64,000 nt of DNA, taken from positions 62,001-126,000 of the forward strand of contig NZ_PQHW01000004.1 of NCBI RefSeq assembly GCF_003385215.1. Direction: 5' to 3'. Positions 1 to 64,000 of this stretch are shown here, one piece after another. Below the pieces are notes generated by a model. The model saw only the letters and a list, made by a program, of their open reading frames with translations. It had not been told where the DNA came from and did no database searches. The translations under genes were made by a program, and so were the position numbers. Source of the DNA: Amycolatopsis thermalba (GTDB taxonomy: Bacteria > Actinomycetota > Actinomycetes > Mycobacteriales > Pseudonocardiaceae). Within the stretch, counting starts at the first letter, position 1. Every line of letters starts with the position of its first letter.

Positions 1-96
1 GGCTCGATCCGGGCGACGGACCTGGTCGGCGGGTTCCGCGCCTGGCGTGCCGCGGGGCTGCCGGTACAGCCGGGCGGCACGCCGGCGGTACCCTAA
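1..96 (+). CDS. Rhodanese-like domain protein, C-terminal end only
   Basis: The window opens inside a rightward reading frame that ends with TAA at 94-96. The 31 visible residues include GGFRAWRAAGLPV, the typical last helix of a rhodanese domain, where a glycine and tryptophan precede the final loop. The active-site cysteine would lie upstream and cannot be seen, so catalytic status is unknown. The stop codon overlaps the stop of the leftward GH16 gene by two bases, leaving no room for a terminator between them. Confidence 0.6.
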   Translation, partial: GSIRATDLVGGFRAWRAAGLPVQPGGTPAVP

Positions 97-1247
97 CCCG
101 CCGGGACCCACTTCACCGCGTCTGCCCTGGCGGTCGCGGCTCCCGCCGTCAGTGTGACCGCGCTCGACGTGCCCGCCGGGAAGTCCCACGTGCCGAGCTT
201 GAGCCAGCCGCCACTCGTGTAATCCGCGGTGACCGTGCTCGTCACTCCGTTGTGGACCACCGCCACGCGCGCCGCCGGGTCGTTGCCGGACGATGGGACC
301 CGGTAGATCCAGACGTCGTAACTTCCCCCGGCGCGCAGGTTCGGCCGCCAGGTCGCCGTCGAACCGGGGGTCTGGCTGTAGCGCGAGCCGTTGCCCACCG
401 TGAAGCCGGACAGCGAGCTGTCCTGCCACGTGCCGGTCTCCGAGTAGCCGTAGCCGGCGGGCGTGTCGTTGTCGACGTAGTACTCGCGCTGGTAGTACCG
501 GACGTAGTCGAACTGCGCGGTCGCCGGCAGCTTGCTCTCGTCGACCGTCTCGTAGGCGATCGAGGTCAGCCAGACGTTCACGTAGTCGTGCGTGTCCAGA
601 CTCGGCGGGTAGGCCGCCGTGTTCGTCAGCACGCCGTCCACGTAGAACGCCACGCGACTTTCGGTCCAGTCGAAACCGTAGGTGTGCCACCCGGCCGACG
701 TGTCGAACCCCGGCACGGTCCACTTACGACCCACATCGGTCTTCGTGCCGTCCGGCTTCCACGCGTTGTCGCCCTGGCTGATGCTGCCGGGCGCACTGGA
801 GTTGATCTCGAACTGGTCGATCTCGGTGCGCCGGTCGGGGTTGAACGTGGTGCTCCCGTCACCGGCCATCGCCCAGAACGACGTGTGCCAGCCGGAACCG
901 ACGGGGGTCTTCGCCCGCGTCTCGTAGTAGCCGTAGCGGAAGGACTGCTTGCTCACCACCCCGCCCGCGGTGTAGGCGTAGCTGCCGACCTGCTCCTTGC
1001 GCAGGTTCAGCGTCAGCACCCCGCCGCCCTCGGTGACGTTCGCCGGCAGCTGCGCGCTCTTCACCTTCTGGTCGGTCCGGTAGTTCCACTTGGCGGTGTC
1101 CACAGTGGAGTCGTTGAACTCGTCGGCGAACACCAGCGTGTAGCCGGGCCCGGCGGGGGTGGTGACCGGCCCGGCCGCGGTGGCGGCCGGAGCGGTCACC
1201 ACGGCGGCCGCGACGAGCACGGCGGGGATCAGGGCATACCTCGGCAT
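93..1247 (-). CDS. Secreted GH16 beta-glucanase with C-terminal Golvesin/Xly-like domain
   Basis: A 384-residue exported glycoside hydrolase. Residues 1-25 form a Sec signal peptide ending in an alanine-rich site. The GH16 fold follows, with the catalytic EIDQFE motif (nucleophile Glu142, helper Asp144, acid/base Glu147). From about residue 262 to the end lies a separate domain resembling the Golvesin/Xly carbohydrate-binding-like family. The start at 1247 is chosen because AAGGAGG sits just upstream and the signal peptide begins there; the frame stays open further upstream but only as antisense of the transporter gene. GH16 enzymes cut beta-1,3/1,4 glucans or galactans; the exact substrate cannot be told. 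It lies 29 bp downstream of the transporter and is probably co-transcribed. Confidence 0.88.
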   Translation of the reverse strand: MPRYALIPAVLVAAAVVTAPAATAAGPVTTPAGPGYTLVFADEFNDSTVDTAKWNYRTDQKVKSAQLPANVTEGGGVLTLNLRKEQVGSYAYTAGGVVSKQSFRYGYYETRAKTPVGSGWHTSFWAMAGDGSTTFNPDRRTEIDQFEINSSAPGSISQGDNAWKPDGTKTDVGRKWTVPGFDTSAGWHTYGFDWTESRVAFYVDGVLTNTAAYPPSLDTHDYVNVWLTSIAYETVDESKLPATAQFDYVRYYQREYYVDNDTPAGYGYSETGTWQDSSLSGFTVGNGSRYSQTPGSTATWRPNLRAGGSYDVWIYRVPSSGNDPAARVAVVHNGVTSTVTADYTSGGWLKLGTWDFPAGTSSAVTLTAGAATARADAVKWVPAG

Positions 1248-1276
1248 TGCGGGTCCTCCTTGACCGATGGGGAACT

Positions 1277-2593
1277 TCAGGCCACGACGCGCGCCTTGGG
1301 GCCGGCCGTCTCCCGCACCACGCGCAGCACCGTGACCAGCGTGATCGCGGCCGTGAGCATCACGTAGAACGCCGGGGAGAGCCGGTAGCCGCTGGCCGAG
1401 ATCAGCCAGGTGGCGATGTAGGGAGCCGTGCCGCCGAAGAGCGACACCGCGATGTTGTACGGGATCGCGATCGCGCCGGAGCGGATGCGGGGCGGGAACA
1501 GTTCGGCCATCGTCGCCGACACCGCGCCGTCGTAGGCCGCGATCAGCAGGCCCAGCACCACCATGCCGAGCACGGCCAGGAACGTGTTGCCCAGCGACAT
1601 CAGCAGCAGCGACGGCCAGGTCAGCACGATGAACCCGGCGGTGCCGGCGATCAGCAGCGGACGACGGCCGATCCGGTCGGACAACGCACCGGCGAACGGC
1701 ACCGCGACGGCGACCACGGCCAGGCACACCGTCGAGGCGATGAACGACTGCACCTTCGTGAAGTGCAGTGTCGTCTGCAGGTAGCTCGGCATGAACGTCT
1801 GCAGCGTCCAGTGCGCCACACCCTTGATCACGACCAGCCCGGCCAGCACCAGCATCGCCTTGCCGCCGGTGCGGAAGGTCTCCCGCACCGGGCTCTCGGT
1901 GACCTCGCCCTTGGCCTCCAGCTCGCGGAACTCCGGCGTGTCCTGCAGCTTGAGCCGCAGGTAGAGACCGGCCAGGCCGAGCGGGAGCGCGAGCAGGAAC
2001 GGCAGCCGCCACGCCCACGAGGTCATCGTGGCGTCCCCGAACGACGCGGTCAGCAGCAGCGCCAGTCCCGAGCCGAACACGAACGCGGCGAAGCCGAAGG
2101 TGTCGGCGAAGCTGGAGAAGAACCCGCGCCGGTGCTTGGGCGCGTACTCGTACAGCACCGTCACCGCGCTGGAGGTCTCACCGCCCGCGGCGAAACCCTG
2201 CACCAGGCGGGCGACCACCAGCAGCAGTGGCGCGAGCGCGCCGACCGCGTGGTAGGTGGGCAGCACGCCGATCGCGAACGTGGCCAGCGACGTGGTGAGC
2301 ACGACGATCGCGAGCACCCGCTGCCGCCCGATCCGGTCGGCGAGCGGCCCGAAGAACAACCCGCCCAGCGGCCGGATCACGAACCCGGCTGCGAAAACCG
2401 CGAACGTCGACAGCAACGCCGCGGCCGGGTCACCGGCGGCGAAGAAGTTCGCGGCGATGACGGTCGACAGGGTGCCGTAGATACCCATGTCGAACCATTC
2501 CACGAAGTGTCCCGCGCCCGCGGCGAGCAGCACTTTCCGGCGGGGCACCGGGTCGGCGCTCACGGTTTCGGGCACAGCGACCTGTTCAGACAT
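1277..2593 (-). CDS. MFS transporter, metabolite:H+ symporter (MHS) family
   Basis: 438 residues with about twelve hydrophobic segments. Family features are visible: the N-terminal FVEWFDMGIYG segment, a loop reading GPLADRIGRQR between helices 2 and 3, and the repeated loop GALSDRIGRR in the second half. This is the pattern of the KgtP/ProP/ShiA group, which imports organic acids, osmolytes or shikimate with protons. Next to an IclR regulator and sugar-acid enzymes, a sugar-acid or aldarate substrate is likely, by inference. The gene lies between the dehydrogenase (31 bp upstream) and the GH16 gene. Confidence 0.85.
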   Translation of the reverse strand: MSEQVAVPETVSADPVPRRKVLLAAGAGHFVEWFDMGIYGTLSTVIAANFFAAGDPAAALLSTFAVFAAGFVIRPLGGLFFGPLADRIGRQRVLAIVVLTTSLATFAIGVLPTYHAVGALAPLLLVVARLVQGFAAGGETSSAVTVLYEYAPKHRRGFFSSFADTFGFAAFVFGSGLALLLTASFGDATMTSWAWRLPFLLALPLGLAGLYLRLKLQDTPEFRELEAKGEVTESPVRETFRTGGKAMLVLAGLVVIKGVAHWTLQTFMPSYLQTTLHFTKVQSFIASTVCLAVVAVAVPFAGALSDRIGRRPLLIAGTAGFIVLTWPSLLLMSLGNTFLAVLGMVVLGLLIAAYDGAVSATMAELFPPRIRSGAIAIPYNIAVSLFGGTAPYIATWLISASGYRLSPAFYVMLTAAITLVTVLRVVRETAGPKARVVA

Positions 2594-2624
2594 GACGACC
2601 TCGTTGTCCGTGTCGGAGTGGGGA

Positions 2625-3557
2625 TCAGCGCGGTTCCGCTTCCGCGATCATGCGGGAGACGGGGAATTCGACGGTGAAGCCGAGGAGTTCGCGGGCCTTC
2701 GCGTTGGACGTCGTGTAGTGCACGGCCGGACCGGGCAGGCGAACGTCCACATAGTTCAGTCCGGCTCGGTGCGCCAGCTCCGGGACCAGCCAGTCGAAAT
2801 CGACCGAATCGTCCGCGCCGAGCCCGATGACCTCGCCGTCCAGGCCCGGCGTTTCGACGGCGGCGACGACACCGCTCGCCAGGTCACGAGTGTCCAGGAT
2901 GCCCATCCGGAACGGCGTGCCGTCCTCGCCCCGCGACAGCACCAGCTTGGTCGTGCCGTCGTCGTGCGGTTCCAGGGCGGCGACCGCGGCCGCGTTGCCG
3001 AACGCCCGCTGCTGTTCGATCTTGCGGTGCAGGAAGAACCGCGGGCCGGAGAAGAAGCTGTTCGGGTCGAGCAGCTCGGCCGCGTCCTGGAAGTGGGAGA
3101 ACCGCAGCACCACGGCTTCCAGCCCGCGCGTGCGGCGGTAGAAGTCCACAGTGTCCTCGGCGAGCTTCTTGGTCAGCCCGTACGCGCTCGTCGGCGCGCG
3201 CGGGTGGTCCTCGTCGAGCGGCTGGTAGACCGGGTTGCCCTCGGGGTAGACCTCGCCGGTGCTGGCGAGCACGAGCTTCGCGCCCGCCAGAGCCGCCGCT
3301 TCGGCCACGTTCGCGGTGCCGAGCACGTTGGTCTCGAACAGCGCGGCGTCGTCGGTGCGCTGCCAGAACATCCGGGCGGCCAGGTGCACGACGACATCGG
3401 TGTCCGCGCACGCGGCGATCAGACCGTCCCGATCGGACAGTGGCAGGCTCACGGGCGGCGCGACGTCGATGGGCACCACGGTGTGGCCGCGCTCCGCGAG
3501 CCGTCCGGTCAGCGTGCGGCCGAGGCGTCCCGCGGCGCCGGTGACCGCGATCCTCAT
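2625..3557 (-). CDS. NAD-dependent epimerase/dehydratase family protein (uronate-dehydrogenase-like)
   Basis: 310 residues, an extended short-chain dehydrogenase. The N-terminal Rossmann motif is GAAGRLG (residues 7-13), and the catalytic pair is YGLTK, with a serine in STGEVY ahead of it. The start ATG at 3557 overlaps the IclR stop codon as ATGA, which fixes the start. Because it is coupled to an IclR regulator and faces an enolase-superfamily dehydratase and a DapA-family lyase, oxidation of a uronic acid or similar sugar is a reasonable role. That is inference, and a plain sugar epimerase is the alternative. Confidence 0.75.
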   Translation of the reverse strand: MRIAVTGAAGRLGRTLTGRLAERGHTVVPIDVAPPVSLPLSDRDGLIAACADTDVVVHLAARMFWQRTDDAALFETNVLGTANVAEAAALAGAKLVLASTGEVYPEGNPVYQPLDEDHPRAPTSAYGLTKKLAEDTVDFYRRTRGLEAVVLRFSHFQDAAELLDPNSFFSGPRFFLHRKIEQQRAFGNAAAVAALEPHDDGTTKLVLSRGEDGTPFRMGILDTRDLASGVVAAVETPGLDGEVIGLGADDSVDFDWLVPELAHRAGLNYVDVRLPGPAVHYTTSNAKARELLGFTVEFPVSRMIAEAEPR

Positions 3558-4357
3558 CGGACCTCCCGCACCGGCGTGTGCGCCGGGCCGAGGTAGCCCA
3601 GGCCGATGCTCACGCTGTCGGCCGCCTCCACGATGGTGCGGCCCAGGTCGGCCTCCCGCTCGTCGAGCGCGATCGCGGACAGCGCCCCGGACAGCGAGAT
3701 CGCGGCGACGACCGCGCCGGTGTGGTCCCGCACCGGCGCGGCGATGCACGCGCGGCCCAGTGCCAGCTCCTCGATCTCGGTCGAGTAACCGCGGCCGGTC
3801 ACGCGGGCCAGGTCGGCGTCCAGTGCCTCGAACGTCGTGATGGTGTGCCCGGTGAAGCCCTGCAGCGGCTCCGGGCCCAGCAGGTCCCGGCGCTGTTCCG
3901 GCGACAGGCCGAGCAGCAGGCTCTTGCCCATCGCGGTGGCGTGCAGCGGGTTGCGTTGCCCCATCAGCGAAAACGACTTCTGCGCCAGCTGACCTTCGAC
4001 GTTGAGCAGGTAGAACAGCTCGGCGCCGCGCCGCACGGCCACGTTCGCCCCGAGCCCCAGTTCCCAGGCCAGCCGCTGCGCGACCGGACGCGCCTGCCGG
4101 TAGATGGGGTCGTTGTTGAGCGCGATGCCGGCCATCGTCAGCACCGCCGGGCCGAGCTCGTAGAGCTGGCTCACCGGATCGCGGCGCACCAGCTCGACCG
4201 ACTCCAGCGTCGCGAGCAGCCGGGACGTGGTGGAGATGCCGAGCCCGACCTCGGCCGCCACGTCGGACACCCGCAGCGCGGGCCGGCCCAAGGTGAAGGC
4301 GTTCAGCACGGCCGAGGCCCGCTCCACGCTCTGATTGCCACCGCTTTCCGAAACCAT
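3554..4357 (-). CDS. IclR family transcriptional regulator
   Basis: 267 residues. An N-terminal winged helix (QSVERASAVLNAF, then LRVSDVAAEVGLG and TTSRLLATLE) is followed by the IclR ligand-binding domain, including GRACIAAPVRDHTG. An alternative ATG at 4393 would add 12 residues but would place the start inside the putative operator, so 4357 is preferred. It is divergent from the enolase-superfamily gene and heads the leftward operon. It probably controls both directions through the inverted repeat between them. Confidence 0.88.
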   Translation of the reverse strand: MVSESGGNQSVERASAVLNAFTLGRPALRVSDVAAEVGLGISTTSRLLATLESVELVRRDPVSQLYELGPAVLTMAGIALNNDPIYRQARPVAQRLAWELGLGANVAVRRGAELFYLLNVEGQLAQKSFSLMGQRNPLHATAMGKSLLLGLSPEQRRDLLGPEPLQGFTGHTITTFEALDADLARVTGRGYSTEIEELALGRACIAAPVRDHTGAVVAAISLSGALSAIALDEREADLGRTIVEAADSVSIGLGYLGPAHTPVREVR

Positions 4358-4376
4358 GACACGAAGTATGCGGAGA

Positions 4377-4406
4377 CTTTGCACATTACGCAAGTCCCAT
4401 GCAAAG
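4377..4406. promoter_or_regulatory. Probable IclR operator
   Basis: CTTTGCA (4377-4383) and TGCAAAG (4400-4406) form a perfect 7-bp inverted repeat with 16 bases between. Nested inside is TTGC-N7-GCAA (4379-4393), the roughly 15-bp palindrome size common for IclR proteins. It occupies the 59-bp space between the divergent iclR gene and the dehydratase, so both promoters must overlap it. Confidence 0.6.
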
Positions 4407-4416
4407 ATTGGTAACC

Positions 4417-5583
4417 ATGCGCATAGCCGAGGTGAGCACGTACGTCGTGAAGCTGTCCGGGCCGCAGGCCTACCTGGGCAAACTGGAGGACGGCAGTGAG
4501 CTGAGCGAGGACCGCGGCTACGTCGTGCGGGAGCCGTGGCGCAGCCTCTACTCCGGCCGGTTCGAGACGATGCTCGTCCGCGTCACCGCCGAGGACGGCA
4601 CCACCGGCTGGGGTGAGGCGCTCGCGCCGGTCGCGCCCGAGGTGCCGGCCGCGATCGTCGACCGGATGCTCGCCGGGTGGCTCACCGGCCACGAGATCAC
4701 CGGCGTCCGCCCGCTCTGGCTCGGCCTGCGGGACCTGATGCGCGAGCGCGGACACCTGGTCGGGCACCAGGCCGACGCGCTGGCCGCCGTCGACATCGCC
4801 CTGTGGGACCTCTACGGCAAGCTGACCGGCCTGCCGGTGGCCGACCTGCTCGGCGGCGCGGTCCGCACGCACGTCCCGGCCTACGTCTCCGGCCTGCCCC
4901 GCCCGACCGAGGCCGAGCGCGCCGCACTGGCCGCCGAGTGGGCCGGGAAGGGCGCGACGCTGGTCAAGCTCGCGCTCGGCAAGGGCATCGAGGCCGATCT
5001 GGCGACCTTCGACGCGGTCGCGCAAGCCGCGCCGTCGATGCGGATCGCGGTGGACGCGCACTGGGCGTACCGGATCGGCGAAGCCGCCGAGCTGGGCCAG
5101 GAGCTGGACCGGCGCAAGGCGTTGTTCTTCGAGGCCCCGCTGGTGCCCGAGGACGTCGACGGGCACGCCGAGCTGGCCGCCCGGATCCGGACGCCGGTCG
5201 CGGTCGGCGAGGCGATGCGCAACCGGTACGAGTTCGCCGACTGGCTCGGCCGCCGGGCCCTGCGCCTGGCACAGCCGGACGTGGCCCGCACCGGCATCAC
5301 CGAGGCGATGTCGATCGCGGAACTCGCGTCGGCCCACCACGTGCCGGTCGCGTGCCACCACTCCGTGGGGCTCGGGATCGCCCTGGCGGCCGGGATCCAC
5401 GTCTCGGCGGCCAGTGCGGACACCCCGTTCTTCGAGTACCAGCCGGACACGATCCCGGTCGCGCAGAGCATCCTGCGCAGCCCGCTGACCGCCGGGCCGG
5501 CCGGGTTCGCCGTGCCCACCGGCCCCGGCCTGGGCATCGACGTGGACGCCGAGAAGATCACCGAACTCGCGAAGGAGAACTGA
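4417..5583 (+). CDS. Mandelate racemase/muconate lactonizing-type enolase-superfamily enzyme
   Basis: 388 residues. The enolase-superfamily metal ligands can be followed along the barrel: Asp in VDAHWAY, Glu in FFEAPL and Glu in VGEAM. An Asp in QPDVARTGITEA and a His in CHHSVGLG match the His-Asp dyad of the mandelate-racemase subgroup, which includes many sugar-acid dehydratases. Lys in VKLALGKG is the likely base on the second strand. ATG 4417 is preferred over ATG 4399, which lies in the operator. The following DapA-family gene starts 3 bp after the stop, which fits a dehydratase feeding a keto-deoxy acid to a lyase. Confidence 0.85.
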   Translation: MRIAEVSTYVVKLSGPQAYLGKLEDGSELSEDRGYVVREPWRSLYSGRFETMLVRVTAEDGTTGWGEALAPVAPEVPAAIVDRMLAGWLTGHEITGVRPLWLGLRDLMRERGHLVGHQADALAAVDIALWDLYGKLTGLPVADLLGGAVRTHVPAYVSGLPRPTEAERAALAAEWAGKGATLVKLALGKGIEADLATFDAVAQAAPSMRIAVDAHWAYRIGEAAELGQELDRRKALFFEAPLVPEDVDGHAELAARIRTPVAVGEAMRNRYEFADWLGRRALRLAQPDVARTGITEAMSIAELASAHHVPVACHHSVGLGIALAAGIHVSAASADTPFFEYQPDTIPVAQSILRSPLTAGPAGFAVPTGPGLGIDVDAEKITELAKEN

Positions 5584-5586
5584 CCC

Positions 5587-6474
5587 GTGCCGGACACACC
5601 CACCGGTCTCATCCCCATCCTGGCCACCCCGTTCACCGCTCGCGGCGAACTCGATCTGCCGTCGCTGCGGTCGCTGGTGGAGTTCCAGCTGTCCTGCGGG
5701 GTCGACGGGCTCGCCGTGTTCGGCATGGCCAGCGAGGGGTTCGCGCTCACCGCGGCCGAGCGGGCGGTCATCCTGCGCGAGGTGCGGGCGATGACTTCGC
5801 TGCCGGTCATCGCGGGGGTCAACGGCACCAGCACGGTGACGGCGCTGGAACAGGTCCGGGCCGCGGGCGACGGCGGGGCGGACCAGGTGATGGTGCTGCC
5901 GCCGTTCCTCGCCAAGCCGTCGCCGGCGCAGGTCGTCGAGTTCTTCACCGAGGTCGCCGCGGCCGGGGTGCCGGTGATGATCCAGGACGCGCCCGGGGTC
6001 ACCGGTGTGGCGATCGACGTGGCGACGGTGGCTGTGCTCACCGGCGTCCCCGGCATCACCTCGATCAAGGTGGAGGCGCCGCCGACGCCGTCCAAAGTGG
6101 CCGCGGTGCGCGAGCGCACCGGATTGACCGTCCTGGGTGGACAGAACGCGCAGGCGCTGATCGAGGAGTACGACAACGGCGCGGTCGGCACCATGCCGGC
6201 GTGCGAGTTCGCCGATCCGCTGCGGTCCGTTCTGGACGATCTGGCGAGCGGGCGGCGGGCCGAGGCGCGGGCGGCGTTCACCCGGCTACTGCCGTTGATC
6301 CACCTCGGCGTCCGGCCGGGGCAGGCGTGGGCCGTGCACAAGGAGGTCCTGCGGCGGCGCGGGGTCATCGAGTCGGCCGCGGTGCGGTTGCCGGCGCGGC
6401 CGCTGGAGCTGGGCACGGAGAAGGCGCTGACCGAGATCCTCGACGAGCTGGCGCTGCCGGCGTGGCGCGGATGA
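5587..6474 (+). CDS. DapA (dihydrodipicolinate synthase) family lyase or dehydratase
   Basis: 295 residues, GTG start. It carries the TIM-barrel lyase family pattern: TPFTARGELD near the N terminus, GMASEGFALT in the GxxGE region, and the Schiff-base lysine in SIKVE. The strand that normally reads YNxPG with a catalytic tyrosine here reads IQDAPG, so that tyrosine is absent. Substitutions of this kind occur in sugar-acid branches of the family, such as keto-deoxyarabonate dehydratases, so dihydrodipicolinate synthesis is unlikely. It sits between the enolase-superfamily gene and an SDR and overlaps the latter as ATGA. Confidence 0.82.
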   Translation: MPDTPTGLIPILATPFTARGELDLPSLRSLVEFQLSCGVDGLAVFGMASEGFALTAAERAVILREVRAMTSLPVIAGVNGTSTVTALEQVRAAGDGGADQVMVLPPFLAKPSPAQVVEFFTEVAAAGVPVMIQDAPGVTGVAIDVATVAVLTGVPGITSIKVEAPPTPSKVAAVRERTGLTVLGGQNAQALIEEYDNGAVGTMPACEFADPLRSVLDDLASGRRAEARAAFTRLLPLIHLGVRPGQAWAVHKEVLRRRGVIESAAVRLPARPLELGTEKALTEILDELALPAWRG

Positions 6475-7169
6475 GAGGCGTGCTGGTCGTCGGCGGCGGC
6501 TCGGACATCGGGCGGGCGATCGCCGCGGCGTTCCCGGACGACCACGTGGCCGGGGCCGGGCTGGAGCCGGTCTCGGACCCGGCGTTCGACTCGTTCGTGG
6601 TCGCCGACTGCGCGACCCCGGCGGGTGCGGAGGCCGCGGTGGCGGCGCTGGAGCGGCTGGACGTGCTGGTGCTGGCGGCGGCGGCACAACCGGTGGCGGC
6701 CGCCGCGGAGGCGACCGACGAGCAGTGGCGCTCGGCGATCGCGAACACCCTGGACGCGGCCTTCTACCCGGCGCGGGCGGCGCTGCGGGTGATGCCGGCC
6801 GGGGGCAGCATCGTAGCGGTGACCTCGGTGAACGGCTTCCTCGCCGCGCCCGGCCTCCCCGGCTACGCGGCGGCGAAAGCCGGGGTGGACGGGCTGGTGC
6901 GGCAGCTGGCGCTGGAGTACGGGCCGCGCGGGATCCGGGTCAACGCGGTCGCGCCGGGGATGATCGGCTCGGCGGACCTGCCCGCCGTCGCGGAGGGCTA
7001 CCCGCTGCGCCGCACGGGCGAGCCGCGGGAGGTCGCCGACGCGGTGGCGTTCCTGGCGTCGGCGCGGGCGTCGTTCGTCACCGGCGCGGTGCTCCCGGTC
7101 GACGGCGGGTTGTCGATCGCCTCGCCGGCCGCGTTCCTGCGCCCGGACCTGCGCGCCCGGTTCCTCTGA
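6471..7169 (+). CDS. Short-chain dehydrogenase/reductase
   Basis: 232 residues. It has a glycine-rich cofactor motif (GGGSDIG, residues 8-14) and the catalytic triad Ser in VTSVNG and Tyr/Lys in YAAAK, followed by GIRVNAVAPGMI typical of classical SDRs. ATG 6471 overlaps the upstream stop as ATGA. As third gene of the dehydratase-lyase operon it probably oxidises or reduces a sugar-acid intermediate; the substrate is not readable. An array of short repeats follows its stop. Confidence 0.85.
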   Translation: MRGVLVVGGGSDIGRAIAAAFPDDHVAGAGLEPVSDPAFDSFVVADCATPAGAEAAVAALERLDVLVLAAAAQPVAAAAEATDEQWRSAIANTLDAAFYPARAALRVMPAGGSIVAVTSVNGFLAAPGLPGYAAAKAGVDGLVRQLALEYGPRGIRVNAVAPGMIGSADLPAVAEGYPLRRTGEPREVADAVAFLASARASFVTGAVLPVDGGLSIASPAAFLRPDLRARFL

Positions 7170-7349
7170 GCGCAGATGTCGCACGCGCGAACGGTCAACT
7201 CGCGCGCCGGAAGGTGGGACTCGCGCGCGCGAACGTTCAACTCGCGCCTGTCGCGAGTCCCACGCTCCCGCGCGCGAGTCCTGCGCTCCCGCGCGCGAGT
7301 TCTGCGCTCCCGCGCGCGAGTTCTGCGCTCCCGCGCGCGAGTTCTGCGG
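7170..7349. repeat. 21-bp tandem repeat array in convergent intergenic space
   Basis: Four head-to-tail copies of a 21-bp unit, GCTCCCGCGCGCGAGTTCTGC with one variant base, occupy 7264-7347. Upstream, from 7176 to 7260, related words (AACTCGCGCGC, GACTCGCGCGCGC, AACTCGCGC) occur in the opposite orientation, so the two halves can base-pair extensively. The array fills the whole space between the converging SDR and glycogen phosphorylase genes and may serve as a structured terminator. No protein-coding gene is supported here. Confidence 0.8.
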
Positions 7350-9908
7350 TCAGGCCAGTACCACCTTGCCCAGCTCGGCCGGGGTCGCCAGGAGGTCGTG
7401 CCTCGGGAGGATCCGCACGGTGTACCCGAGCGAGCCCGCCCGGGGCAGGCGCAGCGTCGCGGTGTACTCGCCCTCCTGGGAGGGCTGCATCGGCACCGTC
7501 ATGGGCTCCGCCAGCTCATCCGTGTCGCCGACGCGGCCGACCACCGTCTGGACCTCCACTTCGGACGGTGCCAGCCCGGCCAGGTCCACCTTCGCCCGGA
7601 CGCGGACCTCGTCGCCGACCACCAGGCGTTCCTGCGCCTCCACGGTCAGCTCGGTGTCCAGCACCCGCACCTGCCGCCACACCGCGTCGGCCCGGCGCCG
7701 GTACTCCGCCAGCGACCGGGCGCCGGCGTAGCCGTCCGCGGCCGCCGCCGCGCTGGTCACCGCCGCCGGGTGGTAGGCCGTCTCCACGTACTCGCGCACC
7801 ATCCGCGACGCCTGCACCCGCGGCCCCAGCACGTCCAGCGTGTGCCACACCATCGACATCCACCCGCGCGGCACGCCCGCGGAGTCCCGCTCGTAGAACA
7901 GCGGCGCCACCTGCTGCCCCAGCAGGTCGTACAACGCGGCCGACTCCAGCTCGTCCCGGCGCAGCGGGTCGGTGATCCCGTCCGCGGTCGGGATGGCCCA
8001 GCCGTTGCTGCCGTCGTAGCACTCGTCCCACCAACCGTCCTTGATGGACAGGTTGAGCCCGCCGTTGAGCGCCGACTTCATGCCCGACGTGCCACACGCC
8101 TCCAGCGGCCGCGTCGGGTTGTTCAGCCACACGTCGCAACCGCGGTAGAGGTAGCGCGCCATCGACATGTCGTAGTCGGGCAGGAACACCATTCGTCGAC
8201 GGATCGCAGTGTCATCAGTGAACCGCACGACCTGCTGGATCAGCGCCTTGCCGCCCTCGTCGGCGGGGTGCGACTTGCCCGCGACCACGATCTGCATCGG
8301 CCGCTCGTCGTCGAGCAGCAGCGCCCGCAGCCGTTCCGGATCGCGCAGCATCAACGTCAGCCGCTTGTACGTCGGCACGCGGCGGGCGAACCCGACGGTC
8401 AGCACGTCCGGGTCGAACACCTGGTTCACCCAGCCCAGCTCCAGAGCCGAGGCCCCGCGCTGGAGCCACGCGTTGCGCACCCGCCGCCGCACCTCGAGCA
8501 CCAGCTTCTGCCGCAGGTCCCGCCGCAGCGCCCACAGTTCCTCGTCGGACACGCCCATCTGGCTGGGCAGCCTGCCCGATTCACCACTGCGCCCCCACAC
8601 GCTGTTGTCACTGTGTTTGCCGTCGAGCAGCGCGGTCAGCTCCCGCGCCACCCACGTCGGGCCGTGCACGCCGTTGGTGACCGACGAGATCGGCACCTCG
8701 GCGTCGTCGAACCCGGGCCACAGCCGCGCGAACATCCGCCGCGACACCCGCCCGTGCAGCTGGGACACGCCGTTGGACCGCTGCGCCAGGCGCAGGCCCA
8801 TGTGCGCCATGTTGAACATGCCCGGGTTGTCCTCGGCCCCGAGCGCGAGGATCCGCGGCAGCTCCAGCCCGGGCAGCAGCCGGCCGTCGCCGAAGTAGTG
8901 CTGCACCAGGTCCACCGGGAACCGGTCGATGCCCGCCGGCACCGGGGTGTGGGTGGTGAACACCGTGCCCGCGCGCACCGCGGACAGGGCCTCGTCGAAC
9001 GCGAGCCCGTGCTCGCCGATCACCTCGCGGGCCCGTTCCAGGCCGAGGAACCCGGCGTGCCCCTCGTTGGTGTGGAACACCTCCGGCTGCGGGTGGCCGG
9101 TCAGCTCGCAGTAGCGCCGCACCGCGCGCATGCCGCCGATGCCGGCCAGGATCTCCTGGCGGATGCGGTGGTCGGCGTCGCCGCCGTAGAGCCGGTCGGT
9201 GACGCGGCGCAGGTCCTCGTCGTTGGCCTCCACGTCGGTGTCCAGCAACAGCAACGGCACGCGCCCGACCTGCGCCTGCCACACCTGCGCGTACAGGTCG
9301 CGCCCGCGGGGCATCGCGACGTGCACCAGCACCGGTTCGGAGTCCTCGCCGGTCAGCAGTTCCAGTGGCAGCGCGCTCGGCTCGATCACCGGGTAGTGCT
9401 CGACCTGCCAGCCGTCCAGCGACAGCGACTGCCGGAAGTACCCCGACCGGTACAGCGGGCCGACGCCGATCAGCGGCACGCCCAGGTCGGAGGCGGCCTT
9501 GAGGTGGTCACCGGCGAGCACGCCGAGGCCGCCCGAGTAGTTCGGCAGCGCCTCGTGCACGCCGAACTCCATCGAGAAGTACGCGATCGCGTCCGGCGAC
9601 TGCTCCCCCTGCGGGCGCTGCTGGTACCACCGGTCCTCGGTGAGGTAGCGCTCCAGGTCCTCGCTCATCGCGCGGACGCGGGTGAGGAAGTCCTCGTCCC
9701 CGGCCAGCTCCTCCAGCCGCGCCGGCGGCACCGCGGTGAGCATCCGGAGCGGGTCCCGCACGCGCCGGAACAGGTCGTCGTCCATGGACGCGAACAGGTC
9801 GCGGGTCGGCGGGTGCCACGTCCAGCGCAGGTTGGTGGCCAGCGCGCGCAACCCGGCCAGCGGCTCGGGCAGGCTCGCGCGGACGGTGAACCGGCGGATT
9901 GCTCTCAT
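7350..9908 (-). CDS. glgP: Alpha-glucan (glycogen/maltodextrin) phosphorylase
   Basis: 852 residues. GT35-family enzyme that releases glucose-1-phosphate from alpha-1,4-glucans using pyridoxal phosphate. The N-terminal 110 residues resemble the DUF3417 extension (ALATNLRWTWHPPTRDLF) of the actinobacterial type. The cofactor lysine lies in GTSGMKSALNGG. ATG 9908 begins MRAIRRFTVRASLPEP; an earlier start at 9944 is possible but intrudes on the divergent gene. It shares a 62-bp divergent promoter region with the lipoprotein gene at 9971. Confidence 0.93.
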   Translation of the reverse strand: MRAIRRFTVRASLPEPLAGLRALATNLRWTWHPPTRDLFASMDDDLFRRVRDPLRMLTAVPPARLEELAGDEDFLTRVRAMSEDLERYLTEDRWYQQRPQGEQSPDAIAYFSMEFGVHEALPNYSGGLGVLAGDHLKAASDLGVPLIGVGPLYRSGYFRQSLSLDGWQVEHYPVIEPSALPLELLTGEDSEPVLVHVAMPRGRDLYAQVWQAQVGRVPLLLLDTDVEANDEDLRRVTDRLYGGDADHRIRQEILAGIGGMRAVRRYCELTGHPQPEVFHTNEGHAGFLGLERAREVIGEHGLAFDEALSAVRAGTVFTTHTPVPAGIDRFPVDLVQHYFGDGRLLPGLELPRILALGAEDNPGMFNMAHMGLRLAQRSNGVSQLHGRVSRRMFARLWPGFDDAEVPISSVTNGVHGPTWVARELTALLDGKHSDNSVWGRSGESGRLPSQMGVSDEELWALRRDLRQKLVLEVRRRVRNAWLQRGASALELGWVNQVFDPDVLTVGFARRVPTYKRLTLMLRDPERLRALLLDDERPMQIVVAGKSHPADEGGKALIQQVVRFTDDTAIRRRMVFLPDYDMSMARYLYRGCDVWLNNPTRPLEACGTSGMKSALNGGLNLSIKDGWWDECYDGSNGWAIPTADGITDPLRRDELESAALYDLLGQQVAPLFYERDSAGVPRGWMSMVWHTLDVLGPRVQASRMVREYVETAYHPAAVTSAAAAADGYAGARSLAEYRRRADAVWRQVRVLDTELTVEAQERLVVGDEVRVRAKVDLAGLAPSEVEVQTVVGRVGDTDELAEPMTVPMQPSQEGEYTATLRLPRAGSLGYTVRILPRHDLLATPAELGKVVLA

Positions 9909-9970
9909 GGGGATCGACGATATCGGTAAGGTGCGCTGCGACAAGCGTGACGAACATCGAGGGGGCCGGG

Positions 9971-11383
9971 GTGCGGCGATCGCTGGTGGCGCTGACCGGG
10001 GTGGTGGCGCTGGGGCTGGCCGGTTGCAGCGACGGGAAGAGCGCCTCGGTGTCCGAGGGTGACGTCGCGGGGCTGCCGATCACGCACTTCCAGAGCGGGC
10101 TCAAGCCGACCGCGCCCGAGCCGGACCTCGAAGTGACCAACGTCAGCAGCACCGAGGCGGACCGGGTGGCCGTCGCCACCATCGCCGACGTCGAGGACTA
10201 CTGGGCCGACGCGCTGCCGGGCAACTTCGACGTCAAGTTCGAGCCGGTGAAGTCGCTGCTGTCCTACGACTCCGAGGGCGAGAACCAGGAGAACGGCTGC
10301 GGCGACACCAAGGGCAACGCGAACGCCTTCTACTGCAGCATGGACGACTCGGTGGCGTGGGACCGCGGCGTGCTGCTGCCCACGATGATGGACCAGTTCG
10401 GGCCGCTGTCGGTGGTCACCGTGCTGGCCCACGAGTTCGGCCACGCGGTGCAGTACCGGCTCGGCGACAAGGCCGGCATCAGCCGCAACACGCCCACGAT
10501 CGTGAAGGAGCAGCAGGCCGACTGCTTCGCCGGCGCCTACTACCGCTGGGTCGCCGAGGGCAAGAGCAAGTACTTCGCGGTGTCCACCTCCGACGGGCTG
10601 AACTCGGCGCTGTCGTCGCTGTTCCTGGTGCGCGACAGCGCGGGCACCGCGGCGACCGACCGGTCCGCGCACGGCACCGGGTTCGACCGGACCTACGCCT
10701 TCCAGATCGGCTTCGAGCAGGGGCCCCGGGAGTGCGCGGGCATGACGCTGGACAACATCCAGCCGCGCCTGACCGAGCGGCCCTTCGACACCGGTGACCG
10801 GGACGGCGACATCGAGGTCGACCAGGACGCGATCGACCTGCTGGAGGACAGCCTCGACGCGGCCTTCGCCGGTGCCAAGGTGCAGGCGCCGGAGATCGTC
10901 GACGGCGGCGCGTCCTGCCCCAACGGCACGTCCACCCCGCCCGCGACGTACTGCACGAGCGACCACACGGTGCGGATCGACCTGCCCGTGCTGGCCGAGC
11001 TGGGGCAGCCGGTGGACCAGGAGGGCGAGTTCACCGGGTCCAGCAGCGGCGGGCACGGCGACTTCGCCGCGTTCTCCGAGGTCGCGTCCCGGTACGCGAT
11101 GGGCATCCAGAAGGGTGTCGGCGCGTCGCTGGACAACGCCAACGCCGGGCTGCGCACCGCGTGCCTGGTCGGGGCGTGGGCCGCGGTGGCCGCGCAGGAG
11201 GGTCAGCAGATGCGGCTGTCGGCGGGCGACCTGGACGAGGCGATCTCGGACCTGCTGCGACCGGATTCGCTGGTCGCGGCCGACGTCGAGGGCAAGCCGG
11301 CGGCCAGCGGGTTCAACCGCGTCGAGGCCATGCGCACCGGGTACCTGCAGGGCTCGGGGCCGTGCAGCACCCAATACGGCTGA
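9971..11383 (+). CDS. Lipoprotein neutral zinc metallopeptidase (YpfJ-like)
   Basis: 470 residues. GTG start with a GAGGGGG ribosome site; an in-frame GTG at 9947 is less favoured. The N terminus is a lipoprotein signal with lipobox LAGC at about residue 17-20. The zinc-binding motif is HEFGHAVQ, followed by EQQADCFAGA, which supplies the third ligand region as in the neutral zinc metallopeptidase family (PF04228). It should therefore be anchored outside the membrane. Its stop lies 4 bp from the stop of the converging MarR gene. Substrate unknown. Confidence 0.87.
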   Translation: MRRSLVALTGVVALGLAGCSDGKSASVSEGDVAGLPITHFQSGLKPTAPEPDLEVTNVSSTEADRVAVATIADVEDYWADALPGNFDVKFEPVKSLLSYDSEGENQENGCGDTKGNANAFYCSMDDSVAWDRGVLLPTMMDQFGPLSVVTVLAHEFGHAVQYRLGDKAGISRNTPTIVKEQQADCFAGAYYRWVAEGKSKYFAVSTSDGLNSALSSLFLVRDSAGTAATDRSAHGTGFDRTYAFQIGFEQGPRECAGMTLDNIQPRLTERPFDTGDRDGDIEVDQDAIDLLEDSLDAAFAGAKVQAPEIVDGGASCPNGTSTPPATYCTSDHTVRIDLPVLAELGQPVDQEGEFTGSSSGGHGDFAAFSEVASRYAMGIQKGVGASLDNANAGLRTACLVGAWAAVAAQEGQQMRLSAGDLDEAISDLLRPDSLVAADVEGKPAASGFNRVEAMRTGYLQGSGPCSTQYG

Positions 11384-11387
11384 GCCG

Positions 11388-11888
11388 TCAGCCGATGAAG
11401 TCGCCGGTGGCCTTGCGCACCTTGGTGAGCAGCTCGGACAGCTGCTCGGTCTGCTTCGCGGTGAGGCCGACGAGCCCGAAGTCGATCGCGGTGACCGCCT
11501 TCGTCGCCTCCTCCAGCCGGGCGTGACCGTCGTCGGTGATCTCCACCAGCGTGGTGCGCCGGTCGGTCGGGTGCGGCACCCGCTTGACCAGGCCGTCCTT
11601 CTCCAGCCGGTCCACGATGTTGGTCACGCTGGTCGGGTGCAGCTGGAGCCGCTCGCCCATCACCCGCATCGGCAGCGCCCCGCGGCGGGCGAACGACAGC
11701 AGCACGAGCGCCTCGTAACGGGCGAAGGTCAGGCCGTGGGGCTTGAGCGCGCCGTCGACGGCCGACTGGACGATCTGCTGCACGCGCATCACGCCGGTGA
11801 CCGCCGCCATCGTCGCGGACGGCCCGATCCGGTCCTCCCACAGCTGCGCGGCGCGGGCGATCGGGTCGAAAGGCAGCGGGCGGTTCAT
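11388..11888 (-). CDS. MarR family transcriptional regulator
   Basis: 166 residues with the winged-helix MarR core: YEALVLLSFARRGALPMRVMGERL, the recognition helix HPTSVTNIVDRLEKDGLVKRV, and the wing PHPTDRRTTLVEIT, which carries the conserved DRR. It is divergent from the thiamine-binding protein gene with a 77-bp space. The ligand cannot be deduced. Confidence 0.9.
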   Translation of the reverse strand: MNRPLPFDPIARAAQLWEDRIGPSATMAAVTGVMRVQQIVQSAVDGALKPHGLTFARYEALVLLSFARRGALPMRVMGERLQLHPTSVTNIVDRLEKDGLVKRVPHPTDRRTTLVEITDDGHARLEEATKAVTAIDFGLVGLTAKQTEQLSELLTKVRKATGDFIG

Positions 11889-11965
11889 GGCAGGGAAGCT
11901 ACCAGCGGGTTCTTGACCGAGGGGGCAGGGTAGTGCGCAAAGTGTCGCAAGCGTGAGGAGAGCCG

Positions 11966-12265
11966 ATGATCGTCGCGTTCAGCGTGAGCCCGTCCGGCGG
12001 TGACCCGGACGGCGGGGTCAGCGAAGCGGTCGCCAGGGCGGTGAAGGTCGTCCGCGATTCGGGCCTGCCGAACTCCACCAACGCGATGTTCACCAACGTC
12101 GAGGGGTCCTGGGACGAGGTCATGGACGTGGTGAAGCGGGCGGTGGAGGCGGCCGGTGAGGGGGCGGCCCGGGTGTCGCTGGTGCTGAAGGCCGACATCC
12201 GGCCGGGCTTCGACAGCGGTCAGCTGGAGGCGAAAGTGGAGCGGCTGGAGGAGCACCTCCGGTGA
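11966..12265 (+). CDS. MTH1187 family thiamine-binding protein
   Basis: 99 residues, the full length of the MTH1187/YkoF-like family (PF01910, formerly DUF77). It shows the MIVAFSVSP start, [21 protein letters not shown] and the central [14 protein letters not shown]. Family members bind thiamine or its pyrimidine moiety. It lies 31 bp before the YbbN-like gene. The start has an upstream GAGGAG. Confidence 0.88.
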
Positions 12266-12296
12266 ACCGCCGGACAGTACATGCCAGGATGGAAGC

Positions 12297-13250
12297 GTGA
12301 CAAATCCACGCGCATCAGCAGCGAAGTCAGCCGCCATGTCCGCCGCGCTGTCCGGCGCGGTGGATCTGTCCGCGCTCAAAGCCAGGGCCGAGGCCCAGCG
12401 CAACGCCCCGCCGCCGTCGAGTGGCGCCCCGGCCGGGGGTGGCGGCGCCGGTGCCGCGGTCATCGACGTCACCGAGGCCACGTTCCAGGCCGAGGTGGTC
12501 GAGCGGTCGCTGCAGCAGCTCGTCGTGGTGGACCTGTGGGCCGAGTGGTGCGGGCCGTGCAAGCAGCTGAGCCCGGTGCTGGAGCGGCTGGCCGAGCAGT
12601 CCGGCGGCGCCTGGGTGCTGGCGAAGGTCGACGTGGACGCCAACCCGCGGATCGCGCAGGTCTTCGGGGTCCAGTCGATCCCGACGGTGGTGGCGATCGC
12701 CGGTGGGCAGCCGGTCAACGCGTTCTCCGGCGCGCTGCCCGAGAACGAGATCCGGCAGTGGCTGGACCAGCTGCTGGAGGCGCTGAAGGGCAAGCTGCCG
12801 GGCATCCCGCCGTCGGGCGCCGGTGGCGCCGAGGAGGCCGAGGACCCGCGCTTCACCGAGGCCGAGGCCGCGTTCGAGCGCGGTGACTTCGCCGCCGCCG
12901 AGGCCGCCTACCAGCGGATCCTGGACACCGAGCCGGCCAACGAGCTGGCCAAGGCCGGTCTGGCGCAGGTGCGGTTCGCCGCCCGCGCCGCCGAGGCCGA
13001 CCCGGCGGCGGTCGCCCGCGCCGACGCCTCCCCGGACGACCTGGAGGCCCAGTTCGCCGCGGCCGACTACGAGGTGGCGACGGGCAAGGTCGAGGACGGG
13101 TTCGCCCGGCTCATCGAGGCGGTGCGCCGCACCGCGGGCCCGGACCGCAACCGCGTGCGCGAGCACCTGGTGAGCCTGTTCGAGCTGTTCGACCCGGCGG
13201 ACGAGCGCGTCGCGGCGGCACGCCGGAACCTCGCGTCGGCCCTGTTCTGA
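12297..13250 (+). CDS. YbbN/CnoX-like thioredoxin with TPR tail
   Basis: 317 residues. A low-complexity N-terminal stretch rich in Ala, Pro and Gly (residues 1-53) precedes a thioredoxin domain with active site WCGPC (Cys85, Cys88). The C-terminal 150 residues contain TPR-like helices ([17 protein letters not shown]) and repeat the E. coli YbbN/CnoX layout, a chaperone-linked thioredoxin that protects proteins under oxidative stress. GTG start. Unlike E. coli YbbN, which lacks the canonical CGPC pair, both cysteines are present here, so redox activity is likely. Confidence 0.88.
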
Positions 13251-13254
13251 GACG

Positions 13255-13333
13255 AGGCGGGCTCCCCGCGCCGCGGGGAGCCCGCCTGACGACAGCACGA
13301 AGCGCCGCCGTCACAGGTCGTGGCGGCGGCGCT
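13255..13333. terminator. Two hairpins between convergent genes
   Basis: A 16-base arm AGGCGGGCTCCCCGCG (13255-13270) is followed after one base by its exact complement (13272-13287). A second hairpin pairs AGCGCCGCCG (13301-13310) with CGGCGGCGCT (13324-13333) and is followed by TT. There is no long T run, as usual in high-GC actinomycetes. Together they probably terminate both the thioredoxin gene and the converging membrane gene. Confidence 0.8.
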
Positions 13334-13346
13334 TTCGCGTGGGAGA

Positions 13347-13709
13347 TCAGGCGGAGACGGTGTCCCGGACGATGAGGCCGGTGCCGCCGTAGGTGAGGCG
13401 CTCCGGGCCGTCCAGCTTGCCCGTGCGCAGCGCCCACGTCTCGAACCACCAGGTGAACAGCGGCGGGATGCTGGCGAGCAGCGCGGTGATCACCACGCGC
13501 GGGCGCCAGCCCAGCGGCTTGAACACGGCCAGCGTGACGATCAGGTACACGACGAAGACGACGCCGTGGACCATGCCGAGCACCGGCACGCCGCCCTCGT
13601 TCGGGGCGTCGACGACGTACTTCAGGAACATCCCGATCAGCAAACCCGCCCAGGACAGCGCCTCGGCGACGGCGGCCACGCGGAACACGAGAGCGGCCTT
13701 GCTGGTCAC
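13347..13709 (-). CDS. DUF3817 family membrane protein
   Basis: 120 residues with three to four hydrophobic helices (AAVAEALSWAGLLIGMFLKY, VHGVVFVVYLIVTLAVF, ALLASIPPLFTWWFETW) and a charged tail, matching the small DUF3817 integral-membrane family. The GTG at 13709 is chosen because AAGGAGG lies at optimal spacing upstream; an earlier start at 13733 would include that site within the gene. No function is known for the family. Confidence 0.85.
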   Translation of the reverse strand: MTSKAALVFRVAAVAEALSWAGLLIGMFLKYVVDAPNEGGVPVLGMVHGVVFVVYLIVTLAVFKPLGWRPRVVITALLASIPPLFTWWFETWALRTGKLDGPERLTYGGTGLIVRDTVSA

Positions 13710-13840
13710 TGCTTTCCTCCTTGTGAGAAGCACATGAGAAAACGTCCGACTCCGGTTACGTCAACCACGCTGTCGGACGCTTCGGTACCCAGTGTGAGGC
13801 GTGATGGTCCTCACTGGAACTCCGGGGGTCGTGATCATCA

Positions 13841-14980
13841 TCACGAGCGGCCGTCCACAGAGGATTCCGGTAGCCACACCGTCACGTGGAGTCCGCCGGA
13901 CGGCCGGGCTTCCAGCGTCACGCGTCCGCCGTGGGCGGTGGCGACGGCGTGCACGATCGACAACCCGAGCCCCGCGCCGGATTCGCCGCGCACGCGCGCG
14001 CCCGCGCCGCGGACGAACGGTTCCAGCAGCCGCTGCGCATCGTCCGGCGCCACGCTCCCGGTGTTCGAGACGCACAACACAACCTGCCCGTCGGCGCTGC
14101 CGGTGGTCACCTCGATCCGGCCGCCGGGGTGGTTGTAGCGGACGGCGTTGTCGACGAGGTTGCCCACCAGTCGTTCCAGCAGCACGGGTTCGCCGTCGGT
14201 GAGCGCGGGCGCCAGCTCGGACCGCACGTGCAGCGAGTGGGCGGCCGCCGCGCCGTCGAGCGCCGCGGCCGCCAGAGCGGCCAGGTCCACCCGCTGGCGC
14301 GAATTCGAACCGGTCTGGCTGCGTGCCAGCACCAGCAGGCCGTCGAGGGTGCGCCGGCTGTGCTCGACCGCGGTGGCGATGTCGCCGGTCATCGCCAGCA
14401 GCTCGGCCCGGCTGGGGTCGCCGTCGAGTGTGACGTCGATCGCGGTGCGGACGGTGGTCAGCGGGGTGCGCAGCTCGTGCGCGGCGTTCGCGGTGAACAT
14501 GCGCTGGCTGTGCAGCACCCGGTCGCGCTCGGCGATGCCCTGCTGGATGCGGTCGAGCATCCCGTTGATCGTGGTGGCCAGGCCGGCCAGCTCGTCCGCG
14601 GGCGCGGAGACCGGGACGCGCTCGGCGAGGTTCTCCGCGGACAGGCGCCGCGCGGTCGCCGAGATGGCGCGGATCGGGCGCAGCACCCGGCCCGCCACCA
14701 GCCCGCCGAGCACCGCGGCCAGCAGGACCACCACGGTGAGCGCGATCGCGGCCTGGCCGAGGAACTCGGACAGCGCCACGTCCCGCACCTGGTCGGCGGT
14801 TCCGGTGAGGTCGGGCGGGGCCGGCGTGGGATCGTCGGGCGTGCGGATGATGAGCAGCGAGATCCGCCGCTCCAGCTTCGAGCGCAGCAGCAGGTAGGTC
14901 AGCGCGGTCAGCACGACACCGGCGGCCAGGACCAGCCCGGTGTAGAGGAGCGTGAGGCGGCCGCGAGCGCTCAGGTGCAC
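13841..14980 (-). CDS. Two-component sensor histidine kinase
   Basis: 379 residues. Two membrane helices (about 10-31 and 80-104) flank a short extracytoplasmic loop. A HAMP region (GRVLRPIRAISATARRLS), the phospho-acceptor H-box FTANAAHELRTPL, the N-box LVGNLVDNAVRYNHPG and G-boxes (GESGAGLGLSIV) follow. GTG start at 14980 lies within the end of the response regulator gene, overlapping it by 10 bp, so the pair is translationally coupled. The signal sensed is unknown. Confidence 0.92.
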   Translation of the reverse strand: MHLSARGRLTLLYTGLVLAAGVVLTALTYLLLRSKLERRISLLIIRTPDDPTPAPPDLTGTADQVRDVALSEFLGQAAIALTVVVLLAAVLGGLVAGRVLRPIRAISATARRLSAENLAERVPVSAPADELAGLATTINGMLDRIQQGIAERDRVLHSQRMFTANAAHELRTPLTTVRTAIDVTLDGDPSRAELLAMTGDIATAVEHSRRTLDGLLVLARSQTGSNSRQRVDLAALAAAALDGAAAAHSLHVRSELAPALTDGEPVLLERLVGNLVDNAVRYNHPGGRIEVTTGSADGQVVLCVSNTGSVAPDDAQRLLEPFVRGAGARVRGESGAGLGLSIVHAVATAHGGRVTLEARPSGGLHVTVWLPESSVDGRS

Positions 14981-15633
14981 CGGCTGATCCGGTAGCCGGC
15001 GCCGGTCACGGTCTCGACGACCGGCGGGTCGCCGAGCTTGCGGCGCAACGTGCCCACGGTGATGCGGACGGCGTTGGTGAACGGGTCGGCGTGCTCGTCC
15101 CACACCTTGTCCAGCAACGTCTCCGCGCTCACCACGTCCCCGCCCGCGGCCAGGAGCTGTTCGAGCACGCCGAACTCCTTGGGCGTGAGGTGCAGCAGCA
15201 GGCCGTCGCGTTCGGCGGTGCGGCGCGCGGGGTCGAGGACCACGCCGGCGGCCCGCAGCACCGGCGGGCGGGCCGGGGTGCTGCGCCGGGCCAGCGCCTG
15301 GACGCGAGCGACCAGCTCGGCGAAGGCGAACGGCTTGCCCAGGTAGTCGTCGGCGCCGAGGCCGAGGCCGTCGACGCGGTCGGCGACCGAGCCGGAGGCG
15401 GTGAGCATCAGGATCCGCGCCGTGCCGTCCTGGGCCAGGCGGCGGCACACGGTGTCGCCGTGCACCACCGGCAGGTCGCGGTCCAGCACGACCACGTCGT
15501 AGGGCGTGACCGCGCACTTCTCCAGGGCGGCGGCGCCGTCCGCGGCGACGTCCACCGCGAAGCCGTGCCGGCGCAGGCCGGCGACGAGGTACTTGACCAG
15601 GGCCGCCTCGTCCTCGACCACCAGAACCCGCAC
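14971..15633 (-). CDS. OmpR/PhoB family response regulator
   Basis: 220 residues. The receiver domain has the acidic pair in VVEDEAAL, the phosphorylated Asp in VVLDRDLP, Thr in MLTAS and Lys in GKPFAF. The C-terminal winged helix ends TVRRKLG-like (VGTLRRKLGD, ETVTGAGYRI). GTG 15633 gives a standard receiver start. It is the first gene of the pair with the downstream kinase and is divergent from the Tat-exported protein gene at 15720, which is a possible target. Confidence 0.92.
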   Translation of the reverse strand: MRVLVVEDEAALVKYLVAGLRRHGFAVDVAADGAAALEKCAVTPYDVVVLDRDLPVVHGDTVCRRLAQDGTARILMLTASGSVADRVDGLGLGADDYLGKPFAFAELVARVQALARRSTPARPPVLRAAGVVLDPARRTAERDGLLLHLTPKEFGVLEQLLAAGGDVVSAETLLDKVWDEHADPFTNAVRITVGTLRRKLGDPPVVETVTGAGYRISRCT

Positions 15634-15719
15634 TTGGCCATCTTGGCCGCGGGTGGATATGGATCGCGTATGGCTCGGGCATCGGCTGATCATCGGGTCC
15701 GCTCGGTAGGTGTTGCGGC

Positions 15720-16958
15720 ATGACTCTCCGCCGACGCGATTTCCTGTGGCAGGCCGGTCTGGCCGCCGCGACCGTCCCCCTGATGACCTCCGGGCTCGCG
15801 AGCGCCGCCAGCGCCGATCCGGACCAGCTGTTCCGGGCCGGGTCGTTCGACGCCGCCGACCGCGGCTACGCCAAGCTGCTCCGCAAGGACCCCGCGAACG
15901 CCAGGGCGGCGGCCCAGCGCGGCTACATCGCCTTGCTGCACAACCGTTTCCCGGACGCCGAGCAGTTCCTCTCCCGCGCGCTGGAACTGAATCCCGGCGA
16001 CGCCGACACCACCCGGAAGCTGGTGGAGTGCTTCGTGCGGCAGGACCGGCACGACCGCGCCGTGCCGCTGCTGGGTGGCTCACCGTTCGGCAAGCTCTAC
16101 GCGCAGCTGAACGGCAAGCCATGGGAAGTCCGCGGCGCGCAGGCGGTCCGGCTCCCGTTCCAGGACCTCGATCCGCTGCCGACGATCGACGCCTCGGTCA
16201 ACGGCGGCGAGCCGCGCCGGTTCGTGCTCGACACCTACGGCACCCTCGACCTGGACCAGGCGGTCGCCGACGAGCTGGGTCTGCGCTCGGTCGCCACGGT
16301 GTCCGGTTTCGCCGGCGGCCAGCCGGTCACCCTCCACCTCGGCATCCTGGAGTCGATCCGCTTCGGCGACCTGGAGATCCGCAACATCCCTATGCAGTGG
16401 TCGAACCAGCGCAAGCCGCCGCGGCCGGACGGCACGACACCCGCGGGCGTGATCGGCACGACGGTCTTCTACCACCTGCTGACCACGATGGACTACGCAG
16501 GCCGCGCCCTGGTGCTGCGCCGGAAGGACACGACCTTCCGGCCCCGGGGCGAGCGGCTGCCGCTGTGGCTGGCCGGTGACCACTACCCGTGCTCGATGGG
16601 CAGCCTGAACGACCACGGGCCGAAGATCATCACGCTGGACACCGGCGGCATCGCCCACGGCCTGGACACCACGGTCGAGATCGCCGAGCGCGCGGGCATC
16701 GCGGTGGACCACGCCAACCCCGGCGAGCTCAACGGCAGACCGGTCTACCCGATCGTCGCCGAGCGGGTCTCGATGGGCCGGGCCGTCGCCCACGACGTGC
16801 GCGGATCGGCGAGCGACGGTCCCGTCATGGGCACGCCCGGCCCCGGGCAGTCGGCGATGTTCGGGTTCGACATCGTCGCCAACTTCACCCACGAGTTCTT
16901 CAAGCCCTTCGCGCTCACCTTCGACTACACCCGCATGAACTGCTACCTGGAGCGGTGA
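15720..16958 (+). CDS. Tat-exported TPR and retropepsin-like aspartyl protease family protein
   Basis: 412 residues. The N terminus MTLRRRDFLWQAGLAAATVP is a twin-arginine (RRDF) signal. Residues 35-110 hold two TPR-like repeats. The rest resembles a two-lobed retropepsin-like protein of the Asp_protease_2 type: the second lobe carries LDTGG with the catalytic DTG, but the first lobe reads VLDTYGTL, where the glycine of DTG is replaced. It may thus be an altered or inactive protease acting outside the membrane. It is divergent from a two-component system, 86 bp away. Confidence 0.75.
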   Translation: MTLRRRDFLWQAGLAAATVPLMTSGLASAASADPDQLFRAGSFDAADRGYAKLLRKDPANARAAAQRGYIALLHNRFPDAEQFLSRALELNPGDADTTRKLVECFVRQDRHDRAVPLLGGSPFGKLYAQLNGKPWEVRGAQAVRLPFQDLDPLPTIDASVNGGEPRRFVLDTYGTLDLDQAVADELGLRSVATVSGFAGGQPVTLHLGILESIRFGDLEIRNIPMQWSNQRKPPRPDGTTPAGVIGTTVFYHLLTTMDYAGRALVLRRKDTTFRPRGERLPLWLAGDHYPCSMGSLNDHGPKIITLDTGGIAHGLDTTVEIAERAGIAVDHANPGELNGRPVYPIVAERVSMGRAVAHDVRGSASDGPVMGTPGPGQSAMFGFDIVANFTHEFFKPFALTFDYTRMNCYLER

Positions 16959-16964
16959 CCCCGG

Positions 16965-16994
16965 CCGGGCGGCGGTTGACACACCGCCGCCCGG
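16965..16994 (+). terminator. Hairpin terminator with a TTGACA box in its loop
   Basis: CCGGGCGGCGG (16965-16975) pairs perfectly with CCGCCGCCCGG (16984-16994) around the 8-base loop TTGACACA. The hairpin starts 6 bp after the upstream stop codon. The loop contains a consensus -35 hexamer, with TGTGAA about 17 bp further on as a possible -10 for the LacI-family gene, so terminator and promoter may overlap. Confidence 0.7.
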
Positions 16995-17014
16995 TGGTGT
17001 GAAATCCACCCGCT

Positions 17015-18046
17015 ATGACAACGTTGTCGCCGGGTCCGGGGAAGGCGTCGCGGCGCGCCACGATGAACGACGTCGCCCGGCTGGCCGGGGTGAGCATCAA
17101 GACGGTCTCCCGGGTGGTCAACGACGAGCCGGCGGTGCACCCGGAGACCGCCGAACGCGTGCTGGCCGCCATCGACGAGCTCGGGTTCCGGCGCAACCTC
17201 GGCGCCCGCAACCTGCGCCGCGGCTCGACCACCGGCACGATCGGCCTGGTCGTCGAGGACGTGGGCAACCCGTTCTACTCCGAGCTCACCCGCGCGGCCG
17301 AGAAGGTCGCCACCACCTTCGGTCGGCACGTGCTGTCCGGCTCGTCGGAGGAGGACTCCGAGCGCGAACGCGAGCTGGCCCTGGAGTTCTGCTCCCGCCG
17401 CGTGGACGGCCTGCTCATCGTCCCGGCCGGCACCCAGCACGGCTACCTGCTGCCGGAGATGCGCGCGGGCACGCCGGTGGTGTTCGTGGACCGCCCGGCC
17501 GGGGACATCGCCGCCGACACCGTGCTGGTCGACAACCTGGGCGGCACCGTCGAGGCGGTCGCCCACCTGGCCCGGCACGGGCACCGCCGCATCGCCTTCG
17601 TCGGCGACCGGCCGGACATCTACACCGCCGCCGAGCGCCTGCGCGGCTACCGCGAGGGGTGCGCCCGCGCCGGGCTGCGCTTCGACGAGCGCCTGGCGAT
17701 CCTGCGCCCGCCCACCCGGCAGAGCGTCGCCGACGCGGTGGCCCGCCTGCTCGCCGATCCCGATCCGGCCACCGCGATCATCGCCGGCAACAACCGCGTC
17801 ACCGTCCACCTGCTGCGGGCGCTGGCCCACGTCACGCCGCGCCCGGCCGTCGTCGGTTTCGACGACTTCGAACTGGCCGACCTGCTCGACCCGCCGGTGA
17901 CCGTCGTCGCGCACGACGTGAGCCGTCTCGGGTCGGCGGCGGCCGAGCTGTTGTTCGCCCGCATCAACGGCGATGCCTCCGCACCGAGAAAGGTTGTCCT
18001 GCCCGTGCACCTCGTTCCCCGCGGCTCCGGTGAGGTGGCCCCGTGA
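17015..18046 (+). CDS. LacI family transcriptional regulator
   Basis: 343 residues. The N-terminal helix-turn-helix is classical: TMNDVARLAGVSIKTVSRVVN, with the hinge helix near residues 60-70 (RNLGARNLRRGST). The periplasmic-binding-protein-like core follows and suggests a sugar or sugar-phosphate effector. It is the first gene of a six-gene operon and overlaps the isomerase gene as GTGA. A palindrome within its first codons is the likely operator. Confidence 0.92.
   Translation: MTTLSPGPGKASRRATMNDVARLAGVSIKTVSRVVNDEPAVHPETAERVLAAIDELGFRRNLGARNLRRGSTTGTIGLVVEDVGNPFYSELTRAAEKVATTFGRHVLSGSSEEDSERERELALEFCSRRVDGLLIVPAGTQHGYLLPEMRAGTPVVFVDRPAGDIAADTVLVDNLGGTVEAVAHLARHGHRRIAFVGDRPDIYTAAERLRGYREGCARAGLRFDERLAILRPPTRQSVADAVARLLADPDPATAIIAGNNRVTVHLLRALAHVTPRPAVVGFDDFELADLLDPPVTVVAHDVSRLGSAAAELLFARINGDASAPRKVVLPVHLVPRGSGEVAP
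17017..17028. promoter_or_regulatory. LacI-family operator overlapping the lacI-type start codon
   Basis: GACAACGTTGTC is a perfect 12-bp palindrome with the central CG typical of LacI/PurR-family operators, and with flanks it reads TGACAACGTTGTCG. It covers codons 1-5 of the adjacent LacI-family gene. Binding would block transcription or early elongation, giving autoregulation of the whole operon. Binding itself is inferred. Confidence 0.65.
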
Positions 18047-19068
18047 CCGCCCCGATCAAGCTCCCGGCCAACCAGCCGGCCCAGTTCTACCGCGGCGGCG
18101 CGGCCATCGCCGAACTCCGCGGAGCATCCACTCAGGACTCGGCGTTCGGTCCCGAAGACTGGGTCGCCTCGACCACGACCCGCTTCGGCCAGGAGGAGGC
18201 CGGGCTGACCCGGCTGCCCGACGGCCGCTGGCTGCGGGACGCCGTCCGCGACGACCCGAAGTCCTGGCTCGGCGCCGAGCACGTGGCCGCGTTTCACGAC
18301 TCCACCGCGCTGCTGGTCAAGCTGCTCGACGCGGGCCAGCGGCTGCCGGTGCACTTCCACCCCACCGACGCCTTCGCGCGCGAGCACTTCGACTCGCACT
18401 TCGGCAAGACCGAGGCCTGGATCGTGGTCGGCACCAGCGGCGACGACCCGCGCGTCCACCCCGGCTTCCGGGAGACCGTCAGCCCGGCCACGGTCGGCGA
18501 ATGGGTGCGCGAGCAGGACACCGACGCGATGCTCAGCGCGCTGAACAGCGTCCCGGTCCGCCCCGGCGACACGGTCTACATCCCGGCCGGCCTGCCGCAC
18601 GCGATCGGCGCGGGCGTGTTCGTCGTCGAACTCCAGCAGCCGACCGACTTCTCGCTGACCATCGAGTGGCGGAACTTCCTGGACGACCCGGACCAGGGGC
18701 ACCTCGGCCTCGGGTTCGACACCGCGCTGCGGGCCCTGGACACCTCCGGCTGGGACGACGACCGGCTGGCGAGCATCGTCAAGCACACCGCGGACGAGCC
18801 CGGGTCCACTGTGGACCTGCTGGCCGCCGGGTCGGCGGAGTTCTTCCGCGCCGACCAGCTGCGCCCGTCCCCCGCCCTCGCGCTCGACCCGTCGTTCGCC
18901 GTGTTCGTCGCGCTCGACGGGCAGGGCACGCTGCGCACCGAGCACGGCGGGGAGATCGCCGTGGCGAAGGGCGAGACGCTGGTGGTGCCGCACGCGGCCG
19001 GGCAGCTCGAACTGGCCGGCGACCTGACCGTCATCCGCTGTCGTCCCCCGGCGCCCGGAGCGCGCTGA
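18043..19068 (+). CDS. Class I mannose-6-phosphate isomerase-like protein
   Basis: 341 residues, GTG start overlapping the upstream stop. The zinc site of the type I phosphomannose isomerase cupin is visible: HFHPTDAFA, a Lys/Glu-rich GKTEAW, and the His in IPAGLPHAIG. The reaction would interconvert mannose-6-phosphate and fructose-6-phosphate. Its place between a LacI regulator and sugar ABC transporter genes suggests that the imported sugar, perhaps mannose or a related hexose, enters glycolysis through this step. The exact sugar is an inference. Confidence 0.82.
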   Translation: MTAPIKLPANQPAQFYRGGAAIAELRGASTQDSAFGPEDWVASTTTRFGQEEAGLTRLPDGRWLRDAVRDDPKSWLGAEHVAAFHDSTALLVKLLDAGQRLPVHFHPTDAFAREHFDSHFGKTEAWIVVGTSGDDPRVHPGFRETVSPATVGEWVREQDTDAMLSALNSVPVRPGDTVYIPAGLPHAIGAGVFVVELQQPTDFSLTIEWRNFLDDPDQGHLGLGFDTALRALDTSGWDDDRLASIVKHTADEPGSTVDLLAAGSAEFFRADQLRPSPALALDPSFAVFVALDGQGTLRTEHGGEIAVAKGETLVVPHAAGQLELAGDLTVIRCRPPAPGAR

Positions 19069-19835
19069 TGAGCGACACCGTCCTGCTGGACGCGCGGAAC
19101 CTGGTCAAGCACTACGGCTCGGTGGAGGCCCTGCGCGGCGCCTCCTTCCAGGCCCGCGCGGGTGAGGTGACCGCACTGATCGGGGACAACGGCGCGGGGA
19201 AGTCCACCCTCGTCAAGTGCCTGTCCGGTGCGGAGCAGCCGACCTCCGGCGAGATCCGGCTGGACGGCAGGACGGTGTCGCTCGACTCACCGGTGACCGC
19301 GCGGCGGCTGGGCATCGAGACGGTGTACCAGGACCTCGCGGTCGCCCCGGAACTCGATCCGGCGGCGAACCTGTTCCTCGGCCGGGAAATCCGCCGGAAA
19401 GGCATCCTCGGCCGGCTCGGGATGCTCGACAAGGCCGAGATGCGGCGGCGCGCGGTCGAGGAGTTCCAACGGCTCGGGGTGACGTTGCAGAGCACCGACG
19501 TGCCGATCGGCTCGCTGTCCGGCGGGCAGCGGCAGAGCGTCGCGGTGGCGCGGTCGGTGGTGTGGGCGTCGAAGGTCGTGTTCATGGACGAGCCGACCGC
19601 CGCGCTCGGCGTGGTGCAGCGCGAACGGGTGCTGGACGTGATCCGGCGGGTCCGCGACGAGGGCATCGCGGTGGTGCTGATCAGCCACAACATGCCCGAG
19701 GTGCTGTCGGTGGCCGACCGGGTGGAGGTGCTGCGGCTGGGCACGCGCGTGGCCCGGTTCGTGGCGGCCGAGACCAAGCTCGAGGACCTGGTGGCGGCGA
19801 TGACCGGCGCACTGACCCACGAGGAGGCGGCATGA
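19068..19835 (+). CDS. Sugar ABC transporter ATP-binding protein
   Basis: 255 residues with Walker A GDNGAGKST (about residue 38), Q-loop VYQDLAV, signature LSGGQRQS, Walker B VVFMDEPTAAL and switch His in ISHNMPEV. It is a single-domain ATPase of the RbsA/XylG/FrcA monosaccharide class rather than the usual tandem double-domain form. The start overlaps the isomerase stop by one base (TGATG). Confidence 0.92.
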   Translation: MSDTVLLDARNLVKHYGSVEALRGASFQARAGEVTALIGDNGAGKSTLVKCLSGAEQPTSGEIRLDGRTVSLDSPVTARRLGIETVYQDLAVAPELDPAANLFLGREIRRKGILGRLGMLDKAEMRRRAVEEFQRLGVTLQSTDVPIGSLSGGQRQSVAVARSVVWASKVVFMDEPTAALGVVQRERVLDVIRRVRDEGIAVVLISHNMPEVLSVADRVEVLRLGTRVARFVAAETKLEDLVAAMTGALTHEEAA

Positions 19836-19927
19836 GGACTGCTTGCAGGTCCGAATCATCGAACACCACGCTCGCCGACGCAGAAACACCGCCGCGGCTT
19901 GCCGCGTCCGCCAAGGAGGCGGCGTGA
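19832..19927 (+). CDS. Nested 31-codon ORF between ABC ATPase and permease
   Basis: A 31-residue reading frame (MRTACRSESSNTT...) starts at an ATG overlapping the ATPase stop as ATGA, with GGAGG just upstream, and ends at a TGA overlapping the permease GTG as GTGA. Its ribosome site and start junction (GGAGGCGGCATGAG, 19823-19836) is repeated with one change at the permease start (19915-19928). It has no hydrophobic segment and no recognisable family. It could be a real translation-coupling peptide or the by-product of a small insertion. Confidence 0.4.
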   Translation: MRTACRSESSNTTLADAETPPRLAASAKEAA

Positions 19928-20958
19928 GCACGGCGGTGCAGACCGAGGTGAGCGGCGGGATCGGCAAGCGGTCCCTCGGGCAGCGGCTGATCGGCGCCAA
20001 CACGTTCTGGATCGCGCTGGTGCTGCTCGCGCTGATCGCGGTGTTCACCGTGCTCGCGCCGAACGAGTTCGCCACCGTGTTCACGTTCCAGACGCTGCTG
20101 ATCGAGACGTCGGTGCTGCTCGTGCTGTCGGTCGGGATGACGTTCGTGATCATCACCTCCGGCATCGACCTGTCCGTCGGCTCGGTGCTGATCTTCTCCG
20201 GCATGGTCTGCGGCAAGACGATGGAGGCGCTTTCCGGCGGCAACGCGAGCGCCGCCGGGTGGGGCGTGATCACCGTCGGGCTGATCGCCGCGGTGCTGGC
20301 CGGGACGGCGTGGGGGCTGATCAACGGGTTCCTCATCGCGGTGGCGAAGATCCCGCCGCTGATCGTGACGCTCGGCTCGATGGGCGCCGCGCTGGGTGCG
20401 GCGTACCTGCTCAACGGCGGTTCCGACGTGCGCAGCGTGCCCACCACGCTGAACCGCACGCTCGGCTACGGCACGTCGTTCGGCGGCATCCCGAACCTGG
20501 TGCTGGTGGCCGCGGTGATCACGCTGATCGGCGCGTGGCTGCTGCACACCACCCGCTTCGGCCGCTACACCTACGCCGTCGGGTCGAACGCCGAGGCCGC
20601 GCGCCGGTCCGGGATCGCGGTGACCGCGCACCTCCTCAAGGTGTACCTGCTGACCGGGTTCCTGGCGGGGGTCGCGGGGTTCCTGTCGCTGGCCTACTAC
20701 GCCTCGACCACGATCACCGCGCACACCAACGACAACCTCAACGCGATCGCCGCGACCGTGATGGGCGGGACGAGCCTGTTCGGCGGGGTGGGATCGGTGC
20801 TGGGCACGGTGATCGGGGTGTTCATCCCGGCCGTGCTCAAGAAGGGCTTCAACATCACGCACGTCCAGGACTTCTGGCAGATGATCGCGGTCGGCGCGGT
20901 GCTGGTGGCCGCGGTGTGGTTCGACCAGCGGCGCCGCCGCGCACGCAATTCCCGGTGA
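19924..20958 (+). CDS. Sugar ABC transporter permease (RbsC/FrcC type)
   Basis: 344 residues with eight to ten hydrophobic helices. Family signatures include TSGIDLSVGS in the first half and GSNAEAARRSGI, the cytoplasmic loop that meets the ATPase. GTG 19924 is preferred over an in-frame ATG at 19843 because AAGGAGG precedes it and the earlier stretch is Arg-rich and unlike the family. It would dimerise to form the sugar channel. Confidence 0.9.
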   Translation: MSTAVQTEVSGGIGKRSLGQRLIGANTFWIALVLLALIAVFTVLAPNEFATVFTFQTLLIETSVLLVLSVGMTFVIITSGIDLSVGSVLIFSGMVCGKTMEALSGGNASAAGWGVITVGLIAAVLAGTAWGLINGFLIAVAKIPPLIVTLGSMGAALGAAYLLNGGSDVRSVPTTLNRTLGYGTSFGGIPNLVLVAAVITLIGAWLLHTTRFGRYTYAVGSNAEAARRSGIAVTAHLLKVYLLTGFLAGVAGFLSLAYYASTTITAHTNDNLNAIAATVMGGTSLFGGVGSVLGTVIGVFIPAVLKKGFNITHVQDFWQMIAVGAVLVAAVWFDQRRRRARNSR

Positions 20959-20992
20959 AATCCCAATACAACGAGGTAGGGAGAGGGATCGG

Positions 20993-21967
20993 ATGAGGTT
21001 CGCGAGGATCGCCGGACTGGCGGCGGCCGCGGTGTTGCTGGCCGCCTGCGGGTCCGGCCAGGTCGGCGGCTCCGGCGGCGCGCCGGTGGAGAACAACAAG
21101 CGGCTCACGCTCATCCCTGGCGTGCAGGCGGAGCCGTTCTACATCTCGATGCAGTGCGGCGCGCAGGCCGAGGCGCAGAAGCTGGGCTACACGCTGGACA
21201 CCTCGGCGCCGCAGAAGTTCGACGCCGCGCTGCAGACGGAGAAGGTCAACGCGCTGGGGTCGAACCCACCGGCCGCGCTGCTCATCGCGCCGACCGACGA
21301 CACGGCGATGCTCGCGCCGATCCAGCAGGTCGCCGCGCGCGGGGTGAAGATCATCGAGGTCGACACGTCGTTGAAGGACACCAGCGTGGCGCAGTCGTCG
21401 ATCTCGTCGGACAACACGGCGGGCGGTCAGCTCGCGGCGGACACGCTGGCGCAGCTGGTCGGCGGGAAGTCCGGATCGGTGCTGGTGCTGGACACGATCG
21501 CGGGCACCTCGACGACGAACGCGCGCGCGGCCGGGTTCTCCGAGCAGCTGAAGAAGTACCCGAACCTGAAGTCGGTGGGCATCCAGTTCACGCAGAACGA
21601 GCCGGGGGAGGCCATGTCGAAGGTGACCGCGGCCCTGGCGTCCACTCCGGACCTGGTGGGGATCTTCGCGACCAACCTCAACACCGGCGAGGGCGCGGCG
21701 GCGGGCCTGCGCGGCGCCGGCAAGGCGGGCCAGGTCCAGCTGGTCGGGTTCGACGCGAGCCCGTCCGAAGTGGAGGGTCTGCGCAACGGCGAGTACCAGG
21801 CGCTGATCGCGCAGGACCCGGCGATGATCGGGCAGCAGGGCGTCCAGCAGGCGGTCGCCGCGCTGGAGGGCAGGCCGGTGACGCGCAACCTCACGGCGCC
21901 GCTGCACTCCCTCACCAAGGCGAACATGGACGCCCACAGCCAGTACTTCTACAAGCAGTCCTGCTGA
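20993..21967 (+). CDS. Sugar ABC transporter substrate-binding lipoprotein
   Basis: 324 residues. Lipoprotein signal with lipobox LAAC near residue 20. The remainder is a type I periplasmic-binding fold like RbsB/FrcB: ISMQCGAQAEAQKLGYT, DTSLKDTSVAQSSISSDN, and FATNLNTGEGAAAGL. It ends the LacI-controlled operon and is followed by a strong terminator. The sugar bound is not known; the isomerase in the operon hints at mannose or fructose. Confidence 0.9.
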   Translation: MRFARIAGLAAAAVLLAACGSGQVGGSGGAPVENNKRLTLIPGVQAEPFYISMQCGAQAEAQKLGYTLDTSAPQKFDAALQTEKVNALGSNPPAALLIAPTDDTAMLAPIQQVAARGVKIIEVDTSLKDTSVAQSSISSDNTAGGQLAADTLAQLVGGKSGSVLVLDTIAGTSTTNARAAGFSEQLKKYPNLKSVGIQFTQNEPGEAMSKVTAALASTPDLVGIFATNLNTGEGAAAGLRGAGKAGQVQLVGFDASPSEVEGLRNGEYQALIAQDPAMIGQQGVQQAVAALEGRPVTRNLTAPLHSLTKANMDAHSQYFYKQSC

Positions 21968-21972
21968 GGGAG

Positions 21973-22010
21973 CCGGGGAGGTGCGCCCCTGGGGGTACGC
22001 ACCTCCCCGG
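21973..22010. terminator. Bidirectional hairpin terminator
   Basis: CCGGGGAGGTGCG (21973-21985) pairs perfectly with CGCACCTCCCCGG (21998-22010) around a 12-base loop. It lies between the stop of the sugar-binding protein gene and the stop of the converging PEP-mutase-family gene, so it probably serves both. Confidence 0.85.
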
Positions 22011-22012
22011 CG

Positions 22013-22723
22013 TCACCGCAGCGTCTTCAGGTGCTGGGTCAGCCACCCGCGGGTCGCGCGCCACAGCCCGGCGCCGAGCGAGACCCGCGCGACGCCGAGC
22101 CCGGCCAGTTCGGCGACGGGACCGTTGGCGTTGACCGCCGCCGGGCTCACCGCCCGCACGAACTCGCCCAGGACTTCGCGGTCCCGCAACAGGATCGGGT
22201 ACACGCAGTCCGCACCCGCCGCGAGGTACGCCTGAGCCCGCTCGATCGCCTCGGGCAGCACGGCACGCGGGTCGGCGGCGCCCAGGAACACGTCGATGCG
22301 GGCGTTGATCACCAGGTCCCGGCCCGCGGCCTCGCGCACCGCCGCCAGCCGGGCCGCCTGCTCGTCCACCGGTCGCAGGCCGCCGCGCGGGTGGTCGGTG
22401 TCCTCGTAGTTGCAGCCGACCGCGCCGGTGTCCAGCAGCCGCGCGGCGAACTCGGACCCGGACAGCCCGTAGCCGCTCTCGGCGTCCACCGTCACCGGCA
22501 CCGACACCGCGCGGGCGATGCGCGCGGCGGCGGCGAACATCTCCCCGGCGGGCGCGGCCTCGCCGTCCGGATAGCCGAGCCCGGCGGCGACCGCGACCGA
22601 GGACGTGGCCACCACCGGGAACCCGGCCTCCTCGACCAGCCGCGCCGTGTCGGCGTCCCACGCGTTCGGCAGGATCAGCGGGTCGCCCGGGACGTGCAGC
22701 GCCCGCAGCGCCTCGGCGGTCAC
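22013..22723 (-). CDS. Isocitrate lyase/phosphoenolpyruvate mutase family protein
   Basis: 236 residues. The PEP-mutase/isocitrate-lyase barrel is recognised by ILPNAWDADTARLVEEAGFP, VTVDAESGYG (metal Asp/Glu) and CNYEDTDH, with INARIDVF following. The catalytic KKCGH loop of true isocitrate lyases is absent, so it is not a glyoxylate-cycle enzyme; carbon-carbon or phosphonate lyase roles are possible. GTG 22723 overlaps the upstream stop as GTGA. Confidence 0.83.
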   Translation of the reverse strand: MTAEALRALHVPGDPLILPNAWDADTARLVEEAGFPVVATSSVAVAAGLGYPDGEAAPAGEMFAAAARIARAVSVPVTVDAESGYGLSGSEFAARLLDTGAVGCNYEDTDHPRGGLRPVDEQAARLAAVREAAGRDLVINARIDVFLGAADPRAVLPEAIERAQAYLAAGADCVYPILLRDREVLGEFVRAVSPAAVNANGPVAELAGLGVARVSLGAGLWRATRGWLTQHLKTLR

Positions 22724-23184
22724 CGGGGGTTCGCCGGGAGCGGCTTGTGGCTGGTGACCCCGAGCCGGTTGAAGGCGTTGATCACCGTCGCCGCCCAGGC
22801 GACCGCGACGTACTGCTCCTGCGTGAACACGCTGGTCGCCTGCTGGTAGACGTCGTCGGGCACGTCCTGGTGCTGCGGCAGCCGGGTCATCGCGTCGGTC
22901 AGCGCGAGCGCGGCCCGCTCCTGCTCGGTGTAGAGGTCGGTCTCCCACCACGCGCTGAGCATGAGGATCCGCCGCTCGCTCTCCCCCAGCTTGCGGGCGT
23001 CCCGGGCGTGCAGGTCGAGGCAGTAGGCGCACCCGTTGAGCATCGACGCGCGGATCTTCACCAGCTCGATCAGCCGCTGGTCCAGTCCCGCGTCCGCGGC
23101 CGCCTTCTCGACGACGGTGTGCAGGTGGAGGATCGACTGGTAGGCCTCGGGCAGCGCGGCGGACAACTGGAGTCGCTCGGTCAT
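22720..23184 (-). CDS. Carboxymuconolactone decarboxylase (AhpD-like) family protein
   Basis: 154 residues. The AhpD core motif is complete: CAYCLDLHARDARKLG, with the CxxC pair and the following His of alkylhydroperoxidase-like proteins. Such proteins act as small thiol peroxidases or reductants. The gene leads a two-gene leftward operon and is divergent from a MocR regulator that probably controls it. Confidence 0.9.
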   Translation of the reverse strand: MTERLQLSAALPEAYQSILHLHTVVEKAAADAGLDQRLIELVKIRASMLNGCAYCLDLHARDARKLGESERRILMLSAWWETDLYTEQERAALALTDAMTRLPQHQDVPDDVYQQATSVFTQEQYVAVAWAATVINAFNRLGVTSHKPLPANPR

Positions 23185-23217
23185 ACGACCAAACTAACCC
23201 GCGCTGGCCCACGGGTA

Positions 23218-23251
23218 TGGTCCAGTTTCGTGACAGGTTCGTGGTCCAGTT
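23218..23251. promoter_or_regulatory. Direct repeats at the MocR divergent promoter
   Basis: TGGTCCAGTT occurs twice in the same orientation (23218-23227 and 23242-23251), 24 bp apart, spanning the GTG start of the MocR gene. A partly related AGTTTGGTC lies on the other strand next to the AhpD-like gene start. MocR/PdxR proteins commonly bind direct repeats, so this is a plausible autoregulatory site. Confidence 0.5.
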
Positions 23252-24588
23252 CCGATCTGCATCTCGACTGGTCGCCGTCCGAGGGGCGGCGCGGGCTGGC
23301 CGACGCGTTGCGGCGCGCCGTCCGCGAAGGCCGGCTCGCCCCCGGCACGGCGCTGCCGTCCACGCGCGCGCTCGCGGCCGACCTCGGCATCGCCCGCGGC
23401 ACCGTCACGCGCGTCTACAACGACCTGACCGCCGAGGGGTACCTGCGCACCAGGCAGGGCGCGCCGACCCGGGTGGCCGCGGACACGCGCACCCCGGCCG
23501 AACCACGCGAGAAGTCCGGGCCGCCCACCTCCGCCTGGTTCCGGGACGCGCGCTGGGACCTGTTCCCCGGGCGGCCGGACCTGTCGGCGTTCCCGCGTGC
23601 GGCGTGGGCGTCCGCCACGCGCCGGGTCGTGCAGTCGATGCCCGCGGGCTCGTTCGACTACGGCGATCCGGCCGGGCCGGCCGCGCTGCGCGAAGCACTG
23701 GCCCGGTACCTCGCGCGCAGCCGCGGCGTGCTCGCGGAGCCGGACCGGATCGTGGTGTGCGGCGGCTACTCGCACGCGATCGGCGTGCTGGGCCACCTGT
23801 TCGACGAGATCGCCTTCGAGGACCCGTCGCTGCCGGAGTTCCGCGAGGGCGCGGCCCGGGGCGGCGCGAAGATCGTGCCGGTGCCGGTGGACGAGCGCGG
23901 GATCCGGGTGTCCGAACTGGACAGTCCGGTGGCGGTCGTGACGGCCGCGCACCAGTACCCGCTCGGGGTCACGCTCGCGCCGGAGCGCCGCTCCGCGCTG
24001 GCCGGCTGGGCGGCGGCGGGCGGCCTGGTGATCGAGGACGACTACGACGGCGAGTTCCGGTTCGACCGGCAGCCGGTCGGGGCGGTGCAGTCGCTGGCGC
24101 CGGAGCGGATCGTCTACGCGGGCGGGGTCAGCAAGACGCTCGCGCCGGCGTTGCGGATCGGGTGGCTGGTCCTGCCGCGGCGCCTGGTCGGCCCGGTGCG
24201 CGACACGATGGCGGCGCTGGGCTGGCGGTCGCCGGTGGTGGACCACCTGGTCCTCGCCGACCTGCTGAACTCCGGCGCCTACGACCGGCACGTCCGGCAG
24301 CGCCGCGTCGCCTACCGCCGCCGCCGGGACCGGCTGCTCGCGGCACTGCCGCCGGAGTTCGTGCCGGAAGGCATCTCCGCCGGGCTGCACCTGGTGCTGC
24401 GCGTGCCCGGCGAGGCTGCGGTGCTGCGCGCGCTGCGCCGCCGGTCGGTGGCGGTGGACCACCTGAGCCGCTACTGGATGGGCTCCGGCCCCGGCGGGCT
24501 GGTGATCGGCTACGCGACCCCGGCGGAGCACGCGTTCGGCCCCGCGGTGGAGGCGCTGGTGGACGGGCTACGCGCGGTCGGACCGTAG
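23230..24588 (+). CDS. MocR-type PLP-dependent transcriptional regulator
   Basis: 452 residues. An N-terminal GntR winged helix (LADALRRAVREGRLAPGTAL, RALAADLGIARGTVTRVYND) is fused to an aminotransferase-like domain. The pyridoxal-phosphate lysine lies in YAGGVSKTLAPALR, and the Asp/Tyr pair of the cofactor pocket in IEDDYDGEFR. It is divergent from the AhpD-like gene. Its 3' end overlaps the convergent meaB gene by 21 bp. Confidence 0.9.
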   Translation: MTGSWSSSDLHLDWSPSEGRRGLADALRRAVREGRLAPGTALPSTRALAADLGIARGTVTRVYNDLTAEGYLRTRQGAPTRVAADTRTPAEPREKSGPPTSAWFRDARWDLFPGRPDLSAFPRAAWASATRRVVQSMPAGSFDYGDPAGPAALREALARYLARSRGVLAEPDRIVVCGGYSHAIGVLGHLFDEIAFEDPSLPEFREGAARGGAKIVPVPVDERGIRVSELDSPVAVVTAAHQYPLGVTLAPERRSALAGWAAAGGLVIEDDYDGEFRFDRQPVGAVQSLAPERIVYAGGVSKTLAPALRIGWLVLPRRLVGPVRDTMAALGWRSPVVDHLVLADLLNSGAYDRHVRQRRVAYRRRRDRLLAALPPEFVPEGISAGLHLVLRVPGEAAVLRALRRRSVAVDHLSRYWMGSGPGGLVIGYATPAEHAFGPAVEALVDGLRAVGP

Positions 24589-25536
24589 CGCGGCCAGCAG
24601 CTCGTCCGCGGCGGTGTAGGGGTCCAGCTCGCGGTCGACGACCTTCTTCGCCACCGCGGGCAGGTGCCCGCCGCCGTGCAGGTCGGTCAGCCGCGCCTGC
24701 AGCTCGCGCAGGGCGATCGCGGCCACCTCGCTCGCGGCCCGCTCGGCGCGGCGGCGGGCCAGCTCCCCGTGCGAGGCGAGCCAGTCGTGGTGCTCGGACA
24801 GCGCCTTGACCAGGTCCGGCACGCCCTCGCCGCGGGCGGCGACCGTGCGCACGATCGGCTGCCGCCAGCTCTCGCCGCGGATCTCCCGGCGCGCGAAGGC
24901 GATCATCTGCTTCAGGTCGCGCACCACGGTCTCCGCGCCGTCGCGGTCGGCCTTGTTCACCACGAACACGTCGGCGATCTCCAGCACCCCGGCCTTGGCC
25001 GCCTGGATCCCGTCGCCGAGCCCGGGCGCCAGCAGGACCACCGTGGTGTCGGCCAGCTTCACGACGTCCACTTCGGACTGTCCAACACCGACGGTCTCGA
25101 TCAGCACGACGTCGAACCCGGCGGCGTCGAGCACCCGCACCGCCTGCGGCGTCGCCCAGGACAGCCCGCCCAGGTGCCCGCGGGTGGCCATCGACCGGAT
25201 GAACACGCCCGGATCGGTCGCGTGCTCGGTCATCCGGATCCGGTCGCCGAGCAGCGCGCCGCCGGAGAACGGCGACGACGGGTCGATCGCCAGCACCCCG
25301 ACCCGCTTGCCCTCCGCGCGCAACGCGGACAGCAGCATGGACGTCGAAGTCGACTTGCCGACCCCGGGCGGTCCGGTCAGGCCGATCACCCGCGCCCGCC
25401 CGGTGTGCGGCGTGAGCGCCGCGGCCACCTCGCGCAGGCGCGGGTGCGCGTCCTCGACCAGCGAGATCAGCCGGGCGACCGCGCGCGGCTGTCCCTCCCG
25501 CGCGCGGTCGACGAGCTCCCCGACGTCCAGTGGCAC
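24568..25536 (-). CDS. meaB: Methylmalonyl-CoA mutase-associated GTPase MeaB
   Basis: 322 residues, family length. P-loop GPPGVGKST (about residue 55), switch region DPSSPFSGGALLGDR, IETVGVGQSE with the Walker B Asp replaced as is usual in MeaB, and NKAD for guanine recognition. MeaB guards and reloads B12-dependent acyl-CoA mutases. GTG 25536 overlaps the thiolase TAG by one base, so the two genes are coupled. No mutase gene is in the window. Confidence 0.95.
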   Translation of the reverse strand: MPLDVGELVDRAREGQPRAVARLISLVEDAHPRLREVAAALTPHTGRARVIGLTGPPGVGKSTSTSMLLSALRAEGKRVGVLAIDPSSPFSGGALLGDRIRMTEHATDPGVFIRSMATRGHLGGLSWATPQAVRVLDAAGFDVVLIETVGVGQSEVDVVKLADTTVVLLAPGLGDGIQAAKAGVLEIADVFVVNKADRDGAETVVRDLKQMIAFARREIRGESWRQPIVRTVAARGEGVPDLVKALSEHHDWLASHGELARRRAERAASEVAAIALRELQARLTDLHGGGHLPAVAKKVVDRELDPYTAADELLAALRSDRA

Positions 25537-26723
25537 TACAGCGCGGGCACCTTGATCAGCAGCGCGTCACCCTGGCCACCGCCACCGCACAGCCCGGCCG
25601 CGCCGAGACCGCCACCGCGGCGGCGCAGCTCGTGCACCAGGTGCACGGCCAGCCGGGCGCCGGACGCGCCGATCGGGTGGCCGAGCGCGATGGCGCCGCC
25701 GTCGACGTTCACGATCTCCGGGTCGATGCCCAGCGCCTTGGTCGACACCAGGCCGACCGCGGCGAACGCCTCGTTGATCTCCACCAGGTCCAGCGCGCTC
25801 GCGTCCAGCTTCGCCTTCGCCAGCGCGGCCTTGATCGCGTTGGACGGCTGCTCGTGCAGGCTCGCGTCCGGCCCGGCGACCACGCCGTGCGCGCCGATCT
25901 CGGCCAGCGGCTCCAGACCCAGCTCCTCGGCCTTGGCCCGGCTGGCGACGATCACCGCGGCCGCGCCGTCGGAGATCTGCGACGCCGAACCCGCGGTGAT
26001 GGTGCCGTCGGCGGCGAAGGCCGGGCGCAGCTTGGCCAGGCTCTCGGCCGTGGTGTCGGCACGCACGCCCTCGTCGGTGTCGAACACGACCGGGTCGCCC
26101 TTGCGCTGCGGGATCGACACCGGCGCCAGCTCGGCTTTGAACCGCCCGGCCTCGGTCGCGGCGACCGCGCGCTGGTGCGAGCGGGCCGCGAAGGCGTCCT
26201 GGTCCTCGCGGGTGATGCCGTAGCGGGAGTTGTACTTCTCCGTCGACGCGCCCATCGCGCACTGGTCGAAGGCGCAGAACAGGCCGTCGTAGGCCATGTG
26301 GTCGAGCAGCGTGGTGTCGCCGTACTTGAAGCCGGAGCGCGACTTGGGCAGCAGGTGCGGCGCCTGGGTCATCGACTCCTGGCCGCCCGCGACCACCAGG
26401 TCGAACTCGCCGGCGCGGATGAGCTGGTCGGCCAGCGCGATCGCGTCCAGGCCGGACAGGCACACCTTGTTGATGGTCAGCGCGGGCACGTCCATCGGGA
26501 TGCCGGCGGCCACCGCGGCCTGCCGCGCCGGGATCTGGCCGGCGCCTGCGGTGAGCACCTGGCCCATGATCGTGTACTGCACCTGGTCCGGGGAGACCCC
26601 GGCCTGCTCGAGCGCGGCCTTGATGGCGATCCCGCCGAGCTGCGCCCCGGTGAAGTCCTTCAGTGAACCGAGCAGACGCCCGATCGGGGTACGCGCCGCA
26701 CCCAGGATGACGGAACCGGACAC
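25536..26723 (-). CDS. Acetyl-CoA acetyltransferase (thiolase)
   Basis: 395 residues. Catalytic residues can be placed: nucleophilic Cys in [13 protein letters not shown] (about residue 88), His in [11 protein letters not shown] and the second Cys in [13 protein letters not shown]. Length and motifs fit biosynthetic or degradative type II thiolases that condense or cleave acetoacetyl-CoA. The GTG start has TTGGAGG upstream. It heads the thiolase-meaB unit and is divergent from methylmalonyl-CoA epimerase, consistent with acetyl-CoA assimilation through the ethylmalonyl-CoA route. Confidence 0.93.
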
Positions 26724-26841
26724 AACAGCCTCCAACAGACGAACGACGGCGGTCGATCCGACGATACCCGGAGCGGCCGTCCAGTACAGGTGTGAGCCGC
26801 GGCACCCACGCACCGCGGGGCCAAGCCTTATCCTCACCACT

Positions 26842-27285
26842 ATGAATGACGCGCTGAAGCCGTTCGTGACGACCATCGACCACGTCGGCATCGCCGTCGC
26901 CGATCTGGACGCCGCGATCGACTTCTACGCGGACAACTTCGGCATGATCGCCACGCACTCCGAGGTCAACGAGGAGCAGGGCGTGCGCGAGGCGATGCTG
27001 CACGCGCCGGGCGACGAGAACGGCCCCGCCGTCCAGCTGCTCGCGCCGCTGCGGCCGGACTCGACGATCGGGAAGTTCCTCGACACCAAGGGCCCCGGTC
27101 TGCAGCAGGTCGCCTACCGCGTCACCGACGTCGAGGCCGCCGCCGAGGCGCTGCGGGCCAAGGGGCTGCGCCTGCTGTACGACAAGGCCAAGCGCGGCAC
27201 CGCGAACAGCAAGGTCAACTTCGTGCACCCGAAGGACGCCGGCGGCGTCCTGGTCGAGCTGGTCGAGCCCGCCGCGTCGCACTAA
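26842..27285 (+). CDS. mce: Methylmalonyl-CoA epimerase
   Basis: 147 residues, a VOC-superfamily protein. The metal ligands appear as His in [13 protein letters not shown], His in [11 protein letters not shown] and Glu in VLVELVEP, with the central [11 protein letters not shown]. It interconverts the 2S and 2R forms of methylmalonyl-CoA and, in relatives, ethylmalonyl-CoA. Its TAA overlaps the convergent TetR stop by 4 bp. The neighbours (thiolase, MeaB, Ccr) fit the same pathway. Confidence 0.92.
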
Positions 27286-27872
27286 CCCGGCGCGGGCCGG
27301 GCCATCAGCGCGTCGGCGATGAAGTTCAGCTCCCGCTCCATCAGGTCCGGCGGATCGTCCCCGCCGTGCCGCGCCACCGAGTGCCGGTAGCTGACCGCGA
27401 GCGCCAGCAGCCCGGCCGCGCTGTCCACGTCGGCCACCGGCAGTGCGCCGTCCCCGGCGGCGATGATCACCGTGCGCACCTGGCGGACCAGCTGCTGGAA
27501 CCGGTCGTGCAGCGCGTCCCGCACCGCGCGGTGGGTGTCCGCCTCCCGCCACAGCAGGTGGGACAGCATCCGCGACCGGGCCAGGCGCGCGTCGAGCTCG
27601 GACACCAGCCGCCGCAGGCTCTCCGCGATGTCCCCGGGCACGACGACGCGGGTGGCGTCGATCTGCTCGTCGGGCAACCGCTTGATCAGCGCGCTCAGCA
27701 GGTCGGACTTGCGGCGGAAGTAGTAGTGCACCAGGCCCTTCGGCACGCCGGCGCGCTCGGCGATCCGGGAGGTCGGAGTGGCGTCGAAACCGCTTTCCGC
27801 GAACAGGTCCTCGGCCGCGCGGAGGATCCGCTCCTTGGCCGGGAGGTCGTCCCCGTGTTCGGTCCGCGCCAC
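27282..27872 (-). CDS. TetR family transcriptional regulator
   Basis: 196 residues from GTG 27872; another in-frame GTG at 27905 would add 11 residues. The N-terminal HTH is KERILRAAEDLFAESGFDATPTSRIAERAGVPKGLVHYYF. The rest is the variable ligand-binding part. It lies downstream of the SPW-repeat gene in the same direction and both are divergent from ccr. Two palindromes at 28399-28476 are candidate operators. An acyl-CoA ligand is a reasonable guess from the neighbours. Confidence 0.88.
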   Translation of the reverse strand: MARTEHGDDLPAKERILRAAEDLFAESGFDATPTSRIAERAGVPKGLVHYYFRRKSDLLSALIKRLPDEQIDATRVVVPGDIAESLRRLVSELDARLARSRMLSHLLWREADTHRAVRDALHDRFQQLVRQVRTVIIAAGDGALPVADVDSAAGLLALAVSYRHSVARHGGDDPPDLMERELNFIADALMARPAPG

Positions 27873-27954
27873 TCCGCCCGCCTCTCGTACAGCTCGCCGG
27901 CCCACAACGCTAACCGAAAACCGGCTCGTCGTGGGCCGACCGGGGTGACTGCCC

Positions 27955-28329
27955 TCAGTGCGCGGTCGTCATCCCACCGCGGTGCACCGCGTTCGCCACC
28001 GGCAGGGCCGCCAGCCCGGCGATCGCGGTCAGGGCGCCGATGATCCACGAGGACCACGCCGCCACGTCCAGTGCCGTGTAGGTCATCACCCACGGCGCGA
28101 TGAACAGCAGCGCCCCGAGGATGACCTGGACCCCCTCGCCGTAGACGAGGCCCGGCATGGACAGCGAAAGCAGGCCGTCCAGCGCGATGAGGGCGCCCAG
28201 CACGATCATCGTCCACATGGTCGCGGTGTCGGTGTCGGCCCACAGTGGCGTCAGCACCGCCACCACCCCGAGCACGACCTCGGCCCAGTCGTGCGGACGG
28301 GTCCACGCCCGCTTCGAACGATCAGCCAT
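27955..28329 (-). CDS. SPW repeat-containing membrane protein
   Basis: 124 residues with four hydrophobic helices in two similar halves; each half carries the SPW-repeat pattern (DWAEVVLGVVAVLTPLW, and FIAPWVMTYTALDVAAWSSW). The family (PF03779) is of unknown function and common in actinomycetes. It is divergent from ccr and immediately upstream of the TetR gene. Confidence 0.82.
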   Translation of the reverse strand: MADRSKRAWTRPHDWAEVVLGVVAVLTPLWADTDTATMWTMIVLGALIALDGLLSLSMPGLVYGEGVQVILGALLFIAPWVMTYTALDVAAWSSWIIGALTAIAGLAALPVANAVHRGGMTTAH

Positions 28330-28398
28330 TCGTGATCACCTCCGAACCCGATCCGGGAGACCACGCGGCGCGGTCTCCGCACTGCCATGGTGCGCCTT

Positions 28399-28476
28399 GA
28401 TTGGCCGGCCGGTCAATCACACCCGGATTACGGTCAAATCGGACAGTGGCGGAGGACGTTACTGGCCAGTAATGTC
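28399..28476. promoter_or_regulatory. Two palindromic operators upstream of ccr
   Basis: GATTGGCCGGCCGGTCAATC (28399-28418) is palindromic at 18 of 20 positions. TTACTGGCCAGTAA (28459-28472) is a perfect palindrome, extendable to 28455-28476 with one mismatched pair. Both sizes suit TetR-family dimers. They lie in the 178-bp space between the SPW-TetR unit and ccr, so the TetR encoded beside them is the first candidate for binding at least one. Confidence 0.6.
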
Positions 28477-28507
28477 ATCTCCTCCGACCCAGCGCAGGGA
28501 GACCGAC

Positions 28508-29845
28508 ATGACGATCACGGACATCCGGGACGCGATCCTCACCGGCGAGACCGCCGAGGTGGGCGCCCTGCCGGTGCCCGAGGCCTACCGCGGCGTGACC
28601 GTGCACGCGGACGAGGTCGCCATGTTCGACGGGATCCCCTCCCGCGACAAGGACCCGCGCAAGTCGCTGCACGTGGACGAGGTGCCCACGCCCGAGCCGG
28701 GGCCCGGTGAGGCGCTGATCGCGGTGATGGCCAGCGCCATCAACTACAACACCGTGTGGACGTCGATCTTCGAGCCGATCCCGACGTTCAAGTTCCTGCA
28801 GCGCTACGGCAGGCTCTCGCCGCTGGCCCAGCGCCACGACCAGCCCTACCACGTGGTCGGCTCGGACGCGGCCGGCGTCGTGCTGCGCACCGGGCCGGGC
28901 GTGCACCGGTGGCAGCCGGGCGACGAGATCGTCGCGCACTGCCTCAACGTCGAGCTGGAGGGCCCGGACGGGCACAACGACACGATGCTCGACTCCGACC
29001 AGCGGATCTGGGGGTTCGAGACGAACTTCGGCGGGCTGGCCGAGCTGGCGCTGGTCAAGGCCAACCAGCTGATGCCCAAGCCGGACCACCTGACCTGGGA
29101 GGAGGCCGCCTGTCCCGGGCTGGTCAACTCCACCGCCTACCGGCAGCTGGTGACCACGAACGGCGCGAACCTGAAGCAGGGCGACGTCGTGCTGATCTGG
29201 GGCGCCTCCGGCGGGCTCGGGTCGTACGCGACGCAGTTCGCGCTCAACGGTGGCGCGATCCCGGTGTGCGTGGTGTCCAGCCCGGAGAAGGCGGCGATCG
29301 TCCGCCGGATGGGTGCCGAACTGGTGATCGACCGGACCGCGGAGGGTTACCGGTTCTGGCGGGACGAGAACACGCAGGACCCGAAGGAGTGGCAGCGCTT
29401 CGGTGCGCGGATCCGGGAGCTGACCGGCTGTGAGGATCCGGACATCGTGTTCGAGCACCCGGGCCGGGAGACGTTCGGCGCGTCGGTGTACGCGGCACGC
29501 AAGGGCGGCACGATCGTCACGTGCGCCTCCACCTCGGGATACCTGCACCAGTACGACAACCGGTACCTGTGGATGAACCTGAAACGGATCATCGGGTCGC
29601 ATTTCGCGAATTACCGCGAGTCGTGGGAGGCCAACCGGTTGATCGCGAAAGGCCTGATCCACCCGACGCTGTCGAAGACGTATCCGATGACCGAGACCGG
29701 GCAGGCCGCGCTGGACGTGCACCGCAACGCCCACCAGGGCAAGGTCGGTGTGTTGTGTCTCGCCCCCGAGGAGGGTTTGGGCGTGCGCGACGCGGAGAAG
29801 CGGTCGAAGCACATCGACCGGATCAATTTGTTCCGCGGCGCCTAA
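28508..29845 (+). CDS. ccr: Crotonyl-CoA carboxylase/reductase
   Basis: 445 residues, family length. An MDR-superfamily enzyme that reductively carboxylates crotonyl-CoA to ethylmalonyl-CoA with NADPH and CO2. Family marks include SAINYNTVWTSIFEP, WGFETNFGGLAE (Phe-Glu of the CO2 pocket), the NADPH loop WGASGGLGSYA and the C-terminal HRNAHQGKVGVLCLAP. ATG 28508 has GGGAG upstream. It anchors the ethylmalonyl-CoA genes in this region and supplies extender units for polyketides in some actinomycetes. Confidence 0.95.
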   Translation: MTITDIRDAILTGETAEVGALPVPEAYRGVTVHADEVAMFDGIPSRDKDPRKSLHVDEVPTPEPGPGEALIAVMASAINYNTVWTSIFEPIPTFKFLQRYGRLSPLAQRHDQPYHVVGSDAAGVVLRTGPGVHRWQPGDEIVAHCLNVELEGPDGHNDTMLDSDQRIWGFETNFGGLAELALVKANQLMPKPDHLTWEEAACPGLVNSTAYRQLVTTNGANLKQGDVVLIWGASGGLGSYATQFALNGGAIPVCVVSSPEKAAIVRRMGAELVIDRTAEGYRFWRDENTQDPKEWQRFGARIRELTGCEDPDIVFEHPGRETFGASVYAARKGGTIVTCASTSGYLHQYDNRYLWMNLKRIIGSHFANYRESWEANRLIAKGLIHPTLSKTYPMTETGQAALDVHRNAHQGKVGVLCLAPEEGLGVRDAEKRSKHIDRINLFRGA

Positions 29846-29859
29846 GTAGTCTGGGCCGT

Positions 29860-30921
29860 ATGAGCCTTGGCGACGAACGAGAGCTTGTACCGCTCGGCGC
29901 GGGTTTCGACCTGGCCAAGCGCGGTTACGACCGCCACCAGGTCGACGAGCACCTCGAACGGCTGGACAGCGACCTGAAAATGCTCGCCGCCGACCGGGAT
30001 GCCGCCATCTCGCAGGCCGGCGACCTCGCCCGGCAGCTCGAGCAGGCTCGCGGGGAGATCGAGAACCTGCGCGGCCAGGTCGAGCGGCTGGGCCAGCCGC
30101 CGACGACGGTCGAGGGCCTGTCCGAGCGGTTGCAGCGCATGCTACGGCTGGCGCAGGAGGAGGCGGCCGACACGCGGGCCCGCGCGGAGGCCGAGGCCGG
30201 GCACATCCGGGCGAAGGCCGAGTCGGACGCCAGCGCCATGCGCGCCCGCTACGAGCAGCTGCTGGCCGAGCTGGACGCGCGGCGCAAGGAGATGGAGGCC
30301 GAGCACCGCACGGTCCTGGAGACCGCGCGCGCCGAGGCCGAGTCGATCACGACCAAGGCCAAGGAGGAGCGCGACCGGCTGAATCGCGAGGCCGAGCAGC
30401 GCCGCACCCAGGTCGAGGAGGACTTCGAGATCGCGATGGCGGCGCGCCGCACCGAGGCGATGCGGGTGCTGGCGGAGCAGGAGGCGACGAGCAAGGCGGA
30501 AGCCGAGCGCCGCGTCCGCGAGGCGACGGACGAGGCCGCGGCGATCCGCAAGAAGGTCGCGGAGGAGGAGGCCGCCGCGAAGGCCGAGATCGAGCGCCGC
30601 CGCCGCGAGTCGATCGAGGACGCCAACCGGCGCAAGACGGAGTCGATCACCGAGGCGAACGCCCGCCTGGCGGAGGCGTCGGACGAGGCGGCCCGCCGCG
30701 TGCGGGAAGCCACGGAGGAGTCGACGCGCCGCATCAACGCGGCGGCCGACCGGGTCGAGGCGTTGCGCAAGCTGCGCGCCGGAATCGCCGAACAGGTCAA
30801 GGCAGCGCGCGAAGTGCTGGTAGAGGCCAACTCAGTCCTCGGCGAGGCCGAACCGGTGATCGAGCCGCTGCCGGAGGAACGCGAGGCCGCCCCAGCGGGA
30901 AAACCGTCGGGACGGCAGTGA
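29860..30921 (+). CDS. DivIVA-domain coiled-coil protein (FilP/Scy-like)
   Basis: 353 residues. The first 60 residues resemble a DivIVA N-terminal domain (FDLAKRGYDRHQVDEHLERL). From about residue 45 to 330 the chain is almost continuous coiled coil rich in Glu, Ala and Arg, ending in a Pro-rich tail. In Streptomyces coelicolor the polar-growth scaffold genes filP and scy lie beside methylmalonyl-CoA epimerase and thiolase genes, and the same neighbourhood occurs here, which supports a cytoskeletal role. It starts 14 bp after ccr. Confidence 0.78.
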   Translation: MSLGDERELVPLGAGFDLAKRGYDRHQVDEHLERLDSDLKMLAADRDAAISQAGDLARQLEQARGEIENLRGQVERLGQPPTTVEGLSERLQRMLRLAQEEAADTRARAEAEAGHIRAKAESDASAMRARYEQLLAELDARRKEMEAEHRTVLETARAEAESITTKAKEERDRLNREAEQRRTQVEEDFEIAMAARRTEAMRVLAEQEATSKAEAERRVREATDEAAAIRKKVAEEEAAAKAEIERRRRESIEDANRRKTESITEANARLAEASDEAARRVREATEESTRRINAAADRVEALRKLRAGIAEQVKAAREVLVEANSVLGEAEPVIEPLPEEREAAPAGKPSGRQ

Positions 30922-31478
30922 AGCCCGGCGGAGGAGCCGCTCCCGAGCGGCAGTGACACCTCGACAACGAGCCACTCCCGAGCGGCGGTGACACCTCGAC
31001 AACGAGCCACTCCCGAGCGGCAGTGACACCTCGGCAGGGATCCGGACGGGCGTCCCTCTTCGGCCGGAAACCCCTCCCTCCCCGCAGGGAGTGAGGCCAG
31101 GCGGGGACTGAGCCACTGCCTGAGCCGGCCTGCCGTCATGCAGGTCCCGCCGGTGGTCAGGATGCGCCCCACTCGCAGCACAGCGCGGCCCGGAAGAGCT
31201 GACACCTCGGCCGGACCCACACGGCGCCCCGCTCCGGCCAGCACCAGACCAGCTGGACTGGCCCTCCGGCCCCGCCTCCCACCAGCCCTCCGCTGTCGAG
31301 CACCTGTCACCGGGGCGGTTGTCCCCAGGTGACGAGGCGCGCGGGGCACGCTGTCACGGCCCGCCGAAGAACGGGCAAACCTCACCGGTGGCGGGGCTGC
31401 GCAGAAACCGACTGGCGAGTAACCTAGGGCGCCACTTGCGAAAGCGCACAGGCGCGCACCCTTGCCGGAGGTATTGGG
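30922..31478. repeat. Intergenic region with 35-bp direct repeats
   Basis: This 557-bp gene-free stretch opens with a 35-bp unit (core CCCGAGCGGCAGTGACACC) repeated head-to-tail at 30934-30968 and 30969-31003, with a third partial copy from 31004 to about 31033. Copies one and two differ at two bases. The first contains CCGCTCCCGAGCGG, a small hairpin. From about 31034 to 31400 no gene or clear signal is visible. The last 80 bp should hold the promoter of the universal stress protein gene, which has a CGGAGG ribosome site. Confidence 0.75.
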
Positions 31479-31928
31479 ATGGCTGCATACCGGACCGTGG
31501 TTGTCGGTACGGACGGGTCTGATTCATCGTTCCGCGCGGTCGACCGGGCGGCGGCCGTGGCCGCGGACTCCGGCGCCACGCTCGTCATCGTGTGCGCCTA
31601 CTACCCGGCGAGCAGGCAGGACGTGGAGAAGGCCCAGGACGTCCTGGGCGAGGAGGCCTACCAGGTGGTCGGCTCGGCGCCGGCCGAGGACACCCTCCGC
31701 AGCGCCCGCGACCGCGCCCTCAAGGCAGGCGCGGGCTCGACCGAGACCATCGCCGTGGTGGGCGAGCCGGTCGAGGCGCTGCGCAAGGTCGTCTCCGACA
31801 AGTCGGCCGACCTGCTGGTCGTCGGCAACCGCGGGCTGAACACGCTCACCGGGCGCCTGCTCGGGTCGGTGCCGTCCGAGGCGGCGCGCAAGTCGGGGGT
31901 CGACGTCCTGATCGTGCACACCACGTAG
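31479..31928 (+). CDS. Universal stress protein (UspA family)
   Basis: 149 residues. A single Usp domain starting YRTVVVGTDGSDSS, with the ATP-binding motif G-x2-G-x9-G-S complete in GNRGLNTLTGRLLGS. ATP-binding Usp proteins respond to starvation and redox or energy stress. It lies 6 bp upstream of a class III cyclase gene, an arrangement suggesting a common stress or signalling unit. Confidence 0.93.
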   Translation: MAAYRTVVVGTDGSDSSFRAVDRAAAVAADSGATLVIVCAYYPASRQDVEKAQDVLGEEAYQVVGSAPAEDTLRSARDRALKAGAGSTETIAVVGEPVEALRKVVSDKSADLLVVGNRGLNTLTGRLLGSVPSEAARKSGVDVLIVHTT

Positions 31929-31934
31929 GCCGGC

Positions 31935-32888
31935 GTGGACTCCGAGCGCCTCGAGAGCATCCTGCTCGGCGGCAAGCGCCGCTACACCCGGCTCGAGGTG
32001 GCCGACAAGGCGGGTGTGCCCATCGAACGGGCCACCCGCCTCTGGCGTGCGCTGGGGTTCGCCACGGTCGGCGACGACGAAGTGGTCTTCACCGACGCCG
32101 ACATCGACGCCGTGCGCACCGCCGACCAGCTGATCTCCTCCGGGCTGCTCGACCAGGGCCTGGAGGCGCCGGTGGCCCGCACGCTCGGCCTGCACCTGTC
32201 GCGGCTCGCGGAGTGGCAGGTGCGGATGCTGTGGACGCTGATCACCGAGAACGAGGGCCTCGGCCGGGACGACGCGCAGATCGTCACGCTCGTCGAGCGC
32301 CTGCTGCCGGAGTTGCAGCGGGTGCAGGACTTCGTGTGGCGGCGGCACCTGGCGGCCTTCGCCGGGCGGGCGCTGGCGTCGCCCGAGGAGGACCTGGAGG
32401 CGCGGACCGAGGTCGTCGGGTTCGTCGACATGGTCGGCTACACGCGGCTGACCCGGCGCCTGGCCGAGAGCGAACTCAGCGCCGTGCTGGAGAGCTTCGA
32501 GCTGCTCGCGACCGAGGTCATCGCCGACCACCACGGCCGCGTGGTGAAGATGATCGGCGACGAGGTGCTGTTCGTGGCCGACGCGCCGGCCGTCGCGGCC
32601 GGGATCGCGCTGACGCTGACCGAGCGCACCGCGGCCGACGCCGAACTGCCGGAAGTGCGGGCCGGCCTGGCGGCCGGCCGGATCCTGAGCCGCTTCGGCG
32701 ACGTGTACGGATCGGTCGTGAACGTGGCCGCGCGGCTCACGTCGGTAGCGCGCCCCGGAACGGTGCTGATCGACCGCGAACTGGCGGGCGAACTGGCCGA
32801 CCTGCCGGGTTTCGCCGTGCGCTCCCGCCGCCCGGTGACCGTGCGCGGCTACACGCGGCTGCACCCATACGTGCTCCGGCGCGGCTAG
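31935..32888 (+). CDS. Class III adenylate cyclase, cytosolic
   Basis: 317 residues, GTG start. Residues 1-150 are an N-terminal sensory region starting with a MerR-like helix-turn-helix pattern (YTRLEVADKAGVPIERATRLW). The cyclase domain has all key residues: metal Asp165 (GFVDMVGYTRL) and Asp209 (KMIGDEVLF), adenine-recognising Lys205 and Asp256, and transition-state Asn263 and Arg267 (VNVAARL). It is therefore expected to make cAMP. The same layout occurs in mycobacterial cyclases with N-terminal regulatory domains. Confidence 0.9.
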   Translation: MDSERLESILLGGKRRYTRLEVADKAGVPIERATRLWRALGFATVGDDEVVFTDADIDAVRTADQLISSGLLDQGLEAPVARTLGLHLSRLAEWQVRMLWTLITENEGLGRDDAQIVTLVERLLPELQRVQDFVWRRHLAAFAGRALASPEEDLEARTEVVGFVDMVGYTRLTRRLAESELSAVLESFELLATEVIADHHGRVVKMIGDEVLFVADAPAVAAGIALTLTERTAADAELPEVRAGLAAGRILSRFGDVYGSVVNVAARLTSVARPGTVLIDRELAGELADLPGFAVRSRRPVTVRGYTRLHPYVLRRG

Positions 32889-32895
32889 CCAGCCT

Positions 32896-32939
32896 GCGCA
32901 TCCGCCCCGTGTCAGGCGACTGACGCAGGGCGGACGCGC
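32896..32939. terminator. Hairpin terminator with GNRA-type loop
   Basis: GCGC-A-TCCGCCC (32896-32907) pairs with GGGCGGA-C-GCGC (32928-32939) with one A/C mismatch. Inside, GTCAG (32911-32915) pairs with CTGAC (32920-32924) around the tetraloop GCGA. It lies between the converging cyclase and proA genes and should terminate both. Confidence 0.8.
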
Positions 32940-32949
32940 TCGGCCCGGC

Positions 32950-34191
32950 TCAGTTGTCCGCGGGCAGGACCGCGTACTGGCGCACGTACAGGTCGGTGTA
33001 GGTGACCGGCCCGCGGGGGCCCGGCACCCGGTCCAGGTTGATGCCGGTCTCCGGCACGGCGAGGAGCTTGAAGCCGTCCAGCAGGCGCGTCGGGGCGTTC
33101 CAGAACACGCCGGTTCCGGTGTAGCCGTCGAGGAAGGCCGTCGCGGTCTCGGCGTTCTCGGTGGCGATGCCCGCCGCCAGGCCGGAGGTCTGCTCGTTGG
33201 CGACCGAGACCGCCTCGGCCACGCCGCTGACCTGCGCGACGGTCACGGTGGCCTCGTGGTCGGAGTCGAGCGCCCACTCGTAGCCGATGGCGTGCTCGTG
33301 CGGCGGCAGGGACGGCGTCACCTTCCGCGCGGCCAGCGCCTCGGAGATGACCGGCCACAGCTGGTCGTGCACCGCGGAGTGGATGAGCAGCAGGTTCAGC
33401 CGGTTGCAGACGCCCAGCCGGTCCAGGCTGTTGAACACCAGGTCGCGGACCTTGCCGGCGTCGGCGGCCTCGTCGACGTACAGCACGCCACCGCCGTCGG
33501 CGTGGGCGAGCGTCCGGACGCCGTGCTGGGCGGCCTCCAGCGCGAGCGCGCGCGTGCTCTCGCCGCTGCCGCGCAGGATGACCAGCGGCACCAGGTCCGG
33601 GAACCGGACCAGGGCCGCGGCGGCCTCCCGCTCGACGCGCGGCACCAGCTGCACGACGGCGGGGTCGATACCCGCGTCGGACAGCGCCGGGGCGATGACC
33701 ACCTCGAGCAGTCGCTGCGCGGAGCCCAGCGCGGCCGAACCGGTGCGCAGCACCCCGCCATTGCGGGACTTGACCAGCTGCGACGCGACGTCGACCGTCA
33801 CGTTGGGCCGGGCCTCGTAGTTCGCGCCGATGACGCCCACCGGGCGGCGCCGCTCGACCAGCCGCAGGCGGTCGGACAGCGCCTTCACCGGGATCGCGCG
33901 CTCCGGGTGGGGCGAGCCGGCCAGCAGGCGCAGCTGCTCGGCCATGCCGGTGAGCCGCTCCTCGGTGATCGTGAGACGGTCGAGCAGTCCGGCGCTCATG
34001 CCTTCCTGCTCCGCGCGCGCCACGTCGGCCCGGTTGGCCTCCAGGACGCTCTCGCGGGCGTCGAGGAGACGGTCCGCCATGGCGGTCAGCGCCGCGTCGA
34101 TGGCCTCGTCCGACGCGGTGGCCAACGACGGGGCCGCCGCCTTGGCCGCCCGTGCGCACTCCTCAACAGCCTTCGCCACCTCGTCGGACAC
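32950..34191 (-). CDS. proA: Gamma-glutamyl phosphate reductase (glutamate-5-semialdehyde dehydrogenase)
   Basis: 413 residues, family length. The aldehyde-dehydrogenase fold carries the catalytic Cys in RLGVCNRLN and ProA-type motifs: RRPVGVIGANYEARPNVT, GSGESTRAL, LAHADGGGVLYVD and GYEWALDSDHEATVTVAQV. It makes glutamate semialdehyde, the second step of proline synthesis. GTG 34191 is chosen because GGAGG stands 5 bases upstream; GTG 34203 is an alternative. No proB lies in the window. Confidence 0.93.
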   Translation of the reverse strand: MSDEVAKAVEECARAAKAAAPSLATASDEAIDAALTAMADRLLDARESVLEANRADVARAEQEGMSAGLLDRLTITEERLTGMAEQLRLLAGSPHPERAIPVKALSDRLRLVERRRPVGVIGANYEARPNVTVDVASQLVKSRNGGVLRTGSAALGSAQRLLEVVIAPALSDAGIDPAVVQLVPRVEREAAAALVRFPDLVPLVILRGSGESTRALALEAAQHGVRTLAHADGGGVLYVDEAADAGKVRDLVFNSLDRLGVCNRLNLLLIHSAVHDQLWPVISEALAARKVTPSLPPHEHAIGYEWALDSDHEATVTVAQVSGVAEAVSVANEQTSGLAAGIATENAETATAFLDGYTGTGVFWNAPTRLLDGFKLLAVPETGINLDRVPGPRGPVTYTDLYVRQYAVLPADN

Positions 34192-34242
34192 CGCTACCTC
34201 CACGCTGGAAACTGGGAGCCTCCAGTGTGCCGCACGGGCAGG

Positions 34243-34971
34243 TCAGGGCTGCAGTGCGGGTTCGAGCAGCCAGACGCCGCCGACGAACAGGCACGTGACC
34301 GCGATCACGCCGAGCATGAGCATCCACAGCGCGGCCGGGACGCCGGTCAGCCGGGCGAGCTGGTCCGCGTCGGAGTCCCGCGCCGCGCCGCGCCGCCGTT
34401 TCATCTGCAGCTCGATGACCGGCCGGAGCCCGCCCAGCAGCAGGAACCACGTGATCAGGTAGATGAACCACGCCTGCACCTGCGGCCCGGCGACCAGCGC
34501 GACCACCGCGAGCCCGCCGGCGGTGAGGACCACGGACAGCACGCCGTAGGCGTTGCGGACCATGACCAGGACGCCGAGCAGCAGCAACGCGGCGAGCGCG
34601 AGCAGCACCGTGATGCGGCCCGCGGCCAGCAGGCTCGCGAAGGCCAGGCCGAGGATCCCGGGCGCCGGATAGCCCGCGAGGGCGGTCAGCACCATGCCCG
34701 GGCCCTCGGGCTTGCCCCGGGAGACCGTGACGCCCGAGGTGTCGGAGTGCAGCTTGATCCCCTGCAGGCGACGCCCGGCCAGCACCGCGACCAGCGCGTG
34801 ACCCGCCTCGTGCACGATCGTCACCACGTTGCGGGCCATCCGCCAGGGCGCGCCGGACAGCACCAGCAGGAGCGCCACACCGCCGGTCACCAGCGGCACC
34901 GGAATGGACGGATCCGGCTGCGCCCCGAAGAGACCCGCCAGCACGTCGAACTCTGCCGTCGCCTCGTTCAC
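34243..34971 (-). CDS. M50-like membrane metallopeptidase
   Basis: 242 residues with six to seven hydrophobic segments. The zinc motif is HEAGHALVAVLAGRRL (about residues 54-69), placed at the end of a membrane helix as in M50B-type site-2 protease-like proteins. A second conserved LTALAGYPAPG segment follows. Members may cleave transmembrane substrates, but the partner is unknown. GTG start at 34971. It is followed upstream by a repeat-rich spacer. Confidence 0.82.
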   Translation of the reverse strand: MNEATAEFDVLAGLFGAQPDPSIPVPLVTGGVALLLVLSGAPWRMARNVVTIVHEAGHALVAVLAGRRLQGIKLHSDTSGVTVSRGKPEGPGMVLTALAGYPAPGILGLAFASLLAAGRITVLLALAALLLLGVLVMVRNAYGVLSVVLTAGGLAVVALVAGPQVQAWFIYLITWFLLLGGLRPVIELQMKRRRGAARDSDADQLARLTGVPAALWMLMLGVIAVTCLFVGGVWLLEPALQP

Positions 34972-35431
34972 GCGCGAAGCTCACCACATGTGGGGTGCAC
35001 TCCCTGTAATCACCCCCATCGCGTTCACAGCTCCTTCACTGGTAGTTGGGTGCGGGACCGGACCCGCCTCGCGCCCGGCCGCACGCCGCAGCTCCGCCCG
35101 GCCGTGTTGACAGAGCGGCGCCCCATCAGACCCCGCGCGGCAGCTCCGCCCGGGCGTGTTGACAGAGCGACGCCCCGCCGGGCCGCGTGCGACGGCTCTC
35201 CGGGCCGAGGTGACAGAGCGAGGCCCCGTCAGGGCCCACGCGTCAGTTCCCCGCCCGAGGGGACAGAGCAAGGCCCCGCCACCTCACATGCAGCGGCTCC
35301 TCCCCAACCGAGGTGAGAGAGCGAGGCCCTGCCATCCCCGCACGCGGCGGCCCCTCTCACCGAGGTAGCAGCGTGGGCGCTCTGCCAGGCACGGTGGCAG
35401 CTCCCGCCCACGTGACGGTGCGGGCGATGTG
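34972..35431. repeat. Intergenic array of degenerate ~52-bp tandem repeats
   Basis: The 460-bp space between the M50-like gene and alkA contains at least five degenerate copies of a unit of about 52 bp. The core word GACAGAGCG or a close variant begins at 35109, 35161, 35212, 35262 and 35315, giving steps of 52, 51, 50 and 53 bp. Each copy also has a CGGCAGCTCCGCCC-like word before the core. No credible gene lies inside; short open frames through it are simply repeats read in frame. The promoter of the M50-like gene should lie in 34972-35050. Confidence 0.78.
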
Positions 35432-36379
35432 TCAGGCGGCTTGCGTTGGCGCCTCCGTCGCTGCCCCGGCCGCGCTGGGCATCGGGTGGTGGGTGCGGTC
35501 CACTCGGAACAGGAGGGCTGCCCAGCTGCGGTACGGGGCCCACGCATCGGCGATCGAGGCGAGTTCCGTGGTCGATGCGGCGGGGCGGTCGTAGGCCCGG
35601 CGCATCTCCTCGAGCAGGTATCGCTCGTCCGTGGGGAAGACGTCCGGGTGGCCTGCGCCGCGGATCAGGATCAGCTGCGCCGAGAACGCCCCCACACCAG
35701 GCAGGGCGCGCAGTGCGTCCAGGGCATCCGCGGGATCCGCCGCGCGCAAGGCATCCGGGTCGAGGACGCCGGTCAGCGCGGCTTCGGCGACCACGCGCAG
35801 ACGGTCCACTTTGATCTCCGGCAGCCACGACGGCGCGGGCATCTCCAGCAACTCCGCCGGCGCCGGGAACGACCACAACGGACGCCCGTCGACATCGAGC
35901 TGCTCACCGTGCCGTTCAGCGATGCGTTGTTTGAACAACGCCGCCTGCGTGAACCGGATCCGCTGGCCGATGATCGCCCAGCAGGCGGCCTCGTACGGCG
36001 ACGTGAACAGCACCGGCCGCAACCCGGGATACCGCGCCTGCAACGCACCCACCACCGGATCTCGCTCACCGACCGCCGCGAAACCGGAGCCGTCCACGTC
36101 CAGTGACAGGATCCGCGCCACGTGCCGCGCCGCCTCCTCGACATCCGCTTGCCCCGCCACCACAGTGACTTCGACGGACCCCGGCGCCCGCTGCCGCACC
36201 CGCACCCCCGTATGCACCCACCTGCCCGGCAACGGGAAGGCCAGCCGGAGCGTGCCCGGCTCCTCCGCCGCGTCCGGGCGCGACGCCGGCGCGAACCCCT
36301 CCAGGAAACCGGCCGCCGCCGCGAGGTCGAACGGCCCCGGCACGGCGATCTCGACGGTGCCCGTCACACTGCTCGTCAT
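35432..36379 (-). CDS. DNA-3-methyladenine glycosylase II (AlkA-like)
   Basis: 315 residues. The N-terminal part resembles the AlkA_N region; the HhH-GPD core reads YEAACWAIIGQRIRFTQA then LPGVGAFSAQLILIRGAGHPD, followed by the catalytic Asp region FPTDERYL. It excises alkylated purines. ATG 36379 is preceded by GGAGA; the frame is open further upstream but without a better start. It is divergent from the erm leader, and 35432 is its stop just beyond the repeat array. Confidence 0.88.
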   Translation of the reverse strand: MTSSVTGTVEIAVPGPFDLAAAAGFLEGFAPASRPDAAEEPGTLRLAFPLPGRWVHTGVRVRQRAPGSVEVTVVAGQADVEEAARHVARILSLDVDGSGFAAVGERDPVVGALQARYPGLRPVLFTSPYEAACWAIIGQRIRFTQAALFKQRIAERHGEQLDVDGRPLWSFPAPAELLEMPAPSWLPEIKVDRLRVVAEAALTGVLDPDALRAADPADALDALRALPGVGAFSAQLILIRGAGHPDVFPTDERYLLEEMRRAYDRPAASTTELASIADAWAPYRSWAALLFRVDRTHHPMPSAAGAATEAPTQAA

Positions 36380-36476
36380 CGTTGCTCTCCTTCGGTTCGA
36401 CGATGATGGGATGACGGTAGCGGGACCCACCGACAATTCCGGGAAAACCAGTTGCCCGCCTCGCTACGGTGGGGCC

Positions 36477-36530
36477 ATGGGTATGTTCTCGCAGTCCTGC
36501 ATGGTGTTCGCCCGCTTGCGGCGCGCCTGA
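36477..36530 (+). CDS. Leader peptide ORF of the erm gene
   Basis: A 17-codon frame, MGMFSQSCMVFARLRRA, ends 87 bp before the rRNA methylase start. It begins MGxFS like the ErmC leader and contains Arg-Leu-Arg (codons 13-15), the stalling motif of ErmD-type leaders. A -10-like TACGGT lies at 36465-36470, which would put the transcript start at about the ATG, so the leader may be translated leaderless. Its stop codon forms the first bases of a long stem. A macrolide-sensing attenuator is inferred. Confidence 0.6.
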   Translation: MGMFSQSCMVFARLRRA

Positions 36531-36612
36531 CGCAGTGGCTGCCCTTCCACACCGAGTTCCCCACCGCCGGCCGCTGCGTCATGAGCTTCCTGCCCGCTCT
36601 CATGACGTGGAG
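36529..36612 (+). promoter_or_regulatory. Competing hairpins, translational attenuator of erm
   Basis: Stem A pairs GACGCAGTGGC (36529-36539) with GCCGCTGCGTC (36570-36580), eleven pairs with one G-T. Stem B pairs GTCATGAG (36578-36585) with CTCATGAC (36599-36606) and can extend outward so that 36574-36577 covers 36607-36610, part of the ribosome site TGGAG (36608-36612). The stems share 36574-36580 and exclude each other, as in erm attenuators. Which state is induced cannot be decided by eye. Confidence 0.62.
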
Positions 36613-36617
36613 TTCCC

Positions 36618-37397
36618 ATGCCCTCGGCACCCCGTGCCGGGCGGTCCGCCGGCGTGCATTTCCTTGCCACACCGGCGATCGCCGCACAACTCGTCCAATC
36701 CTGCACCGTCGGCGGTGACGATCTCGTCCTGGAGATCGGCGCCGGACAGGGCGCCCTCACCCGTCACCTCGCCGCCACCGGCGCGCGCATTCTCGCCGTC
36801 GAGCGAGATGACCACTTCGTGCGCCGCCTGACCACCCATTTCGGTGATCGGCCGAACGTTCGCGTCGTGCACGGCGACGCCCGCGACATTCCCCTGCCCC
36901 GAAGGAAGTTCCTGCTGGTGGCCAATCTCCCGTACGCGCTGTCGACCACGATCCTGCGTCGCATGCTCACCGCCCGCACCGCGCTCCACCGTGCCGCGGT
37001 GATCGTCGAATGGGGCTTCGCCAAACGGATCTGCGCGACCGTGCCCCGCCAGCTCGAACAGGCGTGGTGGGCCGCCCGCTTCGACCTCGAACTGGTGACC
37101 CGGATCGGCCCGCACCACTTCTCCCCGCCACCGCGCGTCGACTCCGCGCACCTGGCGATCCGCCGCAACTCGTTCCCCCGCTCGGCCGAACGAGCACTGT
37201 GGACAGTCCTGTCCAGCGCCTACCGCCACCCCACCGCACCGGCGGACCGGCTGTTCGACCGGCGCGCCCTGCGCCGCGCCGGAATCCAGCCGACCGAACC
37301 CGCCGCCACCGTCCCGCCCCACGCCTGGGCACGCCTGGCGCGCGACCTGTCCCCCGGCCGCACCTGGCCGGCCCTGCCGAAACGGCTCCGGGAGTGA
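36618..37397 (+). CDS. erm: Erm-type 23S rRNA adenine N6-methyltransferase
   Basis: 259 residues. Features of the Erm/KsgA group: GVHFLATPAIAAQLV near the N terminus, SAM motif VLEIGAGQGALT (residues 37-48), acidic VERDDHF, GDARDI, and the catalytic NLPYALST (Asn103). The C-terminal helical part ends in a basic tail. Dimethylation of A2058 would give macrolide-lincosamide-streptogramin B resistance. The leader ORF and paired hairpins upstream support Erm over the housekeeping KsgA. ATG 36618 follows TGGAG by five bases. Confidence 0.87.
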   Translation: MPSAPRAGRSAGVHFLATPAIAAQLVQSCTVGGDDLVLEIGAGQGALTRHLAATGARILAVERDDHFVRRLTTHFGDRPNVRVVHGDARDIPLPRRKFLLVANLPYALSTTILRRMLTARTALHRAAVIVEWGFAKRICATVPRQLEQAWWAARFDLELVTRIGPHHFSPPPRVDSAHLAIRRNSFPRSAERALWTVLSSAYRHPTAPADRLFDRRALRRAGIQPTEPAATVPPHAWARLARDLSPGRTWPALPKRLRE

Positions 37398-37402
37398 CGA
37401 AC

Positions 37403-37453
37403 TCTCAGGAAAATCTTCTCAGGAGATTTCCGGGTCGCTCCACAGGATTCTCA
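37403..37453. promoter_or_regulatory. Direct and inverted repeats upstream of the HtrA-like gene
   Basis: TCTCAGGA occurs at 37403-37410 and again at 37417-37424, and a related TTCTCACA lies at 37448. GGAAAATCT (37408-37416) also pairs with AGATTTCC (37424-37431) apart from one extra base. Paired direct repeats are typical binding sites of OmpR-class response regulators, and mycobacterial HtrA-like pepD is controlled by such a regulator. The assignment to a specific regulator is a guess. Confidence 0.4.
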
Positions 37454-37473
37454 CAAGAACGCGGACCAACCTC

Positions 37474-38400
37474 ATGAGCATGAACGAGAACGAGTTCCGG
37501 GCGAGCCAGGTCGGCGGGGTCCCGCCGACCTACAGCCACCCCCACTACCAGCAGCCGCTCGCGGCCGCGCCGGTGCTCACGCCCCCGCGGCCCAAGAAGA
37601 AGCGCGTCGCCGCACTCGTCACCGCCGGCACCCTCGCCGCGGCCGTGATCGGCGGCGCCAGCGGAGCCGCCGTCGTGGCCCTCGACAGCGGCACCTCCAC
37701 GGGCACGGCCACGTCCGCGACCACGGTGTCCAGCACCACGAACACCGACGTCAGCGCCGTCGCCGCCAAGGTCCTGCCGAGCGTCGTGCAGGTCAACGTC
37801 ACGACCCGCCAGGGCGAGGCCATCGGATCCGGCGTGATCCTGACCGCCGACGGCAAGATCCTCACCAACGCGCACGTTGTGTCCGACGCCGTCGGCGACG
37901 TCACCATCACCCTGTCCGACGGCACCGAGTACCAGGCCAGCGTCCTCGGCGCGGACACCAAGGCCGACATCGCCGTCCTGCAGGCCAAAGGCGCCAGCGG
38001 CCTCACCGCCGCCACCCTCGGCGACTCCGGCAAGGTGCAGGTCGGCGAACAGGTCGTCGCCATCGGCTCCCCCGGCGGACTGCAGAACACCGTCACCTCG
38101 GGCATCGTCAGCGCCGTCGACCGCGACCTCTCCGACATCTCCAGCGGCGAGCCGGAGACCCCGTTCGGGCAGACCGCCAACACCGCCAGCGACAGCCCCA
38201 GCTACACCGCCATCCAAACCGACGCCTCCATCAACCAGGGCAACTCCGGCGGACCACTCGTCAACATGAACGGCGAGGTCATCGGCATCAACTCCGCCCT
38301 CTACAGCCCGTCGGCCACCTCCACCGGATCCGTCGGCATCGGCTTCGCCATCCCCATCGACGACGCCAAGACGATCATCGCGCAGATCGAGAACAGCTGA
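37474..38400 (+). CDS. S1C (HtrA/DegP-like) trypsin-like serine protease without PDZ domain
   Basis: 308 residues. A cytoplasmic Pro-rich N terminus (1-40), one membrane anchor (about 44-70) and an extracytoplasmic protease domain. The triad is His134 (TNAHVV), Asp165 (KADIAVL) and Ser258 (GNSGGPL). The chain ends directly after the protease fold; the PDZ domain usual in mycobacterial PepD/HtrA is missing. It should act in envelope protein quality control. Repeats upstream suggest stress regulation. Confidence 0.9.
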   Translation: MSMNENEFRASQVGGVPPTYSHPHYQQPLAAAPVLTPPRPKKKRVAALVTAGTLAAAVIGGASGAAVVALDSGTSTGTATSATTVSSTTNTDVSAVAAKVLPSVVQVNVTTRQGEAIGSGVILTADGKILTNAHVVSDAVGDVTITLSDGTEYQASVLGADTKADIAVLQAKGASGLTAATLGDSGKVQVGEQVVAIGSPGGLQNTVTSGIVSAVDRDLSDISSGEPETPFGQTANTASDSPSYTAIQTDASINQGNSGGPLVNMNGEVIGINSALYSPSATSTGSVGIGFAIPIDDAKTIIAQIENS

Positions 38401-38407
38401 CACACCC

Positions 38408-38438
38408 GGAACGGGCCGCGGTCGGGGCGGCCCGTTCC
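38408..38438 (+). terminator. Hairpin terminator after the protease gene
   Basis: GGAACGGGCCGC (38408-38419) pairs perfectly with GCGGCCCGTTCC (38427-38438) around a 7-base loop, starting 8 bp after the protease stop codon. Confidence 0.85.
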
Positions 38439-38484
38439 GCTGTGCCGGACGGTCCCCGCGCGCGGCCCGCGTTAGGGTTTCCCG

Positions 38485-39093
38485 GTGACCGACCGTCTTG
38501 TCTGGATCGACTGCGAGATGACAGGGCTGGACCTCGCGAAGGACGCCCTGATCGAAATCGCCGCCCTGGTGACCGACGCCGACCTCAACATCCTCGGCGA
38601 CGGCCTCGACCTCGTCATCCACGCCGATGACGACGTGCTCGCCGGCATGCCCGACGTCGTGCGCGAAATGCACGCCAAATCCGGGCTCACCGACGAAGTC
38701 CGCCGCTCCGTCACCACCCTCGAGGAAGCCGAACAACGCGTCCTCGACTACATCCGGACCCACGTTCCCGAAGCCAACAGCGCCCCCCTCGCCGGCAACT
38801 CCATCGCCACCGACCGCGGATTCATCGCCCGCGACATGCCGGCCCTCGACGCCCACCTGCACTACCGCATGGTCGACGTGTCCTCGGTCAAGGAACTCGT
38901 GCGGCGCTGGTACCCCCGCATCTACTACGCCAAGCCCGAGAAGGGCCTCGCGCACCGGGCACTCGCCGACATCAAGGAATCCATCAGCGAACTCGACTAC
39001 TACCGGCGCACCGCGTTCGTGCCCCTACCCGGCCCCAGCACCGACGAAGCCCGCGCCGCGGCCGCCGAAGTGCAGCTCAAACACACCAAGTGA
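38485..39093 (+). CDS. orn: Oligoribonuclease
   Basis: 202 residues, GTG start. A DEDDh exonuclease: [11 protein letters not shown] supplies Asp9 and Glu11, [11 protein letters not shown] the middle Asp region, and [11 protein letters not shown] the final His and Asp. It degrades 2-5-nt RNAs and pGpG, completing mRNA decay, and is essential in many bacteria. As often in actinomycetes, it lies directly before tRNA-His. Confidence 0.95.
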
Positions 39094-39165
39094 CCCCCCG
39101 CGTGCCCCCGCTCGCGGGCACGCTACGATATCCCGGCTGGTGGCGATCGCAAGACGCCCCACGTG

Positions 39166-39241
39166 GTGGGTGTAGCTCAGCTGGTAGAGCACCTGGTTGT
39201 GGTCCAGGAAGTCGCGGGTTCAAGTCCCGTCACTCACCCCA
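39166..39241 (+). tRNA. tRNA-His (GTG anticodon)
   Basis: The cloverleaf folds fully: acceptor GTGGGTG (39166-39172) with CACTCAC (39231-39237) including one G-T pair, anticodon stem CCTGG/CCAGG with GTG at 39199-39201, and T-arm CGGGTTCAAGTCCCG. G at 39165 can be the histidine-specific G-1. CCA is encoded (39239-39241). A repeat-rich spacer follows at once. Confidence 0.97.
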
Positions 39242-39759
39242 TGGCCCCACCCTGCTCGGTCGCTTCGCGGCCTCGCCGGGTGGGGTTCGTCATTTCCTCC
39301 GGGGGCCGAGCCCCCGGACCCCCACGGTGCGAGCTCCTCACCCCGGCGAGCGCTGGGCACGAATGGCGGGGACCAGCGTGGCCCGGACGAGGTCGCTGGG
39401 GCGACCTCATCGGGCCTCGGCGGGCGCGGGTGCGAGTGGCCTGGGGCTGGTCGCTTCGCGGCCTCGCCGGGTGGGGTTCGTCATTTCCTCCGGGGGCCGA
39501 GCCCCCGGACCCCCACGGTGCGAGCTCCTCACCCCGGCGAGCGCTGAGCACGAATGGCGGGGACCAGCGTGGCCCGGACGAGGTCGCTGGGCGACCTCAT
39601 CGGGCGTGGGCTGGTGCGGGGTCCCCTACTCGGTCGCTGGGCGACCTCGTGGGGGCCGTTGGGTGGGGTTCGTCATTCCTCCAGAGGTCCCCGCAGCCCC
39701 AGGGCGCGAGCTTCCTCGCCCTGGCGAGCGCTGCGCGACCTCGTCGGGGCGTCGCGCCT
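39242..39759. repeat. Long direct repeats downstream of tRNA-His
   Basis: The 518-bp space before the converging L,D-transpeptidase gene is nearly all repeat. A segment of about 155 bp at 39258-39413 recurs almost unchanged at 39449-39604, offset 191 bp, and a shorter, diverged third copy lies at about 39630-39751. Each of the first two copies contains CCGGGGGC-CGA-GCCCCCGG, a strong hairpin. The blocks between copies share ACCTCATCGGGC. No gene is credible here; the hairpins probably act as terminators for the tRNA transcript. Confidence 0.82.
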
Positions 39760-40956
39760 TCAGCTGCTTGTGGGGGTTGTCCAGGCTGTCCAGGGGAGTT
39801 GCCAGACCGACCAGCCGTCGGTCGGTTCCAGGGGCTGGCCGCCGCTGTTCGTGACCGTGAACAGGTCGCCCTTCTTCGACAGGTCCATCAGCCACTTCGC
39901 GTTCGCGTCCGACAGGTTGATGCAGCCGTGCGACACGTTCCGGCGCCCCTGCAAACCCACCGACCACGGCGCCGAGTGGTAGAAGATCCCGCTGTTCGAC
40001 AAGCGCACCGCGTACTTCACGAACGTCCGGTAACCGCCCGGAGTGTCGGCCGGGACACCGTACGTGCCGGAATCCATGGTGTAGCCGTTGTGCTCACTCA
40101 TCACCGTGTACGTGCCCACCGGCGTCGTGTTACCCGGCTTGCCCATCGAGATCGGCAACGTCCGCACCTCGGCGTCGTTCACCATCACCTTCGCCTGGTG
40201 CGACGCCCCATCGGCGACCACGACCACCTTGTCACCCACTGTGATCTTCGCCGCACGGTCTTCCAGCCCGTACGCGCCGCCACCCAGCGGCTTGCCGTAG
40301 ATCGCGGCCTCCACGGAGATCCTCGTGCCCGGCTGCCAGTAGTCCTTCGGCCGCCAGATCACCATGCTGTCGCTCATCCAGCGGAACGCGCCCTCGGTGA
40401 CCGGCTCGGTCACCACCTTCAGCGCCCGCTCCGCCGCCGACCGGTCGGCCACCTTCGAGTTGAACGTGAAGATCAACGGCATCCCGACGCCGACCGTCTC
40501 CCCGTCCTGCATGTTCAACGAGACGGAGATCGTCTTCCGCGGCTTCGCCACCGTGGTGAACGTCGAGGTCGAGGTGACCTGCTTGCCGTCCCCGCCCACC
40601 GCGACCGCCGTCAGCGTGTACTGCTTGCCGTAGCCGAGACCGTCGGCGAACTCCCACGACGTGCCGTCCGCCGACAAGGCACCCGGAACGGCCTCACCCT
40701 CCGGGTTGCGCAGCGTGACCTCGGTCAACCTGCCGCCGGTAGCCGTCACCGAAACGGGTTCACCTGGCGCGACGTCCGCGGCACCGGACGACGGAACCAC
40801 GGCGATCGACGCCGGCCGAGCAGCTTCCGCCGAAGCCGAGGCTGACGCCCCTGAACCGCTGGTACCGCCGTTGCCAGCCTCCGCCGTGCAGCCGGCCAGC
40901 AACCCGGCCGCCAGCACCAGGCAAGCCCATCTGCCCGCAACCACCGAACGCCGCAT
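39760..40956 (-). CDS. L,D-transpeptidase lipoprotein (LdtMt2-like)
   Basis: 398 residues. Lipoprotein signal with lipobox LAGC near residue 20, a Ser/Ala-rich linker, two Ig-like domains (about 50-140 and 145-245) and a C-terminal YkuD domain. The catalytic motif is intact: HSAPWSVGLQGRRNVSHGCI, with Cys in SHGCINLSDANA. It forms 3-3 cross-links in peptidoglycan and resists most beta-lactams. The layout matches mycobacterial LdtMt2. Confidence 0.93.
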   Translation of the reverse strand: MRRSVVAGRWACLVLAAGLLAGCTAEAGNGGTSGSGASASASAEAARPASIAVVPSSGAADVAPGEPVSVTATGGRLTEVTLRNPEGEAVPGALSADGTSWEFADGLGYGKQYTLTAVAVGGDGKQVTSTSTFTTVAKPRKTISVSLNMQDGETVGVGMPLIFTFNSKVADRSAAERALKVVTEPVTEGAFRWMSDSMVIWRPKDYWQPGTRISVEAAIYGKPLGGGAYGLEDRAAKITVGDKVVVVADGASHQAKVMVNDAEVRTLPISMGKPGNTTPVGTYTVMSEHNGYTMDSGTYGVPADTPGGYRTFVKYAVRLSNSGIFYHSAPWSVGLQGRRNVSHGCINLSDANAKWLMDLSKKGDLFTVTNSGGQPLEPTDGWSVWQLPWTAWTTPTSS

Positions 40957-41132
40957 GATGCCCCCAATCCGGTGAAGATCGCCCGCTTCGTTCTCCTGCG
41001 CCCAGTCTGCCCGATCTCGCCGAGACGAGGGGCAAAGACCTGCCGAAACACGAGAGGGGACCCCCGTGAACGGCCTCCCGCGGGCGTGCTAATCTTTTTT
41101 CCGTCGCCAGGGAGACCAGGCGGCCGAGGCCA

Positions 41133-41205
<73 letters not shown>

Positions 41206-41211
41206 CAGTCA

Positions 41212-41237
41212 CCCCAGGTCCTAGGGCCTGGGGTTTT
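41212..41237 (+). terminator. Rho-independent terminator of tRNA-Lys
   Basis: CCCCAGG (41212-41218) pairs with CCTGGGG (41227-41233), and the inner bases TCCTAGGG extend the stem. TTTT follows at once and a second TTTT lies 7 bp on. From here to 41513 I see no gene or other signal. Confidence 0.9.
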
Positions 41238-41513
41238 CTGCTTTTCTGGATCGGGCGCGCCTTCGGGTGGTGACCGCAGCCGGCTCCGTTCTCACTGTCG
41301 TGCCGACAGGCTGCGGGGCGATCTGACAGCTGGTCCGGCGGTGCCGCCCCGCTGCGGCGGTCGTACGCCACCGTCCTGCCCGACCGTCGCTCTGCCGGAC
41401 AGCCTGTCCCAGCCCAACGTCGGCGAGTTGGCGTGCCAGCGGCTCATCGCCCGCATCCCCTCGGCGCAGGGGGCTCGCCGAGGTCGGCGCGTTCGCGCGG
41501 TGGTCCGGGCTCC

Positions 41514-42258
41514 TCACTCGATGACGCGCAACGGGTGTTCGAGCAGGCCGGTGAGCGTGGCCAGGAACTGAGCGGCGAGCGCGCCGTCGATGATGCGGTG
41601 ATCGGCGGTGATCGTGTACCGCATGCGCCACGGCTCACCGAGTGCGGCGCCGAACGCGAGGATGGCGCCCTGGCGCGGGTTGATGATGGCGGGGAACTGG
41701 TCGACCCCGAACATGCCGAGGCTGCTGACCGTGACCGTGACCGGGGACCGGTCGGCGACGCGGACCACCGGCACCACCAGGCCGCTCGGCGACGACACCG
41801 CGATCCCGACGTGGATTCCCTCGTGCAGCACGGTTTCGCCGCGGCCCTCCGGGGAGTACGAGGCGTCGATCCCCGGGTGCGCCCGCAGTGGGGCACGGTG
41901 GCGCTGTCGGCAAGACGGGTCGCCACGGCGTGGCGGACGGCGTCGGCGTCGGCGACGGGTTCGGCGGGAGCGGTAGCGGTCTTCGATGTCGAACCGCACG
42001 ATGCGTCCCCGCGGTCCGCTGCCGGTGATCCCGGCGAGGTCGATCCCGTGTTCGCGGGCGAGCCGCCGCACGAGGGGCGTGGCCGCCGGGCGGCTGTTTC
42101 CCGCGCGACACGGCCGGTGCTGCGGGCACCGGTGCCGGTGTGTCGCGTGTGGTCGGTGGCTGGTCGCCGCTGCCGTCGTCGAGGCGGGCGATCGGGGCAC
42201 CGATGGGCACCGCGCTGCCTGCGGGCACGAGGACCGCGCAAGCGACCGTGGCGAACCT
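41514..42258 (-). pseudogene. Decayed 2-oxo acid dehydrogenase E2 acyltransferase
   Basis: Pieces of a dihydrolipoamide acyltransferase appear in order but in different frames: the end of a lipoyl domain (GSAVPIGAPIARLDDG, about 42180-42240), the E1/E3-binding domain (LVRRLAREHGIDLAGITGSG, about 42010-42075), the start of the catalytic domain (VRHAVATRLADSATVPHC) in a third frame, then HPGIDASYSPEGRGETVLHE and the end with the catalytic motif DHRIIDGA. At least three frame changes and a deletion inside the catalytic domain show that it is inactive. It lies just after tRNA-Lys; no E1 gene is nearby. Confidence 0.75.
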
Positions 42259-42261
42259 GCG

Positions 42262-42415
42262 GGGTAGCCGCGGGCTTCGGCCCACCGGATCCCGCTCTGC
42301 GGAACCTGGTGGCCGAACTCAGCGAAGGCAACGCGCACTTCCGCGCCTTGTGGAGGCCCGCCAGGTGAGCGGCAAGTCCCGCGAACCCAAACACCTCGTG
42401 CACCGCCACGCGGTG
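42262..42415 (+). pseudogene. Fragment of MmyB-like XRE regulator
   Basis: The frame DPALRNLVAELSEGNAHFRA-LW, then after a frame change VSGKSREPKHLVHRHAVP, matches the C-terminal signature of MmyB-type ligand-binding regulators (LVGEL, FxxLW, V-x-G-K, K-x-x-x-HP). No helix-turn-helix part is visible upstream, where the E2 remnant of the opposite strand begins. It is a short broken remnant. The identification rests on pattern memory and is moderately secure. Confidence 0.45.
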
Positions 42416-42513
42416 CCGCGCCCACGCGAGCCGACCGCACGCCCACCCAGGCGCAGCGCGACCGGTTCGCGCGCTGACCCTCCCCCTTCCCCTCCGGTTC
42501 CGGCTGCCGCGGA

Positions 42514-42930
42514 TCAGCTGGCGTCGGAGCGGGCGTAGGCCTTGCATTCGCCGAGTGGCGCGCCGCCGCCGTCCAGCAGGCAGACCGAGACGATGGCGGC
42601 GCCGCCGGCGACGTCGGCGGTGAGGTCGATCTGGAAGGGTTTGATCTGGTCTCCGCACTGGGCGCTGGTGCTGCGCTCGTCCAGTTGGGCGAGGTCAGCG
42701 GTGTAGGCGACCGCGTAAGCCCTGCGACAGCCGCTGCTGCTCAGCGATCGCAAGTTGCCGTCGAGCCGCACGGCCCGTGCGTACCAGGTCATGGTGCCGG
42801 CGGCGTAGGTGGCGCCGTAGGAGACGTTGAACGGGTTGGTGGGGTAGGTCGCGGCGGTCGCCTGCGGCGTGGCCAGCGCCAGCCCGGCCAGGGCGACCGC
42901 GCACAGGGCAGCCTTCGTTCGTGTCGGCAT
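42514..42930 (-). CDS. Small secreted protein of unknown function
   Basis: 138 residues, no family recognised. Residues 1-28 are a clear Sec signal (MPTRTKAALCAVALAGLALA, cleavage after ATAA). The mature part has four cysteines (in GCRRAYA, AQCGDQIK, SVCLLDG and GECKAYA) that could form two disulphides, with Thr/Tyr-rich beta-like stretches. The ATG at 42930 is preceded by GGAAGGA. It lies between the E2 remnant and the IS derivative and is intact, unlike its neighbours. Confidence 0.65.
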   Translation of the reverse strand: MPTRTKAALCAVALAGLALATPQATAATYPTNPFNVSYGATYAAGTMTWYARAVRLDGNLRSLSSSGCRRAYAVAYTADLAQLDERSTSAQCGDQIKPFQIDLTADVAGGAAIVSVCLLDGGGAPLGECKAYARSDAS

Positions 42931-43041
42931 GGGTGGGTCCTTCCCCAGTGGTGGCCCGCCCGGGTGGCGAGGCTCGGTTGCAGCGTGGGCGCCCGGCGAG
43001 GATTGGGCACGAGAATCGACCATCTTCACCCGACCGGCCTA

Positions 43042-43528
43042 GGGAGTGTCCGGTAAGTCTTCGGGGCCAGAGGACGATGGCGGCGGTGGTGAGTTCGGTC
43101 TGGTGGCAGGCGGCGCGTGTGGCATCGCGGGTGGCCAGGCCGGGGAACTGTTTGAGCCGGTTGAAGCAGTGTTCGACCACGTTTCGCTGCCGGTAGGCCT
43201 CGGCATCGGAAGCGGGAGGACGCCCGCCGCCATCCAGCAGCGGCAGCAGTGGCGGGTTGTCGCCGGCCTGGCCGCCGGTAAGCAGCATCCGCATCGGCAA
43301 CCCGCGCCCATCGACCCGCACGATGGATCTTCGTGCTCAGTCCGCCCCGGGACCGGCCGCCAGATGCCATCCGCGGTCCACAACCGCAACGGTTCATGCG
43401 CGGGCGGTCTTCCAAAGACCGTAACTCAGGCAGGTCACGCCATGGCGCCCCGATCCGTCAACTCACCCCGACCCACCACCACCCAAGATCAGCCATGCCT
43501 ACAGGTAGATCAATTACCGGAGACTCCC
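43042..43528. mobile_element. Internally deleted IS5/IS427-type element with both terminal repeats
   Basis: The ends GGGAGTGTCCGGTAAGT (43042-43058) and its inverse, the complement of AATTACCGGAGACTCCC (43512-43528), match at all but two of 17 positions and are flanked by TA on both sides (43040-43041 and 43529-43530), the target duplication of the IS427 group. At 487 bp it is much shorter than the family's usual 0.8-0.9 kb. Both ends are intact, so a transposase supplied elsewhere could still move it. Confidence 0.78.
43060..43420 (-). pseudogene. Remnant IS5-family transposase
   Basis: Reading leftward, SRGGLSTKIH and then, in another frame, DGRGLPMRMLLTGGQAGDNP are typical of the central DDE region of IS5-family transposases. 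After a deletion come GGRPPASDAEAYRQRNVVEH and CFNRLKQFPGLATR, the C-terminal part with the last catalytic Glu region. The N-terminal half is missing and the frame is broken at least once. It fills most of the deleted IS element. Confidence 0.75.
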
Positions 43529-43682
43529 TAGGCGCGCTGCGCGGCGGCAGCCCCGGACCGGTGGCTGGTGGGGCTCGACCCGGTCCTGGCGGACCGAACG
43601 GCCGGGAGCGGATCGGCCGGTCAGGGCTGCTGATGGTGCTCGCCCTCCTGGCCGCCATCGCGAGCGCGGCCGACAGGCTCGG

Positions 43683-44501
43683 TCAGCCGATCTGTGGTGC
43701 CAGGTATTCCAGCGCATAACCGTCGCCGGAAGGGGTTACGCGCGCGATGCCCGGTGAGTCGAGGTGAGCGCCGGCTACGAAGTGGTCTGGTTGGGTCAGT
43801 CGGTCGAGGAGCGCCGCCCGCGCGGCGCGGGCCTGGGACTGGTCGCCGTCGAGCTCCCAGGACACGTTCGGCTGCTCGAATTGGAGCGTGGGCACGTGCA
43901 CGGTGTCGCCCCAGGCGAGCAGGTGGCCGGCGTCGCTCCTGACCTCGTAGACGGTGTGCCCGGGCGTGTGGCCCGGTGTCGGGATCGCGGTGGTCCAGTC
44001 GTTGATCGCGACCTGCTCCGACACGGGCACGACCCGGTCGCGGATCGGCGCGAGCCGTCCCGTGAACACCGAGGTGTCGCCCGCGCCGATCCACACGCGC
44101 TCGAGTCCGGGGAACGCCTCTGCACCATCCGGCGCGATCAGGCCGCTCACGTGGTCTTCGTGCCTATGGGTGATGGCGACATCGGTGACATCCGCTCGGT
44201 CGATTCCCGCTTCGTCGAGCGCGTCGTAGATCAACCCCATCGTGGGGTCGTGCCAGACGTTGGACGCGCCGGTGTCGATGAGAACCGATCGCGTGCCGTC
44301 GGTGACGTAGAAAGCGTTGACCGACAGCCGCAAGTTGTCGCCGGCCAGCGGGACGGCGGCCGGCAGCTCATCGAGCGCGCACCCGTCCTCGTCGCGGAGC
44401 CGGGTCGGCGGCATGTCGATGTACCCGTCCCGCAACGAGATCACCTGCAGATCACCGAAATCAAAGGTGGCGTGGTGGCGGCCACTCGAGATCAAACGCA
44501 T
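43683..44501 (-). CDS. Metallo-beta-lactamase fold hydrolase
   Basis: 272 residues. The zinc motif is HRHEDHVSG (HxHxDH), with preceding VLIDTGASNVW, GHTPGHT carrying the third His, and AWGDTVHVP supplying the bridging Asp. This is the pattern of quorum-quenching lactonase-like and related MBL-fold hydrolases; substrate not readable. It has no signal peptide. It is divergent from an XRE-cupin regulator with an AGAAGA-type repeat between them. About 150 bp after its stop (43533-43682) hold nothing recognisable. Confidence 0.85.
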   Translation of the reverse strand: MRLISSGRHHATFDFGDLQVISLRDGYIDMPPTRLRDEDGCALDELPAAVPLAGDNLRLSVNAFYVTDGTRSVLIDTGASNVWHDPTMGLIYDALDEAGIDRADVTDVAITHRHEDHVSGLIAPDGAEAFPGLERVWIGAGDTSVFTGRLAPIRDRVVPVSEQVAINDWTTAIPTPGHTPGHTVYEVRSDAGHLLAWGDTVHVPTLQFEQPNVSWELDGDQSQARAARAALLDRLTQPDHFVAGAHLDSPGIARVTPSGDGYALEYLAPQIG

Positions 44502-44521
44502 GAAACCCCCATGTCTCCAAT

Positions 44522-44546
44522 AGAAGAATCTGTCTTCTTTAGAAGA
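44522..44546. promoter_or_regulatory. AGAAGA/TCTTCT operator
   Basis: AGAAGA (44522-44527), TCTTCT (44533-44538) and AGAAGA (44541-44546) form two overlapping inverted repeats (spacers of 5 and 2 bases). They lie 20-45 bp upstream of the MBL gene and in the divergent space shared with the XRE-cupin gene, in a locally AT-rich patch. The XRE protein is the natural candidate for binding. Confidence 0.5.
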
Positions 44547-44592
44547 GACCCTACACTGTCCGCAGCGAAGTAGCCATGGATCGAGGAGCACG

Positions 44593-45201
44593 GTGGTCGA
44601 GCAAGACGGAAACGCGGCCGGACCACAGCACGGTGACGACCTGGCCGGCGCGTTCGGCGGCAACGTGCGGCGGCTCCGCGAGGAGGCGGGCCTGACGCTG
44701 GAGCAGCTGTCCGCGCAGTCATCGGTCAGCCGGGCGATGCTGTCCAAGGTCGAACGCGGCGAGAAGAGCCCGACGATCGGCGTCGCGTCGAGGATCGCCC
44801 ACGCGCTCGACGCGTCGCTCTCGGACCTGGTCGGTGCGCCGGCTGCCGCCTCGTCTGGCGTGGCCGTGGTCATGCGCAAGAACGAACGCCCCGTGTTCCG
44901 TGACCCGGAAACCGGCTTCGAGCGGCACATGGTGTCAGCGGCCCCGGGCGCGGGGCGAGCCGAGATGATCGTCCACCACCTCCCCGCGCAGGTCTCCACC
45001 GGGCTGCTGCCCGCGTATCCGCCGGGCACGGAGAAACAACTCGTGGTGCTCGACGGCACCCTCACGGTCGCGATCGGCGGGATCAGCGAGACCCTGCACA
45101 GCGGCGACTCCCTGTTCTTCCAGGCCGACGCGGACCACGGGTTCGCCAACCGGACGGACGCTCCCTGCGAATACATCATGGTCATCACGCGCCGGAGCTG
45201 A
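44593..45201 (+). CDS. XRE family regulator with cupin domain
   Basis: 202 residues, GTG start. An N-terminal helix-turn-helix (GNVRRLREEAGLTLEQLSAQ, SSVSRAMLSKVERGEKSPT) is joined to a C-terminal cupin (about residues 125-200; KQLVVLDGTLTVAIGG, SLFFQADADHGFAN). Such proteins sense a small molecule through the cupin and usually repress a neighbouring gene, here probably the divergent MBL-fold hydrolase. Confidence 0.9.
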   Translation: MVEQDGNAAGPQHGDDLAGAFGGNVRRLREEAGLTLEQLSAQSSVSRAMLSKVERGEKSPTIGVASRIAHALDASLSDLVGAPAAASSGVAVVMRKNERPVFRDPETGFERHMVSAAPGAGRAEMIVHHLPAQVSTGLLPAYPPGTEKQLVVLDGTLTVAIGGISETLHSGDSLFFQADADHGFANRTDAPCEYIMVITRRS

Positions 45202-45284
45202 TCGAGATTCCCGGGCGGGCCCGCCTGTCACAGCGGTATCGTGCGGCTGCGGCGGGCCCGGGAGTCCACATCGGACCGTGGCAA

Positions 45285-45872
45285 TCAGCCGCCGAGGTCG
45301 GCCGCCAGTCCGTTCAGGATCAGTGCCACGTCCTGGTCCCACAGCCGTCCCAGGCACTCGGCCGGGATCGTCTGGTGCAGCTCGTCCTGTTGCGCCAGTT
45401 GCCAGCACAGCGCGCGGACCGCCCGTCGCGCCACCTCCGGCGCCCGCGACCGGATTCCGGCTTCCTCCAGCGCCACGACCAGCGGCACCCCGATCGCCGG
45501 CGGCGGGCCGTTCCGCGCGGTCTGCAGCGCGATTTCGCAGGCCACCCCGGGATACCGGCCCAGCACCGAGTGGATTTCCCGGGCCAGATCGGCCAGGCAG
45601 CACCGCCAGCCGCGACCGCCTGGCGGGACCAGCACCAGCCCGGCGATCCGTTCGACCACGGCGGCCGTGATCGCGCCGCGAGCGCCCACGTGGTGGTAGA
45701 CCACCGCCGGGTACACGCCCAGGCGGTCGGCCAGCTCGCGCATCCGCCAGCCACGCAGGCCCTTGTCCGCGGTCAGCGCCACCGCCTCGTCGAGCACCAG
45801 CTCCGGGGTGATCCCCGCCCGGTGCAGCGAGACCCGCTGCCTGTTCATCCGCGCGTTCCCGGCCAGCGTCAT
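45285..45872 (-). CDS. TetR family transcriptional regulator
   Basis: 195 residues from ATG 45872, which overlaps the upstream oxidase stop as ATGA; ATG 45848 is an alternative start. The DNA-binding region reads LVLDEAVALTADKGLRGWRM and RELADRLGVYPAVVYHHVG, an unusual TetR helix with VYHHV where the family mostly has LYxHF. The C-terminal half is family-typical ligand-binding helices. It is co-transcribed with the flavoenzyme, and a 19-bp palindrome at 47445-47463 is a candidate operator. Confidence 0.82.
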   Translation of the reverse strand: MTLAGNARMNRQRVSLHRAGITPELVLDEAVALTADKGLRGWRMRELADRLGVYPAVVYHHVGARGAITAAVVERIAGLVLVPPGGRGWRCCLADLAREIHSVLGRYPGVACEIALQTARNGPPPAIGVPLVVALEEAGIRSRAPEVARRAVRALCWQLAQQDELHQTIPAECLGRLWDQDVALILNGLAADLGG

Positions 45873-47293
45873 CGCACCGCGGCCGTGATCCCCTGGCCCG
45901 GCGCGAGGATCAACGCCGGATCGAACAGCCGCTTGGCCCGCACCACGTCCTCCCAGTCGTCGCCGTAGTGGCGCTGCCAGTCCGCGGCCGTGAAACCGTG
46001 CGTGCCGATCGGGTAGACCACGCCGCCGGCCGCGGTCGCGTCCGCGATCCACTCCCGGTTGCGCACCAGCATCGCCTCCGCGTAGCCGGCGTCCGCGTCG
46101 TGCTCGGCGGCGTTGAGCACGTCGAACAGCCACACCAGCCCGTCCGGCTCGGGCCGCGGCAACCGCAGCCGGGGCCGCCGGAACGCGCTCGTCCGGTGCG
46201 GGAACAGCAACACGAAACCCTCGCCGTGCGGTGCGGACCAGTCCAGCGGGGTCATGCGGTCGAGGGTGGCGCCGACGAACTCCCGGACCCGCGAACCGGG
46301 CAGGAACACGTCGAACCACGGCTTCCGCCGCTCGTCCCAGCCGGCCTGCCGCCACTGGTCGATGATCGCCGAATACTTCAGCACGTGGTCCAGGTAGCCG
46401 GACACCTCGTGCTGCACCGGACCGGCCCAGCCCAGCCGGCCGGGCACGTCCGGCGGCGGCGCGCCGTCCGCGTACTCGTACCAGGCCGCGTGCACCAGGA
46501 ACGTCGGCCCCGGCGGCACGATCATGCAGTAGACCTCGGTCGCCAGCCCGCCGGAGATCAACGCGCGCATCGCGGCGAACGCCCCGTCGATGCCGGGATG
46601 CGGCAGCACCCAGGAGTGCACCCGCGCGGGCATCGGCGCCACCACCAGCTCGGCGCGGGTGATGATCCCGGCCTGCCCGAGCCCGCCGAGCGCCGCCGCG
46701 AACAGCTTCCGGTTCTCCGCCTCCGACGCCCACACGACCTCGCCCCGGCCGGTGACGACCTGGATCCGCTCGACGAAGTCGATCTGCGCCCCGGCCTCGA
46801 AGTTCGGGCTGATCCCGCCCGCGCTGAGGGTGCCGCCGACGGACAGCGGCACGTACCCGGTCAGCCCGCCCGCGAAGCGCAGCCCCGATCCGGCGAGCGT
46901 GGCCGCCAGATCCGACCACAGCACCCCGGCGTCGGAGTCGGCGCGGTCCCCGTCGGCCCGGTGGATCGTGTTCAGGCTGGTCATGTCGATGACCAGACCG
47001 TCCGGCGCGAGTGCCTGCCCGTTGGTCTGGTGGCGGGTGCCCTGGGCGGCGACCGGGATGGCGTGGTCGTGGCAGAGCCGGACCATCTTGGCGATGTCGT
47101 CCACCTCGGCCGGCCGCAGCACCGCGCTGGGCCGTCGGGTCACGAGCCGGCCCAGGTCACGGGAGGCGGCCTCGCGCGCGGCGTCGTCGACGAGCAGGTC
47201 ACCGGCCAGCGGAGGCGCCGGGACCGCGGCCCCGGACGGGCGGGTGGTCCACTCGCGGCCGCCGGGGTCCCAGCCGATGGCTGTGCGGGTCAT
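45869..47293 (-). CDS. FAD-dependent oxidoreductase resembling cytokinin dehydrogenase
   Basis: 474 residues. N-terminal FAD_binding_4 (VAO/PCMH) domain with His88 in GTRHQTNGQA, the site that covalently holds FAD in cytokinin dehydrogenases, and the flavin motif LSVGGTLSAGG. The region VVTGRGEVVWASEAENRKLF, then LGGLGQAGIITRAEL, and the C terminus YGDDWEDVVRAKRLFDPALI-LAPGQGI follow the plant CKX pattern closely. Substrate could be a cytokinin or another amine or alcohol. No signal peptide. Start 47293 is preceded by AGAGGAAG. Coupled to a TetR gene. Confidence 0.78.
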   Translation of the reverse strand: MTRTAIGWDPGGREWTTRPSGAAVPAPPLAGDLLVDDAAREAASRDLGRLVTRRPSAVLRPAEVDDIAKMVRLCHDHAIPVAAQGTRHQTNGQALAPDGLVIDMTSLNTIHRADGDRADSDAGVLWSDLAATLAGSGLRFAGGLTGYVPLSVGGTLSAGGISPNFEAGAQIDFVERIQVVTGRGEVVWASEAENRKLFAAALGGLGQAGIITRAELVVAPMPARVHSWVLPHPGIDGAFAAMRALISGGLATEVYCMIVPPGPTFLVHAAWYEYADGAPPPDVPGRLGWAGPVQHEVSGYLDHVLKYSAIIDQWRQAGWDERRKPWFDVFLPGSRVREFVGATLDRMTPLDWSAPHGEGFVLLFPHRTSAFRRPRLRLPRPEPDGLVWLFDVLNAAEHDADAGYAEAMLVRNREWIADATAAGGVVYPIGTHGFTAADWQRHYGDDWEDVVRAKRLFDPALILAPGQGITAAVR

Positions 47294-47376
47294 CGGTCTT
47301 CCTCTCGCGTCGTCCGGAACTCCACCGTGGCGCGACGGCGGCTCCGGCACATCCGGGCGTTCCACAAACCTGGCCC

Positions 47377-47463
47377 GGCCTCACGTACGTGAGGCCACGA
47401 GGGGTGACAGCGACCGCGGGCGTCCCTTACAGTTCACCGCGACCGGTTGAACGGCGTTTAACC
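47377..47463. promoter_or_regulatory. Two palindromic sites in the oxidase-regulator divergent region
   Basis: GGCCTCACGTACGTGAGGCC (47377-47396) is a perfect 20-bp palindrome, 84 bp before the oxidase start. GGTTGAACGGCGTTTAACC (47445-47463) is a 19-bp palindrome with two mismatched pairs, 14 bp before the start of the ATPase-LuxR gene. The first may serve the oxidase promoter and the second the regulator; TetR and LuxR candidates are both adjacent. Confidence 0.6.
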
Positions 47464-47476
47464 TTGTGGGGCGGCG

Positions 47477-49798
47477 GTGATCAGGCGAGCGGAGCTGGCG
47501 AGCGCTGGGCTGACCAGTCTGGTCGGGCGGGACGAGCTGCTGCGCTCGCTCGCCGGGCTGCTGCGGGACGACGTCCGCCTGATCACGCTGACCGGCCCGG
47601 CCGGGGTGGGCAAGACCCGGCTGGCCGTGACGCTGGCCCAGCGCACCGGCAGCGCGTTCGACGTCACCGCCGTGGTCCACCTGGCCGACCTCAATCCCGC
47701 CAGCAACGCGGCGGAGGCGGTCGCGCAGTCGATCGTCACGGCGCTGGGCATCACCGACCACCACTCGCAGCGGCCGGCGCTGCAGGTGCTCGTCGAGCGG
47801 TTGCACGAGCAGCGGGCCCTGCTGGTGGTGGACAACGCCGAGCACCTGCTCGACGCGGTCGCCGACGTGGTGGTCGCGCTGCTGGACGAGGTCCCGGGCC
47901 TCAGCGTGGTGGCCACCTCGCGGCACCGGCTGGAACTGGTCGGCGAACGGATCATCACCGTGCCCCCGGTGAGCATCCCCGAGGTCCACGCCTCCCCGGA
48001 ACGGGCGCACACCAGCGAGGCCGTGGTGCTGCTGCTGGAGCGCGCCACCGCCGCCGGCTACCCCGCCATCCCGCACGACGGGCCGGTCTTCGCCGCGGCG
48101 GTCGAGCTGGCGCGCTGGTCCGGCGGCCTGCCGCTGGTCATCGAGCTCATCGCCGCGCAGATGGGCTCCGGCCTGTCCCCGGACAAGATCCTGCAGCGGC
48201 TCGACGGCGGCAGGCTGCTGACCGCGACCGCCCGCCGCACGCAACCGCACCACCGCACCCTCACCCAGGCCCTGGACGTGTCGTGGGCGCTGTGCAGTCC
48301 CGCGCAGCAACGGCTGTGGGCCCGGCTGGCGGTGTTCTCCGGCGGGTTCGACCTGGAGGCGGCCGAGGAAGTCTGCGGCGGCGACGACGCGGTCGGCACC
48401 GGTGAGGTGATGACGCTGGTCAAGGGCCTGGTGCGGCAGTCGATCGTGCTGATGAGCCCGGACGGGCGCTACACGCAGCTGCAGCCGTTGCGCGAGTACG
48501 GGTTGCGTCACCTGGACGCGCTCGGGGAGACCCGGCGGGTGCGCGACGCGCACTGCGGGTGGGTGCGGCGGCTCGTGGCGGACGCGGCCGCGCAGTGGTT
48601 CGGGCCGCAGGAGCTGGAGTGGCTGGCCAGGGTCTACCGCGAGATGCCCAACATCCGCGCCGCGGTCGACTGGTGCGCCGGCTCCGGCGAGGTGGAGACC
48701 GGGCTGGCGATCGTGACCGACGTGATGCGCACGCGGATCCCGTTCTTCTACGCGCAGCAGGCCACGACGTGCGCCTGGATCGAAAACCTGCTGCGCGCCG
48801 GGCCCGGTGAACCGAGCATGGTCCGAGTCGCCGCGCTGGCCTCGCTCGGGTTCACGCTGACCGCGATCGGCGACCGGTCCCGCGGCGAGCACTACCGTGA
48901 CGCGTGCCTGGCGATGGCCCGGGAACTCGGCGCCGAGGACGCGCCACCGGTGCTCTACGTCGAGGGCACCTACCGGGTGCTCAGCCTGGGCGACACCGCG
49001 GGCCTGCCGCTGCTGCGGCGGGCCCGCGACGGGTTCCGCGCGGCCGGCATGGCCGGGGACGGTCAGATGGCGGCGCTGATCCTGTCGGTGGCGGCGGGAT
49101 TGCTCGGGCCGTCCGAGATCGCCGACGCCGCCTCCGACGAATGCCTGGCCGACGCCGAAGCGCACGAGTCGCCGTGGGCGGCCAGCTGGGCACTGTGGAC
49201 ACAAGGGCTCCCGGCGCGCACGCACCCCCGGTACGTGCTGCACGAGTGCCTGCGCCCGCAGGTCGAGATGGGCGATCGGTGGGGTTCGACGTGGACCGTC
49301 GAGGCCGGGGCGTGGTGGCGGTCGCGGGCCGGGCAGCCCCGGGAGGCCGCCCGGTTGCTCGGCGGTTGTCTCGGCCTGCAGCAGCGCCACGGCGTCGGGC
49401 TCGGCGGGCTGGTGCCGTTCCGGCGGCAACGGCGTCTGGCCGAGGAGCGGATCGTGGCCGCGATCGGGGAGGCCGCCTTCCGCGCCGCCTACGCCGAAGG
49501 CACCCAGCTCAGCACCGAGGAGGTCTACGACCTCGCGTTGCGGCCGGTGGAGGTGAACACCGTCGACGTCCGTCCGGACGTGACGCTGCGGGCGCTCACC
49601 GCGGCCGAGACCAGGGTCGCCGCGCTCGTCGCGGCCGGGCTCAGCAATCCGCAGATCGCCGCCGAGCTGGCCGTCTCGCGGCGGACCGTCGAGACGCACC
49701 TGACGAAGATCTTCGCCAAGCTGCGCATGAACCGGCGGGCGCAGCTGGCCACCTGGTACACCCAGCAGACCGCCGCGCCCGCTAGACGGGCCACGTGA
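47477..49798 (+). CDS. Large ATPase-LuxR family transcriptional regulator
   Basis: 773 residues, GTG start. N-terminal NB-ARC-like ATPase with Walker A GPAGVGKTRL (about residue 40) and LLVVDNAEHLLDAV as Walker B. A helical middle part resembles TPR-type sensor regions. The C terminus holds a LuxR helix-turn-helix (LTAAETRVAALVAAGLSNPQ, then IAAELAVSRRTVETHLTKIF). Proteins of this build often act as pathway-specific activators. Its end overlaps the convergent P450 end by 17 bp. Confidence 0.88.
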   Translation: MIRRAELASAGLTSLVGRDELLRSLAGLLRDDVRLITLTGPAGVGKTRLAVTLAQRTGSAFDVTAVVHLADLNPASNAAEAVAQSIVTALGITDHHSQRPALQVLVERLHEQRALLVVDNAEHLLDAVADVVVALLDEVPGLSVVATSRHRLELVGERIITVPPVSIPEVHASPERAHTSEAVVLLLERATAAGYPAIPHDGPVFAAAVELARWSGGLPLVIELIAAQMGSGLSPDKILQRLDGGRLLTATARRTQPHHRTLTQALDVSWALCSPAQQRLWARLAVFSGGFDLEAAEEVCGGDDAVGTGEVMTLVKGLVRQSIVLMSPDGRYTQLQPLREYGLRHLDALGETRRVRDAHCGWVRRLVADAAAQWFGPQELEWLARVYREMPNIRAAVDWCAGSGEVETGLAIVTDVMRTRIPFFYAQQATTCAWIENLLRAGPGEPSMVRVAALASLGFTLTAIGDRSRGEHYRDACLAMARELGAEDAPPVLYVEGTYRVLSLGDTAGLPLLRRARDGFRAAGMAGDGQMAALILSVAAGLLGPSEIADAASDECLADAEAHESPWAASWALWTQGLPARTHPRYVLHECLRPQVEMGDRWGSTWTVEAGAWWRSRAGQPREAARLLGGCLGLQQRHGVGLGGLVPFRRQRRLAEERIVAAIGEAAFRAAYAEGTQLSTEEVYDLALRPVEVNTVDVRPDVTLRALTAAETRVAALVAAGLSNPQIAAELAVSRRTVETHLTKIFAKLRMNRRAQLATWYTQQTAAPARRAT

Positions 49799-50993
49799 CG
49801 GGAAGCGCTTTCACCCCGCGGATGACGCCGTAGGTGCGTTCGGCCACGAAGCCCTCCGGCAGCGCGAAGTCCGGGATCGCCGCGAGGAACTCCTCGCAGA
49901 TGACCCGCAGTTCGACGCGGGCGACGTGCAGGCCGAGGCAGCGGTGCGCGCCCGCGCCCCAGCCGAGGTGCGGCCGGCGCGGGCGGCCCAGCCGGAACTC
50001 GTCGCCGTCCGGGAAGTGGTCCTCGTCGCGGTTGCCCGAGCCCCAGGTCAGCAGCATCCGGTCACCGGGGCGGAGCGGGACGCCGGCCAGTTCCGTCTCG
50101 CGCACCACCGTGCGGCCGGTCGCCGCGACGGCGGACTCGTGCCGCACGCTTTCCTCGACCAGCTGCGGGATCAACCCGGGATCGGCGGCCACGCGCCGCC
50201 GCAGGTCCGGCCGCTCGGCGAGTTCCAGCAGAATGCTGGCCAGCTGGTCGGTGGTGGTCAGGTTGCCGGCGGCGATGAGCAGGAACGTGAACTTGAGCAG
50301 TTCGTGGTCGCTCGCGAGCCTGCCGTTGATCTCGCTGTTGACCACCGAGGTGAGCACGTCGGACCCGGTCTTCCCGCGGCGGGACCGGATGTGGGCCAGC
50401 AGGAACTCGGTGTACTCGCGGCCGATCGCCTCCGCCGTGCGCGGGCTGTCGGCCGCGGCCAGGCCGTGCACGAGCGCGGCCAGCGTCGGGCGCTGTTCCT
50501 CCGGCAGGCCCAGCAGGGACGCGATCACCAGCGGCGGGATCTTCGCGCACAGCTCCGGCACCAGGTCCGCCTGCCCGCGTGGAGCCAGCCCGGCCACGAC
50601 TTCCCGGGACACGCGGCGGATGTAGTCCTCGTGGGCCGCCGCGGCGGGCGGGGTGAAGAACGGCTGCAGGTGCCGTCGCCAGCCGGCGTGCTCGTGCAGG
50701 TCCTGCTCGAACAGCGGCGCGATCACCTCGCCGGTCTCCGGCGCCACGACGACCGCGCCGACCTCCGCGGCGGAGGAGAAGGTGTCCCCGTGCTTGGCGA
50801 CGTGCCGGAGGTCGTCGAACCGGGTGACCACGAACATGCCGCCGTGCGCCTCGCTGTGCGCCACCGGGCAGGACTTCCGGAACTGCGCCAGGGTTTCGTG
50901 GATGGTCGCGGCCTGGGCGGGGTCGAGGTGGTCGAAGGTGCGGGCCCGCTCCCGCACCAGATCGGCGACGGCCGGGTCACTGGTCTGGCTCAC
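49782..50993 (-). CDS. Cytochrome P450
   Basis: 403 residues. Heme-binding loop GWGAGAHRCLG with the axial Cys, ExxR motif in EESVRHES, and the I-helix LIAAGNLTTTDQ, where the usual acid of AGxxT is replaced by Asn. GTG 50993 is the most likely start; a TTG at 51005 is possible. A soluble bacterial P450 needs ferredoxin partners, none of which lie nearby. It is divergent from an extra methionine aminopeptidase across a two-operator promoter region. Substrate unknown. Confidence 0.9.
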   Translation of the reverse strand: MSQTSDPAVADLVRERARTFDHLDPAQAATIHETLAQFRKSCPVAHSEAHGGMFVVTRFDDLRHVAKHGDTFSSAAEVGAVVVAPETGEVIAPLFEQDLHEHAGWRRHLQPFFTPPAAAAHEDYIRRVSREVVAGLAPRGQADLVPELCAKIPPLVIASLLGLPEEQRPTLAALVHGLAAADSPRTAEAIGREYTEFLLAHIRSRRGKTGSDVLTSVVNSEINGRLASDHELLKFTFLLIAAGNLTTTDQLASILLELAERPDLRRRVAADPGLIPQLVEESVRHESAVAATGRTVVRETELAGVPLRPGDRMLLTWGSGNRDEDHFPDGDEFRLGRPRRPHLGWGAGAHRCLGLHVARVELRVICEEFLAAIPDFALPEGFVAERTYGVIRGVKALPVTWPV

Positions 50994-51082
50994 GTGGGTC
51001 AACAATCCACACTCGCCCAGCTCGGGGCAAGGAAAAGCCTCCGTCCGGCCTAGTGTGATCCACCACTGGGCACGCAGCGTGA

Positions 51083-51129
51083 CTGGTATTACTATACCGG
51101 AGGTGCGCTAGGGTGGCGGTATAATAATA
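51083..51129. promoter_or_regulatory. Paired GGTAT-N4-ATACC operators between P450 and map
   Basis: GGTATTACTATACC (51083-51096) and GGTATAATAATACC (51116-51129) are both palindromes; the complement of the first matches the second at 13 of 14 bases. Their centres are 33 bp apart, about three helical turns. The right copy contains TATAAT (51118-51123), a possible -10 for map; the left contains TATAGT on the other strand for the P450 gene. The regulator is not identified. Confidence 0.7.
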
Positions 51130-51155
51130 CCGAACACCGTGACGTGAGGTTTTTC

Positions 51156-51935
51156 GTGATCGAACTGAAGACGCCCGCCGAGATCGACCGCATGCACGTG
51201 GCCGGGCGGTTCGTCGCCGAGGTGCTCACCGAGATCGGCCGGCTCGCCGATGTGGGTGTCAACCTCCTGGACCTGGAGCACCACGCGCGCGGCATGATCA
51301 AGCGGCGCGGGGCGGAGTCGTGCTACTGGGACTACGCGCCGTCCTTCGGCAAGGGCCCGTTCCGCAACGTGATCTGCCTGTCGGTCAACGACGCCGTCCT
51401 GCACGGCCTGCCGCACGACTACACGCTGCGCGACGGGGACGTACTCACCGCGGACCTCGCGGTCGGCATCGACGGCTGGGTGGCCGACTCGGCGCGCACC
51501 ATCGTCGTCGGAACCGCCGCCGAGGAGGACCTGCGGCTCATCCGCGCCACCGAGGAAGCACTGGAGGCGGCCATCGAGGCGGCCCGTCCGGGCAACCGCC
51601 TCGGCGACATCTCGGCGGCGATCTGGGCGGTGGCCTCCGGCTACGGCTACCCGGTCAACACCGAGTTCGGCGGTCACGGCATCGGCCGCACCATGCACGA
51701 GGACCTGCACGTGCCCAACAAGGGCCGGGCCGGCCGCGGCCTGAAGCTCCAGCCGGGCCTCACCCTCGCGCTCGAACCGTGGTTCGCCCGCACCACCGAT
51801 CGGATCGTGTACGACCCGGACGGCTGGACGATCCGCTCGGCCGACGGCTCCCGCACGGCCCACTCCGAGCACACGGTCGCCATCACCGAGGACGGCCCGC
51901 GGGTGCTCACCCGGCGGGAATCGGAAGGAGACTAG
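51156..51935 (+). CDS. map: Type I methionine aminopeptidase
   Basis: 259 residues, family length. All five metal ligands are present: Asp100, Asp111, His174, Glu207 and Glu238, plus the catalytic His in VLHGLP (His83). GTG 51156 is chosen because GAGG lies six bases upstream; GTG 51144 is an alternative. It removes initiator methionine. It is not in a ribosomal-protein context and shares an operator-controlled divergent promoter with a P450, which suggests a specialised paralogue rather than the housekeeping copy. Confidence 0.92.
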   Translation: MIELKTPAEIDRMHVAGRFVAEVLTEIGRLADVGVNLLDLEHHARGMIKRRGAESCYWDYAPSFGKGPFRNVICLSVNDAVLHGLPHDYTLRDGDVLTADLAVGIDGWVADSARTIVVGTAAEEDLRLIRATEEALEAAIEAARPGNRLGDISAAIWAVASGYGYPVNTEFGGHGIGRTMHEDLHVPNKGRAGRGLKLQPGLTLALEPWFARTTDRIVYDPDGWTIRSADGSRTAHSEHTVAITEDGPRVLTRRESEGD

Positions 51936-52102
51936 CTGTAGTGCCCGACGAGGTTGGTGACGCGTGGAGGTAGGCCCATTCATCGGCCAGGGCCGCCTTG
52001 ATCAACCCGACGCACCGACACACTGTCCACGATCCCTGCCGCCAGCACGCCGCAAAAATCGGTTCGGGATACGGGAGTTGCGGCGTATCCTGATCTTCGC
52101 AC

Positions 52103-52243
52103 GCCGGTCACCTCGGACAGGCCCGGTGCGCAGGCGAGGGTTACTTCCGGTTCACCAGGTTCGACTCCTGCGCCTCCGCAAGGAGGTGGAAACCTTCACC
52201 GACTCCTTCTCGGGCCTGTCCGAGGTCGCCGGCTCCCCTTTTT
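52103..52243 (+). ncRNA. yrlA: Y RNA (YrlA-like) with tRNA-like module
   Basis: A 16-bp perfect stem joins 52110-52125 (ACCTCGGACAGGCCCG) to 52211-52226; across a C-C mismatch and G-T pair it continues with 52103-52107/52229-52233. Inside is a tRNA-like module: acceptor-like 52128-52136 with 52171-52179 (one C-C mismatch), directly followed by a T-arm CAGG-TTCGACT-CCTG (52156-52170); no anticodon arm. A second hairpin spans 52180-52208 (AAGGAG/CTCCTT). TTTTT (52239-52243) ends the RNA. A possible promoter has TATCCT at 52086. The adjacent rsr gene fits a Ro60-bound Y RNA. Confidence 0.75.
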
Positions 52244-52259
52244 CCCCTGCGAGGCAGGC

Positions 52260-53786
52260 ATGTCCAAGTTCAACCTGCTCCGCCGAAGACCGGCGAACCG
52301 GTCCCCGATCGTCACGGCCGCGGTGCCCGGTGTCGTCAACCACCAGGGCGGCACCGGTTACGCCCGCGACACCAAGTCCGAGCTGTTCCTGCTCGCGGTC
52401 GCGAACATGGTCGGCGAGGACACCTTCTACGAGCAGGCGGGCGACCGGGACAGCCGCTACGCCGAGCTGGTCCGCCGCGCCGCGCTCGGCGATCCACAGT
52501 GGACGGCGCGGTTCCTGCGCTGGCTGCGCACCGAGGCGAACATGCGCTCCGCCTCGCTCGTCGGCGCGGCCGAGTTCGTCAAGGCACGCCTGGACGGCGG
52601 CGCCGACGACGGGCCGTCCAACCGCGCCGTCGTGGCGAGTGTGCTGCGGCGGGCGGACGAGCCGGGCGAGCTGATCGCGTACTGGTTCAGCCGCTACGGC
52701 CGCCGCCTGCCCAAGCCGGTCAAGCGCGGGGTCGCCGACGCGGTCGGGGCGCTGTACGACGAGCGGTCGGTCCTGAAGTGGGACAGCGGTAGTCGCGGTG
52801 TGCGATTCGCCGACGTGCTGCGCCTGGTGCACCCGCAGCCGCGGGACGCCGTGCAGGACGCGCTCTTTGCACACCTCCTGCGCGGCGGCACGGCGCCGGA
52901 GCTGGACCTGCTGGCCCGGCGGCGGGCGCTCATGGCGCTCCCGGTGGAGCGTCGGCGAGCGGCCCTGGACCCCGCGCAGCTGCGGGCCGCCGGCATGACG
53001 TGGGAGGCGCTGGCCGGGCACCTGCAGGGCCCGCTGGACGCGGCGGCGTGGCAGGCCGTCATCCCGGGCATGGGGTACATGGCGCTGCTGCGCAACCTGC
53101 GCAACTTCGACGAGGCCGGGCTGCCGGACGAGGTGGCCGACCGCGTCGCGGCCCGGCTCGCCGATCCGGCGGAGGTGGCGCGGTCGCGGCAGTTCCCGTT
53201 CCGGTTCCTGTCCGCCTACCGCGCGGCGCCGTCGCTGCGGTGGGGACCGGCGCTGGAGCGCGCCCTGCACGCGTCGCTGTCCAACGTGCCCTCCCTGCCG
53301 GGGCGGACGCTGATCCTGATCGACCGGTCCGCCTCCATGTGGATGAGCGGCAGGCGGTCGGCGGTCACGTTCGCCGACCAGGCCGCCCTGTTCGGGTGCG
53401 CGCTGGCGGTGCGGGCGCAGCGGCCGACGGTGGTGGTGTACGGCTGGGACAGCCGCGAGGTGCGGGTTCCGCGCGGCGGGTCGCTGCTGCCGTTCGTCGA
53501 CAGCCTCGACAAGTTCCCGGCCACCAACACCGCGGCGGCGGTGCGCAGGCACTACCGCCGCCACGACCGGGTCGTCATCGTCACCGACGAGCAGTCGGCC
53601 ACGGCGGACGCGTCGATGGGTGTGCCGGACCGGGTTCCGCTGTACGTGTGGAACGTCGCCGGGTACGCCACCGGCAACACGCCGTCCGGGCTGGGCACGC
53701 GGCACACGTTCGGCGGGCTGACCGACGCGGCCTTCCGGATGATCCCGCTGCTGGAGTCCGGCCGGGACGCGGACTGGCCGTTCTGA
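52260..53786 (+). CDS. rsr: Ro60/Rsr ortholog (TROVE domain and vWA domain)
   Basis: 508 residues, close to the size of Deinococcus Rsr and Ro60. Residues about 25-345 form the TROVE HEAT-repeat ring (SELFLLAVANMVGEDTFYEQ, RFLRWLRTEANMRS, MGYMALLRNLRN). Residues 350-505 are a von Willebrand A domain with MIDAS residues Asp355-x-Ser357-x-Ser359 and VTDEQSA. It binds Y RNA and misfolded RNA and may tether PNPase. It follows the putative Y RNA by 17 bp; ATG 52260 has GAGG upstream. No rtcB or PNPase gene is nearby. Confidence 0.92.
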   Translation: MSKFNLLRRRPANRSPIVTAAVPGVVNHQGGTGYARDTKSELFLLAVANMVGEDTFYEQAGDRDSRYAELVRRAALGDPQWTARFLRWLRTEANMRSASLVGAAEFVKARLDGGADDGPSNRAVVASVLRRADEPGELIAYWFSRYGRRLPKPVKRGVADAVGALYDERSVLKWDSGSRGVRFADVLRLVHPQPRDAVQDALFAHLLRGGTAPELDLLARRRALMALPVERRRAALDPAQLRAAGMTWEALAGHLQGPLDAAAWQAVIPGMGYMALLRNLRNFDEAGLPDEVADRVAARLADPAEVARSRQFPFRFLSAYRAAPSLRWGPALERALHASLSNVPSLPGRTLILIDRSASMWMSGRRSAVTFADQAALFGCALAVRAQRPTVVVYGWDSREVRVPRGGSLLPFVDSLDKFPATNTAAAVRRHYRRHDRVVIVTDEQSATADASMGVPDRVPLYVWNVAGYATGNTPSGLGTRHTFGGLTDAAFRMIPLLESGRDADWPF

Positions 53787-53922
53787 CCCGCGAACAAGGT
53801 CCGAATACCGACATTATCGGGAAAACAATTTCCGGAATTGCGCGAGTAACGTTCGTTCATTCCGGAACGACAAAGCGGCTGAATCTTCCCCGAGATCGTT
53901 TCCCCGGAAAAGGACGTCCCCC

Positions 53923-54528
53923 ATGCGCATGATCAGTCGCGTTCTCGGCACGGCCGCAGTGGCGGGTATCGCACTGCTGGGTCCGGCACCTGCGGTTTTC
54001 GCGCAGCCCACCGACAAGTACGACTGCAGCGATTTCACCTACCAGGAAGAGGCGCAGGCCGTTCTCGACCAGGATCGGTCGGATCCGTACGGCCTCGACG
54101 ACGACAACGACGGCAAGGCCTGCGAAACCCTGCCGAGCAAGGGCGGGCAGCCGTCCACGCCGTCCACGCCGTCCAGCACCGTCACCCAGGCCCCGCCGGT
54201 CGTCACGAGCACCAAGGCTGCCCCGGCGGACCTGGACTGCGCTGACTTCGCGACCCAGGCGCAGGCCCAGGCTGTCCTCGACGCCGACCGCAGCGACCCG
54301 CACCGCCTGGACGCCGACCACGACGGCATCGCGTGCGAGACCAGGTTCGGGGAGAAGAACACCACCGGCGGCGGTTCGCAGGTGAAGGTCAAGCCGGTCG
54401 GTGGCGTGGACACCGGCGGCGGCGACGAGGGCACCGACGCGGGCCCGGCCGTCGCGGTCGGGGCGCTCGTGCTGGTCGGCGGCGGCGCCGGCACCATGCT
54501 GCTCCTCCGGCGGCGCGCCGGCCGATGA
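53923..54528 (+). CDS. Secreted double Excalibur calcium-binding protein with C-terminal anchor
   Basis: 201 residues. Signal peptide 1-27 (cleavage near VFAQP). Two Excalibur domains (about 33-66 and 104-137), each with DCxDF and the EF-hand-like loop DxDxDGxxCE (DDDNDGKACE, DADHDGIACE). A Thr/Pro linker and Gly-rich stretch lead to a C-terminal membrane helix and RRRAGR tail. No LPxTG is visible. It is coupled to a sortase by ATGA overlap. Promoter region 53787-53922 is AT-richer than its surroundings. Confidence 0.87.
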   Translation: MRMISRVLGTAAVAGIALLGPAPAVFAQPTDKYDCSDFTYQEEAQAVLDQDRSDPYGLDDDNDGKACETLPSKGGQPSTPSTPSSTVTQAPPVVTSTKAAPADLDCADFATQAQAQAVLDADRSDPHRLDADHDGIACETRFGEKNTTGGGSQVKVKPVGGVDTGGGDEGTDAGPAVAVGALVLVGGGAGTMLLLRRRAGR

Positions 54529-55154
54529 GCACCACGCGCTGGCGCCGATGGCTCGCGTTCGCGGCCATCGGCGCCGCCCTCACCGCCTGCGGCTCCCCGG
54601 CCGAGCCGCAGCCCGCGCCGGCCGCGGCGCCGACATCGGCGCTGCCGGCGCAGACCACCACGCCGGTCACCACCCCGGTCGACGGACCCCTGCCACACTC
54701 CCGGCCGGTCACATTGGAGGTGCCCTCGATCGGGGTCCGCACCGGCCCGATCATCGACCTCGGCCTGACCGACGACGGCGCGCTGGAGGTCCCGGAGGAC
54801 GCCGTGACCACCGGCTGGTTCACCGGCAGCCCATCACCGGGGGAGACCGGGCCCGCGGTGCTCGCCGCGCACGTCGACTACAACCACGTGCCCGGCACCT
54901 TCCACCGCCTCAAGGACACCAAGCCCGGCGACCAGGCGATCGTGCACCGCGCCGACGGGACCACCGCCGTGTTCACCGTCTACCGCGTCGAGCGATACCC
55001 GAAGTCGCGGTTCCCGACCGACGACGTCTACGGCGACACGGCCGGGCCGGAGCTGCGGATGATCACCTGCGGCGGCGACTTCGACCGCTCGACCCGCAAC
55101 TACGCGGACAACGTCGTGGCCTACGCGCGCCTGTCCCAGACCTACCGCGGCTGA
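54525..55154 (+). CDS. Class F sortase, lipoprotein-like N terminus
   Basis: 209 residues. The N terminus RWRRWLAFAAIGAALTAC has a lipobox-like LTAC. The sortase barrel carries His116 (AAHVDYN), Cys182 (MITCGG) and Arg191 (STRNYADN), the complete catalytic triad. Class F sortases are actinobacterial and their targets are poorly known. ATG 54525 overlaps the Excalibur gene stop, so the coupled protein is the first candidate partner, although it lacks a recognisable sorting motif. Confidence 0.87.
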   Translation: MSTTRWRRWLAFAAIGAALTACGSPAEPQPAPAAAPTSALPAQTTTPVTTPVDGPLPHSRPVTLEVPSIGVRTGPIIDLGLTDDGALEVPEDAVTTGWFTGSPSPGETGPAVLAAHVDYNHVPGTFHRLKDTKPGDQAIVHRADGTTAVFTVYRVERYPKSRFPTDDVYGDTAGPELRMITCGGDFDRSTRNYADNVVAYARLSQTYRG

Positions 55155-55269
55155 GCCACGCCACTGCCTCCGTCGGCCGGTGACCTCGACCTCGCTGGGC
55201 GCCTGCGGGTTCAGCGTCGGGCCGAGCACCGGCCGCACACTTCTCCACTTCGGACTCCTCCGCGCGCAC

Positions 55270-55594
55270 GCAGACCGTCGTGGGGTGGCCGTCGAACCCG
55301 AGCTTCGCCCGCGCGACGCGATCCTCTACAACGAGCCGCGCGGCTCGGTGCGCACGGAGGTGAACGGGGCGCTGGTCGTGGAGAACACCGGCCCGCCGGT
55401 GCCGGCCGAGGCGCTGCGCGGCCTGTTCGAGCCGTTCCGCCGCCTGACCGGCGACCGCACGTTCCACACCAACGGCGCCGGCCTCGGGCTGTCGATCGTC
55501 CGCTCGATCACCACCGCCCACGGCGGTTCCGTGCGGGCGGACCCGGGGCCGCGCCGGTGGCCTGCGGGTCACGGCAGACGTGCCCGAGGCGTGA
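55270..55594 (+). pseudogene. Histidine kinase C-terminal remnant
   Basis: The frame keeps the ATPase part of a sensor kinase: NEPRGSVRTEVNGALVVENT, LFEPFRRLTGDR and GAGLGLSIVRSITTAHGGS. Before it, the segment joining the dimerisation domain to the N-box is deleted (RGVAVEPELRPRDAILYNEP). Near 55553 the frame shifts, and GGLRVTADVPEA then leads to TGA 55592-55594. There is no H-box, no membrane part and no nearby response regulator. It is a dead fragment. Confidence 0.7.
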
Positions 55595-55632
55595 CCGCGG
55601 AGCCGGTGACCGCGGCTCCGTGGTGGCAAGCC

Positions 55633-56253
55633 CTAGCGTCGCGCCCGCACCACGGCGTCGTGGATGGTCACCGGGTTGCCGTCCGGGTCGGTCGCGGCGC
55701 GGGGCCGCGCCTCGGCGACCTCCACCGTCCATCCGGCGGGCAACCAGCTCGCCACCTCCTCCGCGCTGCTGAACCGCTCGGGCACGTTCGGCCGCCCCAT
55801 CGTGGTCTCCAGGTCGCGCGCGTCGTGGTGCACCAGCAGCAGCGTGCCGCCCGGGGTGACCCACTCGGCGAGCCGCCCGGCCAGCTCACGCAGCTCCGCG
55901 TTGCGCAGGTGCAGGAACTGCGCCGAGATCAGGTCGAAGCGGCGGTCACCCGGGTCCCAGGTCCGCACGTCGGCCCGCACCCACTCGATCCGCTCCCCGA
56001 CTCCGGCCTGCGCGGCGTGCTCGGCCCCGCGCCGCAGCGCGGTCTCGGACAGGTCCAGCGCCGTCACGCGCCAGCCGCGCCCGGCGAGCCAGCAGCTGTC
56101 GGCTCCCTCGCCGGCCCCGATGTCCAGCGCCGCGCCCGGCGGGAGGTCCGCGGCCTCGGCGACCAGCTGCGGGTTCGGCCGTCCACTCCAGACCGCGGTG
56201 TGCGAGCGGTACCGCTCCTCCCAGAACTCCTCGCCGTACTCATCGGATCCCAT
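55633..56253 (-). CDS. SAM-dependent methyltransferase (class I)
   Basis: 206 residues. It begins with FWEERYRSHTAVWSGRPNPQ, typical of the TehB/thiopurine-like small methyltransferases, followed by SAM motif ALDIGAGEGADSCWLAGRG, acidic ALDLSETALRR and DLISAQFLHL. Substrate unknown; detoxification of thiols, metalloids or amines is common in this group. ATG 56253 lies inside the end of the upstream flavoprotein gene (14-bp overlap), so the two are coupled. Confidence 0.87.
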   Translation of the reverse strand: MGSDEYGEEFWEERYRSHTAVWSGRPNPQLVAEAADLPPGAALDIGAGEGADSCWLAGRGWRVTALDLSETALRRGAEHAAQAGVGERIEWVRADVRTWDPGDRRFDLISAQFLHLRNAELRELAGRLAEWVTPGGTLLLVHHDARDLETTMGRPNVPERFSSAEEVASWLPAGWTVEVAEARPRAATDPDGNPVTIHDAVVRARR

Positions 56254-57256
56254 GGCGCCGCACCCCTCCCACGAGTTCGCCGACCTCGCCCTCACGGGCG
56301 AACACCCCGGCGCGGTGCGCGGCGACCGCCTGCCGGGTGTCCTCCGCGACGAGGTCGGCGTTGATCGCCGCACCCGCCGTCAGCCCGCCGGACGCCGACA
56401 CGATCACCTGCGCGGTCACGTTCGCGACGTTCCCGGCGACCCACACGCCCGGCACCGCGGTGGCACCGGTCGGGTCGGCCGCCACGTACGTGCCGACCAC
56501 GTGGCCCTGCACGACCTGCTCGGTCACCTCGAGGCCGAGCGCGGTGAGCAACCCGGCGCGAGCGGTGAACCGGGGCGCGACCACGACCACCTGCCGCGGC
56601 ACGACCTCCCCGGAGGCCATCCGCACGCCGGTCAGCCGGTCCTCGCTCACCTCGACGGCCGCGACCTCGCCTTCGACCACGCGGATCCCGCGCGCGGCCA
56701 GCTCCTCGCGCTGCTCGTCGGTCAGCTCGGGCGCGTGGTGCCGGAACACCGTCACGTCCGCGCTGAGCTGCCGCCACAGCAGTGCCGCGTGCACGACCAG
56801 CGGGTTGCTGCCGATCACGCCGATCGCCTGGTCACGCGCCTCCCAGCCGTGGCAGTACGGGCAGTGCAGCACGTCGCGCCCGAACCGCTCGGCGACCCCG
56901 TCGATGTCCGGCAGCTCGTCGACCAGCCCGGTCGTCACGAGCAGGCGGCGCGCGTGGACCGACCGGCCGTCGTCCAGGGTCACCTCGAACCCGTCCCCGG
57001 TCCGGGCAGCCGCGGTCACCGTGCCCGTCACGACCTCGCCGCCGTACCCGGCCACCTCGTCGCGGCCGATGGCGACCAGCTCGGCCGGCGGGGTGCTCTC
57101 CCGGCCCAGGTAGTTGTGCACGTGCCCGGCCGGGGCGTTGCGCGGCCGGGCCGCGTCGACCACCAGCACCGACCGGCGCGCCCGGGCCAGCGCGAGTGCC
57201 CCGGCCAGGCCTGCCGCGCCGCCACCCACCACCACAACGTCGTACTTCTCGTCCAT
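56240..57256 (-). CDS. Thioredoxin-reductase-like NAD(P)/FAD-dependent oxidoreductase
   Basis: 338 residues. FAD motif VVVGGGAAGLAGALALARAR at the N terminus, NAD(P)-binding region near IGVIGSNPLVVHAAL, active-site CPYC (HCPYCHGWEARD) and the C-terminal FAD motif. The CxxC context with HGWE and the gene's separation from a thioredoxin gene suggest a stand-alone disulphide reductase of the class linked to natural-product dithiols or small-molecule disulphides. Coupled to the methyltransferase. It is divergent from the YbdK-type gene. Confidence 0.87.
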   Translation of the reverse strand: MDEKYDVVVVGGGAAGLAGALALARARRSVLVVDAARPRNAPAGHVHNYLGRESTPPAELVAIGRDEVAGYGGEVVTGTVTAAARTGDGFEVTLDDGRSVHARRLLVTTGLVDELPDIDGVAERFGRDVLHCPYCHGWEARDQAIGVIGSNPLVVHAALLWRQLSADVTVFRHHAPELTDEQREELAARGIRVVEGEVAAVEVSEDRLTGVRMASGEVVPRQVVVVAPRFTARAGLLTALGLEVTEQVVQGHVVGTYVAADPTGATAVPGVWVAGNVANVTAQVIVSASGGLTAGAAINADLVAEDTRQAVAAHRAGVFAREGEVGELVGGVRRHGIR

Positions 57257-57384
57257 GGCGGCGACTATCCGCGCGCCCGGCAGAGGTGACAAGAAAATTT
57301 GCCGGGATGGCAAAGAGCCTGCCGTCCGGGCTTGAACAGCCGCGGAGCGGGTAAACAGCGGCCACCGAGTGGAGAGGGCGAGGC

Positions 57385-58461
57385 TTGGACCAGATACCGA
57401 CGTTCGGTGTGGAAGAGGAGTTCCTGCTCGTCGACGATCAGGGACACCTGTCGGACCGTGGTCCGGAGGTGGTGGAGGCCGCCGAGCGGCCGGACGGCGA
57501 CGTGCAGCGCGAGCTCGCGCGCAGCCAGGTCGAGCTGGCGACGCAGGTGTGCCACGGCGCGGAGGAACTGCTCGACCAGCTCACGCACTTCCGCTCGCGG
57601 CTGGCGGGCGAGGCCGCGAAACGGCAGCTGCGCCTGATCGCGACCGCGACGCCGCTGCTCGCCGAGGAGCACCCGCCGGGGCTCACGCCCACCCCGCGGT
57701 ACCGGCGCATGGGCGAGCACTTCGGCCTGATCGCGCGCACCGGCACCACCTGCGGTTGCCACGTGCACGTCAAGATCCCGGACCGGGCCACGGGTGTGCG
57801 GATCAGCAACCACGTCCGGCCGTGGCTGCCGGTGCTGCTCGCGCTGACCGCGAATTCGCCGTTCGACAGCGGCCACGACACCCGGTACAGCAGCTGGCGG
57901 CACGTGCTGTGGTCGCGCTGGCCGTCGGCGGGCCCGCCACCGCTGTTCGGCTCGCTCGGCGAGTACGAGTCCCGCGTGGCCGCGATGCTCGAATCCGGCG
58001 CGATGCTGGACCGGGGCATGATCTACTGGGACATTCGGCTGTCCGAGAAGCGTCCGACGCTGGAGTTCCGCATCAGCGACGTCGCGGCGACCGCGCGCGA
58101 GGCGACGACGCTGGCGGTGCTGGTGCGGGGTCTCGTGCTCACCGCACTGTCCGAACTGGACTACCCGCCGCCGCCGGTGCCCGTCGAGGTGCTGCGGGCC
58201 AACCTGTGGCGCGCGGCCCGCGACGGCCTGGAGGGCTCGGCCCTGCACCCGGAAACCGGCCGCCTCACCCCGACTCCCGTGCTGGTCGGCCAGCTCGTCG
58301 AGCGGATTCGCCGCGCCCTCACCGAAACCGGCGACCTCGGCTTCGTGGTGGAATCGCTGAACTGGGTGCGCGAGCACGGCAACGGGGCCCAGCGTCAGCG
58401 GCGTGCCTTCGCCGCCAACGAGTCGCTCACCGACGTCGTGGACCTGCTCAGCCTGCGATAG
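57385..58461 (+). CDS. YbdK-type carboxylate-amine ligase (glutamate-cysteine ligase 2 family)
   Basis: 358 residues. TTG start at 57385 with GGAGAGGG upstream. Family motifs: TFGVEEEFLLVD at the N terminus, CGCHVHVKIPD, RYSSWRHVLWSRWP and PTLEFRISDV. The family forms peptide-like bonds between carboxylates such as glutamate and amines; biological role in actinomycetes is uncertain since they make mycothiol rather than glutathione. Its end overlaps the convergent KDPG aldolase gene by 14 bp. Confidence 0.88.
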   Translation: MDQIPTFGVEEEFLLVDDQGHLSDRGPEVVEAAERPDGDVQRELARSQVELATQVCHGAEELLDQLTHFRSRLAGEAAKRQLRLIATATPLLAEEHPPGLTPTPRYRRMGEHFGLIARTGTTCGCHVHVKIPDRATGVRISNHVRPWLPVLLALTANSPFDSGHDTRYSSWRHVLWSRWPSAGPPPLFGSLGEYESRVAAMLESGAMLDRGMIYWDIRLSEKRPTLEFRISDVAATAREATTLAVLVRGLVLTALSELDYPPPPVPVEVLRANLWRAARDGLEGSALHPETGRLTPTPVLVGQLVERIRRALTETGDLGFVVESLNWVREHGNGAQRQRRAFAANESLTDVVDLLSLR

Positions 58462-59053
58462 CTCGCTTCAGCGCGGCCAGCGCGCCGGGGTCCGCCAGTG
58501 CCGAACCGACCGCGACCGCGCGGCATCCGGCGGCGAGGAAATCGGCGGCGTTGCCGGCGTCGATCCCGCCGGTGGCGACGAACCGCACCGACGGGAACGG
58601 CGCGAGCTGCGCGGTGATCCAGTCCGCGCCCAGCTGGCGGGCGGGAAACGCTTTCAGCCACGTGTTGCCCAGGGCCAGCGCGTGCGCGATCTCGGTCGCC
58701 GTCGCCACGCCCGGCAGGTGCGGCAGGCCGAGCCGCTGCGACTCGGCGACCACGTCCGGGTGCAGTCCGGGCGCCACGGAGAACTCGGCGCCGGCCTCCC
58801 GCACCGCGCTCAGCTGGTCCACTGTGGTCACCGTGCCCGCGCCGACGCTCTTGCCCCGCTCGGCCGCTGCCTCGACGGCCGCGCGCAGCGAGGGCATCGC
58901 GTCCGGCGTCTGCACCGGGATCTCCACCAGCTCCACACCGAATTCCCAGGCACGCGTGCACATGTCCACAGTGGCCTGTGGATCGAGGCCGCGGAAGATG
59001 CCCAGCACGGGGTTGCGGTCGAGGTGCGCGGCGAAGAAGTCAGCGGCGTCCAT
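58448..59053 (-). CDS. Bifunctional KDPG/KHG aldolase family protein
   Basis: 201 residues. The class I aldolase barrel shows GTVTTVDQL, the acid/base Glu in VELVEIPVQTPDA and the Schiff-base Lys in TWLKAFPARQLGAD, with ATGGIDAGNAADFLAAGC for phosphate binding. It cleaves 2-keto-3-deoxy-6-phosphogluconate (or the galacto isomer) to pyruvate and glyceraldehyde-3-phosphate. ATG 59053 has GAGGAG upstream. It follows an IclR regulator and a ketodeoxygluconate kinase with overlaps, making one catabolic operon. Confidence 0.9.
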   Translation of the reverse strand: MDAADFFAAHLDRNPVLGIFRGLDPQATVDMCTRAWEFGVELVEIPVQTPDAMPSLRAAVEAAAERGKSVGAGTVTTVDQLSAVREAGAEFSVAPGLHPDVVAESQRLGLPHLPGVATATEIAHALALGNTWLKAFPARQLGADWITAQLAPFPSVRFVATGGIDAGNAADFLAAGCRAVAVGSALADPGALAALKRAIAG

Positions 59054-59795
59054 GGTCGTCTCCTCCCCAGCCCAGTGCCCGGGAGACCCGGTGGGCGGCG
59101 GTCCGGTACTCGTCGAGGTGGGCACGCAGCTCGGCCAGCGGGGCGACGACCTTGAGCGCGGTGACGGACAGGCTGTGCGTCACCTGGCCGCGCGCGTCGT
59201 ACACCGGCAGTGCCACGCAGTTCAGGAAGTCCTCGTGCTCGCCGTCGTCCTCGGCCCAGCCGCGCTCGCGGACGCGGTCCAGCTCGGCGGACAGCTCCTC
59301 CGGGCCGGCGACCGTGGTCGGCGTGAAGCGCTGGTAGTCGCACCTGGACAGCCAGCGCGCGCGATCCGGCTGGTGGGCGAGGATCGCCTTCGCGACACCG
59401 GCGGTGTGCAGGATCGCCGGCAGCCCGATGCGCGAGCCCATCGCCACGCTGCCCCGGCCGTCGATCTTGTCCACGTACACCACGCGGTCGCCGGCCAGTT
59501 CCGCGAAGTGGACGGTGTGCCCGGAGCGTTCGCTCAGCTCCTGCAGGATCGGCCGGGCCAACGCGCGGGCCTCGACCTGGTCCAGGGCGAGCTGGCCGTA
59601 GGCGATGAGCTGGAACCCCATGGCGTAGCGGTGGTCCGGAACGCGGCGGACGAAGCCGCCCTCCTCCAGGGTCTGCAGAATCCGCAGCGCGGTCGACTTG
59701 TGGACACCGAGGTGGTCGGCGATCTCGCCGAGCGTGCGGTGGCGGCGGGAGACGAACGCGACGATGTCGATGGCGCGGGCGACGGTCTGGGACAT
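59040..59795 (-). CDS. IclR family regulator of the ketodeoxygluconate operon
   Basis: 251 residues. N-terminal winged helix (HRTLGEIADHLGVHKSTALR, LQTLEEGGFVRRV), then the IclR effector domain (GSRIGLPAILHTAGVAKAIL, EDFLNCVALPVYDARG). It lies between the kinase and the aldolase, overlapping the first by one base and the second by 14. TTGCAA repeats before the kinase are the likely operator, and an aldonate or keto-deoxy acid the likely effector. Confidence 0.9.
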   Translation of the reverse strand: MSQTVARAIDIVAFVSRRHRTLGEIADHLGVHKSTALRILQTLEEGGFVRRVPDHRYAMGFQLIAYGQLALDQVEARALARPILQELSERSGHTVHFAELAGDRVVYVDKIDGRGSVAMGSRIGLPAILHTAGVAKAILAHQPDRARWLSRCDYQRFTPTTVAGPEELSAELDRVRERGWAEDDGEHEDFLNCVALPVYDARGQVTHSLSVTALKVVAPLAELRAHLDEYRTAAHRVSRALGWGGDDHGRR

Positions 59796-60694
59796 CAGCC
59801 GAGTTCCGGGACGATCTCGGACGCGGGCGGCAGCTCGGCGAAGTCCGACGGCTCTTCGAGCACGCGCGCGGCGGCGTAGTGGCCCAGCCTGAGGCGGGTC
59901 ATCTCGTCGCGGTCGTCGAGGAAACCGCTGAGCCACCCCGCCGCGAACGCGTCCCCGGCGCCGACGGCGTCCACCACGTCGACCTTTGTGGACGGTGCAC
60001 GGTGGACTCCGCTCGGCGTGAAGCTGACCGCCTCGATCGCCGCGTCCTTGACCACCAGGTAGCGCGGCCGGTCGAGGAAGGCGCGCACGCTCTCCGCGTC
60101 GGTCGTGCCCCACAGGGCCTCCGCTTCGTCGCGGCCGACGAAGACGATGTCGCTGTCCTGGGCCAGTTCGCGCAGGACCTCGGGCGCGTCCCCGTCCCAC
60201 AGCTGGGGGCGGTGGTTGACGTCGAAGCTGACCAGACCGGGGCCGCGGACGAGAGCGCGGGTGGCTTCGCGGGCCTGGCCGGAGAGGGCGGCGGTGATGC
60301 CGGAGACGTGCACGAGGCGCGCGGGCCGGGCGGTCCAGCGCGCGATGTCGGCGGTGGTGATGGCGGAGGCGGCCGAGCCGGCGCGGTAGTAGTAGACGCG
60401 GGTGCCGGCCGGGGTGGGGTCCTTGAAGTAGACCGCGGTGGGGCGGTGCTCGTCGCGGCGGACCAGGGAGGTGTCGACGCCGTGGCGCTGGAGGTCGTCG
60501 AGCACGAGGTCGCCGAGGGGATCGGCGCCGAGTGCGCTGGCCCAGGCCGCCCGGTGCCCGAGGCGGGCCAGCAACGCCGCGACGTTCGACTCCGCACCGC
60601 CGGGCCGCAGCAGGAAGCGGCTGCCCGAGACCAGACGACCACCCGCCTCGGGCGTGACCATGACCATGGTCTCGCCGACCGTCAGCACGTCCAC
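59795..60694 (-). CDS. kdgK: 2-keto-3-deoxygluconate kinase (PfkB family)
   Basis: 299 residues. N-terminal LTVGETMVMVTPEAGG and PGGAESNVAALLARLG are the PfkB signature 1 region; VDAVGAGDAFAAGWLSG is signature 2 with the catalytic Asp. The substrate assignment rests on the following IclR and KDPG aldolase genes. GTG 60694 has GGAGG nine bases upstream; GTG 60688 is also possible. It leads a three-gene operon that splits ketodeoxygluconate into glycolytic units. Confidence 0.87.
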   Translation of the reverse strand: MDVLTVGETMVMVTPEAGGRLVSGSRFLLRPGGAESNVAALLARLGHRAAWASALGADPLGDLVLDDLQRHGVDTSLVRRDEHRPTAVYFKDPTPAGTRVYYYRAGSAASAITTADIARWTARPARLVHVSGITAALSGQAREATRALVRGPGLVSFDVNHRPQLWDGDAPEVLRELAQDSDIVFVGRDEAEALWGTTDAESVRAFLDRPRYLVVKDAAIEAVSFTPSGVHRAPSTKVDVVDAVGAGDAFAAGWLSGFLDDRDEMTRLRLGHYAAARVLEEPSDFAELPPASEIVPELG

Positions 60695-60716
60695 TGGATG
60701 GCCTCCGTTGCGTATG

Positions 60717-60742
60717 TTGCAATGCGGTTGTTCTTTTTGCAA
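60717..60742. promoter_or_regulatory. TTGCAA repeats, probable IclR operator
   Basis: TTGCAA, itself palindromic, occurs at 60717-60722 and 60737-60742, 20 bp apart (two turns), both extended as TTGCAAT. They lie 23-48 bp before the kinase start, in an AT-rich patch. The IclR site of the first sugar-acid locus (4377-4406) contains the same TTGCA/TGCAA half-sites. Confidence 0.5.
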
Positions 60743-60848
60743 TATATCAGGAGTGGAGATGTGGCGTGGACCGCAGCGCCACCACCACAGCAAACCGGCG
60801 CGACCGATCCCCCTCACGGGCCGCCTGCCGCCGCGGAACCGGATCTCG

Positions 60849-61652
60849 TCAGGACCGCCGCGCGTAACGTCCGGGGGGCTCTCCCACCACGGCGGTGAAT
60901 TCGCGCGTCAGGTGGGCCTGGTCGGCGTATCCGAGGTCCGCCGCGAGCGCCGCCCAGTCCACCGTCTCCGCCCGCGCCGCGCGTTCGGCCGCGTCGTAGA
61001 TCCGGTACCGCCGCAGCACCCACTTCGGGCTCACGCCGACGTGGTCGGCGAACGCGCGCTGCAGCTGCCGCACGCTCAACCCGCCCCGGGCGGCCAGGTC
61101 CTCGACCCGCCGCAGGTCACGGTCGCGGGCCGCGAGTTCGGCGAGGGCGGTCGTGTCCTCCGATGGCTGACGCTCGTCCGGCACCAGCGGGGCGAGGGCC
61201 GCGTCGACCAGCTTCGCGATCTCGGCGCCGTCGGTGCCGTCCGCGAGCGCCGCCATCACCGCGGGTTCGGCCGGGTGCAGCGCCGGGAACCCGTCGGCGA
61301 GCGGGCGGACCGTGTCGGTGATCGTGGCCAGCGGCCGGCCCAGGAACGGCCGGAATCCGCCCGGCCGGAACATCACCCCCAGCGCCCGGCCCCGCCCGGA
61401 CAGCCGCCGGGTGAGGCGCTCGGTCCGCACGCCGGTGACCGTGCCGCCGTCGTCGGCGAACACGACGTTGACCACCGGGTGCACGAGGACGTCCTGCTCG
61501 TACACCTCGGGCAGGTCCCACGAGACGAACCAGTAGCGGTCGACGAACCGGTCCACCCCGGGCGAGGGCGGGAACCGGGTCAGCTCGAAGCGCCGCAGCC
61601 CCGCCCTCGGGTGCAGGATGCCGCGGCTGTCCCGCTCGACCGGCTCGACCAC
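60849..61652 (-). CDS. AraC family transcriptional regulator (DUF6597-type)
   Basis: 267 residues, GTG start. N-terminal domain starts FELTRFPPSPGVDRFVDRYW and includes HPVVNVVFADDGG as in the DUF6597 family. The C-terminal AraC HTH is LSVRQLQRAFADHVGVSPKW, followed by WAALAADLGYADQAHLTREF and the closing GEPPGRY. It ends 157 bp from the kinase promoter and follows the SpoIIE gene by 22 bp. Target unknown. Confidence 0.88.
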   Translation of the reverse strand: MVEPVERDSRGILHPRAGLRRFELTRFPPSPGVDRFVDRYWFVSWDLPEVYEQDVLVHPVVNVVFADDGGTVTGVRTERLTRRLSGRGRALGVMFRPGGFRPFLGRPLATITDTVRPLADGFPALHPAEPAVMAALADGTDGAEIAKLVDAALAPLVPDERQPSEDTTALAELAARDRDLRRVEDLAARGGLSVRQLQRAFADHVGVSPKWVLRRYRIYDAAERAARAETVDWAALAADLGYADQAHLTREFTAVVGEPPGRYARRS

Positions 61653-61674
61653 GCCTGCGAGGGTAGTCGCGCCG

Positions 61675-64000
61675 TCAGTCCTTCCAGGTGCGCCTCATGC
61701 GGACTCGGCTGCCCTGCTCGCCGGGCGTGATGTCCACCTCCGTCATCAGCGCGCGCATCAACCCGACCCCGCGGCCGCGGATTCCGGGGTCGGCGGGTGG
61801 CGGTCGCCAGGTGCCGTCGTCGGTGATCACGACCTCCACGCCACCCTCGTCGGCCGCCGCGGTCAGCGTCAGGGTGCCCTCGCCGCTTCCGGAGTACCCG
61901 TGTTCGATCGAGTTGGTGCACGCCTCGTCCACGGCGAGGATCACGTCCTGCGCCGCCTCGTCCGGGACGTCGGACTGGGCCAGCCACTGCCGCAGGTCCC
62001 GCCGCATGTCGACCAGGCTCCGCGGCACCGCGGGCAGGTCCAGGCGCAACGGCCCGGGCGGGTGCACGTACACCAGCACCGCCACGTCGTCGTTGTGCCC
62101 GGCCGGCGGCAGCAACCGGTCCAGCAGGTGCTCGGTGATCTCGGCCGACTGGCGGCGCGGCACCTCCCGCAACGCCACCCGCGCGCCCTCGATCGCCTCG
62201 TCGATCGGCTGGCCGTGCCGCTCCACCAGACCGTCGGTGTAGAGCAGCAGCACCGAACCCGGCCGCAGCGGCACCGTCGCGCGTGGGCGATCCGCCGACC
62301 GGCGCACCGCCAGCGGCACCGACAACGCCTGGTCCAGCAGCTGATCACTGCCGTCCGCGTGGCTCAGCACCGCCGACGGGTGCCCGGCACTGGAGTACGT
62401 CACGACCCCGGCCTCCGGATCCACCACCGCGCAGAACACGGTGGTGCACAAGGCACCCGGGATCTGCCGCGCGAACCCGTCCAGCTGGTCCAGCGCCCGC
62501 GCCGGATCACCGTAGCTGAGCAACAACGCGCTGCACGCGCTGCGCAGCTGCCCCATCACCGACGCCGCCGCCAGCCCGCGCCCCACACAGTCCCCGACGA
62601 CCACCGCGATCCGGCCGTCCGGCAACCGCGCCACGTCGTACCAGTCGCCGCCGACCTCCAGCGGCCGCACCGCCGGCTCGTACCGCACCGCGAACCCGCC
62701 CGGCAGGTCCGTGGGGCCCAGGATGGCGTGCTGCAACGTCAACGCGACCGCCCGCGCCTCGTCGTAGCTGCGGGCCCGGCCGAGCGCCTGCGCGAGCTGG
62801 GCCACGAGCATCCCGAACAGCGCCCGCTCCTCCGCACCGAGCACCTGGTCCGCCCGCTCGGCCCACACCACCGAATCGCCGCTGCCCAGCGCCGCGCCGA
62901 GTTCGCGGCCCGCCTCGGGCGGCCAGATCTGCCCGGGCGGCTGGCGGCGCGCCCGGTCCAGCCGCTCGTACAGCTCCGGCTCCAGCTCGTCGAACGAGCC
63001 GGCCTCCGGATCACCGGCGACCAGACCGCCGCTCTCCACCGTCGGCCACACCGCCGCCACCACGCGCGTCGCGCCGAGGATCACCCGCAGCGCGGACACC
63101 CCGGCGTGCAGCACCTCCGACACGTCGGTCGCCGCCGCCAGGTCCGCGGCGAACGCGGCCAGCACCGCCTCCCGGTCCGCCGCCTTCTTCTCGACCGTGA
63201 CGTCCCGCAGCGTCCCGACCAGCCAAGCGCGCCCGTCACCCTCGGCGACGCGCGTGAGGGTCAGCGCGGCCCACGCCTCACCGCCGTCCGGACGCCGGAC
63301 CACGACCGACACCTCACGGCCGTCGCCGAGGTGGCGCACCAGGTCCCCGGCCGGCACGCGGGCCGCGTCCTCGCCCAGCCACGGGTACGGCCACGCCATC
63401 GGCAGGCTGTCCGCGCCGTACCCGGTGATCGCGGTGAACGCGGCGTTGACCTCGACCACGCCACCGCCGCTGTCGGCGACGAACACTCCTTCCCGCAACG
63501 ACTCGAACAACGCGCGCCGGAACTCCGACTCGCGCCGGCGCAGACCGGACAGCACCAGGTTCGCCCGCACCCGCGCGAGCAGTTCCGCGCCGGAGAACGG
63601 TTTCGGCAGGTAGTCGTCGGCGCCGGCGTCCAGACCCGACACCGCCGCCTCGACCCCGGCCCGCGCGGACAGGAACAGCACCGGCACCGACTTCGTGGCC
63701 GGTTCCGCGCGCAGCGCCCGGATCAGCCCGAACCCGTCCAGCCGCGGCATCATCACGTCGGACAGCACGAGGTCCGGCCGGTGCCGCCGGGCCAGCTCCA
63801 GCCCCTCGACGCCGTCCCGCGCCAGCAGGACGCGACCCACCGGGCGCAGCATCCGCGCGATGAACCGGCTCAGATCCGTGTTGTCCTCGACCACCAGCAA
63901 CGTCGGCCCGGACCCGTCCCCGGTCGCCGGCTCCGGCTCGCTGTCGGCCCGCCACTGCAACGCTTCGTCGCGGTAGGCGGGCGCGACCGTCAGCGCGCGG
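61675..64000 (-). CDS. Multidomain receiver-PAS-GAF-SpoIIE phosphatase-anti-sigma ATPase, 5' end outside window
   Basis: 775 visible residues; the frame continues past the window edge. Order: receiver domain (LLVVEDNTDLSRF, phosphorylated Asp in VLSDVMMPRLDG, Lys in LPKPF), PAS (about 150-255), GAF (about 265-400), PP2C-type SpoIIE phosphatase (EVGGDWYDV, VVGDCVGRGLAAA, GHNDDVAVLV), and an RsbW-like ATPase (VDEACTNSIEHGYSG, RGRGVGLMRAL). It can receive a phosphoryl signal and both dephosphorylate and rephosphorylate an anti-sigma antagonist. A kinase part upstream is likely (YRDEALQW linker). Confidence 0.9.
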   Translation of the reverse strand, partial: RALTVAPAYRDEALQWRADSEPEPATGDGSGPTLLVVEDNTDLSRFIARMLRPVGRVLLARDGVEGLELARRHRPDLVLSDVMMPRLDGFGLIRALRAEPATKSVPVLFLSARAGVEAAVSGLDAGADDYLPKPFSGAELLARVRANLVLSGLRRRESEFRRALFESLREGVFVADSGGGVVEVNAAFTAITGYGADSLPMAWPYPWLGEDAARVPAGDLVRHLGDGREVSVVVRRPDGGEAWAALTLTRVAEGDGRAWLVGTLRDVTVEKKAADREAVLAAFAADLAAATDVSEVLHAGVSALRVILGATRVVAAVWPTVESGGLVAGDPEAGSFDELEPELYERLDRARRQPPGQIWPPEAGRELGAALGSGDSVVWAERADQVLGAEERALFGMLVAQLAQALGRARSYDEARAVALTLQHAILGPTDLPGGFAVRYEPAVRPLEVGGDWYDVARLPDGRIAVVVGDCVGRGLAAASVMGQLRSACSALLLSYGDPARALDQLDGFARQIPGALCTTVFCAVVDPEAGVVTYSSAGHPSAVLSHADGSDQLLDQALSVPLAVRRSADRPRATVPLRPGSVLLLYTDGLVERHGQPIDEAIEGARVALREVPRRQSAEITEHLLDRLLPPAGHNDDVAVLVYVHPPGPLRLDLPAVPRSLVDMRRDLRQWLAQSDVPDEAAQDVILAVDEACTNSIEHGYSGSGEGTLTLTAAADEGGVEVVITDDGTWRPPPADPGIRGRGVGLMRALMTEVDITPGEQGSRVRMRRTWKD

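Follow-up and report, generated by a model that had tools for sequence, protein, structure and literature searches.

A predicted Y RNA of reduced tRNA-like type ahead of the Ro60 gene of Amycolatopsis thermalba

The window, that is, the whole stretch of 64,000 nt of Amycolatopsis thermalba DNA that was analysed, carries directly ahead of rsr, the gene of a Ro60 protein, an RNA that is very probably, judging from comparison of related loci, the Y RNA of this gene, and of a reduced type lying beyond the coverage of the Rfam YrlA family (RF02553). The family to which this RNA belongs is characterized by a covarying stem, by the motif GGUGCGCAG...UACUUC / ...UCUCGG and by linkage to rsr. A Y RNA next to rsr had been proposed in a sequence-only reading of the window; the covarying, rsr-linked family supports it well, while a stable transcript and its binding by Rsr are predictions. 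Vertebrate Y RNAs have a Ro60-binding stem and are not known to carry a tRNA-like domain, and their Ro-site sequence is presumably similar to that of the family described here.

Results

The RNA upstream of rsr

The elements of the RNA and its surroundings are the following:

52086–52091, plus strand: TATCCT, a possible −10 element just before the likely 5′ end of the RNA
52103–52125, plus strand: 5′ strand of the terminal stem, presumed to bind Ro
52125–52133, plus strand: GGUGCGCAG, motif at the 5′ Ro site shared by the rsr-linked RNAs, used by the module detector with at most one substitution
52133–52141, plus strand: 5′ strand of the inner stem, GGCGAGGGU, pairing with 52192–52200 except for C52135/A52198
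52142–52147, plus strand: UACUUC motif, 3′ of the preceding strand, present in 33 of 33 RNAs of alignment A2
52149–52150, plus strand: linker GG, putative stand-in for G18 and G19 of the D loop
52156–52170, plus strand: T arm, CAGG-UUCGACU-CCUG
52171–52188, plus strand: acceptor-like hairpin, CGCCUCC-GCAA-GGAGGUG, a permuted tRNA acceptor closed by a loop
52192–52200, plus strand: 3′ strand of the inner stem, ACCUUCACC, paired with 52133–52141 by comparison
52201–52213, plus strand: 3′ Ro-site motif, diverged in the window, GACUCCUUCUCGG (A2 consensus GACUU.GAUCUCGG)
52211–52233, plus strand: 3′ strand of the terminal stem, partner of 52103–52125
52239–52243, plus strand: TTTTT, not conserved
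52260–53786, plus strand: rsr, Ro60/TROVE protein of 508 aa (PF05731, 54.6 bits)

The terminal stem contains 22 pairs and a single C·C mismatch at 52109/52227. The perfect 16-bp stem read earlier from the sequence is exact (52110–52125/52211–52226), with six further pairs past the mismatch, and 26 nt separate the end of the stem from the start of rsr. The segment 52098–52245 folds at −82.5 kcal/mol in RNAfold, against −56.5 ± 4.4 kcal/mol in 200 dinucleotide shuffles, none of which equalled it (z −5.9), and the segment 52103–52233 gives a z of −6.65. The minimum-energy fold does not contain the T arm and pairs its bases with other partners. In the comparative fold, positions 52133–52141 pair with 52192–52200 and enclose the T arm and the acceptor hairpin; enforcing this fold costs 4.3 kcal/mol relative to the minimum in the window and 0.3 to 3.5 kcal/mol in the relatives L002–L005, and in L007 it is the minimum-energy fold itself. 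Both hairpins that had been claimed are found, the T arm with its TTCGACT loop (CAGG-TTCGACT-CCTG), well supported by the covarying rsr-linked family, and the second one, CGCCTCC-GCAA-GGAGGTG.

Regarding the flanking signals, the TTTTT run noticed earlier is present and carries no weight; it is missing from the four closest relatives. A terminator scan gave no site; it covers only stems with loops of 3 to 8 nt, so it could not judge the long terminal stem. A sigma-70 scan found no promoter site. The hexamer TATCCT is identical in three of five close species (the window, L002 and L004) and differs at two positions in L003 and at one in L005, a conservation that is only suggestive of a promoter. 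No tRNA gene was called by ARAGORN at the position of the RNA.

The Ro60 gene proposed downstream is confirmed by its PF05731 match and by the predicted fold of its product. The AlphaFold2 model, obtained from 27 sequences, has a mean pLDDT of 89.2, and its Foldseek matches at E ≤ 0.001, 13 PDB chains, are without exception Ro60, Rsr or TROVE proteins, including 9nfa_A (TM 0.80), 1yvp, 2nvo and the Ro60 of Thermus phage phiLo, 9l5y. In a related genus, the Rsr of locus L152 (G025:C40:98900-102500) is a single frame of 980 aa, in which an insertion between MGYMA and CLRNLRNF keeps the frame; the insertion matches LAGLIDADG_3 above the cut-off and an intein-splicing profile below threshold, and by these matches it is very likely an intein within the Ro60 protein. 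A split Rsr match resembling it was seen in G279:C18.

A family of RNAs linked to rsr

Relatives of the window Rsr are encoded in 253 stretches of GTDB genomes, from which 80 loci were kept, and 43 more loci were taken from viral contigs; some loci represent the same record twice (L002/L015, L005/L091). An initial scan with looser motifs gave 467 hits, a great many of them chance matches; in its place a strict detector of modules was used, which demands both motifs, with one substitution tolerated in UACUUC, and pairing of the inner stem. With the strict detector the coding strand of the loci yielded 221 modules, the reverse strand nine. Within 1.5 kb upstream of rsr lie 215 of the 221 modules, and modules occur there in 114 of the 132 loci having more than 250 nt of upstream sequence, the sequences being related, so that locus counts are not independent events. 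The remaining 18 loci gave no module by this detector, which overlooks some real RNAs (L005, L091). The 117 module-bearing loci hold one to four modules each, and the nearest one lies 28 to 719 nt from the start of the protein match; in L116 and L121, modules are downstream of rsr. A rough classification gives 99 modules with T and D arms, 89 without T arm and 33 with T arm and no recognised D arm, the classes being imperfect because some D arms of unusual sequence scored as absent.

For R1, a covariance model, 33 rsr-linked RNAs with a D arm were used, none of them from the D-less clade of the window; one member, L016, bears the name Amycolatopsis, yet over the best segment its Rsr shows 59% identity. 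In this held-out test the best R1 match in the window was 52113–52225 (54.6 bits, E 4.8e-12), which is also the best match in the whole genome. A second match in the window, of 17 bits, falls over a tRNA gene, and a weak one on the minus strand at 38924–38968 (14.8 bits, E 0.037), GCCCGGUGCGCG...UUCUCGGGC, consists of Ro-site-like ends with almost nothing between. The window RNA shares with the actinobacterial and actinophage RNAs of R1 the motifs GGUGCG[C/A]AG...UACUUC, the inner stem, the T arm, the acceptor hairpin and the proximity to rsr; it differs in that the 33 members have a D arm, and many of them also an anticodon arm, both absent from the window RNA.

Compensatory changes, proposed earlier as a check of the stem, were found. 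In alignment A2 (33 RNAs, 30 modelled pairs) 96.4% of the cells are paired, compared with 36–46% in controls with slid partners, and 22 of the 30 pairs changed on both sides. The inner stem, the T arm and the D arm are partly built into these figures, because the detector or the class definition required them; the terminal stem and the helix corresponding to the acceptor hairpin were not required, and both covary strongly. In alignment A5, the 29 RNAs of the GG class, 92.0% of the cells are paired (slid controls 32–52%) and 10 of 22 pairs changed on both sides. The inner stem covaries in A2 and less so in A5, whereas the T arm keeps its four pairs in all 29 RNAs of A5; the acceptor hairpin went unscored there because it is misaligned. 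The terminal stem of L007 forms 20 consecutive pairs, many through compensatory change, so that it is rewritten with its pairing kept, and its acceptor hairpin has a wholly different sequence. An acceptor hairpin can be formed in all six RNAs of the genus, some with a mismatch, the script having picked the best hairpin.

All seven phage regions examined have R1 matches at E ≤ 0.01. Before the Ro gene of Streptomyces phage GiJojo (L154), an annotated tRNA-Arg(cct) at 1769–1843 overlaps an R1 match at 1758–1918, and in Gordonia phage VanLee (L155) an annotated tRNA-Arg(tct) at 1704–1775 overlaps a match at 1697–1848; from this overlap, both annotated tRNAs are probably Y RNAs.

The tRNA-like domain and its relation to YrlA

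In the full forms the order of the elements is T arm, 3′ strand of the acceptor, loop, 5′ strand of the acceptor and D arm, which is a permuted tRNA. A hairpin resembling an anticodon arm stands 5′ of the T arm in 60 of 96 unique forms with T and D arms, compared with 3.1% after shuffling, and 44 of these 60 carry the anticodon-like loop CUNNUAA. When rotated to the order of a tRNA, the 60 RNAs were all called tRNA by ARAGORN, a result that is not independent because the set was selected for that hairpin; unrotated, 3 of the 96 were called. Among the 36 forms without the hairpin, 22 can form a long-range anticodon stem as in RF02553 (13% when shuffled), although 11 of the 60 hairpin forms also pass this test. 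In the family, 43 of the 79 long R1 matches have the anticodon-arm hairpin. In upstream Y RNA copies of Streptomyces (for example L018 4574, L023 4565 and L019 4476) the anticodon-like loops vary at two positions (CUCAUAA, CUGAUAA, CUCUUAA, CUGUUAA), with U33, U36, A37 and A38 constant.

The Salmonella YrlA structure, PDB 6CU1, is described as circularly permuted relative to tRNA (PMC11472068), and a published survey reports yrlA in some mycobacteria (PMC9569102). The window RNA resembles YrlA in its long stem joining the ends and in the permuted order of T arm and acceptor hairpin (52156–52188), a tRNA-like domain as expected of YrlA. It differs in the motifs of its stem, and has neither D arm nor pseudo-anticodon stem; the D arm that follows the acceptor hairpin in the YrlA consensus is absent from L001–L005 and L007. 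The RF02553 model gave no match at gathering (69 bits), nor at E 10 within 51930–52330, and no gathering-level match in the seven loci or six genomes searched; full forms score 44.7 bits (G025) and 37.2 bits (G034). The RF02553 consensus has no anticodon-arm hairpin, which 60 of the 96 actinobacterial and phage forms do have. The name YrlA, as used in Rfam, is not supported for the window RNA. A covariance-model search had been named as a test that could refute the identification; it came out negative with RF02553 and strongly positive with the actinobacterial Y RNA model.

Distribution in genus and family

Rsr matches occur in seven of 19 genomes of the genus, that of G007 being degraded, and the six best R1 matches in the genus, from 150 candidates scored per genome, immediately precede the six intact rsr genes. 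The other 13 genomes have no comparable match, the highest scoring 42.1 bits in G001 and no more than 33.7 bits in the others. This linkage is one inherited locus and not a set of independent events. The match in G001 (L148) has a permuted sequence of T arm, acceptor and D arm (31.7 bits and E 4.9e-5 with RF02553), lacks a visible Ro motif and lies in a genome without TROVE match; it possibly represents tRNA remnants.

Of the 297 genomes of the family, 64 have an Rsr match at E ≤ 1e-60. The R1 search was made on 64 loci from 63 of them, with G148 left out and G300 contributing two, and 63 of the 64 loci have a match at E ≤ 1e-4, the exception being L008 of G007. The best score is at least 93.6 bits in the 57 loci outside the genus and 54.1 to 62.8 bits in the six genus loci, lower, as expected, because the D arm is missing. 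The locus of G007 (L008, L153; G007:C38) has decayed: it lacks the 3′ half of the Y RNA along with the start of rsr, the remaining 5′ half joins rsr directly at about codon 50, and rsr contains a stop. G025 has a second rsr-like locus (L013, G025:C42), whose Ro hairpin is very small (26.2 bits with R1).

The variant without D arm

Between the strands of the inner stem, the window RNA has only two elements, T arm and acceptor hairpin, and neither D nor anticodon arm. It thus mimics just the top half of a tRNA, whereas a larger tRNA-like part accompanies the Ro60 genes examined in related genera. By model columns, a D arm is present in 79 of the 87 R1 matches of the family that bear a T arm; the eight without it are the six RNAs of the genus (L001–L005, L007) and two of another genus (L172, L175), which are extra copies beside a full form. 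A GG within one base after UACUUC is present in all eight D-less RNAs, against 21 of 78 that have the D arm; of the latter 21, 20 fall into one class with an atypical D-like hairpin of loop ACYYCGGU; the eight D-less rows come from only two genera, so the small p-values of the association are untrustworthy. In a wider and noisier set the linker GG occurs in 14 of 30 D-less and 11 of 94 D-bearing RNAs. An absolute association between GG and lack of the D arm (28/28 versus 1/58) was discarded, as the D-arm pattern was written after the sequences had been seen and the neutral test by model columns is weaker. The linker GG may replace the GG of the D loop in docking to the T loop. Neither an anticodon-arm nor a D-less Y RNA appears in the literature titles and abstracts among the matches listed, a scope outside which the main YrlA papers (2014, 2018) fall.

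Discussion

We consider it likely that a noncoding Y RNA of about 130–140 nt lies ahead of rsr, with its stem bound by Rsr and its stub acting as a reduced, effector-binding mimic of tRNA. In the mechanism that we propose, transcription would probably start from a promoter just upstream, and the RNA would be the leader of the rsr mRNA or be processed from it. Rsr would bind the terminal stem, from which the T arm and acceptor-like hairpin would protrude as a reduced tRNA mimic tethering or gating an effector. The D arm presumably disappeared in this lineage. A further possible role of the RNA is to allow Rsr to sense its own level. Aminoacylation is unlikely, unless the RNA is cleaved, because the acceptor end is closed by a loop. 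A precedent from other bacteria is PNPase: in the Deinococcus radiodurans RYPER, a Y RNA tethers Rsr to PNPase (PMC7790460, PMC8394870). By analogy, the stem is expected to bind Rsr and the tRNA-like module an effector; in the window RNA, unlike RYPER, this module is reduced and the effector is only postulated.

The position of the stem, ending so close to the start codon, could also mean that the RNA acts solely in cis, with Rsr binding its own 5′ UTR to repress or stabilise the mRNA, and with no separate Y RNA carrying an effector. The upstream location of the modules in most loci agrees with such a leader, as does the lack of a terminator-like site, although the scan could not judge this stem. 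This reading is nevertheless improbable, given that the nearest module may be as far as 719 nt (and as near as 28 nt) from the protein match, that a locus may have up to four modules, that those of L116 and L121 follow rsr, and that simple autorepression needs no tRNA-like part. Somewhat less probable still is a degenerate relic of YrlA devoid of effector function, to which the disappearance of the D arm and anticodon stem, the diverged 3′ motif, the 12 of 19 genus genomes without an rsr match and the decaying locus of G007 would point. Compensatory changes in the stem argue against decay, and six species, including that of L007, whose Rsr is 58% identical, have kept the T arm, the linker GG and the 5′ Ro motif, as well as the acceptor hairpin with some mismatches; D-less RNAs occur, moreover, in another genus beside a full form. 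A chance hairpin in a GC-rich region, or a terminator of the upstream gene as the TTTTT after the stem might indicate, has practically no likelihood in view of the z of −5.9 to −6.65 and the E of 4.8e-12 from the held-out model, and covariation already contradicts it.

Returning to a Y RNA of reduced type, one family holds a series from the four-arm permuted tRNA through RF02553-like forms to the stub of T arm and acceptor, and this natural series makes the minimal effector-binding element directly testable. As a tentative proposal, in which we have rather little confidence, the actinobacterial and actinophage Y RNAs would have arisen by grafting of a circularly permuted tRNA, in many cases still with its anticodon arm, onto a Ro60-binding stem, perhaps from the junction of two tandem tRNA genes; the window RNA would belong to a minimal class, devoid of D and anticodon arms, in which the linker GG docks to the T loop instead of G18 and G19 of the D loop, and would possibly be the smallest mimic of the tRNA elbow on a Ro60 particle. 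Weak matches of the YrlA model and of R1 resemble junctions of neighbouring tRNA genes, and the phage Ro-like genes of L154, L156, L158 and L159 lie inside or near tRNA arrays; both observations would fit a permuted domain that arose at a junction of tRNA genes.
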